From NCBI RefSeq assembly GCF_032118995.1, contig NC_092650.1, positions 17,851,501 through 17,915,500 of the forward strand: a stretch of 64,000 bases of DNA, given 5' to 3'. Both the position numbers and the translations under genes were made by a program. Position 1 is the stretch's first letter. Each line of letters starts with the position of its first letter. Below the pieces are notes generated by a model. It did not search any database. It was not told the DNA's origin and saw only the letters and a program-made list of their open reading frames with translations. Shown in pieces: positions 1 through 64,000 of this stretch. This DNA comes from Asterias amurensis. Its lineage: Eukaryota; Echinodermata; Asteroidea; Forcipulatida; Asteriidae.

Positions 1-582
1 CTTCTCTGCATTATGGAGCGATATAAATATATATGGTTTTGTCTTTATGTTAAAAATAAACATGGAATTTTTTTTTACATGTTTTAAAAACGGAGAAATC
101 GCATCTTTGTAAAGAACCTTAGCTTGTGTGCATTTCTAACAGTATTAAACATGACATTAAGCATTATGAAGCATTTTTCACTGGCATAGCTTGCCCAGAC
201 CCTTGTGCTTACCCTACAAATTATGGAGAATGGAAACCAAAAGTGCTAACCAAAATAGGGTTACCATCCAAAATAATATGTCACAAGAACCATTACGTGA
301 CTGGTTTTGCTGCTACATTTGTAATTTTTGCTCAGCAGTTTTGTATACAGCTTAAGCAGCTCTGTAAAAATAAGACACTTATTTCCAATTCCACAACTTG
401 TTGCTTAACCCACTCACTACAAAAGAAATGTAATTATTCACCATCTAACCTTTTCATTAATTAAAACTGCAGACTTTCAAAGTTTTCTCTGATTGACATA
501 AGAATCACGGAGCCTCTCAAACGGAAATCCACTTTGTGACAAACACATTCCCCTTCTTAAAAAAAAACCCCAACCCAACACT
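1..582. other. Gene-free left edge
   Basis: AT-rich sequence with no ORF resembling a known protein and no convincing splice-bounded exon. The small open frame starting near 126 has no recognisable domain and is probably chance. Confidence 0.4.
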
Positions 583-955
583 TTAAAGCCATTATACACT
601 TTCGGTAAACAGTATTGTCCAAGTCCCACACTTCGTGTATCACAACTTATATATAAAATAACAATCCTGTGGAAATTTAGGCTCAATCGGACATCGGAGT
701 CGGGAGAAAATAACGGGAAAACCCACTCCTGTTTTCGCGCGTTTCGCCATGTCATGACATGTGTTTATAACAAATCCGTAATTCTCGTTAACGAGAATCT
801 ATATTGTTTATCGTTTTCTCAAAAAGTAAAGCATTTCATGGACTAATATTTCAAGAGAAGTCTTTCACCATTACCTTCTGTAAACCCTGTAAATTATTTG
901 TAAATCTGTGAACTTTTTTTTTTTTTTCTGTACCGAAAGGGTCCAATGGCTTTAA
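583..955 (+). mobile_element. M3 MITE, TTAA-flanked
   Basis: Starts at TTAA (583-586) followed by AGCCATTATACACTTTCGG and ends with CCGAAAGGGTCCAATGGCT plus TTAA (952-955). The termini are imperfect inverted repeats. The interior carries AACGAGAATC-type palindromes and the module CACCATTACCTTCTGTAAAC. It encodes no transposase. Five other copies lie in this window. Confidence 0.85.
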
Positions 956-1790
956 AATGGCCAAGTTCCATTTTGGAATCTGCAGTGTTAGCGTTAGTCA
1001 TTCAGACAGATGTACATGTTTGTTTCTTTTCCACATACTGCATTTCCAGGAGATTCAGTTGGATGTCCGGAACTCTAACTTTTCATTTTGCACAGACGGC
1101 CCTGGATCGTTTCTTAAGTAGCCGACTTCCGACTCGTGTCACTAGCAGGTGAGGGCATGTTGAGAGATCTTCTTGTTGGATCATATTAGGCCTAAAAAAA
1201 ATACACATGTTCAGCGTCTCCGTCTGCTTCCTTTTTAGAGGCCACCTCCTTTTTTTTCTTTTCTTGAAAAAATAAAATAAAAAGGATTCTTTTTTCTCGA
1301 TCTCAGATGAAAAGACACTTTATCTTCAAAAATGTGTTGGCAGCCATTAAAAAGAAAAGAAAAAATGCCCTCCTCGTTTCTTTTTTTCAAAAAGGCAGGA
1401 AGCTAAACATGTTTTGTATTTTATTTGGCCTTAGATGTAATGATTATGATCAGGAATTGAGGTTGCTCGGTGCGACCTTTCGCAAACCTTGAAAACATAG
1501 TTCCCTGATCCCCCAAGTCATCGATTACTGCTCGTTTCTAAAAGGGAAGCATCTGGTTAGGGAGACTGATTAAACTGTATTCTCGCAGGGTACCTGACCA
1601 ATAATGAAACACATTTATATGCACTAAGGGGGGTACAATTACGTAACACGGCTGGGTCCCGACTTCTGGAATATTTAGTAGGCTTGAAAACATTTTTGTG
1701 TAATATCTTAAATTCGAGGGTCTACTAGGGATTGTTGAAAAATACATGTAGTCTAATGTGTTGGGGATTTATGGTTGTGTGCCATAGCTG
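956..1790. other. Gene-free stretch
   Basis: Poly-T/poly-A rich sequence with no recognisable gene or repeat. Only short unremarkable open frames occur. Confidence 0.4.
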
Positions 1791-1900
1791 AGCGGTCTAG
1801 AGCTTCAAAATATAGGATTTGAACTGCCTCTAGGTACTGAGCAATCTTGGTGGTCCTAGTTGGTAAGACATCTGCTGCCTAACTTCGGATGAGTTCAATA
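1790..1900 (+). mobile_element. tRNA-SINE head fragment
   Basis: Contains GGTCCTAGTTGGTAAGACAT, matching the A-box half of the tRNA-derived SINE seen complete near 33.6 kb and 48.4 kb. The upstream block ending in TGCCTCTAG is shared with the 48.3 kb copy. The B box and tail are absent, so this is a truncated copy. Confidence 0.6.
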
Positions 1901-2002
1901 CATCCTACATATTTTGCCAATAGGGGACAATTCTGTGCAATTATTGAGTCTAACTTTGTATTTTTGTTTGATTTAATAAGGTGCCAGAAAAGAACTAATT
2001 TG

Positions 2003-2361
2003 TCAATGACCAGACTTGGTGTATCTCAATATCGGCCTATATGCATAAAATAACAAACCTGTGGAAATTTGAGCTCAAATGGTCGTCGAACTTGCGAGAT
2101 AATCATAAAAGAAAAAACACCCTTGTCACACGAAGTTGTTTGCTTTCAGATGCTTGATTTTGAGACCTCAAAATCTAATTCTGAGGTCTCAAAAATCAAT
2201 TTCGAGGAAAATTACTTCTTTCGCGAAAACTACGTCACTTCAGAGGGAGCTATTTCTCACGATATTTTATACTATCAACAGCTCTCCATTGCTTGTTACA
2301 AAGTAAGTTTTTATGCTAACAACGATTTTGGGTAATTACCAATAGTGTCCACCGACTTTAA
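2003..2361 (+). mobile_element. M1 MITE, degenerate left end
   Basis: Carries the M1 core (ACAAACCTGTGGAAATTTGAG, 'GAGACCTCAAAATCTAA') and the right terminus ending in CACCGACT plus TTAA at 2358-2361. The left terminus is eroded. It sits in the intron 31 bp downstream, in transcript sense, of the splice donor of the minus-strand exon at 2393-2689. Confidence 0.8.
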
Positions 2362-2392
2362 GAGACTTCAATGTACGTTTGTCGACACTTAC

Positions 2393-2689
2393 TTTGATAT
2401 TCTTGTTCTTCTTCAGGAGATCAGACACGTCGATCCGTGAAAATTTGGCCGGAAGAGGACAATTCTGTGCAACTATTGTGTCCAGGGTCGTCTGAATCTT
2501 ACTCTCATCCAATGGAATGGTCTTCAGGAGGATCTCGAGTTGCACATGGAGCTCTTTCACCGTCTCTAAAACCTTGTTATCGAGATTGGCATACTTGGAC
2601 TGGACCGCGGTGGCAGTTGGCTCCTCTTGTTCCAGCACCAACACGCTTGGCTGCTGCAGAGCTGCTGCAGTTACACTTGGTGTATCCAT
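2393..2689 (-). CDS. First coding exon of an unidentified host gene
   Basis: Ninety-nine codons run from an ATG at 2689 (A at -3, G at +4) to a strong splice donor, AAA followed by gtaagt, just below 2393. The frame is in phase 0. The peptide begins MDTPSVTAAALQQPS. A hydrophilic N-terminus is followed by a probable amphipathic helix around residues 31-60 (KVLETVKELHVQLEILLKTI) and ends LLKKNKNIK. Unspliced, the frame simply runs on into the MITE terminus and stops, which supports splicing at 2393. The following exons are not visible and probably lie beyond the left edge. I do not recognise the family. Calling it real rests on the clean start, the perfect donor and a composition unlike the surrounding repeats. 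Confidence 0.6.
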
Positions 2690-2803
2690 ACTAAGGCATA
2701 CTGAATAGCTGAAGAATTAAAAGAAACAATTATAAACTGGTGAAAATCAATATTTTGAGGTCGGCCTAATGCAAACTGTTTTTAAGATTGATTAAATTGT
2801 TTG

Positions 2804-3142
2804 TTAAAGACAGTGGACACTATTGGTACCTGTCAAAGATTAGTTTTCCCAGTTGGTGTATCTAAACATATGCATAAAAAACAAACCTGTGAAAATTTGA
2901 GCTCAATCAGTCGTCGAAGTTGTGAGATAATAATTCTAAACTTGAGGTCTCGAAATCAAATTCGTGGAAAATTACTTCTTTTGCGAAAACTACATTACTT
3001 CAGATGGAGCCGCTTCTCAAAATGTTTTATACTATCAACCTCTCCCCATTACTCCTAATCAAGTAAGGTTTTATGATAATAGTTATTTTGAGTAGTTATT
3101 TTATGATAATAGTTATTTTGAGTAATTTGTCCACTGCCTTTA
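2804..3142 (+). mobile_element. M1 MITE
   Basis: TTAA at 2804-2807 followed by AGACAGTGGACACTATTGG, and right end TGTCCACTGCCT plus TTAA at 3139-3142. Near the right end a 30-bp block (ATGATAATAGTTATTTTGAG) is duplicated in tandem. The element is non-coding. Confidence 0.85.
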
Positions 3143-3869
3143 AGCTTTCAGAACCATTGATCGATCGTTGCATCAAACATGTCAAAAGAGTTGCTTGCTG
3201 AAATGGCGTCCAGTCCACATTTCACATTACAATCCTACCAACTAGTTATTATTGGCAGCAATATTAATTGTCTAAACTGAACTATTTGTATGTTCCGTGA
3301 AAAAAAATGCTCTCTGAAATTGCAACCGGTGCACATTTCACATTTCAGTTCCATTTCCCCATAATAAGTGCCTTCATGCTCTATTATCTTAGGTCATGTC
3401 ACACAAGGCAATGTACATACATTACATGCACCAAGTTCCAGCCAAATCTCCAAAACAAAAAAAGGCAGTCAGAATTTTTACATAATTTCTTTGGAATAAA
3501 ACTTATCGACACTGTTGGTGGGGGGGGGGGGGGGGTGGGCTGTACTCCTGTGCAACCGGTATTCCGTTTTGTATGCACTGCAGTTGGCTGCCTCCAAGTT
3601 GCTTACATGTACATGTAGGTGTAGGCCTAAAATGGTAAGAGTTGCCTTGCTTGACAAAGGGTTGCAGGTTTCAATTGAATTCACAATAACAACGGGGAAA
3701 ACAAATTCCTGATTTTATTCTCATGCCGGTAATGAATGTGAAAGTATTTTAAGAACAAAAGCAAACCAATGATATGTTGATCCATGGGTAGAGCTACATG
3801 AAAGCCCTATAATGTAACATTTTGATTAATTTTGATTAAGGACGGATTGTACAAAAATGAGTACATTCT
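3143..3869. other. Gene-free stretch with a G run
   Basis: Holds a run of about 15 G residues near 3520 and no recognisable gene or repeat family. The small open frames on both strands across the G run are low-complexity shadows. Confidence 0.4.
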
Positions 3870-4153
3870 TTAAAGGCAGTGGACACCATTGGTAATTGTC
3901 AAAGACCAGTCTTCTCTGACTTGGTGTATCTCAACACATGCATGAAATAACAAACCTGTGAAAATTAGAGCTCAATTGGTCGTCGAACTTGCGAGATAGT
4001 AATGAAAAAAAAACACCCTTGTCACACAATGGTTGATTTCGAGACCTCAAGTTCTAAACTTGAGGTCTCCAAATCAAATTCGTGGAAAATAAGTTCTTTC
4101 TCGAAAACTATGTCACTTCAGAAGGAGCCGTTTCTCACAATGTTTTATATTAT

Positions 4154-4493
4154 ATAACTGACATACAGATCCTTGTCATTTGATTGGTGGAACTTACTTC
4201 ACGTGACATTCACTATTACTCCCATCCGCAGCGGCGATCAAAAAGACCTATTCGCCCTTTGGGGAAAAGCATTTCCCATTCAACAGTTAGGATCATCCTT
4301 GTTCCCAATGCTTTTGAGCAGTAAAGCGCCGCGCCGCTGCTAAAACAAAGGAACATCTGTGCAAAAGGTTGTGATCCGATTTGTGCATTGTTGCCGCGCT
4401 ATATTATTTTTGGTTGTCAGTAATTTGTGGGATTTTTCATAATGTTATACTTTTAAAATACATCAAATGACAAGGATCTATGTCAGTTATAAA
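4154..4493. mobile_element. N1 inverted-repeat element nested in M1
   Basis: Termini ATAACTGACATACAGATCC and GGATCTATGTCAGTTAT are inverted copies, extended by CTTGTCATTTGAT and its complement. The interior of about 270 bp is GC-richer and non-coding. A single copy is visible. Confidence 0.75.
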
Positions 4494-4494
4494 A

Positions 4495-4621
4495 ACAAAT
4501 AATGAGTGGCTTTAATTCGTGGAATGGAAGGAATATTATCGCTCGGAAAAATTTGGACCAGTCCAAATTTTACCTTGCGATACTATTCCTCTCATTCCAC
4601 TCCGAGCCACTCAATATTTGT
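4495..4621. mobile_element. N2 foldback element nested in M1
   Basis: The two halves are inverted copies: AATAATGAGTGGCTTTAATT at the left pairs with AGCCACTCAATATTT at the right, and GGAATATTATCGC pairs with GCGATACTATTCC. It is about 127 bp long with a short central spacer. Confidence 0.7.
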
Positions 4622-4744
4622 ATACTATGACCTCTCCCCATTACTCGTTACCAAGTGAAGTTTTGTGCTGATAATTATTTTGAGTAATTACCAATAGTGT
4701 CCACTGCCTTTAACATGTTTAAAAGTATAGTTTAAAACTTTGCA

Positions 4745-4900
4745 TGGTAAACAATGAGGTGAGGTTTTGCTGGTAGAACCATGTGTCTCTTTTGAGCTGT
4801 CAAAATTATTCTTCACTGGACCAAAACTTCTCAAAAGAAATGTACCGTTGTGCTATAGCAAACCTCACATTCTACAGGTAGAATGCATTTCAATACAAAC
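4745..4900 (+). mobile_element. M10 element, short copy
   Basis: GTGAGGTTTTGCTGGTAGAA near the left faces TAGCAAACCTCAC near the right, the same inverted pair that frames the M10 copies near 44.7 and 46.1 kb. The copy is degenerate and non-coding. Confidence 0.5.
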
Positions 4901-5560
4901 ACAGTACTTGTAACATGTAGTATGCACACACACATGACTTGTATTGTACAATGTACATTATTGATCTTGACTCACCTTGCCGAGTTGCCAGAGAGATTCA
5001 ACTGAGTTTTGAAGTATTTTTGTGTGAAACATGACCAATATACAAACACATCCATTGTCCATACAACAAATTCAGGAAATAATGAGCATTGTAATGTAAA
5101 ACCAAAAAAAAAGCAACCTATTTGACTCATTAATTCACTTTAAACACTTGAGTAACGATATTGGTGTTTCTGTCCCCTCCAGAACCTGCTCAAGCGTGGC
5201 TTATACAAACACCAACAGTTCAAAGTCAGACTGAGTGGTTATCAAAGCACTTGTGGATTGCAGGCCAAAGGTGATTGCAGTCATTGTTATTGACCGTTCC
5301 TCATCACAGTTTGTAAACAATCCCCAATGTATCCCATGTACATAATGTATGCAACAAAGCAGGAAGTGGATAATTGTACAAGGACATGAGCGCCAAAATT
5401 TATTCTCCGACAGCAAAGAATAATGCACCCCAATAAAGTAGGCCCTTAATGGTTGTTGCACAAAAAAGTTACATTTTAAAAATCACTTGAACATTTCATT
5501 CTGTTGTTTTTTCGAAATGTTTGGACACATGTAACTTTTTTCTTAAATGTTCTACATTCA
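4901..5560. other. Gene-free stretch
   Basis: AT-rich, with short CA-rich tracts near 4925. No gene, splice-bounded exon or recognised repeat was found. Confidence 0.4.
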
Positions 5561-5564
5561 TTAG

Positions 5565-6800
5565 TACCTCAGACAGTTTCGCTTTTCCTATTGGTGGAGA
5601 GCGCGTCACGTGGGTGTGTATAAACCTTTGTTTATGACCAGTAAAAAGTGTTGAAACATGGGCGTGACACGTGAGCTTGCATCTGTGCTTATAAGACAGT
5701 TTCTTCATTCCTATTGGTCGAGAGCAACGGCTGGAGCGATACGCGAGACGCGCACAGCATTCCCTTATAAGGAGTTGTTTACCCAAGGGCCTTACCATTT
5801 CATAGCTGGAGGGTGTTGTGTTGTGTTGAAAGAAATCGTTGACAAAATTTTAATTTTTGCATTTATTTTACTTTTTGACCAAAAAGTGTTAATGTTTTTT
5901 GACCGAAAAGGTATGTGAATGGGAATCAAAGTGTGTTGAATCGGTTTTCAACTAGTGGTTTAAACCCCCCCCGAGGCCTGCCCCCGATTTCACGAAGCGC
6001 TGCGACGCGTCGCAAGTGCAAGTTGCGACCGGTTACATGTCGTAAGTTGTGATTCGTATGAAATCGATTTCATCAAAGTTACGATGCGTTGGATACGTCG
6101 CAAGTTACTTGACAATGAGGAAGAACACGTCGTAAGTTACGACTACCCATAGGGTCGTCGTAAGAATGCTATGTTTCATTTGTTTACGCACAAAATGCAT
6201 GAAAGGACATAACAATTACCACACGTAACTTCCGTGAACCAATCGGGAAGACACTAGACAACAAATGGAAATTTACCCCCCCCCCAAAAAAAAAAGAAAA
6301 AAAAAAAAATCGGGTCAAAGAAAAGAAAACGAACACACGCATAACAACACACATAAACTAAAAACAACTAAACAAATAAATAATTATAAACCAACCAAAA
6401 AAACCCAAACCTAAACACTAGTCCGAAACAGTGTCTGCCATCTTGAATGAACTATAATACACGACTGTTTCATGACCAAGTTGTACACAACATTAAACAG
6501 CCGCAGAACTTTAGCAGTTCATCCTCGTCCAAAGGGTTGTTTTTATTAAGAATGAAAATAGTTTGTATACGACTCGTCGCGCTTACGACGTGTTTGGTGA
6601 AATGGATTGTGGAACTCGTCGCAGCCGCGACGTGTCTTAGGTCTGCGACGCATCGCAAACCCTACGATGCGTCGCGACTTGCGATGAGTTTCGTGAAATC
6701 GGGGGCTGGTTCTTTATAATTTATCTCGACTTTGTCTCTGTAAAATTATCAAGAACCAGGCCTCGTTGGGTTTAAACCACTAGTTGAAAACCTCTTCATC
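5565..6800. mobile_element. M7 long foldback element, copy 1
   Basis: The left arm starts at about 5565 (CTCAGACAGTTTCGC), passes AATCAAAGTGTGTTGAATCG and GGTTTTCAACTAGTGG, and reaches GAGGCCTG at 5983. The right arm resumes at 6709 with CTGGTTCTTTATAATTTATC, then AGGCCTCGTTGGGTTTAAAC and CCACTAGTTGAAAACC, and is cut short near 6800. M8 is inserted at the centre. A second copy lies at 24.8-26.9 kb, truncated on the opposite arm. Confidence 0.75.
5984..6708. mobile_element. M8 inverted-repeat element nested in M7
   Basis: Termini CCCCCGATTTCACGAA and TTTCGTGAAATCGGGGG are inverted. Subterminal GCGACGCGTCGCAAGTG-type palindromes recur in both arms (for example CGACGCATCGCAAACC at the right). 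It is non-coding, about 725 bp, and rich in CpG compared with its surroundings. Confidence 0.8.
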
Positions 6801-6820
6801 ACACATTGATTCCCTTATTT

Positions 6821-7480
6821 AACAACTCGGCAATCCCTCAATACACATCCTGAAGGCTGACAAGGGTAATGCCACTGTTGTAATGGACCGCACTGAATAT
6901 GATCAAAAGGTTCAAAGTATCCTTGACACAGATACCTATGTCCGCCTAAAGAAGAACCCGATCCCATCAGTTGAAAGGAAGCTCGCTGCCAAGCTCCTCT
7001 CCCTTAACCGTAGCACTGCCATACCCACTCCATTGTACAGACATCTCAGGCCTTCGGCCTCAAAGTGCCCGAGATTCTTTGGTCAGCCAAAGATTCACAA
7101 ACCAGATAAACCGCTCCGCCCTATTGTCTCCTCTCGAGGTTCCCCTACCTACAACCTCGCCCAACACTTGACCAAGCTTTTACACCCACTTGTGGGCAAA
7201 ACACCTCACCATGTACCCAATTCAGCAGGGTTTATCGATATTATCAAGGGAATTGAATTACAGTCATCTGATATATTAGTGAGTTTTGATGTCAAATCTC
7301 TTTTCACTAACGTACCCACAGATGAAGCTTGCCAAATAACCAAAGCAAGATGAAACTCTAACCGATCGAACCAGCCTAACGCCAGACCAGATTCATGATC
7401 TATTAATGACATGCGTGAAGTCCACATACTTCCAATGGAGAGATGGATAGTACAGACAGGCTTTAGGAACTCCCATGGGG
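6821..7480 (+). mobile_element. Penelope-like retroelement fossil (reverse transcriptase)
   Basis: The translation carries typical Penelope reverse-transcriptase blocks: ILKADKGNATVVMDR, CPRFFGQPKIHKPDKPLRPI, NLAQHLTKLLHPLVG and SDILVSFDVKSLFTNVP, followed downstream by DRTSLTPDQIHDLL. Only a central part of the protein is present. Both ends, the GIY-YIG endonuclease and the later catalytic blocks are absent from the readable region, so this is a broken relic. It abuts the right arm of M7. Confidence 0.85.
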
Positions 7481-7492
7481 TCTCCTATTGTA

Positions 7493-7580
7493 GATACACA
7501 AGTAGATACACACATGGTGTTACCGCAAACCAAATATACATTGATACCTCACCATGCAATGCCTCAAATCCTATAATGCT
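7493..7580 (+). repeat. Dispersed 80-bp repeat, M10-like end
   Basis: AGATACACACATGGTGTTAC followed by CCTCACCATGCAATGCCTC is nearly identical to 28826-28905 and resembles the right end of M10. Both occurrences adjoin Penelope-like sequence. Confidence 0.6.
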
Positions 7581-7852
7581 TTACTTGTTGAGAAAACATT
7601 AAAACAATATCAATTCTCGAGATAGCGAGAATTACGGATTTATTTTAAACACATGTCATGACACGGCGAAACGTGGGAAAACAAGGGCGGGTTTTCCCGT
7701 TATTTTCTCCCGACTCCAATGACCGACTGAGCCTAAATTTTCACAGGTTGTTATTTAATAATACATAAGTTGTTATTTAATAACACATAATACATGTGGT
7801 ACACAAAGTGTTGGACAATACTGTTTACCGAAAGTGTCCAATGGCTTTTAGG
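7579..7852 (-). mobile_element. M3 MITE, truncated
   Basis: Reverse orientation. It includes GAGAAAACATTAAAACAAT, CGAGAATTACGG, the GGGTTTTCCCGTTATTTTCT block and the terminus CCGAAAGTGTCCAATGGCT. The other terminus is missing. Confidence 0.75.
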
Positions 7853-8596
7853 CTTTATCGCATTTTACATTATTTCATAAAACTGCACGTGGTTATCACA
7901 TCTTATCGCCTTATTTCTGCCCTTTAAAATGATATTCTCTTCAACAACCACCATCATGGATTCATGATTTTAGAATCAGAAGAATCTGAAAATGAGCAGA
8001 TAAACTGTTTGAAACGTCAAGGTTGGTTGTACCCGCAAGTTTACTATATATTTTTATAACACACCTCTTGCTTGTTCTGTATTCTGGTTGGCTGAAACAC
8101 TGTCTTGTGGGATGAACTAATAGTCTATCGCGCGCAGGTGTTTTGCGGGAACTAGTTCCTGAGCGGGCACTAGTCTTTGAAAAAAGTGCCTGGTTACAGC
8201 GCCCTCTCTTGACCTTAACCATGAATAGCAACTAAAAAACTTCCATTCTTTTCCAGATTTCTGTTAAAACACATATTGACTGGCATAATTCGGTAACTAG
8301 TGTACTTCTATTCCCCCTCCGAACTGTGAATGACCGGACGGCCTTCGACCTCGCGAAATAGGTCCCTCTTCTGGTTACTCGAAGTCCCTCGGGGGGAATA
8401 GACTTATCACTACTTACCTCATTGCCAGTCAATATGTTTGTAATAGTTTCTAGACGCAGACTGTTGGTTACCTTGTAGACTTGTGCATCAACGCCTGGCA
8501 GGCGACCGAATATTTCGGTGGTACAGTCACAATACAAATGCAGCACCATATGTGCATGCATGTTTGTTATTAAATCTAGCAAGTATCAAGATTTTT

Positions 8597-8841
8597 CAAA
8601 ACCTTTTTACCAGTTTGAAAATAATCTCTTTTTGGAATTTTACCACCGTACCCCTTATTTTTTGTGAAAGGCCAATATTTGATATTCAGTTTCGTCCAAT
8701 GTACTAGTGATGGAATTGTCAAAACCTTTTTACCAGTTTGAAAATAATCTCCTTTTGGAATTTTACCACCGTACCCCTTTTTTGTGTGAAAGGCCAATAT
8801 TTGTTCATTCAGTTTCGTCCAATGTACAAGCGATGGAATTT
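8597..8841. repeat. Two-copy 123-bp tandem duplication
   Basis: The block beginning CAAAACCTTTTTACCAG at 8597 repeats from 8720 with few differences, including TTTTACCACCGTACCCC and AAAGGCCAATATTTG. No coding sense is evident. Confidence 0.85.
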
Positions 8842-8954
8842 TGACGCGCTCCGCACTGTTGTAGACCAGTAATTTTTTAACCCTGATTATGAATGGATGT
8901 CATCCACTGCATTATCACTGCCTCAAATTTGGGGTGAAGCAGGGAATTCTGTGC

Positions 8955-9113
8955 TTACGCCAAGCCTATTTCACGGGTTAGCGGCGAATTTTGGCTTCTG
9001 CGTGGCGTACTCCCCGTTACTAGGCATTTTAGGCTAGCGCAGAAATTCGGCACTTGCACGTAAGCGCAGAATTCGGCGGTAAGCAGAGCCATGAAATTGG
9101 GCCCAGGACTTGT
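8955..9113. mobile_element. M16 short element, degenerate
   Basis: TTCTGTGCTTACGCC near the left and GTAAGCGCAGAATTC near the right are inverted. The right end TCATGAAATTGGGCCC resembles the start of M17 at 62.6 kb. A further remnant is near 27040-27090. Confidence 0.5.
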
Positions 9114-9355
9114 AGCTCAGAATCTTTACTTTACCAGGAATTTATTTACAATTGACCAGAATCAAAATGAGAGAACATTTTTTACAACAAAAACTAAAAT
9201 AAGGTTTATATATTGGCGAACTGTTTTATAGGCGACAGCCTACTCAGCAGGATTGAAAGATACATGTACTTTGTGAGACTCAAATTCAACATTTTGAACA
9301 TAAACTCAAGACAGACCTTCAGACAATGGCCATTGGACCATGGAGCAATAAACAT

Positions 9356-9719
9356 GATTGGACCCTTTCGGTACAGAAAAAAAAAAAAAAAAGTTCACAG
9401 ATTTACAAATAATTTACAGGGTTTACAGAAGGTAATGGTGAAAGACTTCTCTTGAAATATTAGTCCATGAAATGCTTTACTTTTTGAGAAAACGGTAAAA
9501 CAATATAAATTCTCGTTAGCGAGAATTACGGATTTGTTATAAACACATGTCATGACACGGCGAAACGCGCGAAAACAGGAGTGGGTTTTCCCGTTATTTT
9601 CTCCCGACTCCGATGTCCAATTGAGCCTAAATTTCCACAGGATTGTTATTTTATATATGATAAGTTGTGATACACGAAGTGTGGGTGGGACTTGGACAAT
9701 ACTGTTTACCGAAAGTGTA
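9356..9719 (-). mobile_element. M3 MITE
   Basis: Reverse orientation, from TTGGACCCTTTCGGTACAG to GTTTACCGAAAGTG. It contains the full set of M3 internal modules. The far terminus beyond 9719 is replaced by unrelated sequence. Confidence 0.8.
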
Positions 9720-10069
9720 TCGTAGGAGGTCCTGTTTTCGAGGTGTCCCTAATATCGTGGCAAATCTTTTACCTCTCTGTGCGCGATGTAAACAGTCCCT
9801 AGATAAAAATTGTGTGGTTTTATTTGCCAAGCAAAGAGTTTCCTCTTCTTTGACCAAAACTTAGAAACACGTAAGGCTCCACTGGTCATTTGCACTTGTA
9901 AATGCAAAAAAGTTGGTATTTTAGGCATTTCTACAAGGTACAAAAATATGTCATAATGTTGAGGCCATAAAAAAATATTTGCCCACCGAAAAAGTTTCAT
10001 CAAACACTATTTCAATTCACAATTCATGATGATCAAAATCATGTGACTGAATGTTTTGCTGAGCATTCT
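9720..10069. other. Gene-free stretch
   Basis: No gene or recognisable repeat. A short frame on the plus strand from the M3 end is not protein-like. Confidence 0.4.
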
Positions 10070-10700
10070 TAAAGAAAAATACAGAGGCTTAAAGAAGCCA
10101 TGTGCCTTATATCATTTTCTAATATTTTTTGAGATTTTTATTTTGTAACCCTCAAATCAATACTATTATTTATATTAAAATTTAAACATCAGCTTGTTGA
10201 TTCAATTATCACTGTTTATTAATACGCTTTATTATAAATATTAAAAAAAAAAAGTAGAAAAAAAATTAAATAGAAATCAGATTTTGAAGCCAGTAATTAT
10301 TCACACTTTTTATTTTTGTTTTATTTTTAATTTTTTTTTGCAAGTTACTATGGTAATTTTAAAAATTTAATAAAAAAATATTTTGAATAAAATGAAGGCA
10401 ACTGCTGGCTATACAGTCATACACAGAGTCTCAAAGAACACTTGTAGTCACTGCAGATGTTTCTTCCATACGGCTTCACCGGGAAACCATACTTTCTTGT
10501 TTGCCGTGAAAATAGGAAAAACTCAGAACAAACGGGGCCAGTTGAAGTCATCCAAGATCGGTGTGTGGTGTGAACATTTCAATGTCCATCAAGTTTTAAT
10601 ATATGTTTGCATACTTCGTATTAACAAATGAAGATAATTAGGGCATCGGTTGATATATTGCATCATTATTTTTTTCCCAATTCAAAGAAAAAGGCATATA
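10070..10700 (+). repeat. R1 dispersed repeat, copy 1
   Basis: About 630 bp, starting AATACAGAGGCTTAAAGAAG and ending CCAATTCAAAGAAAAAGGC, closely matching 41936-42575. The first part is very AT-rich. The later part (GTCTCAAAGAACACTTGTAG onward) is more complex but has no convincing protein. No terminal inverted repeat is evident, so its class is unknown. Confidence 0.75.
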
Positions 10701-10706
10701 ATGGCT

Positions 10707-11080
10707 TTAAAGCCATTATACACTTTCGGTAAACAGTATTGTCCAAGTCCCACACTTCGTGTATCACAACTTATATATAAAATAACAATCCTGTGGAAAT
10801 TTAGGCTCAATCGGACATCGGAGTCGGGAGAAAATAACGGGAAAACCCACTCCTGTTTTCGCGCGTTTCGCCGTGTCATGACATGTGTTTATAACAACTC
10901 CGTAATTCTCGTTAACGAGAATTTATATTGTTTTACCATTTTCTCAAAAAGTAAAGCATTTCATGGACTAATATTTCAAGAGAAGTCTTTCACCATTACC
11001 TTCTGTAAACCCTGTAAATTATTTGTAAATCTGTGAATTTTATTTTTTTTTTCTGTACCGAAAGGGTCCAATGGCTTTAA
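10707..11080 (+). mobile_element. M3 MITE, intact ends
   Basis: TTAA at 10707-10710 and 11077-11080. It is nearly identical to the copy at 583-955 and starts immediately after R1. Confidence 0.9.
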
Positions 11081-11546
11081 AAGTAAATTATTAAGTAATA
11101 AACAGTAACAATTGGTGTACCTTACTACCATTATTATCTTTACAAGTAAAACAAGGGCAATTTCAAAGTAAACAGCTAAAAAAAATTAAACAAATCTTAC
11201 TCTTTTACAGGCTGCAAGCAGGTGACGTTCACAAACACCTGGAACTGCAATTTGGTTTCTTTAGAAGGAAATGGGACGACACCAGTTATGGTTTTACCTA
11301 GACTTGTCGCAATCAACGTGGTATAGCAGCAATCAAACTAGGTATGGGTACCTGACTAATGTTTATTTTTAGAACGGGGAATTCCAAATTAATAAATTGT
11401 GTGCAATATTTTGCAACACGCACACTTATGGTAGCCCTGAAGGGACATCGCACATCGCAAATTTATCTTTGTAATTATTTTTGTGATGTCGCGAATATCT
11501 TTGCAAAAAAATAACTATTTTCAGGGGGAACAAAATAATGCAACAG
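11081..11546. other. Gene-free stretch
   Basis: No gene or repeat family recognised. Short runs of T and A only. Confidence 0.4.
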
Positions 11547-11833
11547 CCTAGTTGCCTTGGATTGGATCGGTCGAGTTGGTCTTTCAAAAGCGTTTGGGAC
11601 TGTTCCGTCCCAACTTGATAATCGTTACAACTATAGTTGGGACTGGTCCATTTTTTATAAAATGCAAATGGTTAGATATAGATAATTTAAAAGTAAATGA
11701 TCAACAATAACATGCCTCAATTTATTTTGTGTGAATCATCGTATTCTACTTTTAAAATTATCTTTATAACCAGATGCTTTTTACGCTTTTCAAAGACCAA
11801 CTCGTCCAACTCAAGGCAACGTTTTCCTTAATG
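11547..11833. mobile_element. M2 MITE, degenerate
   Basis: GTTGCCTTGGATTGGATCGG at the left and CAAGGCAACG at the right are inverted. The internal TAGAATACAATGATC-type block is retained in altered form, and the central palindrome is lost. Confidence 0.75.
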
Positions 11834-12189
11834 TCACCGTAATCGTAACGGAATAATTGCAGAATGCTAATTTCAAAATCGTCAAGGGTACCTCCATTTT
11901 ATGTTGCTAAGGCCAATGTAATTTTAATATGTATCTACACTCACCGATCTGTTTATGCAGACCACCCTGAATTAGAATATTTCATGGTGGGCATCCATGC
12001 GTAATGTGCATGACAAATTTTATTTCTGGGCTGTCTTCGAAATTAGAATAATTAGCCCCCCTCTGGAATGTTGTTGCCATAGAGTGACGTCTGCGGTAGG
12101 CCTATTCATTGGTAAGTACATCATTTATGTGTGAGCTCTGTACAATTACTGTAGCAATATTACTCCTAAAAGTAGAAACCTCGTTTATC

Positions 12190-12320
12190 GTTTTCATAAT
12201 ATTGCATCGGGGATAGAAAATATTCATTTTAATTTTCCATATATACACCGACGATGTGTCACAGGAATATTCAAATTTCTCGGGTATAGGATTCGTTTGT
12301 TATACTATTATGCCACAAGG
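12190..12320 (-). mobile_element. tRNA-SINE tail fragment
   Basis: The TTGCATCGGGGATA...CACCGACGATGTG block matches the tail of the SINE at 33.6 kb. The tRNA-like head is missing. The flanking sequence to 12946 shows no gene. Confidence 0.5.
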
Positions 12321-12946
12321 AATGACGCACAATTTTCAAACTTATAACTGTTTTTTTTATGAACGGCCCCATTAAAGAGTCTTTCAACAGATTGTATGTC
12401 AATGTTCTCATCAGAAAATTTGTTATGGGGTGGCCATTGAGCTCATATAACAGAATGGGTGTGACAAACATAATCTTCGCGGATTGTCCGGGCAAAGTAT
12501 ATAGCTTTTTTTATATTTTATTTTATATTTTATTTTTTATATTTATATCATCCACAGCAAACATATTTTAAAAATAAAAATAATAGACCACGGGATCAAT
12601 TCGGCGAAGAAAACGATATCATATAAAAGGTGGATATTTTATACGGCAAAAACTGGAAGACCACGTGGAGTCTCAGTCAAGCAGGGGTGGACACGGGGGA
12701 AACCGTGACATGTGTTCATATCCGGCTTCGCCAACAGTTGGACGAAGTACGTTTCCTGTGGCGTTGGGATGTGCAAGGGCATATGGCAAGGGTAACCAGA
12801 CTACCCATTCGATACCTCGCTTTCAATTCGTCATCGTTTTCTACCTCCATGTTTTGACCAACTGTTTTTGTTTTTGTTTTTTTAGTGTGTTGTACACTTA
12901 TTTTCGTTGACAACAATACCAACGAGTTTCACGTCTTAGGCAAGGG

Positions 12947-13215
12947 ACACGCTTGGTAATAACTCAAAATATTTGTTTAAGCATTCGAGCAATATGGAAG
13001 AAAAGCTATTGATGTTAAAACATGGTGAGAAACGGCTCCCTCTAAAGTAACGTAGTTTTTGAGAAAGAGAGTGGAATATCTCAAATAAAATATACTCTAG
13101 CTGAATCCTTAACTTTTATTACGCATCCCTAAAATCTAACAAAGAATGCAGCAAGGGTGTTTTTTCCTTTCAAAAGTTCTCAGTGCAACCTCGATGACCA
13201 ATATTGAGCCCAGCG
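12947..13215 (-). mobile_element. M1 MITE, old copy
   Basis: Recognisable by GGTAATAACTCAAAATAT, GAGAAACGGCTCCCTCT and GCAAGGGTGTTTTTTCCTTT. Both termini are eroded and the interior has diverged, indicating a relatively old insertion. Confidence 0.65.
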
Positions 13216-14217
13216 TTTCACTGGTTTGTCAGTATTGTGCATATTGCATACACACAATGAAAGTACTGGGTTTTGACAGTTATAGGGCCTCCCAAACAAG
13301 CATCTTGTTAAAGCAATAGGTCAGTTTGTCAATAATAATTACACGACAAACACCACACGGTGGTTTGCATTTTCGGAGCCATGATGAAAATACACTCGAT
13401 CCTTGGTTTGCCTCAGCTCACCTTCGCCCCCCCCCCTTTCCCTTCTTAATTGAAGTAGCGGCTAGATGTTGGGATGTATAGCAATAGCCGTAGCCATAGC
13501 CATAGCCTCCGGAATCGGCTCTGACCTTCACGCCGTCATGGCCACAGTGACGTAATCCGCACTTCAGAGATATCCTGTTCAGTTCCTTTTGTGAGTTGCG
13601 CGCTTAACTGCAACAGTCAATAATGAAATTAACATATTACTGGGAACGGTTCAAAGGGCGCTGTAGCTATTGTGTTTTCGTAACCATGAATGAAGTTATC
13701 AAGCGTTGATGATAAGATTGACATGGATAAACTGTGTAACTAAATATAACCTCATACCCACTATGGCTGGATTTCCAACACGATAATTACAGCTTGTATA
13801 ATGCCAACTAGGGGGAGCTGCAGCTGATGTGCATGTGAAGGTATGCTATAATAAATAAAATGGTGGAAGATTTGCCTTCCTCCATGGTGAGCATAACGGG
13901 TACTGTGTGAGGTTCCTTTTGCTCGATCTGCGGAGGGTCGTTGAGCATGGTGGAGAGGGCTGCATGGTGTGGTGTGTGCATGGTGTGTGTGAGCGTGGTG
14001 TGGCTTACATGGTGGTGAGGGTGAGCCACGGGTGTGTGGTCTGTACCTCGAAATTATATAGGAGGCCTGCACACATGCTTCCGAATGTTGCGCAGCAGTT
14101 TCTACGGGACGTACCAATACAAAGGGTCAAGGCCAGCAGCCGATACACGGCCGCCCTTTCGATATTATTATAAAATCTTTGATCTCAAAATGTACACATT
14201 CAAAATTAATGGGTGGC
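13216..14217. other. Gene-free stretch with a GTG-rich tract
   Basis: Holds a C run near 13428, a CCATAGCC-type micro-repeat near 13495 and a GTGTG/GGTG-rich tract at about 13950-14040. The tract yields a histidine-rich frame on the minus strand that is compositional only. No exon is supported. Confidence 0.45.
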
Positions 14218-14627
14218 TTAAAGACACTGGACACTATTGGTAATAATTGTCGAAGATTAGCCTTACAGTTGGTGTATTTCAACAAAAACATAAAATAACA
14301 AACCTGTGAAAATTTGAGCTCAATCGGTCGTCGAAGTTGCGAGATATAAAAAAAAAAATAAAAAAAAAATGTCGCACCATGGTCACACTGAGTTGTGTGC
14401 TTTCAGATGCTTGATTTCGAGACCTCAAATTCTAAGTTATGAGGTCTCGAAACCATCAAATTTGTGCCAAATTACGTCTTTCTCGAAAACTACGTCACTT
14501 CAGAGGGAGCCGTTTCTCACAATATTTTATACTATCAACCTCTCCCCATTTACTCGTAATCAAGAAAGGTTGTATGATAAAAACTATTTTGAGTAATTAC
14601 CAAATAGGGTCCATGCACTGCCCCTAA
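14218..14627 (+). mobile_element. M1 MITE
   Basis: Left TTAA at 14218-14221 followed by AGACACTGGACACTATTGG. The right end ATAGGGTCCATGCACTGCC is altered. The internal direct and inverted GAGACCTCAAATTC/GAGGTCTCGAAA pair is present. Confidence 0.8.
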
Positions 14628-15177
14628 GTTTAAGCCTTCCGCAGGCATATAGAAATTTAGCCCTCTTTCTCAGTACAATACGAAAGTATAAGGCCGCCAG
14701 GGCTAATAGAAATGTAAGTGTTGTTCTGATGAGATCTTCACTGAATTGAAGTAGGCCTCTCTTTTGTATGAACACTTACAGCGTTTGAAATTATTAAAAT
14801 TTAAGGAATCGTTAGATATTCTTTTACTTCACATTTTAGTTCACATTGTCTGACAAAAGAATATAATATTTTGAGTAAGAGTGTCATAATTGTTGTGAAA
14901 GTAAATAAACGGCCTTCTGTATCAATTTTGCGTTGCGTTATTTCCGTCTTTTTCCCCCATTATAGTTTTCTGCAAAAGCGAATCGTTGTTGTTTTCGTTG
15001 TTGTTTTCGCTGGTTTAAAGTTACGTTGTCATCCAACAGTTCAATATAGGCTGTACCATTATATGTTTGTTGTAGTTCTTGTTGCACAGAGGAGAAGAAT
15101 GGTTCCAAAACAAACTTTTCGTAACGCCGTCGACGGTGCGGGAGGAGGGTTACGTTGCGTTACGTTTTGGTACACGT
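14628..15177. other. Gene-free stretch
   Basis: Contains GGAGGAGGGTTACGTTGCG near 15140, which matches one arm of the foldback at 42.8 kb. No gene is seen. Confidence 0.4.
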
Positions 15178-15502
15178 TTGGTAAATTGACAAAGACCAGT
15201 CTTCTCACTTTGTGTATCCCAACATAAGCATAAAATAACAAACCTGTGAAAATTTGAGCTCAATTGGTAATCAAAGTTGCGAGAAAATGATGAGATAAAA
15301 ACCACCCCTGTTGGACGAATTTGTGTGCTTTTAGATAGGAAGAAAGACTTCTGGCTAGAAGTCTTTTATTATTTTAGTGAGAAATTACCTCTTTCTCCAA
15401 ATCTATGCTACTTCATCAGAGGGAGCCGTTTCTCACAATGTTTTATACTATCAACAGCTCTCCAATGCTCTTTACCAAGTCAGTTTTTAAGTTAATATTT
15501 GT
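15178..15502 (+). mobile_element. M1 MITE, right end missing
   Basis: M1 core from GACAAAGACCAGTCTTCTC to TACCAAGTCAGTTTTTAAG. The right terminus is missing and the next M1 copy starts at once in the opposite orientation. Confidence 0.75.
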
Positions 15503-16270
15503 TTAAAGGTAGTGGACACTATTGGTAATCACTCAAAATAATTAGCATAAAACCTTTCTTGGTGACCAGTAATGGGGAGAGGTTGATGATATAAAACATT
15601 GTGAGAAATGGCTCCCTCTGAAGTGCCATAGTTTTCGAGAGAGAAGTAATTTTCCTCGAATTTGATTTCGAGACATAAGTTTAGAACTTGAGGTCTCGAA
15701 ATCAACTATCTAAACGCACACAACTTCGTGTGACAAGGGTATTTTTTCTTTCATTATTATCTCGGAAGTTCGATGACCAATTGAGCTCAAATTTTCACAG
15801 GCTTGTTATTTAAAGGAACACGTTGCCTTGGATCGGTCGAGTTGGTCTTTGAAAAGCGTTTGTAACCGTTTTTTATAAAATGCATATGGGTAGAAAGATG
15901 TTGTAAAAGTAGAATACAATGATCCACACAAACATGCCTCGAAATTGCGTGGTTTTCCTTTTACCTCGTTGACTAACACGTCGGCCATTTATGGGGGTCA
16001 AAATTTTGACTCCCATAAATGGCCGACCGTGTTAGTTCTCACAGTAGAAGGAAAACCACGCAATTTCGAGGCAAACTTGTGTGGATCATTGTATTCTACT
16101 TTTAAAACATCTTTCCAACCATATGCATTATATACAAAACGGTTACAAACGCTTTTGTTTTGACCAACTCGTCCGATCCAAGGCAACGTGTTCCTTTAAT
16201 GCATATATTGAGATACAACAAGTGAGAAGACTGGTCTTTGACAATTACCAATAGTGTCCACTGCCTTTAA
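15503..16270 (-). mobile_element. M1 MITE split by M2
   Basis: TTAA at 15503-15506 and 16267-16270. Reverse orientation with canonical termini (AGGTAGTGGACACTATTGG and CCAATAGTGTCCACTGCCT). It is interrupted inside the GTTATTTTATGCAT block by an M2 insertion at 15810-16199. Confidence 0.9.
15810..16199. mobile_element. M2 foldback MITE nested in M1
   Basis: TTAA at both edges (15810-15813, 16196-16199). Arms start AGGAACACGTTGCCTTGG and end CCAAGGCAACGTGTTCCT. It is a long near-perfect palindrome whose centre is GAGTCAAAATTTTGACTCC flanked by AAATGGCCGACC. It is younger than the M1 it split. Confidence 0.9.
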
Positions 16271-16470
16271 AGCAACTCATTTTCGTATAATTATAAATGA
16301 CGATCCAAACATGGGAAATCAGCCGGCCAACACGTGGTAGATTCAGCCATGATTATTATAGTTACAATCATGGCTGTAATCTATGGACTTTGGCTTTGAT
16401 TTTGGGGGAGAGGGTCATATGGATCCTGGAATATCGTTCTCATTTTATTTGTGTAAATACAGCTGTGACC

Positions 16471-16732
16471 GCATGCGCGGAGTGCTTCTAGCTCATGTTG
16501 CCGCTCGTTTTAGTATGTGCTATCGCCGTTGCGTGCGCGTTTATTTTTAATTCACGCATCGTTTTTTTGGCGCTTCGATTTTTGAAGAATCTGAGGAGAG
16601 AAGTGTGGCGTGCAAAAACTAACATGGCAGCACTACACAGGAACAATAAGTTATGACCAAAGTTGTGTTCCCTATCTTTCTTTTCTCTCACGTTAATGTA
16701 TAGGTCTATATTCAAATCGTCAAGCCGTCAAG
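16471..16732 (+). promoter_or_regulatory. Probable promoter and 5' UTR of the CRAL-TRIO gene
   Basis: GCATGCGC at 16471-16478 matches an NRF-1 half palindrome. The 250 bp ahead of the ATG is richer in CpG than its surroundings, and there is no clear TATA box. Assignment rests on position and composition only. Confidence 0.35.
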
Positions 16733-19587
16733 ATGCCACCGAACTCCAACGAGCCGGACGAAAGTGAACAAGACCGACGACTGGGCGAGTTGGGTCTTCG
16801 TTTAAAGATTGAGCATGATGAGGAAGGATTCCTTAATGATAAATACAAGTAAGTACGTAGAGGTGTTGACACAAGTTTAATCATTCTATGAACGAATTTA
16901 TAAAGGGGCGGAAAGCAAAAGTAGGGCTTTGCTGCACTTTTGGGAGGTTTGTTGGGCGTGAATGACAGAATTTTCGAATTTCTTTTTGATATCACAACAC
17001 TACAGCACCTGTGCCTTTCTCAACCTTTTTTTCATCCAAATTAAAGGTTTAATAAATGTATCCATAGATGGATAGTGGTTTGAGGGGAGTGTAGAAACCA
17101 GGATTCATGTTCACTGACTTTATGGAGACCGATAACAAAAGAGAAAGGGGAACACAATTAAAATGCCTCCCTTATGGGAACTCTAAGGAATGGGGTGCTC
17201 CACACAGAATTTTTTGTACAAATATGGGAGATTCTTTATACAGGGACAGAGGAAAGAATAGAATGTGTCTCAACGGGGACTTTAAACAATATAATGTGTG
17301 TGATCTTCAATTATTCTGCGGGAACAGAATAGTTTAGTTCAAACAAATACATTTTAATATGCCACTAATGTCTTGCTTTGCTTTTCACTGAGGACAACGC
17401 TTATAAGATAAACCAAACAAGACTGAACTGAAAATATAAGATGAGATTTTGAAAAACTTTTCATTGTACAAAAATGAGATGTTATAACGCGAACATAATA
17501 CTACACAGTGGAGCCATTTTTGACGCTATAAGGTTGCCATTTTTTATGCAACCCCAAGAGTTTAAATGTGTAAAACACAATAAATCATCTGATGAGTGAT
17601 TTCATACCGAGGCCAGTCTATAATCACTCACAGCCTCTCTTTCACACCCTTTTGCAGTTTACTTCGTTACCTCCGAGGATACGACTGGGATGTGAACATT
17701 GCGCACCAGAAACTCCAGGCCACCCTACAGTGGAGACGCAAGCTCAGACCATGGGAGACTAGCTGTAAATACTGTGACAACAAGCCTGGGTTTCACTCAT
17801 GGGTAGGTATAGCCTTCTCTCCAGGCACAATCGCTGTTCATGTGGCTAAATGATAAGAATGGAAGCCAACTTTAGTTTGAAAAAGTAGATAAAAAAACGA
17901 CTGATCAGGACAGTGTTTATGTCCAAAGCCAGTAGATTACTACTGACAGTGCAATAGAATAGAATTAATCATGGTTTTATTGTCACTTGTAAAAAATAAA
18001 TATATTTTGTACAGTGAAATGCGTTTTGGTTTTGCGTATCTAAAAAGATGCAATTTAAAAATACACACTAAACAATGCCTTCAGAAGTAAATTTCTACGA
18101 TGAATTATGTGTGTTTGCAGCGTCAAGTGGGCATCGACAAACAAGGCAGGCCAGTGGTGTACTCCTCTTTCGTTCAGGCGACCGGATCCTTCACAGCGGA
18201 GGATAACGTACAACACACCTTATACCTCATGGAGAACGCAAAACGTTGTATGAGACCAGAGGAATACACATGGGTCTGGGTACTAGACTGCTCTGGTAAG
18301 TTATTAAATGTTATTATTATTATTTATTCGGCCAAGATTTTAACAAACAATACAAGATATGATATTACCGCAAAAATATAACACTATAAGAAACAAAAAG
18401 TGTAAAATTCAAAAACTCGGACATCTAGAACAATTGTAAACCAAAGATGGAACTATAACAGAACACTGGCAAATCAAGCAAGACAATTATAAAAACAGAC
18501 AGGACAAGCCCATTCTAATAATCTTCCGTCTTGGGTCTGATTTCCGGTTATTTTTGCCCTTCGAGAAATCAGAAAAACACTCAGGGGTGCATTTAACAAA
18601 AAGTTAAGACTAGTCTTATCTAGAGTTAGGACAAGTTACTAATTTTAGGACTAGCCGTAAGTTTTTAATATCTCCTAGGACTAGTCCTAAGATAGTACTA
18701 TAGTTGTAACTCTTTGTGGAATCGACCCCTGAAAAGTCTATTAAAGCCTACACCATGTGTAATTGTAGGTCAGCCCTTTTACTCAATAAAATGGTCATCT
18801 GCCGTTTCCACGAGGATCAAATATTATGCCCGAGGTTATGAAACCTGGGATGCCTCAATTTTGATCACTGTAACTCACAAGCTTGAGATATCCTGTAAAC
18901 AATGACTGCCCAACAAGGGATATTGCTACACCCCTATGTGTTGACAATGTAGTTTGTTAATACACTGTAGGTGAGTAATGGGTAGTCATGACCCGACTAA
19001 GCTATCAATAGTCGCGACTTCTACACTAGTCACACTAGTCGCCAAGTTTTAATCAAATCAAATATTTTATTTCAGGTTTGACGATGGCAGCGTGTAATCC
19101 GATGCTTGCCAGAGCCGTAAACCACGTGGTCGCAGAACACTACCCGGAGAGAATGGGTCTGGTCATCGTCGTTAATCACGGCATCGTCTTCGAGGGCATA
19201 TGGAGAGGAATGCGTCTCTTCATTCATCCACGAACAGCCAGCAAACTACGCCTGTGCCGCGGTGATAAAGTGGCCACAACATTCCAGGAGCTTTTCCCGG
19301 CTGATCTATGTGTGTGGTTCCTGAAGGAGCTGGAGCTGAATGCTCAGCGAATGGTCTCACCCGCACAGCTGCAATTCTGGAGGAAGCCTGCAGACAGTGA
19401 CGTCCATGACCCGCGGGGGTGCCCCTCCTATGTTAGTCAGTACATTGATAAATACTACAAGGAGGTTGTAGTACCGCAGGCAAATGAGAATGTTGAGAAG
19501 CCCGAAGCGTGTATGATACATAAACCACATTCTAATATAATACAGGTGTTAAAAGAGGAGGCGATGCTAGAAGTGCAAAACAACTGA
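16733..19587 (+). CDS. SEC14-like CRAL-TRIO domain protein, 4 exons, complete
   Basis: Exons are 16733-16848, 17658-17802, 18121-18295 and 19076-19587, all with GT-AG junctions and consistent phases (948 nt, 315 residues). The ATG has A at -3 (TCAAGATGCC). Residues 39-87 form a CRAL-TRIO N-terminal helical region (RYLRGYDWDVNIAHQKL, then QWRRKLRPW). Residues 90-250 form the lipid-binding SEC14 fold (IDKQGRPVVY, WVLDCSGL, AEHYPERMGLVIVVNHGIVF). SEC14-family proteins bind and exchange phosphoinositides or other hydrophobic ligands between membranes. The ligand here is not predictable from sequence. There is no signal peptide or transmembrane segment, so it is probably cytosolic. The C-terminal 60 residues (after VVVPQANENVEK) are family-unspecific. 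Intron 3 holds an M6 repeat. No AATAAA lies close downstream, so the 3' end is unassigned. Confidence 0.9.
18584..18731. mobile_element. M6 foldback repeat in intron 3
   Basis: AACAAAAAGTTAAGACTAG faces TAACTCTTTGTGGAATCG, with internal CCTAGGACTAGTCCTAAG. Related copies at 23.4 and 54.4 kb share GATTTCACAAAGAGTTAGG termini. Confidence 0.7.
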
Positions 19588-20900
19588 AACTTTCAGAACG
19601 CAAAAGTGGTCAACCTCAAGTGTGATGATTTGTGAGAGCACCATTGGGAGTGAAGAGCATAGCCGAGATGAATAGGCGTGTGTAATTGCACTGTGCGTTG
19701 AAAATAGGTCAATACGTCAATACCTAAAGCTATTTATTTTAAAAGCACCATTGAAGGGGCACTAAGGCCAAGCCCAGGGGCAACAGAGGTTATTGCCTCC
19801 GCTGCCTGCGTATAATTACAGGCCTAAGAGGGGTGGGTCAGGGCCCACATGTTATAAATGATTACGCGACAATGCTGCATTTGGGTAGTATATAAAAATT
19901 GTAGAGCCGACACAATAGTCACCAACAGTTTTCATGTTTTGTGCAACCATGAAATGACAAACCTTGAGCTTTTGTGAGAGTCGGGAGAAAATATTGAAAA
20001 TCCAAGCATTATTCAGCATGTAAGCATCTTAATTTGGGTTGCAACATTTGAACTCAGTTTTTAAACAGGTTTTCAGATGGTTAATTTGAATAATTAACTT
20101 CAGAGGGAGCAGACAAAATGGCTCTAGTTTATTCTTTAAATAATCTTTCTGACTAAATTTTTTAAAATGTGTCTTTTATCCTTACAAAATCCTGTATAAT
20201 ACTTTTAACTTTAATAAGTTATTTCTGTACATGTTTGCCTTTTGTCAGATACTTCACATAAAAATATGTGACTTTACAATTTATGAAGAAGCCTAGATGT
20301 TTCTGAAAAAGTTTCAAATGCAACAAGAAGAAAATGACATAAAATGAAAGGCCACAGCTCAAATAACAAAAGAGTTTTAAAGTTTTATTGTTTAGCAGTT
20401 TTACACCATTTTTTCTGGAACAATACAAACGATATAACCCAAAAATACCAAATTACTAAAGTATCAATACCTTTCCAAACTTGAATTTCTATCTTAAATC
20501 AACAAATGATGACACTCAAGAAGATCGTGAAAGGGAGGGGGGAAATAATCTAAAAACTTAAAATTACGGTAATTTCTTCTGATTTCTTTGAAAAAAAAAG
20601 AAAAAAAAATGATTAGCACATTTGGCAAAAAGAAAAGCCGAACACTGTTTTTGGATAATAATTTATTTTTTAAACCATTTTACTATATAATATATATTTT
20701 GTTAATCATTAAAATAACAATAGATTTTCAATTAAGAATTCCCTGATTTGATAAAATATGGTTAAAGGTGCAATCTTGGGACGACCGGGTACACTAACCT
20801 TTGACCTCCTGAGCTGTGACAATTGTTTTGCGTGCTCATTATACTGTGTTAGTCTTGCGCATATTTATATATCTGTGGCCAAGTTGGTCCAACCACATGG
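19588..20900. other. Intergenic, AT-rich
   Basis: Contains a GGCACTAAGG/GCAACAGAGG remnant near 19755 related to the repeats at 40.4 kb. Otherwise it is AT-rich with no exon. Confidence 0.4.
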
Positions 20901-20906
20901 TATTTC

Positions 20907-21537
20907 ACCATAGAAACTGAGAATGCTGAGCACGACCACACCATGTGTTGTTTGTAGACACGACTTATTGCACCACGAATGTATGGCAAAATGAGCGCAC
21001 CAAGACTGTTTCTAAATGTTTTTCTTGGTTAAAGGAACACGTTGCCATGGATCGGACGAGTTGGTCTATAAAAAGCGTTTGTAACCATTTTTTCTAAAAT
21101 GCATATGGTATAGAAAGATGTTTTAAAAGTAGAATACAATGATCCACACAAGTTTGCCTCGAAATTGCGAAGTTTGCCTTTTACTGTGCGAACCAACACG
21201 GTCGGCCATTTATGGGAGTCAAAATTTTGACTCCCATAAATGGCCGACCCTGTTAGTCGATGAGGTAAAAGGAAAACCGTGCAATTTCGAGGCATGTTTG
21301 TGTGGATCATTGTATTCTACTTTTACAACATCTTTTTACCCATGTGCATTTCATAACAAACGGTTACACACGCTTTTCAAATACAAACTCGACCGATCCA
21401 AAGCAACGTGTCCCTTTAATGTTCACCCCGTCTACTGCATGGTAAAAGAAATGGGATACTCGCATCAGTAAAAGTGGTCTCACAACGAAATCGCAAGCAC
21501 ACTGCGCAGTCGGCGTTCTCCGGGTTCTATTTCTATG
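20907..21537. mobile_element. M13 element split by M2
   Basis: The left end has CATAGAAACTGAGAATGCTG and the right end CGTTCTCCGGGTTCTATTTC, inverted as in the intact copy at 36.4 kb. Both copies carry GTATGGCAAAATG and GGTCTCACAACGAAA. An M2 element occupies 21029-21419. Confidence 0.75.
21029..21419. mobile_element. M2 foldback MITE nested in M13
   Basis: TTAA at 21029-21032 and 21416-21419. It has a full palindrome with centre GAGTCAAAATTTTGACTCC, close in sequence to the copy at 15.8 kb. Confidence 0.9.
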
Positions 21538-22090
21538 TTCTTCTCATACTTTGATTTAATGTAGTTTATGGTCATGTTGAAACTGAATCATACTGTATGA
21601 AAGTATAATTTAAATATGAACTTTAGAGAGAAAAAAACTAATCAACAACCACCAATAGTCAAAAACAGAGATCAACACTTGACCTCCGTTTCTGATAACT
21701 TGTTAAAAGTTTGAAATATTGACAAAATTAGGCATGATTGGAGAATTTAATTACTGAAAAATAATCATCTTCATCCCAAACATTAATTTTGTTTCAATGT
21801 TAGGTTACACACACAAAAAAAACGATATAGATTATATGTAAAGTTACGATGTATTTATAACAAATTGCCGCTATGGGTATATCTATTTTAAAGAATTGTG
21901 TATAAATACAAACTAAAAAGAAGAATTGTTTTATGAATTGATTTTTTTAGTTGACTTTGAATCTGACATCTTTCATTTCTGTCGAGTATGCTTACTCGCA
22001 AGAAAAATGAGTTAGATCTCATCTCATCTACATGTAGTAACATATATGAGGTGCACTGCCCCCCCCCCCCAACAAAAAAAACACAAAACC

Positions 22091-22466
22091 TTCAAGATGC
22101 TATGTCAGATTTTTGGCCGATTTGACCCCAAAATTTTGATTTTAAATTCAATAGGTATTTTGATTGAGGTCGAGAAAGTTACAAGCTTTCATTTGAGCCA
22201 TTGCTCGAAAAAGTCCCCCAATTATTAGTAGCAGTGAAAAAAAGTGCTCAAAATAAGTTTTTGTCGGGATCTCGACAAGAGTTCATGTGACCAATTCTTA
22301 TGTGTTTTATAAGAAACATTTTAAATTTTCGTCATGGTTCCTGTCCATTAAAAGTAAACGTTAAACTTGTTTTCGTTAGAGCGGGTGATACTCTTTGAAA
22401 TACCATTCACTCAAAAAAATCTATTTTTATATGTTTGGGGCCAAAAATCTGACATAGCATCTTTAA
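22091..22466. mobile_element. M18 TTAA-type MITE
   Basis: The left end TTCA then AGATGCTATGTCAGATTTTT and the right end AAAATCTGACATAGCATCT then TTAA (22463-22466) are 25-bp inverted repeats. The right TTAA is also the left TTAA of the adjoining M1. Confidence 0.8.
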
Positions 22467-22842
22467 AGGCAGTGGACACTATTGGTATTTACTCAAAATA
22501 ATTGTAAGAATAAAACCTTACTTGGCAACGAGTAATGGGGAGAGGTTGCTAGTATAAAACATTGTGAGAAACAGCTCCCTCTGAAGTGACATAGTTTTCG
22601 AGAAAGAAGTAATTTGATTTCGAGACCTCAGATTTAGAATTTGAGGTCTCAAAATCAACCATCTAAAAGCACACAACTTTGTGTGACAAGGGTGTTTTTT
22701 CTTTTATTATTATCTCGCAATTTTGCCAACCAATTGAGCTCAAATTTTCACAGGCTTGTTATTTTATGTATATGTTGAGAAACACCACACCAAGTGAGAC
22801 GACTGGTCTTTAACAATTACCAATAGTGTCCACTGCCTTTAA
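22463..22842 (-). mobile_element. M1 MITE, intact ends
   Basis: TTAA at 22463-22466 and 22839-22842, termini AGGCAGTGGACACTATTGG and CCAATAGTGTCCACTGCCT. It abuts M18. Confidence 0.9.
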
Positions 22843-23397
22843 ATACAAGCCCTGATAAGTGATGGTTGCTTGTCAAATCAGGCATTTGGTACATGCACAA
22901 GTTAATTTTTTTGTATATGATTCAAAGGAATAAAACTGGAATTTTATGAGTAATAATGAAGTACTGAGAACAATGAAGTCGGAGGGTGGTCCTGCCTGCT
23001 GGTGGGTTTTAAATCCTCTCAATTCCTTTTGGTTGGATGGAATATAATTGGAATTCTACGAATAATAATGAAGAACTAAGGAAGTCGTAGTCCTGCCTGC
23101 TCAATTTTCTTTGTTCAACAAAATCTATGACTTCAGAAAAAATGCCTCACGACTTGTGGTCCGGGCCTTATTGACGACTGTGTCCCTTTGGACTTATTTG
23201 AATGACATAACAACCTTTAAACTTAACAATAATAACAATACTGATACATGTATTTGGTTCTTGTTCGGCACTTTAGCACACCTGATGGAGCATCAAATCA
23301 CCCTGTATTTTCAAGTATTTTCAAGTATGAGACCTATCTCATTTCAAACCAGTAACAATGGGGCGAACCCCCTCTCTTTACGAAAAGTGCATGCAGG
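22843..23397. other. Gene-free stretch
   Basis: A 60-bp block around TGGAATTTTATGAGTAATAATGAAG is imperfectly repeated about 130 bp later. No gene is seen. Confidence 0.4.
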
Positions 23398-23935
23398 GGT
23401 CGATTTCACAAAGAGTTAGGACTCATCCTAACTTAGGACTAGTCTTAGGAGATATGAAAAACGTACGGCTAGTCCTAAGTTAGGACGAGTAATGCATCCT
23501 AACTAGAGATAAGACTAATCTTAAAGGCAGTGGACACTATTGGTAATTACTCAAAATAATTATCAGCGTAAAACCTGTCTTGGTGACGAGTAATGGGGAG
23601 AGGTTGATGGTATAAAACATTGTGAGAAATGGCTCCCTCTGAAGTGCCATAGTTTTTGAGAAAGAAGTAATTTTCCACGAATTTGATTTCGAGACCTCAA
23701 GTTTAGAACTTGAGGTCTCAAAATCAACCATCTAAACGCACACAACTTTGTGTGACAAGGGTATTTTTCTTTCATTATTATCTCGCAAGTTCGATGACCG
23801 ATTGAGCTCAAATTTTCACAGGTTTGTTGTTTTATGCGTATGTTGAAATACACCAACTGTGAAGGTTAGTCTTTGACAATTACCAATAGTGTCCGCTGCC
23901 TTTAACTCTTTGTGAAATCCAACCCAGGACCTTTG
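23398..23935. mobile_element. M6 foldback split by M1
   Basis: M6 starts GGGGTCGATTTCACAAAGAG and finishes at CTCTTTGTGAAATCCAACCC after the M1 at 23521-23905. The M1 landed at a TTAA inside M6. Confidence 0.8.
23521..23905 (-). mobile_element. M1 MITE nested in M6
   Basis: TTAA at 23521-23524 and 23902-23905. A full-length canonical copy in reverse orientation. Confidence 0.9.
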
Positions 23936-24414
23936 GCTGTACATCCCATCCAAAGGATGCAGCGATAACGGTCAAGTGTCTCGACCAGGACTTTAACCCA
24001 CACTCTGCTGATCAGAAACACCAGAGTTTGAGTTAAGTTCTATAATCCGCCCGGCCACGACTAATTTAGGCGCTTTATAAATTATTTATTTATGATTGAT
24101 TGATCGATCCTCCGAAGTATCCTCCGTACTAGAAAAGTAGATCAGGATTTATTCATATCGGAAGCAAAAACATTTTAACATAATCAAAACCATCCACCAA
24201 CTTTAATACACAATATAAAAATATGTCCTAATATTCTGAGAATTTCCAAAGGATACCAAAGCCGTCCACCTATTCTTCATATGTAAGATTGCTTTTAAAA
24301 AGTCTTTAAAAATCGTCATAATTCTCTCAAATCCGTCAATTGGTCAAGTTGTATTCACGAGATAAACGTCCAACCTTACAAAACTTTCATGTTGATCCTC
24401 AAACAATCTTGTCT

Positions 24415-27400
24415 TCACATAAGACAAGGGCTGTCCATGACAGATGCTCCGACTGTTAGCCCGCCCTCGTTCGTCTTGTGGTCTTTCGTCCTCAGAAGGT
24501 GACCCGCCGTGGTATTGTGAACCTCTTTGCCGTTTTTGCTGCGGAACGAATCATTTAAATATTCATTCAATTCATTTAATGGTTTATTAAAAAACTATCC
24601 AAATCGCTGGCAGCAGCAGATTATAATGAACAGTAACAACATTTCAAGACTAGAGTTAAATATTTCAAATATTAAAAATGGCACTAAATCTTTTACACAT
24701 AAAAACAGAGATGTTTATAAAACTGCTAAAGGCAAGGCAAGAATATATAAAACACATTATTAAACAACAAAAGATCCATGAACAGTCACAATAAGGGAAT
24801 CAATGTGTGGTAAAAAGGTTTTCAACTAGTGGTATAAACCCGCGCCGAGGCCTGGATTTGATAATTTTACCGAGAAGAAGTCGAGGTAAATTATCAAGAA
24901 CCAGGCCTCGGCGGGTTTAAACCACTAGTTTAAAACCGATTCAACACACTTTGATTCCCATTCATAAATACCTTTTCGGTCAAAAAACATTAAAACTTTT
25001 TGGTCATAAGGTAAAATAAATGCAAAAATTATAATTGTTCAATGATTTCTTTCAACACAACACCCCTCCAGCTATAGCCTTGATCAAGGCGCTACAGCCA
25101 GCCGCGATCTGCAAAATCCCAGTCCCCATCACTGAATTCCACCAGTGCACCCCCATACATAACACAGTGCATGTAATACGTATACAGCGTATGTACACAC
25201 ATACGTACTGTACATATACATGTACCATCTGTATACGGTACACTTACGGTACATGGGTACTTCCTAAGTAGCGCCTTGATGGTTTTGTATCTGCCAAAAT
25301 TTAGGGCGGAGCTCATTATGCTAATGTTTACTAACAACCCGTTCTCATTGGTTGTTGGTTGACCTATAAACTCTCGCTGCGATGTCAATCACAACGTTCT
25401 GCAAGCACTCGCACACACGTGCTCGTCGACGTAATTGTAAACAAACCATGGTTGTAGTTGCAATGGTGGCGGGCGAGGGAGAAATCCCTACTAGTAAATC
25501 AAATCAGTAAGTCGCTGGAAATCAGTGGTGTATAATTTGCAACACAAATACAGAAACTTTCAACAAAATATAACAACCGCGTTTAATGCATCAATCATGG
25601 GTTTAGAAATAGAAGGAAGAAAATTAGAACATGTGAAATTGTTTGAGAAAGGTTAAAAAAGTATCCAGGTGTCATGGGTTTCCGGCAAGATGGCTACTTG
25701 GTAAGAATTCTTAGGTGTTGGGCATATGACAGTACAACACACCCCATCCCCTTGAAGCACAAACACAGACCAGATGAGATAAGAAACCCAGCTGTTTATT
25801 TTGTCTTAATGTAGACATATATTATTTATTACATTTCTCGCGGTAAGTCAAAGTTGGGGATCGAAAATATGTGTTGTCGAAAACATACCAGACGGTAGAA
25901 GATGGCGTGTGGCTGAACATGTGGCTGAACAACAACTACAAGTAAAGTTCAATTTCATAAACTAACTCTTGCCATACTACTAGTACTACACTACAACGTT
26001 ACACTTATAGTACAGCAGCTTTCAATTCAGGGACAAATCTACCAGCTACGTTGTAATTATGATGCTAGTCCTCGTGTTATAATGAAACGCAAGACAACGG
26101 AAGTTGTTCGAAGTTGTTCAACACCATTACCGACCGAGCGAGTCTTGTCCGGCTCACCCGTCCGGCAGCGCATTCAGACCCCTTACAATCACAGCTAATA
26201 TACACCACGCTCCCGACACTGCTATAAAAAGCACGTATTACAGTACATGTCCATACAGCTAGCGTACAGCGTACACACACACACACACACACACGCATGC
26301 ATGCATGGACGTGGCATGATTGCTTGCAGTAATACGTCATTCTCAATCGCGCCTGTGATTGGCCAATGTTTAGAATGACACGCCCACATCATGAATACCC
26401 TTTTATCGGAATTCCGATAAAGCTTTACAAACCCATCAAGGCTGTTGTTTGAGCCACGTGTGCGAGGTTGAAAGTAGAAAGACACGACCGTACTCACGAC
26501 TACGCTATACTGTTCTCGCTGTACAATGTATGGTAATGTACATTTGTGTATGCACTGCATGCGTGTGCAGCGAACCGGGCCGGGGAACAGTACGTCAACA
26601 GCCTTGATCAAGGCTACTCCAGCTATGAAATGGTAAAGCCCTCCGCCGCCCTCGGGTAAAAAACTCCTTATAAGGGAATGTTGTGCGCGTCGTGCGTATT
26701 GAGTGATGTGGCCACCTGTTTCAGCCATTGTTATCGACCAATAGGAATGAAGAAACTGTCTTATACGCACAGGTGCAAGCGCGCGTGTCACGCTCATGTT
26801 ATAACATTTTTTACTGGTGTTATATCGTCCGTTCAAACAACACCTCGTGATGCCCTCTCGACCAATCAGAATGGATAAACTGTCTTAGGTATTTATGAAT
26901 GTTTATTCATTCATTCAATCATTCATTAGAAGTTTTATTTCTATAAAAACCAAATATCCCACTGTAGCCACGGCTCGAATTACAGGAAAGTATACATACA
27001 TAAAACAAGAAATACTATAAGATTGGTGAATGGTGATCATAAGTGCAGAATTGGGGGGTAAGCAGAGCCATAACATTTGGTCCTGTTCCTCCTTGCCTAC
27101 TCACTAGCTTGTTATAGACCTTATGCAAACGACGTCATTTCAGTAGGGCGCCCTCACCTAGAGGTCAAAAGGAGGTTGTTCATTGGCCAATACTGTGCAC
27201 CGCGCGTACAAATCCGTGCGTCTCGATTGTTTCGTCACCGTTTTTCCTCTAAGATGGTGGCTGGATGACGTCAATGCATAAGGTCTATTATTATACACAC
27301 TTTACAAATTTGCATAAATACTTTTGATTTCACACTCACTTTTATTTTGTGGAATGGAACTTTAAAGACACTGGACACTATTGGTAATTGTCTAAGACCA

Positions 27401-30400
27401 GTCTTCTCACTTGATGTATCTCAACATATGCATAAAATAACAAATCTGTGACCTTTGAGGTTGATAGGTCGTCGGAGTTGCAAGATAACTATGAAAGAAA
27501 AAAACACCCTTGTCCCACGAAGTTGTGTGCTTTCAGATGCTTGATTTCAAGACCTCAAATTCTAAACTTGTGGTCACGAAATCAAATTCGTGGAAAATTA
27601 CTTCTTTCTCGAAAACTACGTCACTTCAGAGGAAGCCGTTTCTCACAATGTTTTATACTATCAACCTCTCCCCATCACTTTTAACCAAGTCAGGTTTTAT
27701 GCTGATGGTGATTTTGAGTAATTACCAATAGTGTCCACTGCCTTCAATGAAGCACAGTTGTTTAAAATAATAAAATACCAAAGGTGTTCCTTTACCTGAC
27801 AAATATTCCATAGATACCCAGCTCGCTGACCATTTCTTCTAGCTGGGCTGGTTGGTTCCCTCGTACCTTGTAGTTCTTAATGACGAGTGGTTGAATACGT
27901 TCCATCAGTATGTAAGCTCCGCGTTCTTCTTTGCCTTCGAGCTCTGTTAACTTTTCTCTCACCTCTTCATCAAAGAAGTTATTACCTGCCGAGGAGAATC
28001 AAAAATCAAGAGATGCTGCTAGGTTGTTTGAACCACTGTTAAAAATTGGTGTTTGGAAGACGACCATCAGAGTCCCCCGAGAGGGCGTCGTTGAAGACAA
28101 CCTCTCGCTCAACTAACGGTTTGTTTCAGAAATTGAACACGAGGGTCATAGATTGATTTTTGTCATCAGAAAGCTGATTTATAGGCAACATCATCAAGAT
28201 ACAAAACTAGAATTTACCAATGAATGACTGAGAATTTGTTTGCATTTTTTTAAAGCAGAATTGTGCTCTTTGCTCAGGAGGCCAGCTAAGGTTCATCTTT
28301 ACGTTAATACATGAACAATTTCTTCTGTGAACAATTTCACACAACACTCTGCCACAAGATATCGGTTATTTCATCAGCAGTATTTGGCATACTATCCTAC
28401 CACCCTCCTCCTTTAACAACCCCCAGTCTTCCGACATGCCTCACACAATGGGCAACCCTAACAACAGCCCTGAGCCAGCCAACCAAAGAACCAATCAGAG
28501 CGCTGATTGGCTCACACTGGATCATCTGAACCCCTATAAATAACCTCTCACTCATATCTCTTGAGTCTCTTGTCGATGACTACAGCAAGCTAGTCGAAAC
28601 GTTGAACCAATTCAAGAACTGACTCCGCGGTAGTATAGTTAATTACGATCCTATAAGCTAAAGTAGTAGTCCCAGCCAATTTTCTATACCTTGCGCCCGG
28701 GTAGCAGTTAAAAAGCAGGACAGTTTTTTTTTACAACAGAGAAGTCTCCCGAACATTCGATAAATCTACTCCGCGGTAGTAGAATAAAGAAAGGCAGTTC
28801 TCTAGCTGGACAAACCCTACCTGGCAAGTAGATACACACATGGTGTTACCACAAGCCAAATATATATTGATACCTCACCATGCAATGCCTCAAATCATAT
28901 AAACAATTTATTCTCTTCTTTATTAGCAATGGGTACAGAGTCCAAGTACAGTTAGTGATTATTTGTATCCACGGTCCTGAAATCCACACTTTAATTATGC
29001 ATGCCCTTTTGTGGAGGCGTACAAGTACATTACACCATTCATTAACGGGTTTGTATGCGTTTGGCAATTAACTGTACCATATTTTGAAATGAAATTTTTA
29101 ATGAGTAGTTTTATGGTAAACATCTAAAACTGTATAGGATTGACATGAACAGTCTGCCTGCCCATTTTTGGAGGTGTGACAAGGATACTGCACTTTTTAG
29201 TAGTTGTTGTGTCCGTTGTATTATGATCCCATTATAATTTCTGCATGCCCTTTTTTAAAGTTGTTTATGGACATTGCAATGTCTAGTGACTGTTTGTATT
29301 CATTGTATTAAAGGAACACGTTGCCTTGGATTGGACGAGTTGGTCGTTGAAAAGCATTAGAAACCGTTTGTTATGAAATGCATGGTTAGATAGATAATTC
29401 AAAAGTAGAATATAATGATCCACACAAATTTGCCTCGAAACTGCATGGTTTTCCTTTTACTTTGCGAAATAACACGGTCGGCCATTTATGGGAGTCAAAA
29501 ATTTGCCAGTTAGTCGATGGTTATCTAACCATATATTATCTAACCATAATGCATATATGCATTTTATATCAAATGGTTACAAGCGCCTTTTTATAGACCA
29601 ACTCGTCCGATTCAAGGCAATGTGTTCGTTCAAAACCCCAGTAAAATTTGGCTTACCCTTTTGTGTATAGTTGTTCAAGGACATTGCATCGTTTATAAAT
29701 AGTTTTTTTAATTAAATAATCACAATATAATTCCGCCCTTTTCTGGAGGTGTACAAGGACACTGCACTGCTGGAATCATCTCCCTCAATCTGTTCGTTTA
29801 GCCAATTCCCTGAGTTCCTTCAAATCCCAATTAAAAACCTACCTCTATCCTAAGTTACTCTAGATTGTATCTTTGTTAATTGCATTGTTTTGTCTGTAAA
29901 GCATGTAGTTTTTCTTTTGTTTTTGTTGCCATTGTATTTCGTTAGCGCTTTGTATCGCTTTTGTAAAAAGCGCTTTATAAGTAAGGTTATTATTATTATT
30001 ATTTATTATGATCAACATTTGAAAGGGTCTGTATACATTTGGTAGTCACTCAGCTCTGAAATTTAATGGCAATAACAACCTACATTGGTAAAATGTAGAG
30101 CAGTTTTGAATAATACATTACAGTGCATTTTGAGAAACTTTTCAATTCAAAGTACTGGGACTATGGAAAAAAACTAAGCTTGGGCGATATCGATTTATTT
30201 TATTCACGATATATCGCCGACAATATATAGCGATATTCGATATAATCGCGATTAATTAAATTTGACATCAACAGTCTTCAAACTCCAAGTGAAAGTTGTA
30301 GAAGAGACAGTCCTAGCATAAGAGAGGTGTTCTAATGACCTATTCTTCTGGTTTTACTCCAAACCTATGGGGTGTGATATATCGCGATATATCGATATTT

Positions 30401-33400
30401 CGATTAAAACCAAATCCATTCGATATCGAAATCGCTTCCAAATTAATATCGCGATATTCGATAATATTGTGATACCGCCCAAGCTTTAAAAAAAAACATC
30501 ACTTTTTATCGCCCAAAATTTGAATCTGAGAAATGTTAGTGACAGTTAGTGACAGTTATTTTAACAACAATTGTATTAGATAACGTGCTTCGTACTTCCC
30601 AATCCATGTCTCCTTTGACCTCTCCCTCGTTCCCATGTATTGTCTTCCCACCCCTCCCACACCCTTCCTTCTCTCCATTTTCCACCCCCCCCTTTCCTTT
30701 TCAAGTCATCCTTAGTTTAGTTTCTATTATGTGTATTTTAAAACTATTTATTTGTGCAATGTGTTATTTTTATTGCTGTTTTAAAGGGATGCTTCAGTGA
30801 ATTAAAATAAAACGGTTAATTTTGCTGTCATTTATTTCTGATATATGTATTGAACATCAATAAAATGTGTTTTGTTTATTCCCAACATATCTGACTTGCG
30901 TAATGAGCAAATAAGTCATGCCCCCCCCCTTTTGTGGATTGTTACCGCCCCTACCATCGACGTCACGTCGGGAATTCAAACATATCGTCGGCAAAAAGAG
31001 TCTGGTCCCTAACTACACACGCCTAGGTACCAGGCCACACAGTGCACACGTCTCTATATGCACACAGCCAGGGGGCCCGACGGCTCGGGTTACCGACATG
31101 ACGTCACGTTTATGCAAACGTTTAATCTCTTGAAAACCATTTTTAAAATACTTGCGCATTTAATAAAAAATTTAAAAAAATATTTCAGGTTTAAAAAGTC
31201 ATGTTTAATCGTTTAAATGAATAAAAAAAACACTGCAGCCACCCTTTAATGTCTACGGTTCATGTATGTTTTGCGCTATTTTTAATAACTGTATTTTTAT
31301 GTGCAAATCGAGAAAGTGATTTTCATGCTGGGCATGACAAATAAAAATCTAATATAATCTAATCTAATCTAACTTTTCTCAGGTTGTGAATTCTAATTGC
31401 AGATTATTCTTCCTGCATGGACATGACCAGATTTTTCGACATCTCAAACATACTACCTCCTTTTAACATGAAATCTATACAGGTTAGTTCTACAACTACA
31501 ATTTATGTTGAACTGACATAAAGAGTAGGATCCAATTACCCAATGGGATTTCTTCAAGCCCTTTAGTAGATTCAGGTTCAATGACATTGCACTGTTGATG
31601 TAATACTTAAAAGTAATAAGTATGAATGAGGTCTTACCTCCACCTTCTCTCTGAGGTTTTAAGACGTATCGTTTGGGGTTCTTGATTCCCATAGCGGCTG
31701 CTTCATCCCCTTCCTTTGTCTGAGCAAATAGAAAAAAAACAGGGATCGGTGAAACCGACTTATATGTTGGCAGGGTTCTTCATTACAATGCTGTCCCTTT
31801 TGGATCAGTGCTCAAGCACAAAAGTAGCTTAGCCAAATAAAATGATTCTCACCAGAATAAGGTTACGAGCCAAAGCACCATGCAACGATTCTGACTAAGA
31901 AAAATTGTCTGAACATTTCTTCTCATTCCTCAATCATTCCGTTTTTGGCACTCAAAGAGCCCCTCCAGTAGAAGTTAAGTTAAAGCCATTATACACTTTC
32001 GGTAAACAGTATTGTCCAAGTCCCACACTTCGTGTACCACAACTTATATATAAAATAATAAACCTGTGAAAACTCAGGCTCAATCGGTCATCGGAGTCAG
32101 GAGAAAATAATGGGAAAACCCACTCTTGTTTCCGCGCATTTCGCCGTGTCATGACATGTGTTTAGAATAAATCCGTAATTCTCACTATCGAGAATTGATA
32201 TTGTTTTAATGTTTTCTCAAAAAGTAAAGCAATTCATGGAACAATATTTCAAGAGAAGTCTTTCACCATTACTTTCTGTAAACCCTGTAAGTTATTTGTA
32301 AATCTGTGATTTTTTTTTTTTTTTCTGTACCGAAAGTGTATAATGGCTTTTAAGTAGAGTCAAATTGTGGGATAAGCAAGCACAGACAGGCGTGTTTTTA
32401 GTTTCTGCTGGAAGAGAGTGTCAATGATGCGGTGCTATTGTCCGAGGCTTTCAGGAAGTGAAGAAAAAGTTTCCGGATCCTAAATTACCCAAATAAGATA
32501 TATAGTTTTTTAAATGAGTGAAAAAGTGGCAGGATACAGAACATTTCCCAATGTGATTTGAAGAGTCTTCTGAACAAGGATTAAACCTCACCAGTTCCAG
32601 GGGGTACTGCCCAGCGAATGTAGCCCTGATGTCTCTGATGACCTCGGGGTCGTCCAAGAACTTCTCCAACACCCCCGGCCTGGACAGCTCCTGTTGGATC
32701 TTCTTGGAGCCGGCAAGGTGCCAGTCTATGGAGGGACACGTGACCGCTAGCGACTTCTCAACTAAGATCTTAGCATCCCACGCCTGAGGAGACGCCAATC
32801 AAATTGTTAGTACTTCGTAATAATAATGATCTATCAAAGTGCTAACTGTGCAAACAATAACATAAACATGTACAAATAACCAAAATTGAAACTCAAGTCT
32901 AATCTTTAAAAAATCCAGAACATTTAGTACAGAAATACAAAACACAATATCTAAGAAAACATCTAAGGTTAAAAACAATTTACTCAAATACTTATTTGAA
33001 AAATTGTGTATCATCAAATTCGTTCCGTGGAGTCACTTGCAGTTTTCAACAAACATCTTATGACTTTCCTGTTCAATGATTGGTTGCTTAGACTGTTTTC
33101 CCATTATCAGTGCCATTATTTAGTTGCTTATTGGTCAGTTTCTTGTAAAGCGCTGTGGTACCTTTTGTAAGAGCGCTATATAAACGTCTATTTTATTATT
33201 TTTTATAATTTAAACAGATCATTTTACTAGTTCTGGCAATTTGTTCCATCGGGCATGGAGCAGCATGTCAGAAAGATCGGTCTCCCCATGAATGATTGGA
33301 TATAGGCTCAATTTGGAGGCTAGAATTCTAAGGAGTTTGCAAGGAGGATTGTATGAGTTGAGAAGATCATCAAATAATAACCCCAAGACATAAATGTCTT

Positions 33401-36400
33401 GTTGTTATTATTTGTAAAGCTCCTAATGCGAAAAGCCTCTCAGTGCATAAAGAGAAACAATAAAACATACAATGAGAGAAATATACAAATTACAATATAT
33501 GCAGGGGCATTGTTAGTGAGTGATTTATGCACACACAAAAGTTTACACTTAATCCTACTTTATAAGAGATGTTAAATTTGCATCGGGGATAAAGAATATT
33601 AATTTTGGTTTTTACCCATACACCGATGTGTGTTAGCACTGTATACTCAATACTTTCCCGAGTCCTATGAAAAAATATCACAGGCATGTTACTCGGGTGG
33701 GATTCGAACCCACGACCCTTGCAATTCTAGAGCAGTGTCTTACCAACTAGACTACCGAGGTTTCCCGGTAGCTAGATCGGTAGCCTGGTAGCTAATCCTA
33801 CTGCTTACTGGTACTTGATTGTTATATAGTGAACATACATGTATCTCAACAAAACACCCAAAACCAACTAGAGAATGAAGTTTACTAACCTTTTCCCCAC
33901 AACAAAAATGTGAGGGCACATAGCCGACTCTGTAATATACAACAGCCACTTCCATGTCGTCTCTGAAAAAAAGGGGAAAAGAGAGTTAAAACAGAGTCGC
34001 TATGTGTTCCTGATGAGGAATGAAGCACATTTTTGAAACAGCTACTTGAGCGGAATGTTTTTAACAGAAATGGTATTTTAACTTGTTGAAAATGCACTTG
34101 TTCACCATTTCAATGTGTTTTGAAACGTGTACACTTCTGAATTTTTGGTAATTATAGATTTTTTTTCTTTTCTTTCATAGTTATCTCGCAACTCAACTGA
34201 CCAATCAAGCTCAAATTTTCACAGGTTTGTTATTTTATGCATGTTGAGATACACAAAGTGAGAAGACTGGTCTTTGACAACTACCAATAGTGTCCACTGT
34301 CTTTAAGCTTTGGGTGAATCTCTGGTTCTTCTCAGAGCCCACCCACTGCAGGGTTTGATCTTGAGACTGCAGGGTATTGAAACTCAAAATTTGCAATGGA
34401 TCAGGAAATTGTTTGCAGGACCACAATGAAAGTAAAATTAAACAAAAGTTGAACAAAAAGTTCAAGGGTTCCCCAAAACAATGGTCACAATAAACACAGT
34501 TTGTTAGAATCAAACCGCAGTAAAGTAAACAGCAACAAACACATCTAATAATAATAATAAGGGGTGACAGGCAAGCTGATGACAAATTTGTCTGAATCTA
34601 GGGAAGATTGTTGAAATAATGCTATTCCACCTTTTGGTAACCCCTGGAGTTAAAGATTCCAATGATCTCTAAAGACAAATTGAAATTTCACTTGAAATTT
34701 TCAAATTTTCATTTAAAATTTTATTTGAAATTTCGTTTGAAATTTCATTTGAAATTTTCAAATTTTATTTGAAATTTTATTAAGCTGATGACAAATTTGT
34801 CTGAATCTAGGGAAGATTGTTGAAATAATGCTATTCCACCTTTTGGTAACCCCTGGAGTTAAAGATTCCAATGATCTTTAAAGACAAATTGAAATTTCAT
34901 TTGAAATTTTCAAATTTTCATTTAAAATTTTATTTGAAATTTCGTTTGAAATTTCATTTGAAATTTTCAAATTTTATTTGAAATTTTATTAAGCTGATGA
35001 CAAATTTGTCTGAATCTAGGGAAGATTGTTGAAATAATGCTACTCCACCTTTTGGTAACCCCTGGAGTTAAAGATTCCAATGATCTTTAAAGACAAATTG
35101 TTTCATTTGAAATTTTCAAATTTTCATTTAAAATTTTATTTGAAATTTCGTTTGAAATTTCATTTTTCAAATTTTATTTGAAATTTTATTTGAAATTTCA
35201 TTTGAAGTTTTCCAATTTTCAACTTGAAATTTCAACTTGAAATTTCTAATTTGCAATTTCAAATTGAAATTTCATTTGTTTCAAACAGCTTTTCAGAAGT
35301 TCATTTCTCTTGTTTTCCCGATGTTCCCTCTTCTTTCTGTTGATTCGTTTCTGCTTTCTTCTTTTCATGCGCTTTGAGCACCTTCTTAGGTGGATATATT
35401 AGTTTTCCTTATTATGATTATTTATTAGGTAGATGAACCAGCCAGACTCATTTCAAATTGGAGAAAAATACAGCTTTTTTTGTTTCCCAGGCAAACTTGA
35501 CAAAAGTCTGAATGAACATAACATGTATAAAGTCTAACATTTCTCATCCCCGATAATTACTAAGAAAAAAAAGTTAACTATTGTTGTTGTTTTTTCTTCT
35601 TACATGATTAAACGTCTGTCGTCCGAAAGCCGCCCCCTCTTGCCCATGTCAGACAGCGATCGTCGGATAACTCGTATGCATGACTCCTGCTTTTTCATGG
35701 TGAACTCCAAAAGGCGTTGATCGAAGATGTTCTGCTCCGGGCAACACACCATGTAGCACACGACAGCACTGATCAACAAGAATACAGGAAGATAAACATT
35801 AACTCAGCCGTTAACAGACTCACTGTTTTGAGTAACCCCTGGTAGGATGCCAGTCTCCCTTGCACTCCACCGACATCCTGGGCATAAAGTTTCTCCACAA
35901 TTCAAATAAAGTTTAAAATAAAGTTTGCTCATCTTTTTACCTGCTCTAAGCAGCTGAAATTTCGCTCAATATTCTTATCTCCTAAACTATACTTTTGATT
36001 GGTCCACAAAAAAAAGAATCTGTCCATCAGTGGATGACAATGAATGGTCAGAGAGTAGGAGGGTGTACTGTGTATATGTAGATGCCTTCACCTCATGATA
36101 TATTGTGGATGGTATTAATGGTTAGACAGTAGGAGGGTTGACTGTACTTCGTACTTAAATTCACCATGTGATAGATTGCAGGCTGGCATAGTAAATCTAT
36201 CAATCAAAACCACCGTGAATAATAATAATTGGTCAGACAGTAGGAGGGTTTATAAGCTTCCAAACAGTCCTTTCAGGTTTCTTGGCTGGTGTTGTATCCA
36301 TACAAGAATTTGTTTTGATCATCTTCATATGGGTTGAAGGTCTCAAAGCCCCAGTGGGCATCGGCTCTTTATGCGCCTGTACCATAGAAATAGAATACGG

Positions 36401-39400
36401 AGAACGCTGAGCTCGACCACCCTCTGTGTCGTCTGTGGACGCGGCGTATCAATACCGCGCAATACGCGCGTATGGCAAAATTATCATCGTGTGACACGCG
36501 CGTATGGCAAAATGGCAAGATGTCAGCGCTTTCATTGGTCTGTGTATGTCATTGTATGGAAAAATATTTTGCCATACACGCGTTACGAAAATGGCGTATG
36601 CGCGTCCATAAAAATGGTCTCACAACGAAACTGCACGCACAACGAGACACTCAGCGTTCTCCGGGTTCTATTTCTATGGCCTGTACCTGTGTACTTACTC
36701 TTTGTTTCCATAGTGCTGCCACGCCGTCACCATACCATCGGCTAAACCTTGCAGCGAGGCATTCTCAGGGATGTGCGACTCGATGTCAGTGGGACACAAA
36801 TGCAGACCCAGTGTATATCTAGAACCAAGAAGTAGAAAATCACCTTTAAATTATTAATAATATTGTTAATAACAGTTTATATGTAAATACCACAGCAGTC
36901 CTATCGACCATGTTTACTCAAGTATTAAAGGGTATTATGTACTTTTTTCAAAGAAAAAACACAATGTCCACAGATTTACATTAAACTTAAACTTAAACTT
37001 CCTTTGAAATTTTACTTACTGAGGTGCTGTAGTTTTTTGACAAATGGTAAAACAAATAAATTTTGTCTCAGTTTTAGCATGTAAAAACGTATTAACCAGT
37101 TATGCTATGGTTTTGGTATAATATCATAACTGGTTAATGGGATTTTACATGCTAAAATAATTTTCGTCTTCCTGAGACAAAAACTATTTTGTGGCTTGTT
37201 TTACTCATTTTCAAAAACTACACAACCTCAGTTAGTAATATTTGAAGGGAAGCTTTCCACTATCATTATCTTCAACCCTGTAAGTTTAATGTCAATCTGT
37301 GGAGGTTTTGAAAAAGTACCCAAATCCTTTAAAGGCAGTGGAGATTATTGGTAATTACTCAAACTAATTGTTAGCAAAAAAACTTACTTGGTAACACGCA
37401 ATGGAGAGCTATTGATAGTATAAATCATTGTGAGAAACGGCTCCCTCTGAAGTAACGTATTTTTTTCGAGAAAGAAGTAATTTCCACTAATATGATTTCG
37501 AGACCTCAGAATTTGAAATCAAGCATCTGAAAGCACACAAATTCGGGTGACAAGGGTGTTTTTTCTTCCATTATTAACTCGTGCATACATGTCTGTTGAG
37601 CTACATCAAGTGAGAATACTGGTCCTTCACAATAACAAGTTTTGTCCAGTGTCTTAAAGTTATGTGTTAATTTTTCTTGTGGGAAATTTAGGGGCAGATC
37701 TTCAAGAACCTCACTTGTGCAGATGTGTTAAATTGGCTGCCAAGCCCCCAAAGCTTGAAGCCATCGTGTTGGTTTCTATCTGCTTCATGGACTGCTGCCC
37801 GCCTTGTGTGTCGATCATGTAGTCTGATCGGAGAAGGGCTAACTTTATAGGCTAGAGAAAACGCAAATTAAAGAGAAAACGCAAGACTATTATTATTTTG
37901 TAACTTGTCATTTTAAATGTTTGTTGGTCAAGTAGTATCATGGCTGAAATTGGCACAATAAGAGTTGGACACAAACAAAATGGCATTTGTGTATATATAC
38001 TGAATGTGCCTACTGGGTTTTTACCAATATATTTTTTGACAATATTATATGTCTTGTTTAATATCCTTTTCTTTGTTAATTTCTATGATGTAATTTATTT
38101 AACATGATGTTGACATGTGCAATTCAGTTTTTAAAAGCGAGACATGTTTTAATATACAATTTTTTAATTGAATCAAATGAATTCTAGCCAGGTTGTCAAT
38201 GGCGCTTGAGTCATCGTGCGAGAAAACAAAACTGCTTCTCTTAGTGTACTAGAAACCCATTGGATGGTCATTCTTGCACCTAGATGGTATTGAAAATACC
38301 ATAGTTGCTTCGCTCCACCCAGATATATATAAATAAAAACATTGCAAAAAAGAACCTAGCTGAGTCTTTCTGGACGATTAAAGTGTAGTTTATCCTTCCA
38401 GAAAAACCTATTTAGGGTCAAAACGTCACTTGGGCTGTTCATTATTTTGTGCATTTATACCATGGTTGGTACAACAATCGATAACAGCTAATTCTATTTT
38501 CTCTGTATGAATTTAACAAATACATTTATTTTTTATTTTAACTTTGAACTTGTTCAATTACACATTTATGGCACATATAATGATAAATGTATGATATAGA
38601 AATTGATAAAAGTTACTCTTCTACCTTTGTAAATCCGTCCTTGTGCACATCTTCATAGATTTCAAATAATTTGCGGGTGAAGTCATCCGTTTGTATTGTG
38701 CTGAAAAACATAGAAAGTCAAAGACTACATGATTTATCTTCATTATTATTATTATTATTTATTTGACCTCAACAAATACAAGTACATCAAAAAGCACAGC
38801 AAAAGTATGTTACTCCAATTCATGTTACTCCTGGTGCTTTTAACCGACTCTTAAATGGTTTCTTAATAACATTCCATCAAATGACCTCTACCATACAAGA
38901 TATAATTTTATTTCAGGCAGAGGGAATAAATGAATCGTTACTTCCATTAAAACTTTTTTTTGTGACAAATGAATTATGACGTCATGCATGAATATTAAGA
39001 GGGGCGTATAGCCTCATTTTGGGTAAGAATTATGACGTCATGCATAAATACTAAGATATGTGTATGGGACGCGGGATCAGGGAGAACGGAGGCAGGCTTT
39101 AGAGCACGTTTTAGAGGGAAGGGGCAGGGAGCGGGGGGAACGGCACCTTTTATTTAACTGTTGCTATGGGACGGGATCATGAAGAACGGAGGCAAGTGAT
39201 GAGGTAATGAGTGTTCTCATTCTCATCCGTAAGTTAATTATTGTCATTAGCTTTTGGAGTATTCACCTATCTCTGACCCTACCTCACAGTAGACCTTCAT
39301 GTACCTTTTCGCAAATATCCATTGCGCAACTGTGTAATGAGGTGCATGCTGGTCTAAGAAGAATCAAACTTGATCCAGCAAGCACCTCATTCCTCATTCC

Positions 39401-39770
39401 TGACGAGCGCATACCATTCCGATAAGGTCTATACGGTACGCAATGTGCTACAAACTATTTTTAACCATTTTAACCTTTTCAAAGATGATGTCAGGAACTC
39501 TCGGTCCTCAGCGACTCTGTGCATCAGCAGATTGATGTGCGTCTGGATTCTGACCACCTTCTCAAACAGTTCCCTCGGGACAGGCGAGGGCAGCAGAGTG
39601 TGTGGGACGTACGTGATGCGATCGGGACAACACTCCTGCTCGGGTGACATGTACATGACCACGAGGCCGTGCGTCAGCGCCCAGTCTTTAGAGGAATCCC
39701 GGAGTTCGGTCAAGACCTCTGGGTCCAGCGGAAGTGGGACGCAGGAGAGCTGCTTCTCAGAGGATGCCAT
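24415..39770 (-). CDS. GSS: Glutathione synthetase, 10 coding exons, complete
   Basis: Catalyses ATP-dependent joining of gamma-glutamylcysteine and glycine, the last step of cytosolic glutathione synthesis. Exons in transcript order are 39475-39770, 38625-38700, 37715-37851, 36699-36818, 35604-35768, 33890-33962, 32592-32783, 31638-31719, 27796-27985 and 24415-24538. Together they give 1455 nt and 484 residues (human about 474). All junctions are GT-AG and phases agree. Diagnostic blocks in order are YVPHTLLPSPVP, LLRSDYM (130-136), ETNT with ASSFGG (150-160), QNIFDQR, DDMEVAVVYYRVGYVP, HLAGSKKIQQELSRPG, the glycine-rich ATP loop KPQREGGGNN (374-383), GAYILMERI and GHLLRTK (456-462). The start ATG has A at -3 and G at +4. 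A possible 5' UTR splice acceptor is at about 39838. The C-terminal lid reads EGGLTVGASVMDSP where the family usually has GGVAAG, which is unusual. The introns are packed with MITEs, a SINE and tandem repeats, but none interrupts the coding sequence. Confidence 0.95.
25074..26613. mobile_element. hAT-like non-autonomous insert within M7
   Basis: Edges are TAGCCTTGATCAAGGC and its inverse GCCTTGATCAAGGCTA, flanked on both sides by CTCCAGCTA as a probable 8-9 bp target duplication. The uninterrupted sequence is seen in M7 copy 1 (CATAGCTGGAGGG). A second inverted pair inside (GCCTTGATGG near 25267, CCATCAAGGC near 26427) suggests two layers. It contains a CA microsatellite near 26275 and a gene-like first exon, but no transposase. 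Confidence 0.55.
25449..25506 (+). other. Candidate first exon inside the insert
   Basis: An ATG (MVVVAMVAGEGEIPTSKSN) runs to a perfect donor, TCA followed by gtaagt. A TATA-like CCTATAAAC lies about 85 bp upstream. No later exon is identifiable. About 230 bp further, TTCCGGCAAGATGGCTACTT followed by ggtaag looks like a second first-exon of ETS/YY1-promoter type. It could be a captured promoter-exon or chance. Confidence 0.3.
27112..27290. mobile_element. M14 inverted-repeat element
   Basis: Termini ATAGACCTTATGCAAACG and TGCATAAGGTCTAT are inverted, with GACGTCA just inside each. It is about 180 bp and non-coding, in GSS intron 9. Confidence 0.7.
27362..27747 (+). mobile_element. M1 MITE (GSS intron 9)
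   Basis: TTAA at 27362-27365 followed by AGACACTGGACACTATTGG. The right end CACTGCCTTCAA has one changed base in the TTAA. It ends 49 bp from GSS exon 9 (27796). Confidence 0.85.
28480..28830 (+). mobile_element. Penelope-like element non-coding end (GSS intron 8)
   Basis: Holds CCCCTATAAATAACCTCTC followed by GTCGATGACTACAGCAAGC and TAGTCGAAACGTTGAACC. This layout resembles the hammerhead-ribozyme-bearing ends of Penelope-like elements. CTCCGCGGTAGTA occurs twice (28621, 28767). No reverse transcriptase remains here. Confidence 0.45.
28826..28905 (+). repeat. Dispersed 80-bp repeat, M10-like end
   Basis: Nearly identical to 7493-7580 (AGATACACACATGGTGTTAC ... CCTCACCATGCAATGCCTC). Confidence 0.6.
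28960..29770. repeat. Degenerate ~82-bp tandem repeat interrupted by M2
   Basis: Units containing a CCCTTTTNTGGAGGTGTACA / ACATTGCA-type block start near 29000, 29160, 29244, 29653 and 29735. The pattern is broken by the M2 element at 29308-29632, so the array is older than that insertion. Confidence 0.55.
29308..29632. mobile_element. M2 foldback MITE, centre partly lost
   Basis: TTAA at 29308-29311 then AGGAACACGTTGCCTTGG. The right end CAAGGCAATGTGTTCG is degraded. The left half of the palindrome survives to ATGGGAGTCAAAA and the right half is shortened. Confidence 0.8.
29771..30010 (+). mobile_element. LINE 3' end (5'-truncated)
   Basis: 29771-29863 encodes WNHLPQSVRLANSLSSFKSQ, LKTYLYPKLL and a stop, the usual C-terminus of CR1/Jockey-type non-LTR reverse transcriptases. 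It is followed by a short 3' UTR with AAGCGCTTTATAAG and a TTA-repeat tail. Severely 5' truncated, as is typical of dead LINE copies. Confidence 0.8.
30176..30488. mobile_element. M12 foldback element rich in CGATAT
   Basis: AAGCTTGGGCGATATCG at the left and TGTGATACCGCCCAAGCTT at the right are inverted. Multiple ATATCGCGATAT palindromes lie inside. Non-coding. Confidence 0.7.
30540..31380 (+). other. GSS intron 8 with two possible LINE tails
   Basis: The segment ending near 30790 and the segment ending in an (TAATC)n-like tail at 31345-31370 (GGGCATGACAAATAAAAATC) look like 3' UTR tails of non-LTR elements. No coding part is left. A CpG-rich patch lies at 30950-31110. Confidence 0.4.
31980..32353 (+). 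mobile_element. M3 MITE (GSS intron 7)
   Basis: TTAA at 31980-31983 and 32350-32353, termini AGCCATTATACACTTTCGG and AAAGTGTATAATGGCT. These ends are a better-matched inverted pair than in the other copies. Confidence 0.9.
33093..33190 (+). mobile_element. LINE tail fragment
   Basis: TTGTAAAGCGCTGTGGTACC and GAGCGCTATATAAACG followed by a T-rich end resemble the LINE tail at 29.9 kb. Confidence 0.45.
33578..33766 (-). mobile_element. tRNA-derived SINE, near complete (GSS intron 6)
   Basis: On the minus strand the A box (GGTAGTCTAGTTGGTAAGAC) and B box (GGTTCGAATCCCACCC) are followed by a tRNA-unrelated body, GGGAAAGTATTGAGTATACA and CACATCGGTGTATGGG, ending near TTGCAAATT-type sequence. The head is a degenerate tRNA without a proper acceptor stem, so it is a SINE and not a tRNA gene. 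Confidence 0.8.
34145..34306 (-). mobile_element. M1 MITE, one end only
   Basis: From TCATAGTTATCTCGCAACTC to CCAATAGTGTCCACTGTCT plus TTAA. The other half is absent. Confidence 0.75.
34573..35275. repeat. 209-bp tandem repeat, three copies (GSS intron 5)
   Basis: AAGCTGATGACAAATTTGTC recurs at 34573, 34782 and 34991 with an exact 209-bp period. Each unit ends in a series of TTTGAAATTT half-palindromes, which continue in decayed form to about 35275. Near identity between units indicates recent amplification. Confidence 0.9.
35769..36380. other. GSS intron 4, degenerate short repeats
   Basis: CAGACAGTAGGAGGGTTTA-type blocks recur near 36055, 36125 and 36232, giving a loose tandem pattern. 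Nothing else was recognised. Confidence 0.4.
36381..36679. mobile_element. M13 inverted-repeat element, intact (GSS intron 4)
   Basis: Termini CCATAGAAATAGAATACGGA and CCGGGTTCTATTTCTATGG, flanked by CCTGTA on both sides as a likely target duplication. It lies 20 bp from the splice donor of GSS exon 4 (36699). Confidence 0.85.
36925..37332. mobile_element. M5 TTAA-type MITE (GSS intron 3)
   Basis: TTAA at 36925-36928 then AGGGTATTATGTACTTTTT, and right end AAAAAGTACCCAAATCCT then TTAA at 37329-37332. Inside is an inverted pair (TTAACCAGTTATG / CATAACTGGTTAA). The subterminal CCTGTAAGTTTAATGTCAAT module is shared with M4. Confidence 0.8.
37329..37657 (-). mobile_element. M1 MITE sharing its TTAA with M5
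   Basis: Left TTAA (37329-37332) is the same four bases that end M5. Right TTAA is at 37654-37657. The right end (TTTGTCCAGTGTC) lies 58 bp from GSS exon 3. Confidence 0.8.
37852..39474. other. GSS introns 1 and 2, outside exon 2
   Basis: AT-rich sequence with a TTA microsatellite near 38748. TTATGACGTCATGCAT occurs twice (38976, 39029). A TAGACCTTCATGTACCTTTTCGC block near 39290 is related to M15 at 63.0 kb. Confidence 0.4.
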
Positions 39771-41159
39771 TGTGTCTGTTTTTGCTCTCACTTCTGTCAA
39801 TACTTCTTTGAGGTTGAAGGCTGGGTCTATGTTGAAGGCTAAGACAGAAATACCATAACAGCAGGTCTTGGATTTGTAACTGGACTGCAGGCCTTGGACT
39901 GGTTTCTCTCCCTTCTGGAGGTAACAATTCTTCGATGTGAACAGACAGCTGAACTTATGTTGCAATCTGAGAGAGAATTACTGAAACAACAGGACTCAGA
40001 ATTTACACTGGACAGGCCCTCGACTGGTCGTAGCGTCAGGCAAGTAAACTCAGCACTGTACAACTCCTGTGGTCTTGTGTTTATTTCAGCTTGAAATATA
40101 CCTCACTGTGTAAATAAAAAAGAAATTGATATTAATATGTTTCCATTTCGAGTCCGATAAATTTACTCACAATAAGTGTAACTACAACTTGTTTAAAATA
40201 AAACTTAACTTTTAAATTCTAATACCACCAGAATAGAATAGCTAAATAAGACATTTGATTTAAAAAAAACAAGCTCACTAAAAAGATAGAATCCGATAGC
40301 TAGCATGACTCAGCATTGTATTAATGTTTGCCATTGCAAGACTAGTATTTTTTTAGAACCTCTTATTGCTTTTCCTGTATGCTTCGTTTTTGAAAAGGCA
40401 AGGGCACCAAGGCATTTTCTTTTTGGCAAAGGGCACCCTATGAGGAAATTGTAAATTTCTACTGGAGCATTTTAAGGGCACCAAGGCAATGGCAAGGGGC
40501 AACGGAGGCAATCGCCTCCGTTGCCTCCGTGAAGTACAGGCCTAAAATTGAATGTCCCCTCTAACCTCTTGCACCTTGGTTGAGCATTCAGTCGTGAATT
40601 TGATTGTCCTGTGCTATGGACAGAATGTATACAGTACTGTGGCCTGTATGCTTCATTTATTAAGAGGGCATCAAGGCATGTTCTCCTTGGTAAATTTCTA
40701 CTGTCCATTTCAAGGCCACAAGGCAATGACAATGACCAGGGGGCATCAAGGCAATGAACTGGGGGCATGAAGGCAAATTCCTTCATTGCCTTCATGAAGA
40801 ACATTGTACATGTATCAGGCCTGTGTGGTCCATACCACAGTCACCAATACACCGATCCAATAGGCTCCACCCACGGTGCACGTGTATGTTCTACTGCCGT
40901 CATGAACGATGGTGTGAGCATGGAGGTAGAAATGGTGTGAGCGCAAGAACATGGAGCCTCTCCAATGACATTCTGCACGACTCTGTCGTGCGCGCCAAGT
41001 ATTACACGTGCACGCATTCGGACTTTAAAGTGTCAGACTTTTGGTAGGGCAATGGGTTGAGATTGGTCAATAGGCAATGGGGCAGAGCTTTTAATGCAAT
41101 AAGTCACTCATTCGAGACTGTGTGACAACTGACTAAAATAAGACATGGGTAATTATTTA
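39771..41159. other. Upstream of GSS: 5' UTR candidate and GGCAAGGGCACC repeats
   Basis: A possible non-coding GSS exon ends at 39838 (TTCTGTCTTAG acceptor). From 40390 to 40820, blocks such as AAGGGCACCAAGGCA and GGGGGCATGAAGGCA repeat imperfectly. A foldback GGAGGCAATCGCCTCC is at 40505. The GSS promoter itself could not be placed. Confidence 0.4.
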
Positions 41160-41935
41160 GCTCATTCTGAATAATAATACTGGTAGTCGTAAGTCGGACA
41201 CAAAGCTTAATCACGAGGGTAGACAAGTGAATGATCCCCATGAGGTCGCTGATATATTCAATAATTACTTCACTAACATTGGCCCAGCACTGAATAGTAA
41301 AATTCCACAAACAGATGTGTCATTTAGAGATTTTTTTAAATGTAATCACCCTGAATCAATGTTTTTCTACCCTACGGATCAAAAGGATGTTTGTGATATT
41401 GCCAAACCATTTAAGAACGGTAAAAGTGCTGGGTACGATGACCTGAGCCCTGATGTTTTTAAGTCCATTATTTCCAAAATTAGTCGGCCATTATGCCATG
41501 TTTGTAACTAATTTTTTGTCCATTTCTAAGGGTGTTTTTCCCGATAAACTTAAAATGGCCAAAGTGACCCCCATATTCAAAGTTGGAGACCAGTGTGAAA
41601 CCATTAACTACCGACCAAGATCTGTGTTATCATGTTTTTCTAAACTTCTCGAAAAAATAGTCTACATGAGAACTTCTTCTATATTATTTTTATTTGATAT
41701 TTTGTACAATGGTCAATACGGGTTTAGAAGTAATCATTCTACTGACATGGCTGTAATAAACCTGGTCCATAAAATTACTAAAGGTTTTGAGAATAACTGC
41801 ATATCGCGCAGTGTCTTTCTATTCTTGTCTAAGGGCTTCGACACCATCAATCACAAAATTCTGCTTCAAAAGCTTAATTATTATTGCATAAGATTTACTA
41901 CTCTGAATTGGTTTTTTAGTTATCTTACGAACAGG
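41160..41935 (+). mobile_element. LINE reverse-transcriptase fragment (CR1/Jockey type)
   Basis: Typical non-LTR blocks occur in order: VADIFNNYFTNIGPAL, FKNGKSAGYDDLSPDVFKSI, MAKVTPIFKVGDQCETINYR, LLEKIVYMRTSS, NGQYGFRSNHSTDMAVINL, LSKGFDTINHKILLQKLNYY and NWFFSYLTNRGK. One frame change near 41500 separates the first part from the rest. The FADD catalytic box and everything after block 5 are missing, so the copy is dead. R1 begins exactly where it stops. Confidence 0.85.
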
Positions 41936-42575
41936 GGAAAAATACAGAGGCTTAAAGAAGCCATGTGCCTTATATCATTTTCTAATATTTTTTGAGATTT
42001 TTTTTGTAACCCTCCGATCAATATTATTATTTATATTAAAATTTAAACGATCAGCTTGTTGATTCAATTATCACTGTTTATTTATAATACGCTTTATTAT
42101 AAATTTTAAGAGGAAAAAAACGGGAAAAAATAAGTAAAAATCAGATTTGAAAGCCAATGATTATTCACAATTTTTATTAAAATATTTATTTTTGTAATTT
42201 TTTGCAAATTACCATGGTAATTTTAAAATTTCATTAAAAGATATTTTGAATAAAACGAAGACTTTTGCTGGCTATAGAGTCATCCACAGAGTCTCAAAGA
42301 ACACTTGTAGTCACTGTAGATGTTTCTTCCATGTATGGATTCACCGGGAAACCATGCTTTCTTGTTTGCCGTGAAAACAGGAAAAATTCATAACAAATGG
42401 GGCCATTTCATGATTTGAAGTGATCAAAGATCAGTGTGTAGTGTGAACATTTCAATGTCCATCAAGTTTTAATATATGTTTGCATACTTACTATTAACAA
42501 AAGAAGGTAATTAGGGCACCAGTTGATATAATTATAAAGGCATCTTTATCCCAATTCAAAGAAAAAGGCATAATA
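41936..42575 (+). repeat. R1 dispersed repeat, copy 2
   Basis: Matches 10070-10700 from AATACAGAGGCTTAAAGAAG to CAATTCAAAGAAAAAGGCAT. It follows directly on the LINE fragment, raising the possibility that R1 is the LINE's 3' part or was inserted at that point. Confidence 0.75.
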
Positions 42576-42769
42576 CAATAGCGTGAAAACTGGTAAGGGG
42601 AGGATACCCACCCCCCTAAATAAAAACGAATAAAACAAATATAAAATAAATTTATATTTACAAACATCAATACAAAATTCATTAATGGGGTAAAACTCAC
42701 ACACAGTTTATTTGAATAAGTACGTAAATTACTTTATAAGCAAGTATCGATACAACTACTAACTAGTTG

Positions 42770-42840
42770 CGATGACGTAACCCTCCTCCGTCGATCTTGC
42801 CGCCGTCGGGGAGGAGGGTTACGTTATTATTATCGCAACT
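42770..42840. repeat. Foldback GTAACCCTCCTCC
   Basis: ACGTAACCCTCCTCC faces GGAGGAGGGTTACGT across about 28 bp (TCGATCTTGCCGCCGTC). A single arm of the same sequence occurs near 15140. Confidence 0.6.
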
Positions 42841-43321
42841 ACTTTTGAATTAACTTGCCCAACTTGTTTTGATGCTACCATACCACGACCAGTAGGCAGT
42901 AATTTGAGGTGTCGACTCGACCATCACAGCTAATACAAGAAGATTGTGTCCCTTCGGGGCCACCATAAAGATTGGATCTAAACACAAGAATACCATCCGA
43001 TGTGACTCAGCATTTATGCGGCAGTGGTGGTACGGTGACCTCTGAGATAAGTGGTGTGGTGTTACGAAACGTCGTGCATGGTGTGGTACTGGTACGGTGT
43101 CCTTGACATGCGTTACGTGTGTTAACTATTAGTGTTTGTGATATCGTGGTGCAGTGGTGCAGTCCAAACAGCGCCCTCTCCTGTCCGGACGTCCAGAGAC
43201 ACATAGCATTGTTGGATGGGGTTTGCAGCCCACTGCAGGGCCCAAAGTTGACTAAGCACAAAACAGCTTTGCTTAGGCCTACTAGAAAATGGTTATCAGC
43301 TAATATACCATGTTATGTGCA

Positions 43322-43731
43322 CAGTTTATTACCGGTTTCTTGCACATTTTTCTTATGCAGAATTGGCTCTACTTGTTTTTATCATCAATGTATTCTCCAG
43401 AAAACATGAAATACAGAATTTGCCATTGGTTAAAAAAAATACAAGTTTGTAGGGTTGCTGCTTACTCCTAGAATAATGCTGTCAATTGTAATTTCATACT
43501 CCCAGCAAAAAAAGGTTGTTTAGTGAAAAATGTTTATTACCAGTCTCTTGCACATTTTTCTTAAGCAGAATTGGCTCTACCTGTTTTTATCATCATGTAT
43601 TCTCAAGAAAACATGAAATACAGAATTTGCCTTTGGATAATAGTTGGTAGGGTTGCTGGCTACTCCTAGAATAATGCTGTCAATTGTAATTTCGTACTCC
43701 CAGCAAAAAAAGGTTGTTTAGTGTAAAATGC
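43322..43731. repeat. Two-copy ~205-bp tandem duplication
   Basis: TTTATTACCGGTTTCTTGCA at about 43325 and TTTATTACCAGTCTCTTGCA at about 43531 begin copies that share AGAATTGGCTCTAC, AAAACATGAAATACAG and ACTCCCAGCAAAAAAAGG. Non-coding. Confidence 0.85.
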
Positions 43732-44139
43732 GTAATTAATCAAAATCCATCTTTTAAATGTTTTTCGTACAAACTGAATGTTCCATCTGTCAACAATTTT
43801 GTTGGAGCCCACTTTGATCAATAACTTCCATATAAACCAGGAACTCGCCAGATATGCGACAGCCGTTTGAAGAACTTTATGCATACTGCATGTATGACAT
43901 TAAATTCCTCTATCAAGGTGCAGCCATCTTTGATTTTTCCCATTGATATCAATACCGAGGCTGGAAGAACTAAATAGTCTGGTTCCTATTTGCAAAATTA
44001 TTATTAGCATTCATTTTTGTTATTCAAAACAAGGACTATGACCAAGAAGAAAAGACAGAATGATAAAGGTGTGCAATGGTGTTCCACTTCTCAAATCTCT
44101 TCAAGTCTCCAATACAGGACAAACTGATTAAGCTTTAAG

Positions 44140-44310
44140 AGATAAGTTTTTGGTTTTACCCGTACACCGATATTAGCGCTGTATACTCAGTACTTTCCCC
44201 CGAGTTGTTTGATAATCACATTTATGATGCATATTACTCGGGTGAGATTTGAACCCGGTTCAATCCACGACCTTTGCAATTTTTGAGTAGTGTCTTAACA
44301 ACTAGTACAC
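44140..44310 (-). mobile_element. tRNA-derived SINE, degraded
   Basis: Same family as 33.6 kb. The body (ACACCGATATTAGCGCTG, ATACTCAGTACTTTCCCC) and B-box side are recognisable, with a duplication inside the box region. The head is worn. Confidence 0.7.
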
Positions 44311-44738
44311 TCCAGGGCAACGTGGTGGTCTTCTAGTTGGTAATGTTGCTCTTGCAAAGGCAGTGGGTTGGAATGTTTTCAGGAATTCTTTAGACCGCTG
44401 ACGGAGGATTACAACACCTAAAATGCTTTTAGAGGATACCCTAGCCCTATATTCCAATTGCTGGTATTAATTATGAAATGCAACCCCTTCTTGTTTAGTT
44501 CATGTGGAGACTCGAATTTGTAAACAAAAACCCAGAAAAACAGTTCCTTTAAATTTTCAATCGTTTATTTTTTTCAGAGAACTTATCAATTCCAACTTTA
44601 AACGTAAGAGGTTTTCAGTTTGTTTTTTTTTGCATCAAAAAGTATGTCAATCCTGCATGGTTATCACATTATAAATTTAAACTGAGAGAGGTTTGTGGTA
44701 ACACCATGTGAATATCACTTTATGAGTAGTAGTGGTTC

Positions 44739-45116
44739 TTAAAGGAACATTACAGAATTGGTTTTGCTAACAAAACAGTTGCTGGTAGTGTAAGCACTTT
44801 ATGTTATCCACCATATACATAAACTGACAAACCTGTAGAAGTTTGGGATCGATCGGCCATCTGGGTCATGAGAGAATAGTGAAAATCCGATAACATATTT
44901 TGCAGTGCATCGATGCCAAAATAAAAATGAATAAAACGCTCACTGAGCGATAAACTCCAAACACGAAGTTAGATTGTTTATTTCTCATCAACATTTCAGA
45001 CAGAAATATTTCAAGGGATGTTTTCAACTATCATCCTCATCAGACCGTGTAAGTTTTATGTCAATCTGTGATCTTCACGATTTTTGTTTCTTACCAATTA
45101 TATAACGTTCCTTTAA
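44739..45116 (+). mobile_element. M4 TTAA-type MITE nested in M10
   Basis: TTAA at 44739-44742 then AGGAACATTACAGAATTGGT, right end ATTATATAACGTTCCT then TTAA at 45113-45116. It carries GACAAACCTGTAGAAGTTTG near the left and GTGTAAGTTTTATGTCAATC near the right, modules shared with M1/M3 and M5. Confidence 0.85.
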
Positions 45117-45274
45117 AAGAACCAGTGGTTAATAACTTAATGCTTTGATCAGTATGCAATCAGAACTACTTCTACCCAAGACGATAAGAGATCCCCCCCT
45201 ACTGATCGAAGAAATTGAGTCGATGACCACCAGCTCTTTCCACAACCATCATACTCAAAAGGATATAATGGGTT

Positions 45275-45425
45275 GGGTGCGTTCGTTAGCTTCCCTGGGT
45301 CGACCCCGGTGTGTGTTTTTTTTTTTTTCCAGAACGAACGTGGGTAATTATCTGCACACGTTCGTCCTGGAAAAAAACCCGCCACACACCGGGGTCGACC
45401 CAGGAAAGCTAAATGAACGCACCCA
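45275..45425. mobile_element. M11 foldback element
   Basis: GGGTGCGTTCGTTAGCTTCC at the left faces AGCTAAATGAACGCACCC at the right. TGGGTCGACCCCGGTGTG and its inverse lie just inside. A single arm recurs near 53664. Confidence 0.8.
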
Positions 45426-45574
45426 ATAATTCAAATGGTGTAACCACAAACCTCTCTTAGATATACCACATGCAAAGTTTCAAATCCTACACACTCGAAA
45501 TTTTTGGAAGAGGCACTGATGATAGGAATATTCAATTAAACGTTTTGAATTTTAAATCTACTGAATACTTTAGC

Positions 45575-45954
45575 TTAAAGGCAGTGGACACTATTGGTAA
45601 TTACTCAAAATAATTATTAGCATAAAACCTTTCTAATGGCGACAAGTCATGGGGAGAGGTTGATAGTATAAAACATTGTGAGAAACATTTCCCTCTGAAG
45701 TGACGTAGTTTTCAAGAAAGAAGTAATTTTCCACGAATTTGATTTTAAGACCTCAGAGGTCTCGAAATCAACCATCTAAACGCACACAACTTCGTGTGAC
45801 AAGGGTGTTTTATTTCTTTCATTATTATCTCGCAACTTTGACGACCAATTGAGTCCAAATTTTCACAGGTTGTTATTTTATGCATTCTATGTTGAAATAC
45901 ACCAACTGTGAAGGCTAGTCTTTGACAATTACCAATAGTGTCCGCTGCATTTAA
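45575..45954 (-). mobile_element. M1 MITE, intact ends
   Basis: TTAA at 45575-45578 and 45951-45954. A full-length reverse-orientation copy with right end TGTCCGCTGCAT. Confidence 0.9.
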
Positions 45955-46059
45955 AAGAAACATAAACTATAAAACTGCTCTGTTTGAATAAGGATTTATT
46001 AATTTTGTTATATATTTTTTTTGTTAGAAACAAAGGTTTTTGCCATAGCTTCCACATTG

Positions 46060-46290
46060 GCATAGTGCGTCTACACTTAGGTGAGGTATGAGGTAGCACC
46101 ATGTGTAAATCTCTATACAGAAGTGTTGGTTTTTGACAGAACCGGTGGTTGACAATTTGACACCTCAATTCGATCAGTATGCTCTCTGAAACCACACTAC
46201 CCAAAAGAAATCAACTCATGGTGTTACCGCAAACCTCACCTAATTATAAATGTGTTCCCGCCGTGCAAAGTTTCAAATCTTACCAATCTT
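46060..46290. mobile_element. M10 element
   Basis: GTGAGGTATGAGGTAGCACC near the left faces GGTGTTACCGCAAACCTCAC near the right, followed by GTGCAAAGTTTCAAATC. Confidence 0.65.
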
Positions 46291-46403
46291 AACTCAGAAG
46301 TTAAAAAAATTATCATACAATCATCATGTAGAAATTTAAGTTTTTCTCAAGAATCATCGAGTTTAGGAATATTAAAATTCAAAAGAATACATTAGTTTCA
46401 GGA

Positions 46404-46758
46404 TTAAAGGCAGTGGACACTATTGGTAATTGTCAAAGACTAGCCTCACAGTTGGCGTATCTCAACACATGCACAAAATAACAAGCCTGTGAAAATTTGA
46501 GCTCAATCGATCATCGAACTTGCGAGATAATAATGAAAGAAAAAAACACCCTTGTCACACGAAGTTGTGTGCGTTTAGATGGTTGATTTCGAGACTTCCA
46601 AGTTCTAAATCTGAGGTCTTGAAATTAAATTAGTAGCATAAAACCTTTCTTAGTGACGAGTAATGGGGAGAGGTTGAAGGTACAAAACATTGTGAGAAAC
46701 GGCACCCTCATCTGAAGTGCCATAGTTTTCGAGAGAGAAGTAATTTTCCACAAATTTG
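46404..46758. mobile_element. Chimeric M1 remnant
   Basis: Starts at TTAA 46404 with a normal left half. From about 46630 it switches to the interior of an M1 in the opposite orientation (TAGCATAAAACCTTTCTTAG) and breaks off near 46758. It looks like two M1 copies joined by deletion. Confidence 0.7.
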
Positions 46759-47228
46759 ACAGTAGCCCATATGCACTAGCGCCATCTTAAAAAAATGCTG
46801 CAATGAATATTGGGAAATCAATCTGCCAAGGGGCGCCAAGCTGTTATTGGCCTGTCAACTATGCCAGGTTTTGTAGGTGTCTACAGCATTGCTTCAAAAT
46901 CAGCACACCATGATGTTTGCTGGTGTTGCCAAGACGCGATTTCAACCCTTTGCGCGATGATCATGCACATTGGGACTACGCATGGGCTACAGTAGGCGTT
47001 TTGTCAGCACTTAAAAGGAGACAGTTAGGTAAAGCCCAGTTCATACTTCCTGAGAATGTGAATGCTATACCAATCCTGACGTCACAGCCCTGTTTGCGCT
47101 GCAAAAGGAGTCGAGTTACTTTCAACTCTTCCAAATTATTTGTTGCTCATTTGTGGCGTCAAAATTTGTATTGCATTTGCAGGAAGTATAAGCCATGCTC
47201 AATACCCAAGTCCCTGTTTTCAGACTAC

Positions 47229-50200
47229 CTACTCTATCAGCGTACCAGTCATACGGAAGGCACTCTGGAAGTTAGTAAGGTAAGCACAAGCCTTAAACAC
47301 ATGCTCAAAAATGTCTAATTGCGTCGGGTCTACCTGCTTTCGGAGATAAGTAAACTGTTTTATTCTATCTATTGTTCTGTCAATGTCATTTGAGGAAGTC
47401 GCACATTCGTTCCTTTCAGACATTCTAGGCACCCTGGTTGGATTGTTAAATCGGTTGTGAACCTTAGTGAAGTCCAAGTACTTGTTTGGTGAAATCTTCA
47501 CTACTGCTTGATCATCTGGCATGGTTAGCACACCTGTCACTGCTCCCTTGTCGTTTAAACAGAGGAAAGTCAACTTACGGAGCTCAGATCGAGACGAGTT
47601 TTGATCTTTAACGCGAAGCACACTGGGAGAGTCAGAAAAGAGAGCTGTAAAATCAACCGCTACAAATGTATCTCCGCCTTTGGCTGCTTCTGTTTCGTAA
47701 AAGTCTTCCAGCTTGGTGCTCACAAAGACAGCCCATGATGCAAAGGTGAATCTGTACGTCTCCTCACTGACACCGAATCGCACAGACAGATCGCTCGCGG
47801 AATTTCCCGTCCTCGACCCAACAAGAAACAAGAACAACTCCTCCTCTGATGTCAAAGGTTGCTGGGAGTTCATCTCTGCATCTTCGACATCTTCGACGAT
47901 GTGGAAAGGTTCGGGTTTGACCTTCTCTACATCGAGTTTCAAATAGTCATGGAGAAGTTTAAAGATCGCATAATTCGGAAGACCTGTGTACATTTCAAAC
48001 ACACTGTCACTGTCTTTGACATTTTGGAGGCTAAGCAGCTTCAGGGAATCACAAGCTTTTTTGTAAGATGATGAGTCCTCCATCAATTGATGATAGTGCT
48101 TCCAAAAATCGTTCTCCTGAGAGCAACTTTTCTTCGCTGGTTGCTCATCTTGAACTTGATCCAGACTCTGCAGAACAAGAGAAAACACAAATATCAGTTT
48201 AAAAAACCCGGACTCACACACAGCATGCCACTTTGGTATTCCAATAGATGGAATTTTGCATTTGATGCAAATTTCAGTCCATTAGATCGGTGCGGTACCC
48301 GCTGCTAAAATATAGGATTCCAACTGCCTCTAGCTACCGGTCAATCTCACTGGTCTAGTTGGTAAGACACTGTACTAGAATTGCAAAGGCTGTGGGTTCA
48401 AATTCCACCCAAGCATTATGCCTCAGTGCCCGTATTTTTTTCACAGAGCACGAAAAAGTACCGAGTGTACAGTGCTAACACACTGGTGTATATGTGTTAA
48501 ACCAAAATAAATATAGTTTTTCTTTGTTTTGAAACTTTGTTGGAGTTTTGCCACAAATCACACCATCACCGCATATTTCTATTTGTTCTCCAAAAAACTT
48601 GATGTTTCATTTCACTAGAGAGGAGGTCGGACAATTCTCTTGGAGCTTAAAATGACACGTTGAATTGGATCGGGCGAGTTGGTCCATGAAAAGCATTTGT
48701 TATGAAATCAATATGGTTAAAAAGATGTTTTTAAAGTAGAATATTATTCGCACACATACAAGCCTTGAAAGTAGGTTGTTTTCCTTTTACTCTGCGAACT
48801 AAGGTCATCCATTTTATGGAGTCAAAAATTGACTCCCCAAAATGGCATGCCATGTTAGTTGGTGACGTATAAATAAAACCATGCAATTTTGAGGTATATT
48901 TGTGTGGATCATTTTATTCTACTTTTAAATCATCTTTCTAACAATACACATTTTATAACAAATGGCTTCAAATGATTTTCATAGACCAACTCGACCGATC
49001 AAAGGCAACATTTCCCTTTTAATCTTTTAATTTATAATTATAAGCAAAACAAGAACTTGTTTTGAGTACCTTTTTCTTGAGTTTTCTCCCTTGGTGTGGT
49101 GCACTGTTAGAAATGGTCTCAGTTTCAAAACTTGGTGCAACATTGAAGAATATCGTTGGAACAACCTTGTTCGTGGGAGTTGGCTGTTTCTCAAAATGAC
49201 AATTACAGAGTCTTAGATGGTTGCCTGTGATCAGTTTTGTCCCTGTTATCTTGTTTTCTGCGACATCACATTTTGCTGCTGTCATCCACTTTCTCGCCAG
49301 CTTCTTGTTTTTTGGAAACGAGTAGAAAGTGCAACCGAACTTAACCCTGGGATGCGAACATCCAAGTGCTGAACATATCTGTTTTGACTTCGCGTTTGTC
49401 TTCAACTCAACAGATTCTTCTAACTTCGACTTGGCTTTCTGCAGCTTGTTCTGATTAGCCAACTTGGAGGATTTTTTCAACCTGCTGGCTTCTTCTGAAC
49501 CGACAGGGGTCCTTGACTTGGTTGGTGCTCTTAACGATGTACACATAGGTGTCTTCAACCTAACTGTTTCTCGCATCTTGGCTGGTTTCTTCAACATTCT
49601 GTTAAAATTGGTTGTTTTCAACCTGTCAGCTTCTTCTGACTCGACAGGGGTTTTTGACTCGGTTGGTGCTTTTGACTTTGTACATGCAGTTGTCTTTATC
49701 TTAACAGTTGTTTGCACCTTGGCTGGTTTCTTTAACTTAGTGTATTTGTTTAACAACCCGTTAAAAACAGTTGTTTTCGAACTGGCAGCTTCTTCACACT
49801 CGACCCGGGTCCTTAACTTGGTTTTTGTTCTTAACTTTGAACATGCAGGTGTCTTTATCTTAACATTTTTTTGCACCTTGGCCTGTTTCTTGAAACTTGT
49901 GGACTTCCTTGACAACCTGTTAACAACAGTTGTTTCCGACCTGGCCACTTCTTCCGACTCGACAGAGGTCCATCTTGACTCGGTTGGTGGTCTTAAATTT
50001 GTACACGCACCAGGTGTCTTTACCCCAACAAGTTTTTTCTTCTTGGCTGGTTTCTTGAAACTTGAGGATTTCTTTAACAACCCGTTAACAACAGTTGTTT
50101 TCAACCTGGCAGCTTCTTCTGACTCGACAGGGGTCCTAAACTCGGTTGGTGCTTTTGACTTTGTACACACAGGTGTCTTTATTGGAACAGCTTTTCCCAC

Positions 50201-51238
50201 CTTAGCTTGTTTCTTAAAATTGGTGGATTTCCTGAACAAGCCGTTAACAACTGTTGTTTTCAACCTGTCCACTTCTTCCGACTCGACAGGGGTCCTTAAC
50301 TCAGTTGGTGCTTTTAACGTTGACCGCGCAGGAGTCTTTATCGCAGCAGTTTTTTCCACCTTAGCTTGTTTCTTGAAACTTGTGGATTTCCTTAACAACC
50401 TGTTAACAGTTGTTTTCAACCTGTCCGCTTCTTCCGACTCGACAGAGGTCGTTCTTGACTTCGTTGGCGGTCTTAAATTTATACACACACAAGGTGTCTT
50501 TACCCCAACAGTTTTTTCTTTCTTGGCTCGTTTCTTGAAACTTGTTGATTTTTTTAACAACCCGTTTACAACAGTTGTTTTCAATATGGCCGCTTCTTCC
50601 GACTCGACAGGGGTCCTTAACTTGGTTGTTGTTCTCAACTTTGAATATGCAAGTGTCTTCGTCTTAACATTTTTTTTAGCCTTGGCTGGCTTCTTTAAAT
50701 TTGTGGATTTCCTTAACAACCCGTTAACAACAGTTGGTTTCTTTAAATTGGTGTATTTCTTAAAAAGCCCTTTAACAGCAATTGTTTTCAACCTGGTCAT
50801 TTCTTCCGACTCGACAGGGGTCCTTCTTGTCTTGGTTGTTGTTCTTAACTTTGTACACGATGATGTTTTCAACTTAACTGTTTTTTCCACCTTTGCTAGC
50901 TTCTTTAAATTAGTGGATTTCTTGAACTTGGTTACTCTCTTTAACTCATCATGTGTAACAGACTTCTTAGTTGAACCCTTTCGGTTAACAGTTGCTAACA
51001 ACCCGTCTTGTTTCTTAAACTTGAAAGTGATACGCGTACATTTTTTTGCAGATTTCTCTTGGCCGTTTGACATCAATGACTCAATAGTTTTTACCGGCTT
51101 AACCGACGAAGGTGTCTTCAAAGTGGCAGCTTTAAGTGATTTGATATGTGTTGTTGACTTTCCATGTTTCTTCAAAGTAGATTGATCGGTCCCTGCTGGA
51201 GGGGTGATGGATGTCTTTGATTTTTTAGTTTTTCCCAT
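47229..51238 (-). CDS. Gene B: THAP + HTH + shortened DDE protein, transposase-derived
   Basis: Two coding exons, 49070-51238 and 47229-48167, phase 0, 1035 residues. The start ATG at 51238 has G at -3 and G at +4. Residues 1-80 are basic. About 80-615 are nine to ten repeats of roughly 53 residues with ESEEA, LKTTVVNGLL, STSFKK and IKTP signatures. Residues 621-699 form a THAP zinc domain with C622, C627, C678, H681, W651 and VVPTIFF. Exon 2 begins SLDQVQDEQ and contains YTGLPNYAIF, an HTH_Tnp_4-like segment (about 828-880, LTSEEELFLFL, SDLSVRFGVSEE) and the first DDE block VAVDFTALFSDSP (D895). Residues corresponding to the second catalytic Asp block are absent, and the usual ER motif reads DRTIDRIKQF. 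Family knowledge says this layout comes from THAP-bearing Harbinger/ISL2EU-type transposases. The missing core suggests a domesticated DNA-binding protein. It ends KACAYLTNFQS like gene A. The intron holds an M2 and a SINE. Confidence 0.8.
48305..48520 (+). mobile_element. tRNA-derived SINE (gene B 3' side intron)
   Basis: A box CTGGTCTAGTTGGTAAGACA, B box GGTTCAAATTCCACCC, then body AAAGTACCGAGTGTACAGTG and ACACACTGGTGTATATG. It includes the upstream head block seen at 1.8 kb. Confidence 0.75.
48650..49022. mobile_element. M2 foldback MITE in gene B intron
   Basis: GACACGTTGAATTGGATCGG at the left and AAAGGCAACATTTCCCTT at the right, with TTAA at 49019-49022. A diverged centre (GTCAAAAATTGACTCCCC) remains. 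The right edge lies 47 bp downstream, in transcript sense, of the donor of the THAP exon. Confidence 0.8.
49440..51000 (-). repeat. Coding minisatellite of gene B, ~159-bp units
   Basis: The plus-strand block GACTCGACAGGGGTCC and variants marks unit boundaries near 49499, 49640, 49798, 49957, 50125, 50278, 50437, 50599 and 50807. Unit length is a multiple of three throughout, and the coding frame is kept open across all units. Variation between units is mostly amino-acid-conservative. Confidence 0.85.
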
Positions 51239-51480
51239 CTCAGCCGATATTCCAGTCTTGAGGGTTTCTTTAAATTGGCAGCTTACTGCGAATCAACAAA
51301 AGGTGTCAAGTTCCTTCGGGTGGCTTGTTCTGGCTCTGTCTGGAAAAAAAAGAGAAAACAGATTCAAGGTATATTAAGATAACTATTCAATAATTATTGG
51401 GAAGATTTCGACAACACCCCCCCCCCCCCCATCTAACTATAAAAGTCAAGTCTTCAAAGCAAGCAGTGGAGTAACTTAGC

Positions 51481-51815
51481 TTAAAGGCACTGGATGCTAT
51501 TGGTAGTTACTCAAAATATATTTTAGCATATAACCTTACTTTGTAACAAGCAACAGAAAGCTGTCGACAGTTCAAATCATTGTGAGAAACGACTCCCTCT
51601 GAAGTAATGTAGTTTTTGAGAAAGAGGTAATTTCTCAAAAAAAAAAATTATGAAAGACTTCGCGCCAGGAGCCTTCTCCTATCATTATTTTCTTGCAACT
51701 TTAATGACCAACCCACCGAGTCCAAATTTTCACAGGTTTGTTTTTGTATGCGTATAATGGGATACACCAAGTGAGAAGACTGGTCTTTGCCAATTACCAA
51801 ACGTATTCACCTTAA
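51481..51815 (-). mobile_element. M1 MITE (gene B leader intron)
   Basis: TTAA at 51481-51484 and 51812-51815. Termini are diverged (AGGCACTGGATGCTATTGG; ACGTATTCACCT). Confidence 0.8.
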
Positions 51816-52021
51816 AGGCTTACACAGTAAAAGAGGAGTCCAAGGCATTTACTGATAAAAAAAGTTTTTCTTACATACAATACATTGTACATTTCATTAA
51901 AGCTTTATTTTAAATGTTAAATTGTCAGATTTCCCCCCTTTATTCCAGATTTTAAATGGGGGCCTACACTGGACCTGGAAGGGGGGGGGCATAGATATCT
52001 AGTGGGTGGTGGAGGGGGCAC

Positions 52022-52327
52022 ATCCCTCTTTATACGGCAAATGTTATAAACTGTTTCAGTGATGTAATATTAAATTATTATAAAACTTTTCATTATAGCC
52101 AAACAAACACAATTTAAAAAAAAAAGGAAAATTAACTGTACTTCGACTTGCTTTTTAATTTTTATGAGATATCAATCCCTCTTTATACGGCAAATGTTAT
52201 AAACTGTTTCAGTGATGTAATATTAAATTATTATAAAACTTTTCATTATAGCCAAACAAACACAATTTAAAAAAAAAAGGACAATAAACTGTACTTCGAC
52301 TTGCTTTTTAATTTTTATGAGATATCA
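52022..52327. repeat. Two-copy 153-bp tandem duplication
   Basis: ATCCCTCTTTATACGGCAAA at 52022 and 52175 begin nearly identical units ending TTTTTATGAGATATCAAT, so the duplication is recent. From 52328 to 52660 a loose foldback (TTTTCACGAAGG / CTACTTCGTGAAAA) follows. Confidence 0.85.
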
Positions 52328-53028
52328 ATCTGTCAGCATTTTCACGAAGGAGTACTCTACGTGCTTGTAGCATAGGCGAGTGCTACTTCGTGAAAACGCA
52401 AAAATACATATTTTGTACTTTTTTGGTTTCATGAAGTGGCACGGATCTTCTCTCGTATCTAGTTTAATAATTAATTATTCAAATGAGTTAAAATAAAATT
52501 AATTGTTAAGTTCAAGTCATCAAAAAAAAAGGAAATACTTTAAAGTTTTGAAGGGAGGCGGGTTTCTAAAAAGTGTTCAGCTTCAGAGGTTGTTTTCTCT
52601 GATTGTTATTTTGTTGCTGGTATAGCAGTGAGTGCTACTTCGTGCAAATGCTGACGAATCGTACAGAAATGGAGAATGGAGCACAACCCAACGAAAAACT
52701 TTCAGTATGTCACCCGCATAGATAAAAAAATAATCAAGTGGGTGGGGGGGGGGGGGGCACGACACACGAGTCCCCCCCCCCCCAATTGAATTGATTGAAT
52801 ATATTTATTACATGGATAATGGAGGTAGAAATAGAACATTACACATCTGGGTGTCAAAGCGATGACCCATCCCCATTGTCTCCACCACAACCCAGACCTT
52901 GCTCTAATGACCAGAAAAGAATCCAAAACACACTCGGAGGACTCGGTCGGAAGTGCTTTAATAACGGACCAAGTCTTTGGTGCAGGCTCGTTCGTGGGGG
53001 ATGGAGCTCCGCCTGGCCCCCCACGGGT

Positions 53029-53133
53029 ACCCTCATATTACTCCTAGAACTATTTCGGTTTCGTCCGGCTATCGTCTCCCGTAGAGACGATAGCCGGACG
53101 AAACCGAAATAGTTCTAGGAGTACCCTCATATA
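53029..53133. repeat. Perfect 40-bp-arm hairpin with flanking direct repeats
   Basis: The left arm (53039-53078, ending CCGGCTATCGTCTC) is exactly complementary to the right arm (53084-53123, starting GAGACGATAGCCGG), with only a 5-base loop. TACCCTCATAT occurs directly on both sides. No coding function is seen. Confidence 0.9.
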
Positions 53134-53663
53134 TAGTCATACAATTGACGAAGGCATCCGACTCCGTATTTTGCAGTGCTCACAACTAAACTGCCGACCG
53201 AGTGTGGACTGCCAAGTGGTAAAAATTATGAATCATCAAACTAAAAATACATGTAATTGTGTCGAAGACGATACACTACAAATTAAAAACAAACTTTACA
53301 AACACTCACCAGCAAGACTACTTGATATTTGTTGATGTCAACATTTTGTTTATCAGTCATCGTTGTTCTTTCAGTCATGTCTTTTAAAATTTACACGGTG
53401 CTCTGCTGCCGAAACTACACCGGAAACTTACTCAACTAGTTCAGCAGTATGTCGTATCATCGTATGCTATGCTAAGCTTCTTGTTTTTGGCGCCGTGTTT
53501 GTTGTTACCCAACGAATGTCGGTGTAAACAGAGTGCACGGGGACGGCCGTCCATCCATGTCCAACGAACACACGTGTACTAAAATTGTTCGAACGGAGGT
53601 CGAGTTGTCCTCCTTCAACATCGCCCTCAGCGATGAAGTACCAGTTTGGCCATGAAAAACATA

Positions 53664-53720
53664 AGGTGCGTTCGGTTAGCTTCCCTGGATCATCGACTCC
53701 AGTCTGCCCCGGTTCGTTCG
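53664..53720. repeat. M11 arm fragment
   Basis: GGTGCGTTCGGTTAGCTTCC followed by CTGGATCATCGACTCC resembles the left arm of M11 at 45.3 kb. Confidence 0.5.
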
Positions 53721-54319
53721 AATAGTTTTTGACGTCATTCCATGGGCTCACCCAGTATGGAAAAAAAATCTTTTTTGACCGTGGACACATGTCAATTACT
53801 ATGTGAAATTACCCTTGGCTTAAAAAGTTTGTGAGGGAAAAAGTCTAGTTTTTGAGGCAGTCACAACATGATACAATTGCCCAAGTTTTTTCACCAGATA
53901 AGAAAACACCAATGTTGGCCCTAAACACAACCGAAAGGAAAATTTCCTGAGACTGCTGGCAAGTTGATATTAAGTTGGCTACTTTAATTCTCAAATTCTA
54001 ATGCAAAATCACTTTGAATGGGCAACAGTTTTGAGAAGGGCAACTGAGAACATGGCCTCCCAATGTCAAAAAGATCATGGCAGCAGAACATACTGTTACA
54101 CAAATTTCTTCTAGGCAAAATTAAACACAAAACCAATCACAAATACTGACACTTGTGAATCTATTTTTGGCAAGAACAGTTTTTTTCTCTCTCACTTTTG
54201 CAACTGGTTGTGCTTTAAAAACTATTCTTGAAAAGCAACTTGTTTGCTGGGTACAAATGATAATTTATCAACGAAACTCCAACAGTGCTTCAAGGAAAAA
54301 AAAAAGATTTAACTTGGCC

Positions 54320-54542
54320 ATAAAGCACTGGACACATTTTGTAAATCACTCAAAATATAGCATAATATCTTACTTGGTTTTTGTTTTATGCACATTATGT
54401 ATGTGTCCAGGGGTCGATTTCACAAAGAGTTAGGACTAGTCCTAAGAGATATGAAAAACGTACAGCTAGTTATAAGTTAGGACTAGTAACTAGTCCTAAC
54501 TCGAGATAAGACTATTCCTAACTCTTTGTGAAATCTACCCCA
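54320..54542. mobile_element. M1 fragment followed by M6 foldback
   Basis: 54320-54378 is an M1 end (AAAGCACTGGACACATTTTG). 54410-54542 is a complete M6 with termini GGGGTCGATTTCACAAAGAG and CTCTTTGTGAAATCTACCCC and internal AGGACTAGTCCTAA-type palindromes. Confidence 0.75.
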
Positions 54543-54895
54543 GTGCCTCTATTAAATTAACAATTGACTCCTTGCATCCTCTGTAAAATGCGAGTCTACC
54601 ATTGGGGTTGATTCCTTTGGGTACAATTTGACCGCCAAATAGGGCGCAGGAAAGGCGCATGTGAAGGTTCAAAGCACACACTGCAAGGGGTCAATACAGT
54701 ACACTTTTTAAAAGTGACCTTTTTGAAAGTACTCTTTGTTATAGCACAACTGAATAAATTAGAACTGGATATAAATCGTTGCCTCTTCAAAGTGCAGTTA
54801 CAAACTCTTAAACATGAATTGCTTCAGGCACTCAACGTTGGAAAATAGTCTCCAATGGTACATAATTATAGTGTGCTGAATAAAGAGTAAGACAA

Positions 54896-54978
54896 ATTGA
54901 CTAGATCAGGATTTCAACCTGTGACCTGCGGATTAACATGCCTGTGCTCTTCCAACTGAGCTATCCAGCCCTATGTTG
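54896..54978 (-). mobile_element. tRNA-Asn-like SINE head
   Basis: On the minus strand it reads GGATAGCTCAGTTGGAAGAG (A box) and CAGGTTGAAATCCTGA (B box), with GTT at the anticodon position. The acceptor stem does not pair fully, and a related half copy lies at 55690-55730. It is called a SINE head, not a tRNA gene. Confidence 0.55.
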
Positions 54979-55787
54979 GTGGTCTTCCCATTTCGTTAAC
55001 TTAATAATACATGTATCTTTGCTTGTGGGTGCTGGTCCAACCTCGCTACCATGGGCAGCGCGCCGTATCACCCGCTAACTCTGTGATGTCTCGAACCACT
55101 GAGAAGGAAACTCCGATCCATGTTTTTGATTGGCCATCATATACGCGCAAAATATGAATCGCCATGTGTCTTCAAAAAGCTCTATATGCCGAAACATGTG
55201 CGTATGTATGTATTCCCCTTTTTTGACACGCAACACTGACCCCCGGAAGTTTATGACTAATATTACATACACTGTATGTATTGTACAACTTTCCACACAG
55301 CGCATCCAGCCTGTGAGCGACAAACGCCCACAGAGCATACATGTATCAACCACAGGACTAATTGTAACATCCAATATATCTGGATATTTTCAGGTCACAC
55401 TTCCAGGGGTTATGATCGAGCAAGGCATGCTGAGAAAAGAAGACAAAAAAGGTGCGGCGAGATCGATCACCCCTGGGAACGAGGTTGGTGCTAGTCAGAA
55501 GCCAATCAGTCTCTAAACTGTCGTATAGGTTGGGATAACACTCAAGCTTACAATTACAACCTTTGAAGTGGAAACAGAGGGACCACATCAAGAGGATGCA
55601 ACTTTAAATTTCAAATTATACAGTTGTAAACCACAAGGGACACTGACTAGGTAAACTCTTAAATAACTTTGGTTTGAACAAAGAAAAATTGACTAGAGCT
55701 GGACTTGAACCTGCAACTATCCAGATGTAATTAACATTGCCAATAAAATGGTAGTTCTGATAATTGTCTTTGTGCTACATGTGCGCA
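54979..55787. other. Intergenic between genes A and B
   Basis: Mixed-composition sequence downstream of gene A, with a partial tRNA-like relic at 55690-55730 (GACTTGAACCTGC). No exon is supported. A 128-codon plus-strand frame at 55130 has no recognisable domain. Confidence 0.4.
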
Positions 55788-58700
55788 TCATGAAACACTC
55801 TGGAAGTTAACAAGAAATGCACAAGCCTTAAACACTTGCTCATACATGTCCTCCATCGATGGTTCCACTTGCTTCTGTAAGTAATGGAACTGCTTGATTC
55901 TATTCAGAGCTCGCTCCACGTGGAACACTTCAGCAGTGGACATGGGTGTCATGTGACTCTTACTCAAGTCCTCTGTGATGACAAGAGAAGAGACATCCCC
56001 TGGCTGTGATGAGTTTGGCAAGATTTTAGTCCCCTGCTCATGCTTGACAGGCCCTAATGAGGACGGTTGCTTTGAGGCACTGTCTGTGCTCTCGTTGTGG
56101 GTTGTTGAAACTCTTGCAAAAGCATGCCCTCTCTTAGTGCTGAGTACACTTGTCACTACACCATATCTGCTGAAGCCAACTGCTATTAATCGTCGGCTAA
56201 TAATTGTTTCATTCTGCTGAGTGGTCAACAACGCTGGAGATTCACTAAACAGAGCTGTGTAATCCACCGCAACGTTGAACTTTGCCTTTTTAGTTACCGT
56301 TGTGTTGTAGAACTTCTCCAGGGTGTCACTTACAAAGACGGCCCATGATGAAATGATGTTATTGACCAAGCGCTCACTGATGCTGAATCGAATGGCGAGA
56401 TCCTTGCTGGAACTACCAGTTCTGACCGCGACCAGGAACAAGAACAACTGGTCCTCTATTGTCAAGGTTTGTCGATTTACATTGATGGTGTCAATGAATG
56501 TGAACTCCCCGAATGGTAAAGCTTTGAAGCGCCAAAGACATGAAGCATTCATAGCCATATATCCGCAGAGAACTTCAAAAGTTGCGTAGTTGGGGAGGCC
56601 GGTGTATGTTTCAAAGACGCTGTCATTACATTTGATGTTCTGAAGTGACAACACCTTGGTGGAATTGCATGTTGCTTTAAGCGTCATCACTTCTTTTTCA
56701 AGCTGGTGATAATTCTTCCAAAAACTTGGGGCGCATGAGTCAACTGCATTGTAGGCTTCCTTCGACAGAAAATGTTTCATTTGTTGATAAAAGCTAGGTC
56801 GACAGTTATTCTGTGAAAAAACAATGACATGGACAACTTGACATTCAGTTTGATTGAAGTATAAGCCAATCAGACAAATTATCAGTGTAGTAGCCATGTT
56901 GGGGGTGCCGGGCGTGCTCGCCCAGATATTGAACAATTAGCCCAGCACTCTGAGCAAAATACACCGTGCAGCCCAACACAGATTTCCCTTAGATTGCACC
57001 TCAGCAATGATGACCCCTATGTTCAGACATTAATAATTATAAAGTTATTTCCAACAAAATGATGATCCTTGGGCGATAAGAACTGAAAGAGCATGTAGAA
57101 GAAATCATTTATATATTTTGGGTTATAAATATAACAATTTGCTGTATTTATATAAATACAACAAATTATTTACATTTACATTTTTGCTCTCATTTGGGGT
57201 GATTATAAGTACCAATACTGGATTCTAGTGGGTAGATATCAATGGACTTGTTATAAAGGTTGGGTACTTTTTGTTCGACAAAAAAAACCAGAGAATTATT
57301 TCAACATGTGCAACAGGTTTATATGCGCCTCTCTTGATAACATTGCTGTGTGATACATTTTCACTTTTAATGAAGCTGAAACTTCTACAGGTACCTTATT
57401 TTTTATAACATCATCATCCAGAACTCAGAGTGAGTAGGAATTCATGCCCTAGCCAAAAACTTGATCTACAAAAAGTATCAAACCCTCTAAAGGCAGTGGA
57501 CACTAGTGGTAATTACTCAAAATATTTATTAGCATAAAACCTTAATCGGTAACGAGTAATGGGGAGAGGTTTATGGTTTAACACATTGTGAGAAACAGCT
57601 CCCTCTGAAGTGACGTAGTTTTCGAGAAAGAAGTAATTTTCCACCAATTTGATTTTGAGACCCCAGAACTAGATTTTGAGGTCTCGAAATCGAGCATCTG
57701 AAAGCGCACAACTTCGTGTGAGAAGGGTGATTTTTCTTTCATAGTTATCTCGCAACTTCGATGACCAATTGACTTCAAATTTGCACAAGCTTGTTATTTT
57801 ATGCATACATGTATGTTGAGATACAACAAGTGAGATGACTGGTCTTTGACAGTTACCAATAGTGTCCAGTGTCTTTAAAACAGGAAATATTGGTTTTAAA
57901 CATACCTCTGGGGATGTTGGTTTCTCCAGGGGCTTTGCAGACATGATGGGAATTCTCTTCACTCTCTTCACAGGCTTACTGCTAGCTTTAAAGTCAGCGG
58001 CGAGAAAGTTAAACAAAGTGGGCACAATATTTTTCAACCGTTGGCTTGACGTTCTGGGATAAGGTACCCTAGCGAAATGACACTCGCAAAGTCTCAAATT
58101 TCGACTTGAAAAATTCTTCTTCTTTGTAAAGCCATCTTTGGAGAGGTTGCATCTTGAAGCTTTGATCCACTTCTGGTTTGCTTTGGAGTATCTTGGGAAG
58201 CTGTAGAAGGCACAGCGAGATTTGCTCTTCTTATGTGAACATCCAAACGCCGCACATTTATCTTTCTTGACTGTCTTGGGTCGACCCTCATGCTGCACAT
58301 TGAAAAAGATTGACAATAAACGACAGAAATAACAATTTGTTTTCAATTTATTTATTTATTAATAATAGCTTTTGCGTCCTTAAAGGCACTGGACACTATA
58401 AGGAATTTACTAACTAACTAACTTGGCAAGTAGCAATGGAGAGCTGTTGATTGTAAAAACATTGTAAGAAACAGCTCCTTCCTTAGTAACTTAGTTTTTG
58501 AGAAAGAAGTCATATTCCACTTAAGTATTTGATTTTGATTTTGAGACGTCAGGATTAGATTTTCACAGGTTTGTTATTTTGTGCATATGTTGAGATACAC
58601 CAAGTGAGAAGAGTTTCCAGTGTCTTTAAGGAAGATACTGAACCATAATTGCTTTGTCCTTCGCATGGACATTAAAGCCATTGGACACTTTCGGAACAGA

Positions 58701-61700
58701 AAAAATCAAAAGTTCATACAAATAAACAGGGTTTACCGAAGGTAATGGTGAAAGATTTCTCTTGAATGAAATATGATTCCATGAAATGCTTTACTTTTTG
58801 AGGAAACATTAAAACAATTATCAATTCTCGATATTGAGAATTACGTGTTTATTTTAAACACCTTTCATGACACGGCCAAACGTGCCGGAAATAAGGGTGG
58901 GTTTTCCAATTACTTTCTCCCGACTCCGATGACCGATTGAGGCTTAATTTTCACAGGTTTGTTATTTTATATATTAGTTGTGATACACGAAGTGTGGGCC
59001 TCGGACAAAACTGTTTACCGAAAATGTCCAATGGCTTTAAGCTGTAGGTCCTGTGTACTAGGATTGTCCGTGCACACAAAAGCTAAGAAGTCTTATCTGG
59101 AATTATATTGGAGGTCAAGTTACTGGTCCTAACTTACTCAGAATTGCCTCAAGTTTTTAAGTTCTCCTAGGACTAACTCTTTGTGAAATCACCCCCTGAA
59201 CGCTTACCGTGGAAGAGTAAGGGGGTAATTCTGGTTCACATAGTAGCAAGCACAGTTTTACTACTATATGTAGACTACTAACAATAAAAGGTACACAAAT
59301 GGAAAGAAACTACATAAATGCATTGAGTGCTTACTGTTTCATGGCTGACTGAATTCTCAATTTTCACATTGAAGGATTCCACTGACTTTCCACTGTCTTG
59401 TTGATCATCCTGCAATAAAACAATAAACAAGTGACAACAAATGTAAACAAAACTGCAAAAAGTTTCAACTCAAAACACTAACTGCCAACAAGGACACAAG
59501 TTTTTCCCATTCCATCATGTCTAGCACAAGACAGGTGGGGAAAAGCTTGTGTCCGGCTGCTGTGCAGCCAACTGATGATGATGATGCGCAATGCACAGTG
59601 CACTTCCTCACGTCTATCCGTGGAACAGTACTGTACGGGGTTAACCTGGTAATTCTGGTTTACATAGCAAGCACCCATAGTTTCATTACTACATGTAGGC
59701 TACTAGTAATAAAAGGCACACAAAAGGGGGGAAAACCTGCATTATATGCGTTGAGTGCTTACTGTTTCATGGTTGGCAAAATTCTCAATCTTCACGTTGA
59801 AGGATTCCACTGACTGTCCATAGTCTTGTTGATCATCCTGCAATAAAACAATAAACAAGTGACAACAAATGTAAAAGACAGTACAAAGTTACAACTCAAA
59901 ACACTAACTAACAACAAGGACACTAAGCTTTTCCCATTCCATCCTGTCTAGCACAAGACAGGTGGGAAAAGCTTTTTCCGCCCGCTGCGCAGGCGACTGA
60001 TGATGTAGTCTTGGTACCAAGACCATTGGTGTTGCGCGGTCACACACAACCAACGTTCCGATCTACGCACGGCAAAAACTGTACACGTGTAATGAACGAA
60101 CATTAGCGGGAGCTCTTTTTCTCTGATATCTGTATCTCACCATGGTCTCCGCACGTCTATCGGTGGAACAGTACTGTACGGGGTTAACCTGGTAATTCTG
60201 GTTACCTTAGCAAGCACCCATAGTTTCATTACTACATATAGGCTACTAGTAAAAAATGGCACACAAAAGGGGTGAAAACCTGCATTATATGCGTTGAGTG
60301 CTTACTGTTTCATGGTTGTCGGAATTCTCAATCTTCACATTGAAGGATTCCACTGACTTTCCACTGTCTTGTTGATCATCCTGCAATAAAACAATAAACA
60401 AGTGACAACAAATGTAAACAAAACTGCAAAAAGTTTCAACTCAAAACACTAACTAACAACAAGGACACTAAGCTTTTCCCATTCCATCATGTCTAGCACA
60501 AGACAGGTGGAAAAAGCTTGTGTCCGGCTGCTGTGCAGCCAACTGATAATGATGATGCACAATGAACAGCGCATTCCCCACATCTATCCACAGAACAGTA
60601 AGGGGTTAACCCTGTAATTCTGGTTTACATTGCAGGCACCCATTGTTTAATTGCTACATGTAGACTACTAGTAATAAAAGGCACACAAAAGAAAGAAAAA
60701 ACTGCATATGCATTGAGTGCTTACTGTTTCATGGCTTTCGGAATTCTCAATCTTCACGTGAAAGGATTCCACTGAATTTCCATCGTCTTGTTGATCATCC
60801 TGCAATAAAACAATAAACAAGTGACAACAAATGTAAACAAAACTGCAAAAAGTTTCAACTCAAAACACTTACTGCCAACAAGGACACAAGCTTTTCCCAT
60901 TCCATCATGTCTAGCACAAGACAGATGGGAAAAGCTTGTGTCCGCCTGCTGTGCAGGTGACTGATGATGATGCACAATGAACAGCGCATTCCCCACATCT
61001 ATCCACGGAACAGTAAGGGGTTAACCCTGTAATTCTGGTTTACATTGCAGGCACCCATTGTTTAATTGCTACATGTAGACTACTAGTAATAAAAGGCACA
61101 CAAAAGGAAAAAAACTGCATATGCATCGAATGCTTACTGTTTCATGGCTGACTGAATTCTCAATCTTAACGTTGAAGGATTCCACTGACTTTCCATAGTC
61201 TTGTTGATCATCCTGCAATAAAACAATAAACAAGTGACAACAAATGTAAAAAAACTGCAAAAAGTTTCAACTCAAAACACTAACTGCCAACAAGGACACA
61301 AGCTTTTCCCATTCCATCATGTCTAGCACAAGACAGGTGGGGAAAGCTTTTTCCGCCTGCTGTGCAGCCAACTGATAATGATGATACGCAATGCACAGTG
61401 CACTTCCGCACGTCTATCCGTGGAACAGTACTGTACGGGGTTAACCTGGTTAATCTGGTTTACATAGCAAGCACCCATAGTTTCATTACTACATGTAGGC
61501 TACTAGTAAAAAAAGGCACACAAAAGGGGGGAAAACCTGCATTATATGCGTTGAGTGCTTACTGTTTCATGGCTGATGGAATTCTCAATCTTCACATTGA
61601 AGGATTCCACTGAATTTCCACTGTCTTGTTGATCATCCTGCAATAAAACAATAAACAAGTGACACAAATGTAAAAAACTGCAAAAAGTTACCACTCAAAA

Positions 61701-64000
61701 CACTAACTAACAACAAGGACACAAGTTTTTCCCATTCCATCATGTCTAGCACATGACAGGTGGGGAAAGCTTTTTCCGCCTGCTGTGCAGGCGACTGATG
61801 ATGATGCACAATGGACAGCGCACTTCCGCACATCTATCCATGGAAGAGTAAGGGGTTAACCCTGTAATTCTGGTTTACATAGCAAGCACCCATAGTTTCA
61901 TTACTACATGTAGGCTACTAGTAAAAAAAGGCACACAAAAGGGGGGAAAACCTGCATTATATGCATTGAGTGCTTACTGTTTCATGGCTGACGGAATTCT
62001 CAATCTTCACGTTGAAGGATTCCACTGACTTTCCATAGTCTTGTTGATCGCCCTGCAATAAAACAAGTGACAACAAATGTAAACAAAACTGCAAAAAGTT
62101 ACAACTCAAAACACTAACTGCCAACAAGGACACAAGCTTTTCCTATTCCATCATGTCTAGCACAAGACAGGTTGGAAAAGCTTGTGTCCGCCTGCTGTGC
62201 AGGCGACTGATGATGATGATGCATAATGAACAGCGCACTTCCCCACATCTATCCACGGAACAGTAAGGGGTTAACCCGGTAATTCAGGTTTACTTAGCAA
62301 GCACCCATAGTTTCATTACTTACTACACGTAGACTATTAGTAATAAAAGGCACACAATAGGGGGAAAAAAACCTGCATATGCATCGAGTGCTTACTGTTT
62401 CATGGCTGACTGAATTCTCAATTTTCACATTGAAGGATTCCACTGAATTTCCATAGTCTTGTTGATCATCCTGCAATAAAACAATAAACAAGTGAAAACA
62501 AATGTAAACAAAACTGAAATAAAAAACACTAACTGCCAACAAGGACACTAAGCTTTTCCCATTCTATCCTGTCTAGCACAAGACAGATGGGAAAAGCTTG
62601 TCTCCACCTGGGTCCAATTTCATAGAGCTGCTAAGCAAAACAATTTGCTCAGCACAAAACTTCGTCCTTGATAAAAACAAGATTACCAACCAAATTTCCA
62701 TATGATTTTCAGATCAAGCAAACAACAGCTGAATACAATATGCAACAAATGGAAATTTGGTTGATAATCCTAACTTTTAACAATAAGGAAATTTCATGCT
62801 AAGCAAATGTTTGTGCTTAGCAGCTCTATGATATTGGGCCCTGCTGTGCAGCCAACTGAGGATGATGATGATACACAATGAAAAGCGCACTTCCCAACGT
62901 TTATCCTGTTTGCCATTTTGGGAGTCAAAATGTACACAGTCTGCGCAACACATATTGACTACTAAAATCGTTGTTATGGTAGACATCCATTGTCATTAAC
63001 TCATAGACCTTTTCGCAAATACCGTTGCGCAAGCGCAGACTGTTGAATGGTGGGGTGCATTGTGGGATAGATATGGATCAAATTCGATCAAATTTGATCA
63101 CCAGTAAGTTAGACCACAATGCACCTAATTCCAAGCTTTACACGCTCGCCCAAGTATTTGTGCACGAACAGCGCTCTCTATAAGCGACATCCAACACATA
63201 TGCTTATCATGTGCATTTTGTTTCACAGTAATCATTTTCTCTTGCTCAAAACTCATCATCTGGTAACTGAATTTGTATGAATTATAGTAAAACAAATTAA
63301 TATGATTTATTTCGGGTGACTAGCCGATGAGCTCCCCTCGGTATTGGAAGTTGACAAACTAGTTCCCGAGGCATCACCTCGGGAACTTCGCCTCGGGAAC
63401 TAGTTTGTCAACTTCCAATACCGAGGGGAGCTAATCGACTAGTCACCCGAAATAAACCATGTTATATTTGTTTTACTATACTTCATACATAATTATTCAG
63501 TTACCGTTGCAAATAGGAACAAGGGGAAATGACGACTGAAGAAATAAAATGCAATCTTGATAACTTTTTTCATGAACATTTCTTAATTTAATTTCTGCAC
63601 TTATTAAACACAAGGAAGGATACAATAAATATGGATTTAGCTCATTCCATTATTGTTTACGAGTTCATGTTTTTTAGCTGTTATAAATAATACCTGGCAG
63701 TTGTGGAATCGCAAATTGGATGACGTTTGCACCAGTTCACCCTGCCGAGAAATTCCAATGTTCAAGGATTGTCCGAAGTTTGGTGAATTTGTCAAATCAT
63801 TCAGAATTGCTTCCTCTTGGGAGTTTGACAGCAACTGAAGTTGTGGAGATTGCGGCAACTTTACATGTGTATCAGAGTCAATGATGGTGGAACCTGAGGA
63901 GGTTGATGGCTGATGATCTCGGTCTGTTGCTATAGCGCTGCCATGCAAAGAAGTTGCAATCGTTTGTGAAGTATTAGCTGACAGAATTTGGCTCGTTTTG
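55788..64000 (-). CDS. Gene A: repeat-exon THAP + HTH + shortened DDE protein, 5' end off window
   Basis: Coding exons in transcript order are: 63694 to beyond 64000 (open frame, Ser/Gln-rich, ending RFHNCQ); eight 75-nt exons (62396-62470, 61978-62052, 61563-61637, 61138-61212, 60725-60799, 60306-60380, 59763-59837, 59335-59409); the THAP exon 57906-58292 (129 codons); and the terminal exon 55788-56810 (340 residues). All junctions are phase 0, giving at least 771 residues. The repeat exon reads like DDQQDYGKSVESFNVKIENS with VKIE in every copy. The THAP domain has CAAFGC, W, CECH and NIVPTLFNF, followed by a basic stretch (KPVKRVKRIP) that could be a nuclear signal. The last exon has YTGLPNYATF, an HTH_Tnp_4-like segment (LTIEDQLFLFLVAVRTG, LAIRFSISERL), VAVDYTALFSESP and HVERALNRIKQF. 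The second catalytic Asp block is replaced by a Ser/Pro-rich linker. It is probably a nuclear DNA-binding regulator derived from a transposase and paralogous to gene B. Confidence 0.82.
56937..57486. other. Gene A intron, part without features
   Basis: AT-rich intronic sequence between the terminal exon and the THAP exon. No repeat or exon was recognised. Confidence 0.4.
57487..57877 (-). mobile_element. M1 MITE in gene A intron
   Basis: Left CTAA at 57487 followed by AGGCAGTGGACACTAGTGG, right TTAA at 57874-57877. The element ends 28 bp below the donor of the THAP exon (57906). Confidence 0.88.
58380..58628 (-). mobile_element. M1 MITE with internal deletion
   Basis: TTAA at 58380-58383 and 58625-58628, termini AGGCACTGGACACTATAAGG and TTTCCAGTGTCT. 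The middle third is missing. Confidence 0.8.
58672..59040 (-). mobile_element. M3 MITE, intact ends
   Basis: TTAA at 58672-58675 and 59037-59040, termini AGCCATTGGACACTTTCGG and CCGAAAATGTCCAATGGCT. It lies in the intron between the repeat exons and the THAP exon. A worn M6 end follows at 59120-59203. Confidence 0.9.
59208..62907 (-). repeat. Tandem array of ~418-bp exon-plus-intron units (8 full, 1 partial)
   Basis: Exon starts are spaced 428, 543, 419, 413, 425, 415 and 418 bp. The 543-bp unit carries an extra 120 bp or so (60005-60130). Each unit holds a 75-nt exon with acceptor TATTGTTTTATTGCAG and donor ACA-gtaagca, a conserved intron, and a hairpin (AAGCTTTTCCCA facing TGGGAAAAGCTT around GTCTAGCACAAGAC). 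A ninth partial unit lies at 62545-62907, lacks a recognised exon and is interrupted by M17. Confidence 0.92.
62609..62843. mobile_element. M17 foldback element
   Basis: Termini GGGTCCAATTTCATAGAGCT and AGCTCTATGATATTGGGCCC, with GCTAAGCAAA/TTTGCTTAGC just inside. It is inserted in the ninth, partial array unit. Confidence 0.8.
63002..63200. mobile_element. M15 element, partial
   Basis: ATAGACCTTTTCGCAAATAC and GTTGCGCAA recur in diverged form near 39295. AAATTCGATCAAATTTGATC is an internal palindrome. Boundaries are uncertain. Confidence 0.4.
63262..63505. mobile_element. M9 long foldback element
   Basis: Arms of about 110 bp: GGTAACTGAATTTGTATGAA at the left faces CATAATTATTCAGTTACC at the right. 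The inner 80 bp (CCCCTCGGTATTGGAAGTTG, ACAAACTAGTTCCCGAGG) pairs almost perfectly. It lies in gene A's first visible intron. Confidence 0.85.

Follow-up and report, generated by a model that had tools for sequence, protein, structure and literature searches.

We found that a transposase-derived gene (gene A) on the minus strand of the window, as we call the whole 64,000-nucleotide stretch of Asterias amurensis DNA analysed here, contains a true tandem exon duplication that has expanded an acidic segment beside its THAP domain. The array consists of eight neighbouring, homologous exons whose splice sites are intact and whose homology extends into the flanking introns, and each encodes a tetrapeptide, VKIE, that matches the psi-K-x-E consensus for SUMO attachment in 8/8 repeats. 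The best explanation of the whole, and on balance a probable one, is a duplicated array whose copies are spliced in, setting an acidic repeat with candidate SUMO acceptors next to the THAP domain.

All of the repeat exons (Table 1) are 75 nt long, equal to 25 residues and a multiple of three, and they lie in one common frame from 62470 to 59335 on the minus strand. Their acceptors end in TTGTTTTATTGCAG in every copy, their donors read GTAAGCACTC in seven and GTAAGCATTC in one (GTAAGCA(C/T)TC), and each of the 14 gap-free columns at acceptor positions -20 to -1 is invariant across the eight. In translation, VKIE occupies residues 15-18 of every copy, and variable positions include residue 6, residue 8 (K, N or Q) and residues 20-22 (SVS, SIS, SES, SDN or FAN). 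An earlier note on this DNA had described eight phase-matched 25-codon exons with like splice sites, all carrying VKIE; this description was confirmed with its coordinates exact, and the residue variants that it quoted around VKIE are present in the translations. Copies 3, 6 and 8 read DSG(N/K)SVES, where the remaining five have DYG or DDG. The DSG form resembles what we take to be a beta-TrCP phosphodegron of the DSG...S type, a candidate motif that the variable residue 6 would presumably switch.

Table 1. Exons of the gene A model and intronic hairpins of the tandem units, with positions in the window
Feature	Position	Strand	Translation or remark
Upstream exon	63694..63999	-	102 codons, runs off the window, S/Q/T-rich; splice site placed by eye; ends in phase 0
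Hairpin upstream of exon 1	62525..62608	-	intronic
Repeat exon 1	62396..62470	-	DDQQDYGNSVESFNVKIENSVSHET
Hairpin upstream of exon 2	62113..62197	-	intronic
Repeat exon 2	61978..62052	-	GDQQDYGKSVESFNVKIENSVSHET
Hairpin upstream of exon 3	61701..61781	-	intronic; weakest, z -2.6
Repeat exon 3	61563..61637	-	DDQQDSGNSVESFNVKIENSISHET
Hairpin upstream of exon 4	61279..61358	-	intronic
Repeat exon 4	61138..61212	-	DDQQDYGKSVESFNVKIENSVSHET
Hairpin upstream of exon 5	60868..60952	-	intronic; strongest, z -8.0
Repeat exon 5	60725..60799	-	DDQQDDGNSVESFHVKIENSESHET
Hairpin upstream of exon 6	60448..60532	-	intronic
Repeat exon 6	60306..60380	-	DDQQDSGKSVESFNVKIENSDNHET
Hairpin upstream of exon 7	59910..59986	-	intronic
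Repeat exon 7	59763..59837	-	DDQQDYGQSVESFNVKIENFANHET
Hairpin upstream of exon 8	59483..59568	-	intronic
Repeat exon 8	59335..59409	-	DDQQDSGKSVESFNVKIENSVSHET
THAP exon	57906..58292	-	129 codons, multiple of three; THAP match at exon residues 13-94
Last exon, with stop	55788..56810	-	HTH_Tnp_4 and the C-terminal end of DDE_Tnp_4

The repeat exons are parts of tandem units of about 415 bp, located upstream of the THAP exon and of the exon with HTH_Tnp_4 and DDE_Tnp_4. Tandem Repeats Finder reported a 415-nt unit in 5.8 copies at 60176-62610 (88% matches, score 3563), and a blastn search with one unit as query recovered all eight, at 86-93% over 394-451 columns when the self match is set aside. 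The introns before repeat exons 2-8 measure 338-353 nt, except for one of 468 nt before exon 7. Unit homology runs beyond the array on both sides: past exon 8 it continues downstream to ~59,225, and upstream of exon 1 it reappears at 62,840-62,896; between exon 1 and this upstream piece lies an inverted-repeat (MITE-like) insertion (62605-62846, arms of 72 nt with 79% complementarity), which splits the outermost unit. The array is one exon copied and not a product of chance, and its eight motifs share one origin rather than being eight independent ones. A 415-bp unit made up of an intronic hairpin, the 75-nt exon and the downstream intron was tandemly duplicated to eight copies, and over evolutionary time unequal crossing-over probably altered their number.

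Our model of gene A comprises 11 exons (the upstream exon, the eight repeats, the THAP exon and the last exon) and ten introns. When joined, the exons give 771 codons with a single terminal stop and none internal, a length to be read as at least 771 because the first exon leaves the window; the ten complete exons are multiples of three, as are the visible 306 nt of the first. No Pfam match in the upstream exon exceeded its cut-off. The THAP domain (PF05485) was matched at E 1.9e-9 (38.6 bits against a Pfam cut-off of 23.9), and the last exon matched both HTH_Tnp_4 (PF13613; E 4.1e-9, 36.3 bits against 27) and DDE_Tnp_4 (PF13359; E 9.9e-6, 25.7 bits against 24.8), the latter only at profile positions 118-158, the last 41 of 158, with positions 1-117 unmatched in gene A. 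Because the DDE_Tnp_4 match is confined to this part, it is doubtful from the sequence that gene A is a working transposase, and we infer that it was domesticated from one. The predicted structure of the last-exon protein, which together with the unmatched profile positions bears on whether the DDE catalytic triad is complete, was of low confidence (mean pLDDT 39.4) and was set aside. The exact repeat-exon pattern had 0 matches in collections of genome contigs and viral contigs, and the last-exon protein gave two pattern matches in viral contigs, neither of them confirmed.

A THAP/HTH paralogue, gene B, lies at 47229-51292 (-). It is 39% identical to gene A over 322 aligned positions of the last exon and 38% identical over 102 positions of the THAP domain; its THAP match is over the Pfam cut-off and its HTH and DDE matches are under. 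Gene B also has a repeat before its THAP domain, which is lysine-rich, about 53 residues long and contained within one exon (159-nt period, 7.1 copies, 49611-50741). Homology of the VKIE exon to these repeats was rejected, as tblastn found no match between them at E 1; the sole weak tblastn hit of the VKIE exon, at 35720-35791 (33% over 24 residues), was taken as chance. The two neighbouring THAP/HTH genes have thus each expanded a different, unrelated repeat before the THAP domain, in separate exons in gene A versus inside one exon in gene B, and even without SUMO these repeats bear on how domesticated transposases gain regulatory segments. The THAP exon of gene B has no strict SUMO motif and its HTH exon has one, a VKPE at ~47921-47910 (-) that sits just before the HTH domain, where gene A aligns FKAL. 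Elsewhere in the window we noted open frames resembling, by eye, reverse transcriptase fragments at 6823-7353 (+) and 41161-41995 (+), a tRNA-Ser (AGA) gene at 33688-33761 (-), and additional Rfam tRNA matches at 54898-54970 (-) and 48351-48408 (+, partial), neither of which was called by ARAGORN.

The repeat exons are probably coding, to judge by their frames and divergence. Frame 0 is open in 8/8 copies, frame 1 in only one (with a stop in 7/8) and frame 2 in none, and the eight-copy alignment has 0 gap blocks in exon columns versus 15 in intron columns (P 0.036 binomial, 0.024 Poisson). Nonsynonymous divergence was 0.069 (pN) against a synonymous 0.180 (pS), a pN/pS of 0.38. Neutral simulations, scaled to three assumed rates, produced so low a ratio with probability 0.061, 0.032 and 0.095, 18 or more invariant codons with probability 0.017, 0.0007 and 0.124, and eight stop-free copies with probability 0.25, 0.18 and 0.36; the selection signal is weak, at P 0.03 to 0.10 for the low pN/pS depending on the assumed rate. 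Constraint on the exon is only modest, and its conservation is no higher than that of the adjacent upstream intron, because its mean pairwise distance is 0.0895 versus 0.067 for the acceptor-side intron (-80 to -21); the corresponding distance for introns without splice sites, 0.111, includes the diverged outer flank of exon 8. The exon differed more than the introns in three of 28 pairs (3-7, 4-5 and 5-8; uncorrected p<0.05, the three not being mutually independent) and less in none, and the adjoining units 4 and 5 (61212-60725, -) differ at 8/75 exon sites versus 8/258 intron sites (p 0.013 uncorrected). Diversifying selection that drives the exon faster than the intron is conceivable for these three of 28 pairs, uncorrected; exchange between units may account for them, because the trees from the left and right unit flanks disagree (both are weakly supported).

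Both the reality of the copies and their presence in the protein have alternatives. An intron-like exon divergence and the three fast-exon pairs are also what a non-coding or dying tandem repeat would offer, that is, an intronic satellite of exon-like units absent from the protein; the eight copies without stop or gap, the single open frame and the intact splice sites argue against such a satellite, which we consider decidedly unlikely. Genome assemblers easily miscount tandem repeat units, and units of 415 bp could have been miscounted here. The copies, however, differ at 4 to 13% of exon sites, every one has private intron differences, and the single 468-nt intron stands out among its shorter neighbours; an artefactual count of eight is extremely unlikely, and a real count other than eight is possible. 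Because all eight copies keep strong splice sites and the frame, most or all of them appear to be spliced in. Such copies would give up to 200 acidic, probably disordered residues directly N-terminal to the DNA-binding THAP domain, the array ending 12 residues before the THAP match. Each repeat has a net charge of -3 to -7 and is rich in S, D, E, N and Q, and it is this composition that points to disorder.

The earlier note had proposed up to eight SUMO sites beside the THAP domain. The frame-neutral exons, the THAP domain and a psi-K-x-E in each repeat all stand, but the conservation of VKIE turned out to be no evidence for SUMO: the motif is not specially conserved, and its invariance is unremarkable because 18 of the 25 residues are invariant across copies (P 0.24 for four named residues all being so). 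DQQD, SVES, VESF and KIEN are just as invariant. A codon-by-codon comparison of synonymous and nonsynonymous change, which the same note had suggested, gave VKIE 0 nonsynonymous changes and 2 synonymous ones versus 13 and 5 elsewhere (p 0.11, minimal-change count), and the FNVKIEN core 1 and 4 versus 12 and 3 (p 0.03, for a window picked after seeing the data). The K and E of the motif were not seen to change as freely as their neighbours, in that the V and K codons have synonymous changes only and the I and E codons none; since no change of any kind occurred there, the I and E codons carry no information on constraint. VKIE was retained in all eight copies in 6.9, 2.7 and 11.9% of neutral runs at the three rates. 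A strict psi-K-x-E appeared in 5.5% of shuffles of one 25-residue unit, and only one motif needed to arise; outside the array, gene A has a single strict psi-K-x-E (VKHE, last exon), with 0.55 expected in shuffles. Eight identical motifs from one duplicated exon are not, alone, an argument for eight selected SUMO sites.

These results leave considerable room for an array that serves solely as a flexible, acidic and polar segment of spacer or activation type by the basic THAP domain, with VKIE incidental and never sumoylated. Charge and composition, the equal invariance of DQQD and SVES and the non-significant constancy of VKIE fit such a spacer, and the purely synonymous changes at V and K, together with a nonsynonymous share in FNVKIEN below that of its flanks (post hoc), run against it; we judge it quite possible, a little short of probable. 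That VKIE in each repeat is a SUMO acceptor we propose tentatively, as plausible though less likely than not. Were every repeat to accept SUMO through its psi-K-x-E, more SUMO moieties would be brought near the DNA-bound protein, and the added SUMO would strengthen the protein's recruitment of co-repressors that read SUMO. If sumoylated, gene A would have gained multivalent SUMO acceptance in one step via exon duplication, and would offer a naturally graded set of doses in which to ask how repression depends on SUMO valency.

Inclusion of the copies could also be variable or mutually exclusive, steered by hairpins if arms of different introns pair and loop out the exons between them. A strong hairpin lies upstream of the acceptor in 8/8 units (MFE -32 to -55 kcal/mol, z -2.6 to -8.0), computed arm-to-arm duplexes across units (-15.7 to -44.0 kcal/mol) are comparable to within-unit pairing, and the copies differ at residues 6, 8 and 20-22; moreover, a published model links stem-loop duplication to competing structures in mutually exclusive exons (PMC6071210). 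Against this, the hairpin decays: over 33 pairs in 8 copies, its stem shows 0 compensatory changes, 15 broken cells and 3 one-sided ones, 18 further cells being gapped, partly because the input sequences were cut to unequal lengths. We rejected the hairpin as a maintained RNA element on the compensatory and broken counts. Because each unit carries both arms, a local hairpin is favoured, unlike in an arrangement with a single docking site. A scan for such a site was marginal in the left flanking intron (-38.8, where 12 shuffles averaged -34.8 and reached -38.1 at best) and found none in the right flanking intron (-33.0 versus a mean of -32.7 and a best of -34.1 in 12 shuffles), the shuffles being produced by a home-made, approximate dinucleotide procedure. 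Exclusive exons are described as having weaker splice sites (PMC6071210), whereas all of those in gene A are strong. Given the lack of compensatory changes, the frequent breaks and the absence of a clear docking site, the hairpin is likely a passenger, an old palindromic insertion; hairpin-steered inclusion is unlikely. The exons are most likely joined constitutively. Exon skipping in an individual animal might grade SUMO dosage, a possibility that gains no support from these data. In the boldest version, splicing would choose how many of the eight exons enter the transcript of a domesticated transposase and so fix its count of SUMO acceptors beside the DNA-binding domain, with skipping aided by cross-unit arm pairing and site strength varied by residues 6, 8 and 20-22; this version is very unlikely.

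Tandem exon duplication is a known kind of event, reportedly treated by Kondrashov and Koonin in 2001. As in other cases, exon and flanking intron have been copied head to tail in gene A, with symmetrical phase and intact splice sites; gene A differs in its eight copies, in the 25-residue acidic segment that they encode and in its THAP transposase-derived setting. In the open-licence literature searched, we found no description of a tandem exon array that multiplies SUMO motifs, beside a THAP domain or otherwise. Stem-loop duplication has been proposed to create mutually exclusive exons (PMC6071210), and gene A shares with Dscam-type arrays its tandem homologous exons, similar introns and co-duplicated intronic stem-loops (PMC6071210, PMC1397879). 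It differs from them in that its symmetrical 75-nt exons can be included all together, in that there is no convincing common docking site, and in that its hairpin is not maintained.

Among transposases, those of ISL2EU (PHIS transposons) combine THAP, HTH and DDE domains in one protein (PMC4482050), and all three are over their Pfam cut-offs in gene A, the DDE domain in its C-terminal part only. Gene A departs from ISL2EU in the 41/158 DDE_Tnp_4 positions matched, in the ten introns of its model and in its duplicated paralogue nearby. Echinoderm genes of the THAP-B class have the identical domain order, THAP/HTH_Tnp_4/DDE_Tnp_4 (PMC13228809, preprint); their peptides are 413-569 residues long, with no exon array mentioned in the available part of that preprint, versus at least 771 residues for gene A. 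In C. elegans, LIN-15B, a THAP repressor, acts on the same immune genes as SUMO factors do (PMC11975079), and in the portion of that paper at hand we found no statement that the THAP protein is itself sumoylated. More broadly, psi-K-x-E is the usual context of SUMO acceptors, sumoylation limits transcription-factor synergy, and the synergy-control motif is a SUMO motif with proline or glycine flanks (PMC3554661). The gene A repeats do not take this form: proline is absent from the 200-residue array, and the closest glycine stands eight residues before the V or, where exon 2 follows exon 1, eight residues after the E. Like other transcription factors with SUMO sites, including FOG-2 with four (PMC3511347), gene A has psi-K-x-E motifs in a DNA-binding protein, several per protein (PMC3554661, PMC3511347); in gene A, by contrast, the candidate sites are copies of one exon.
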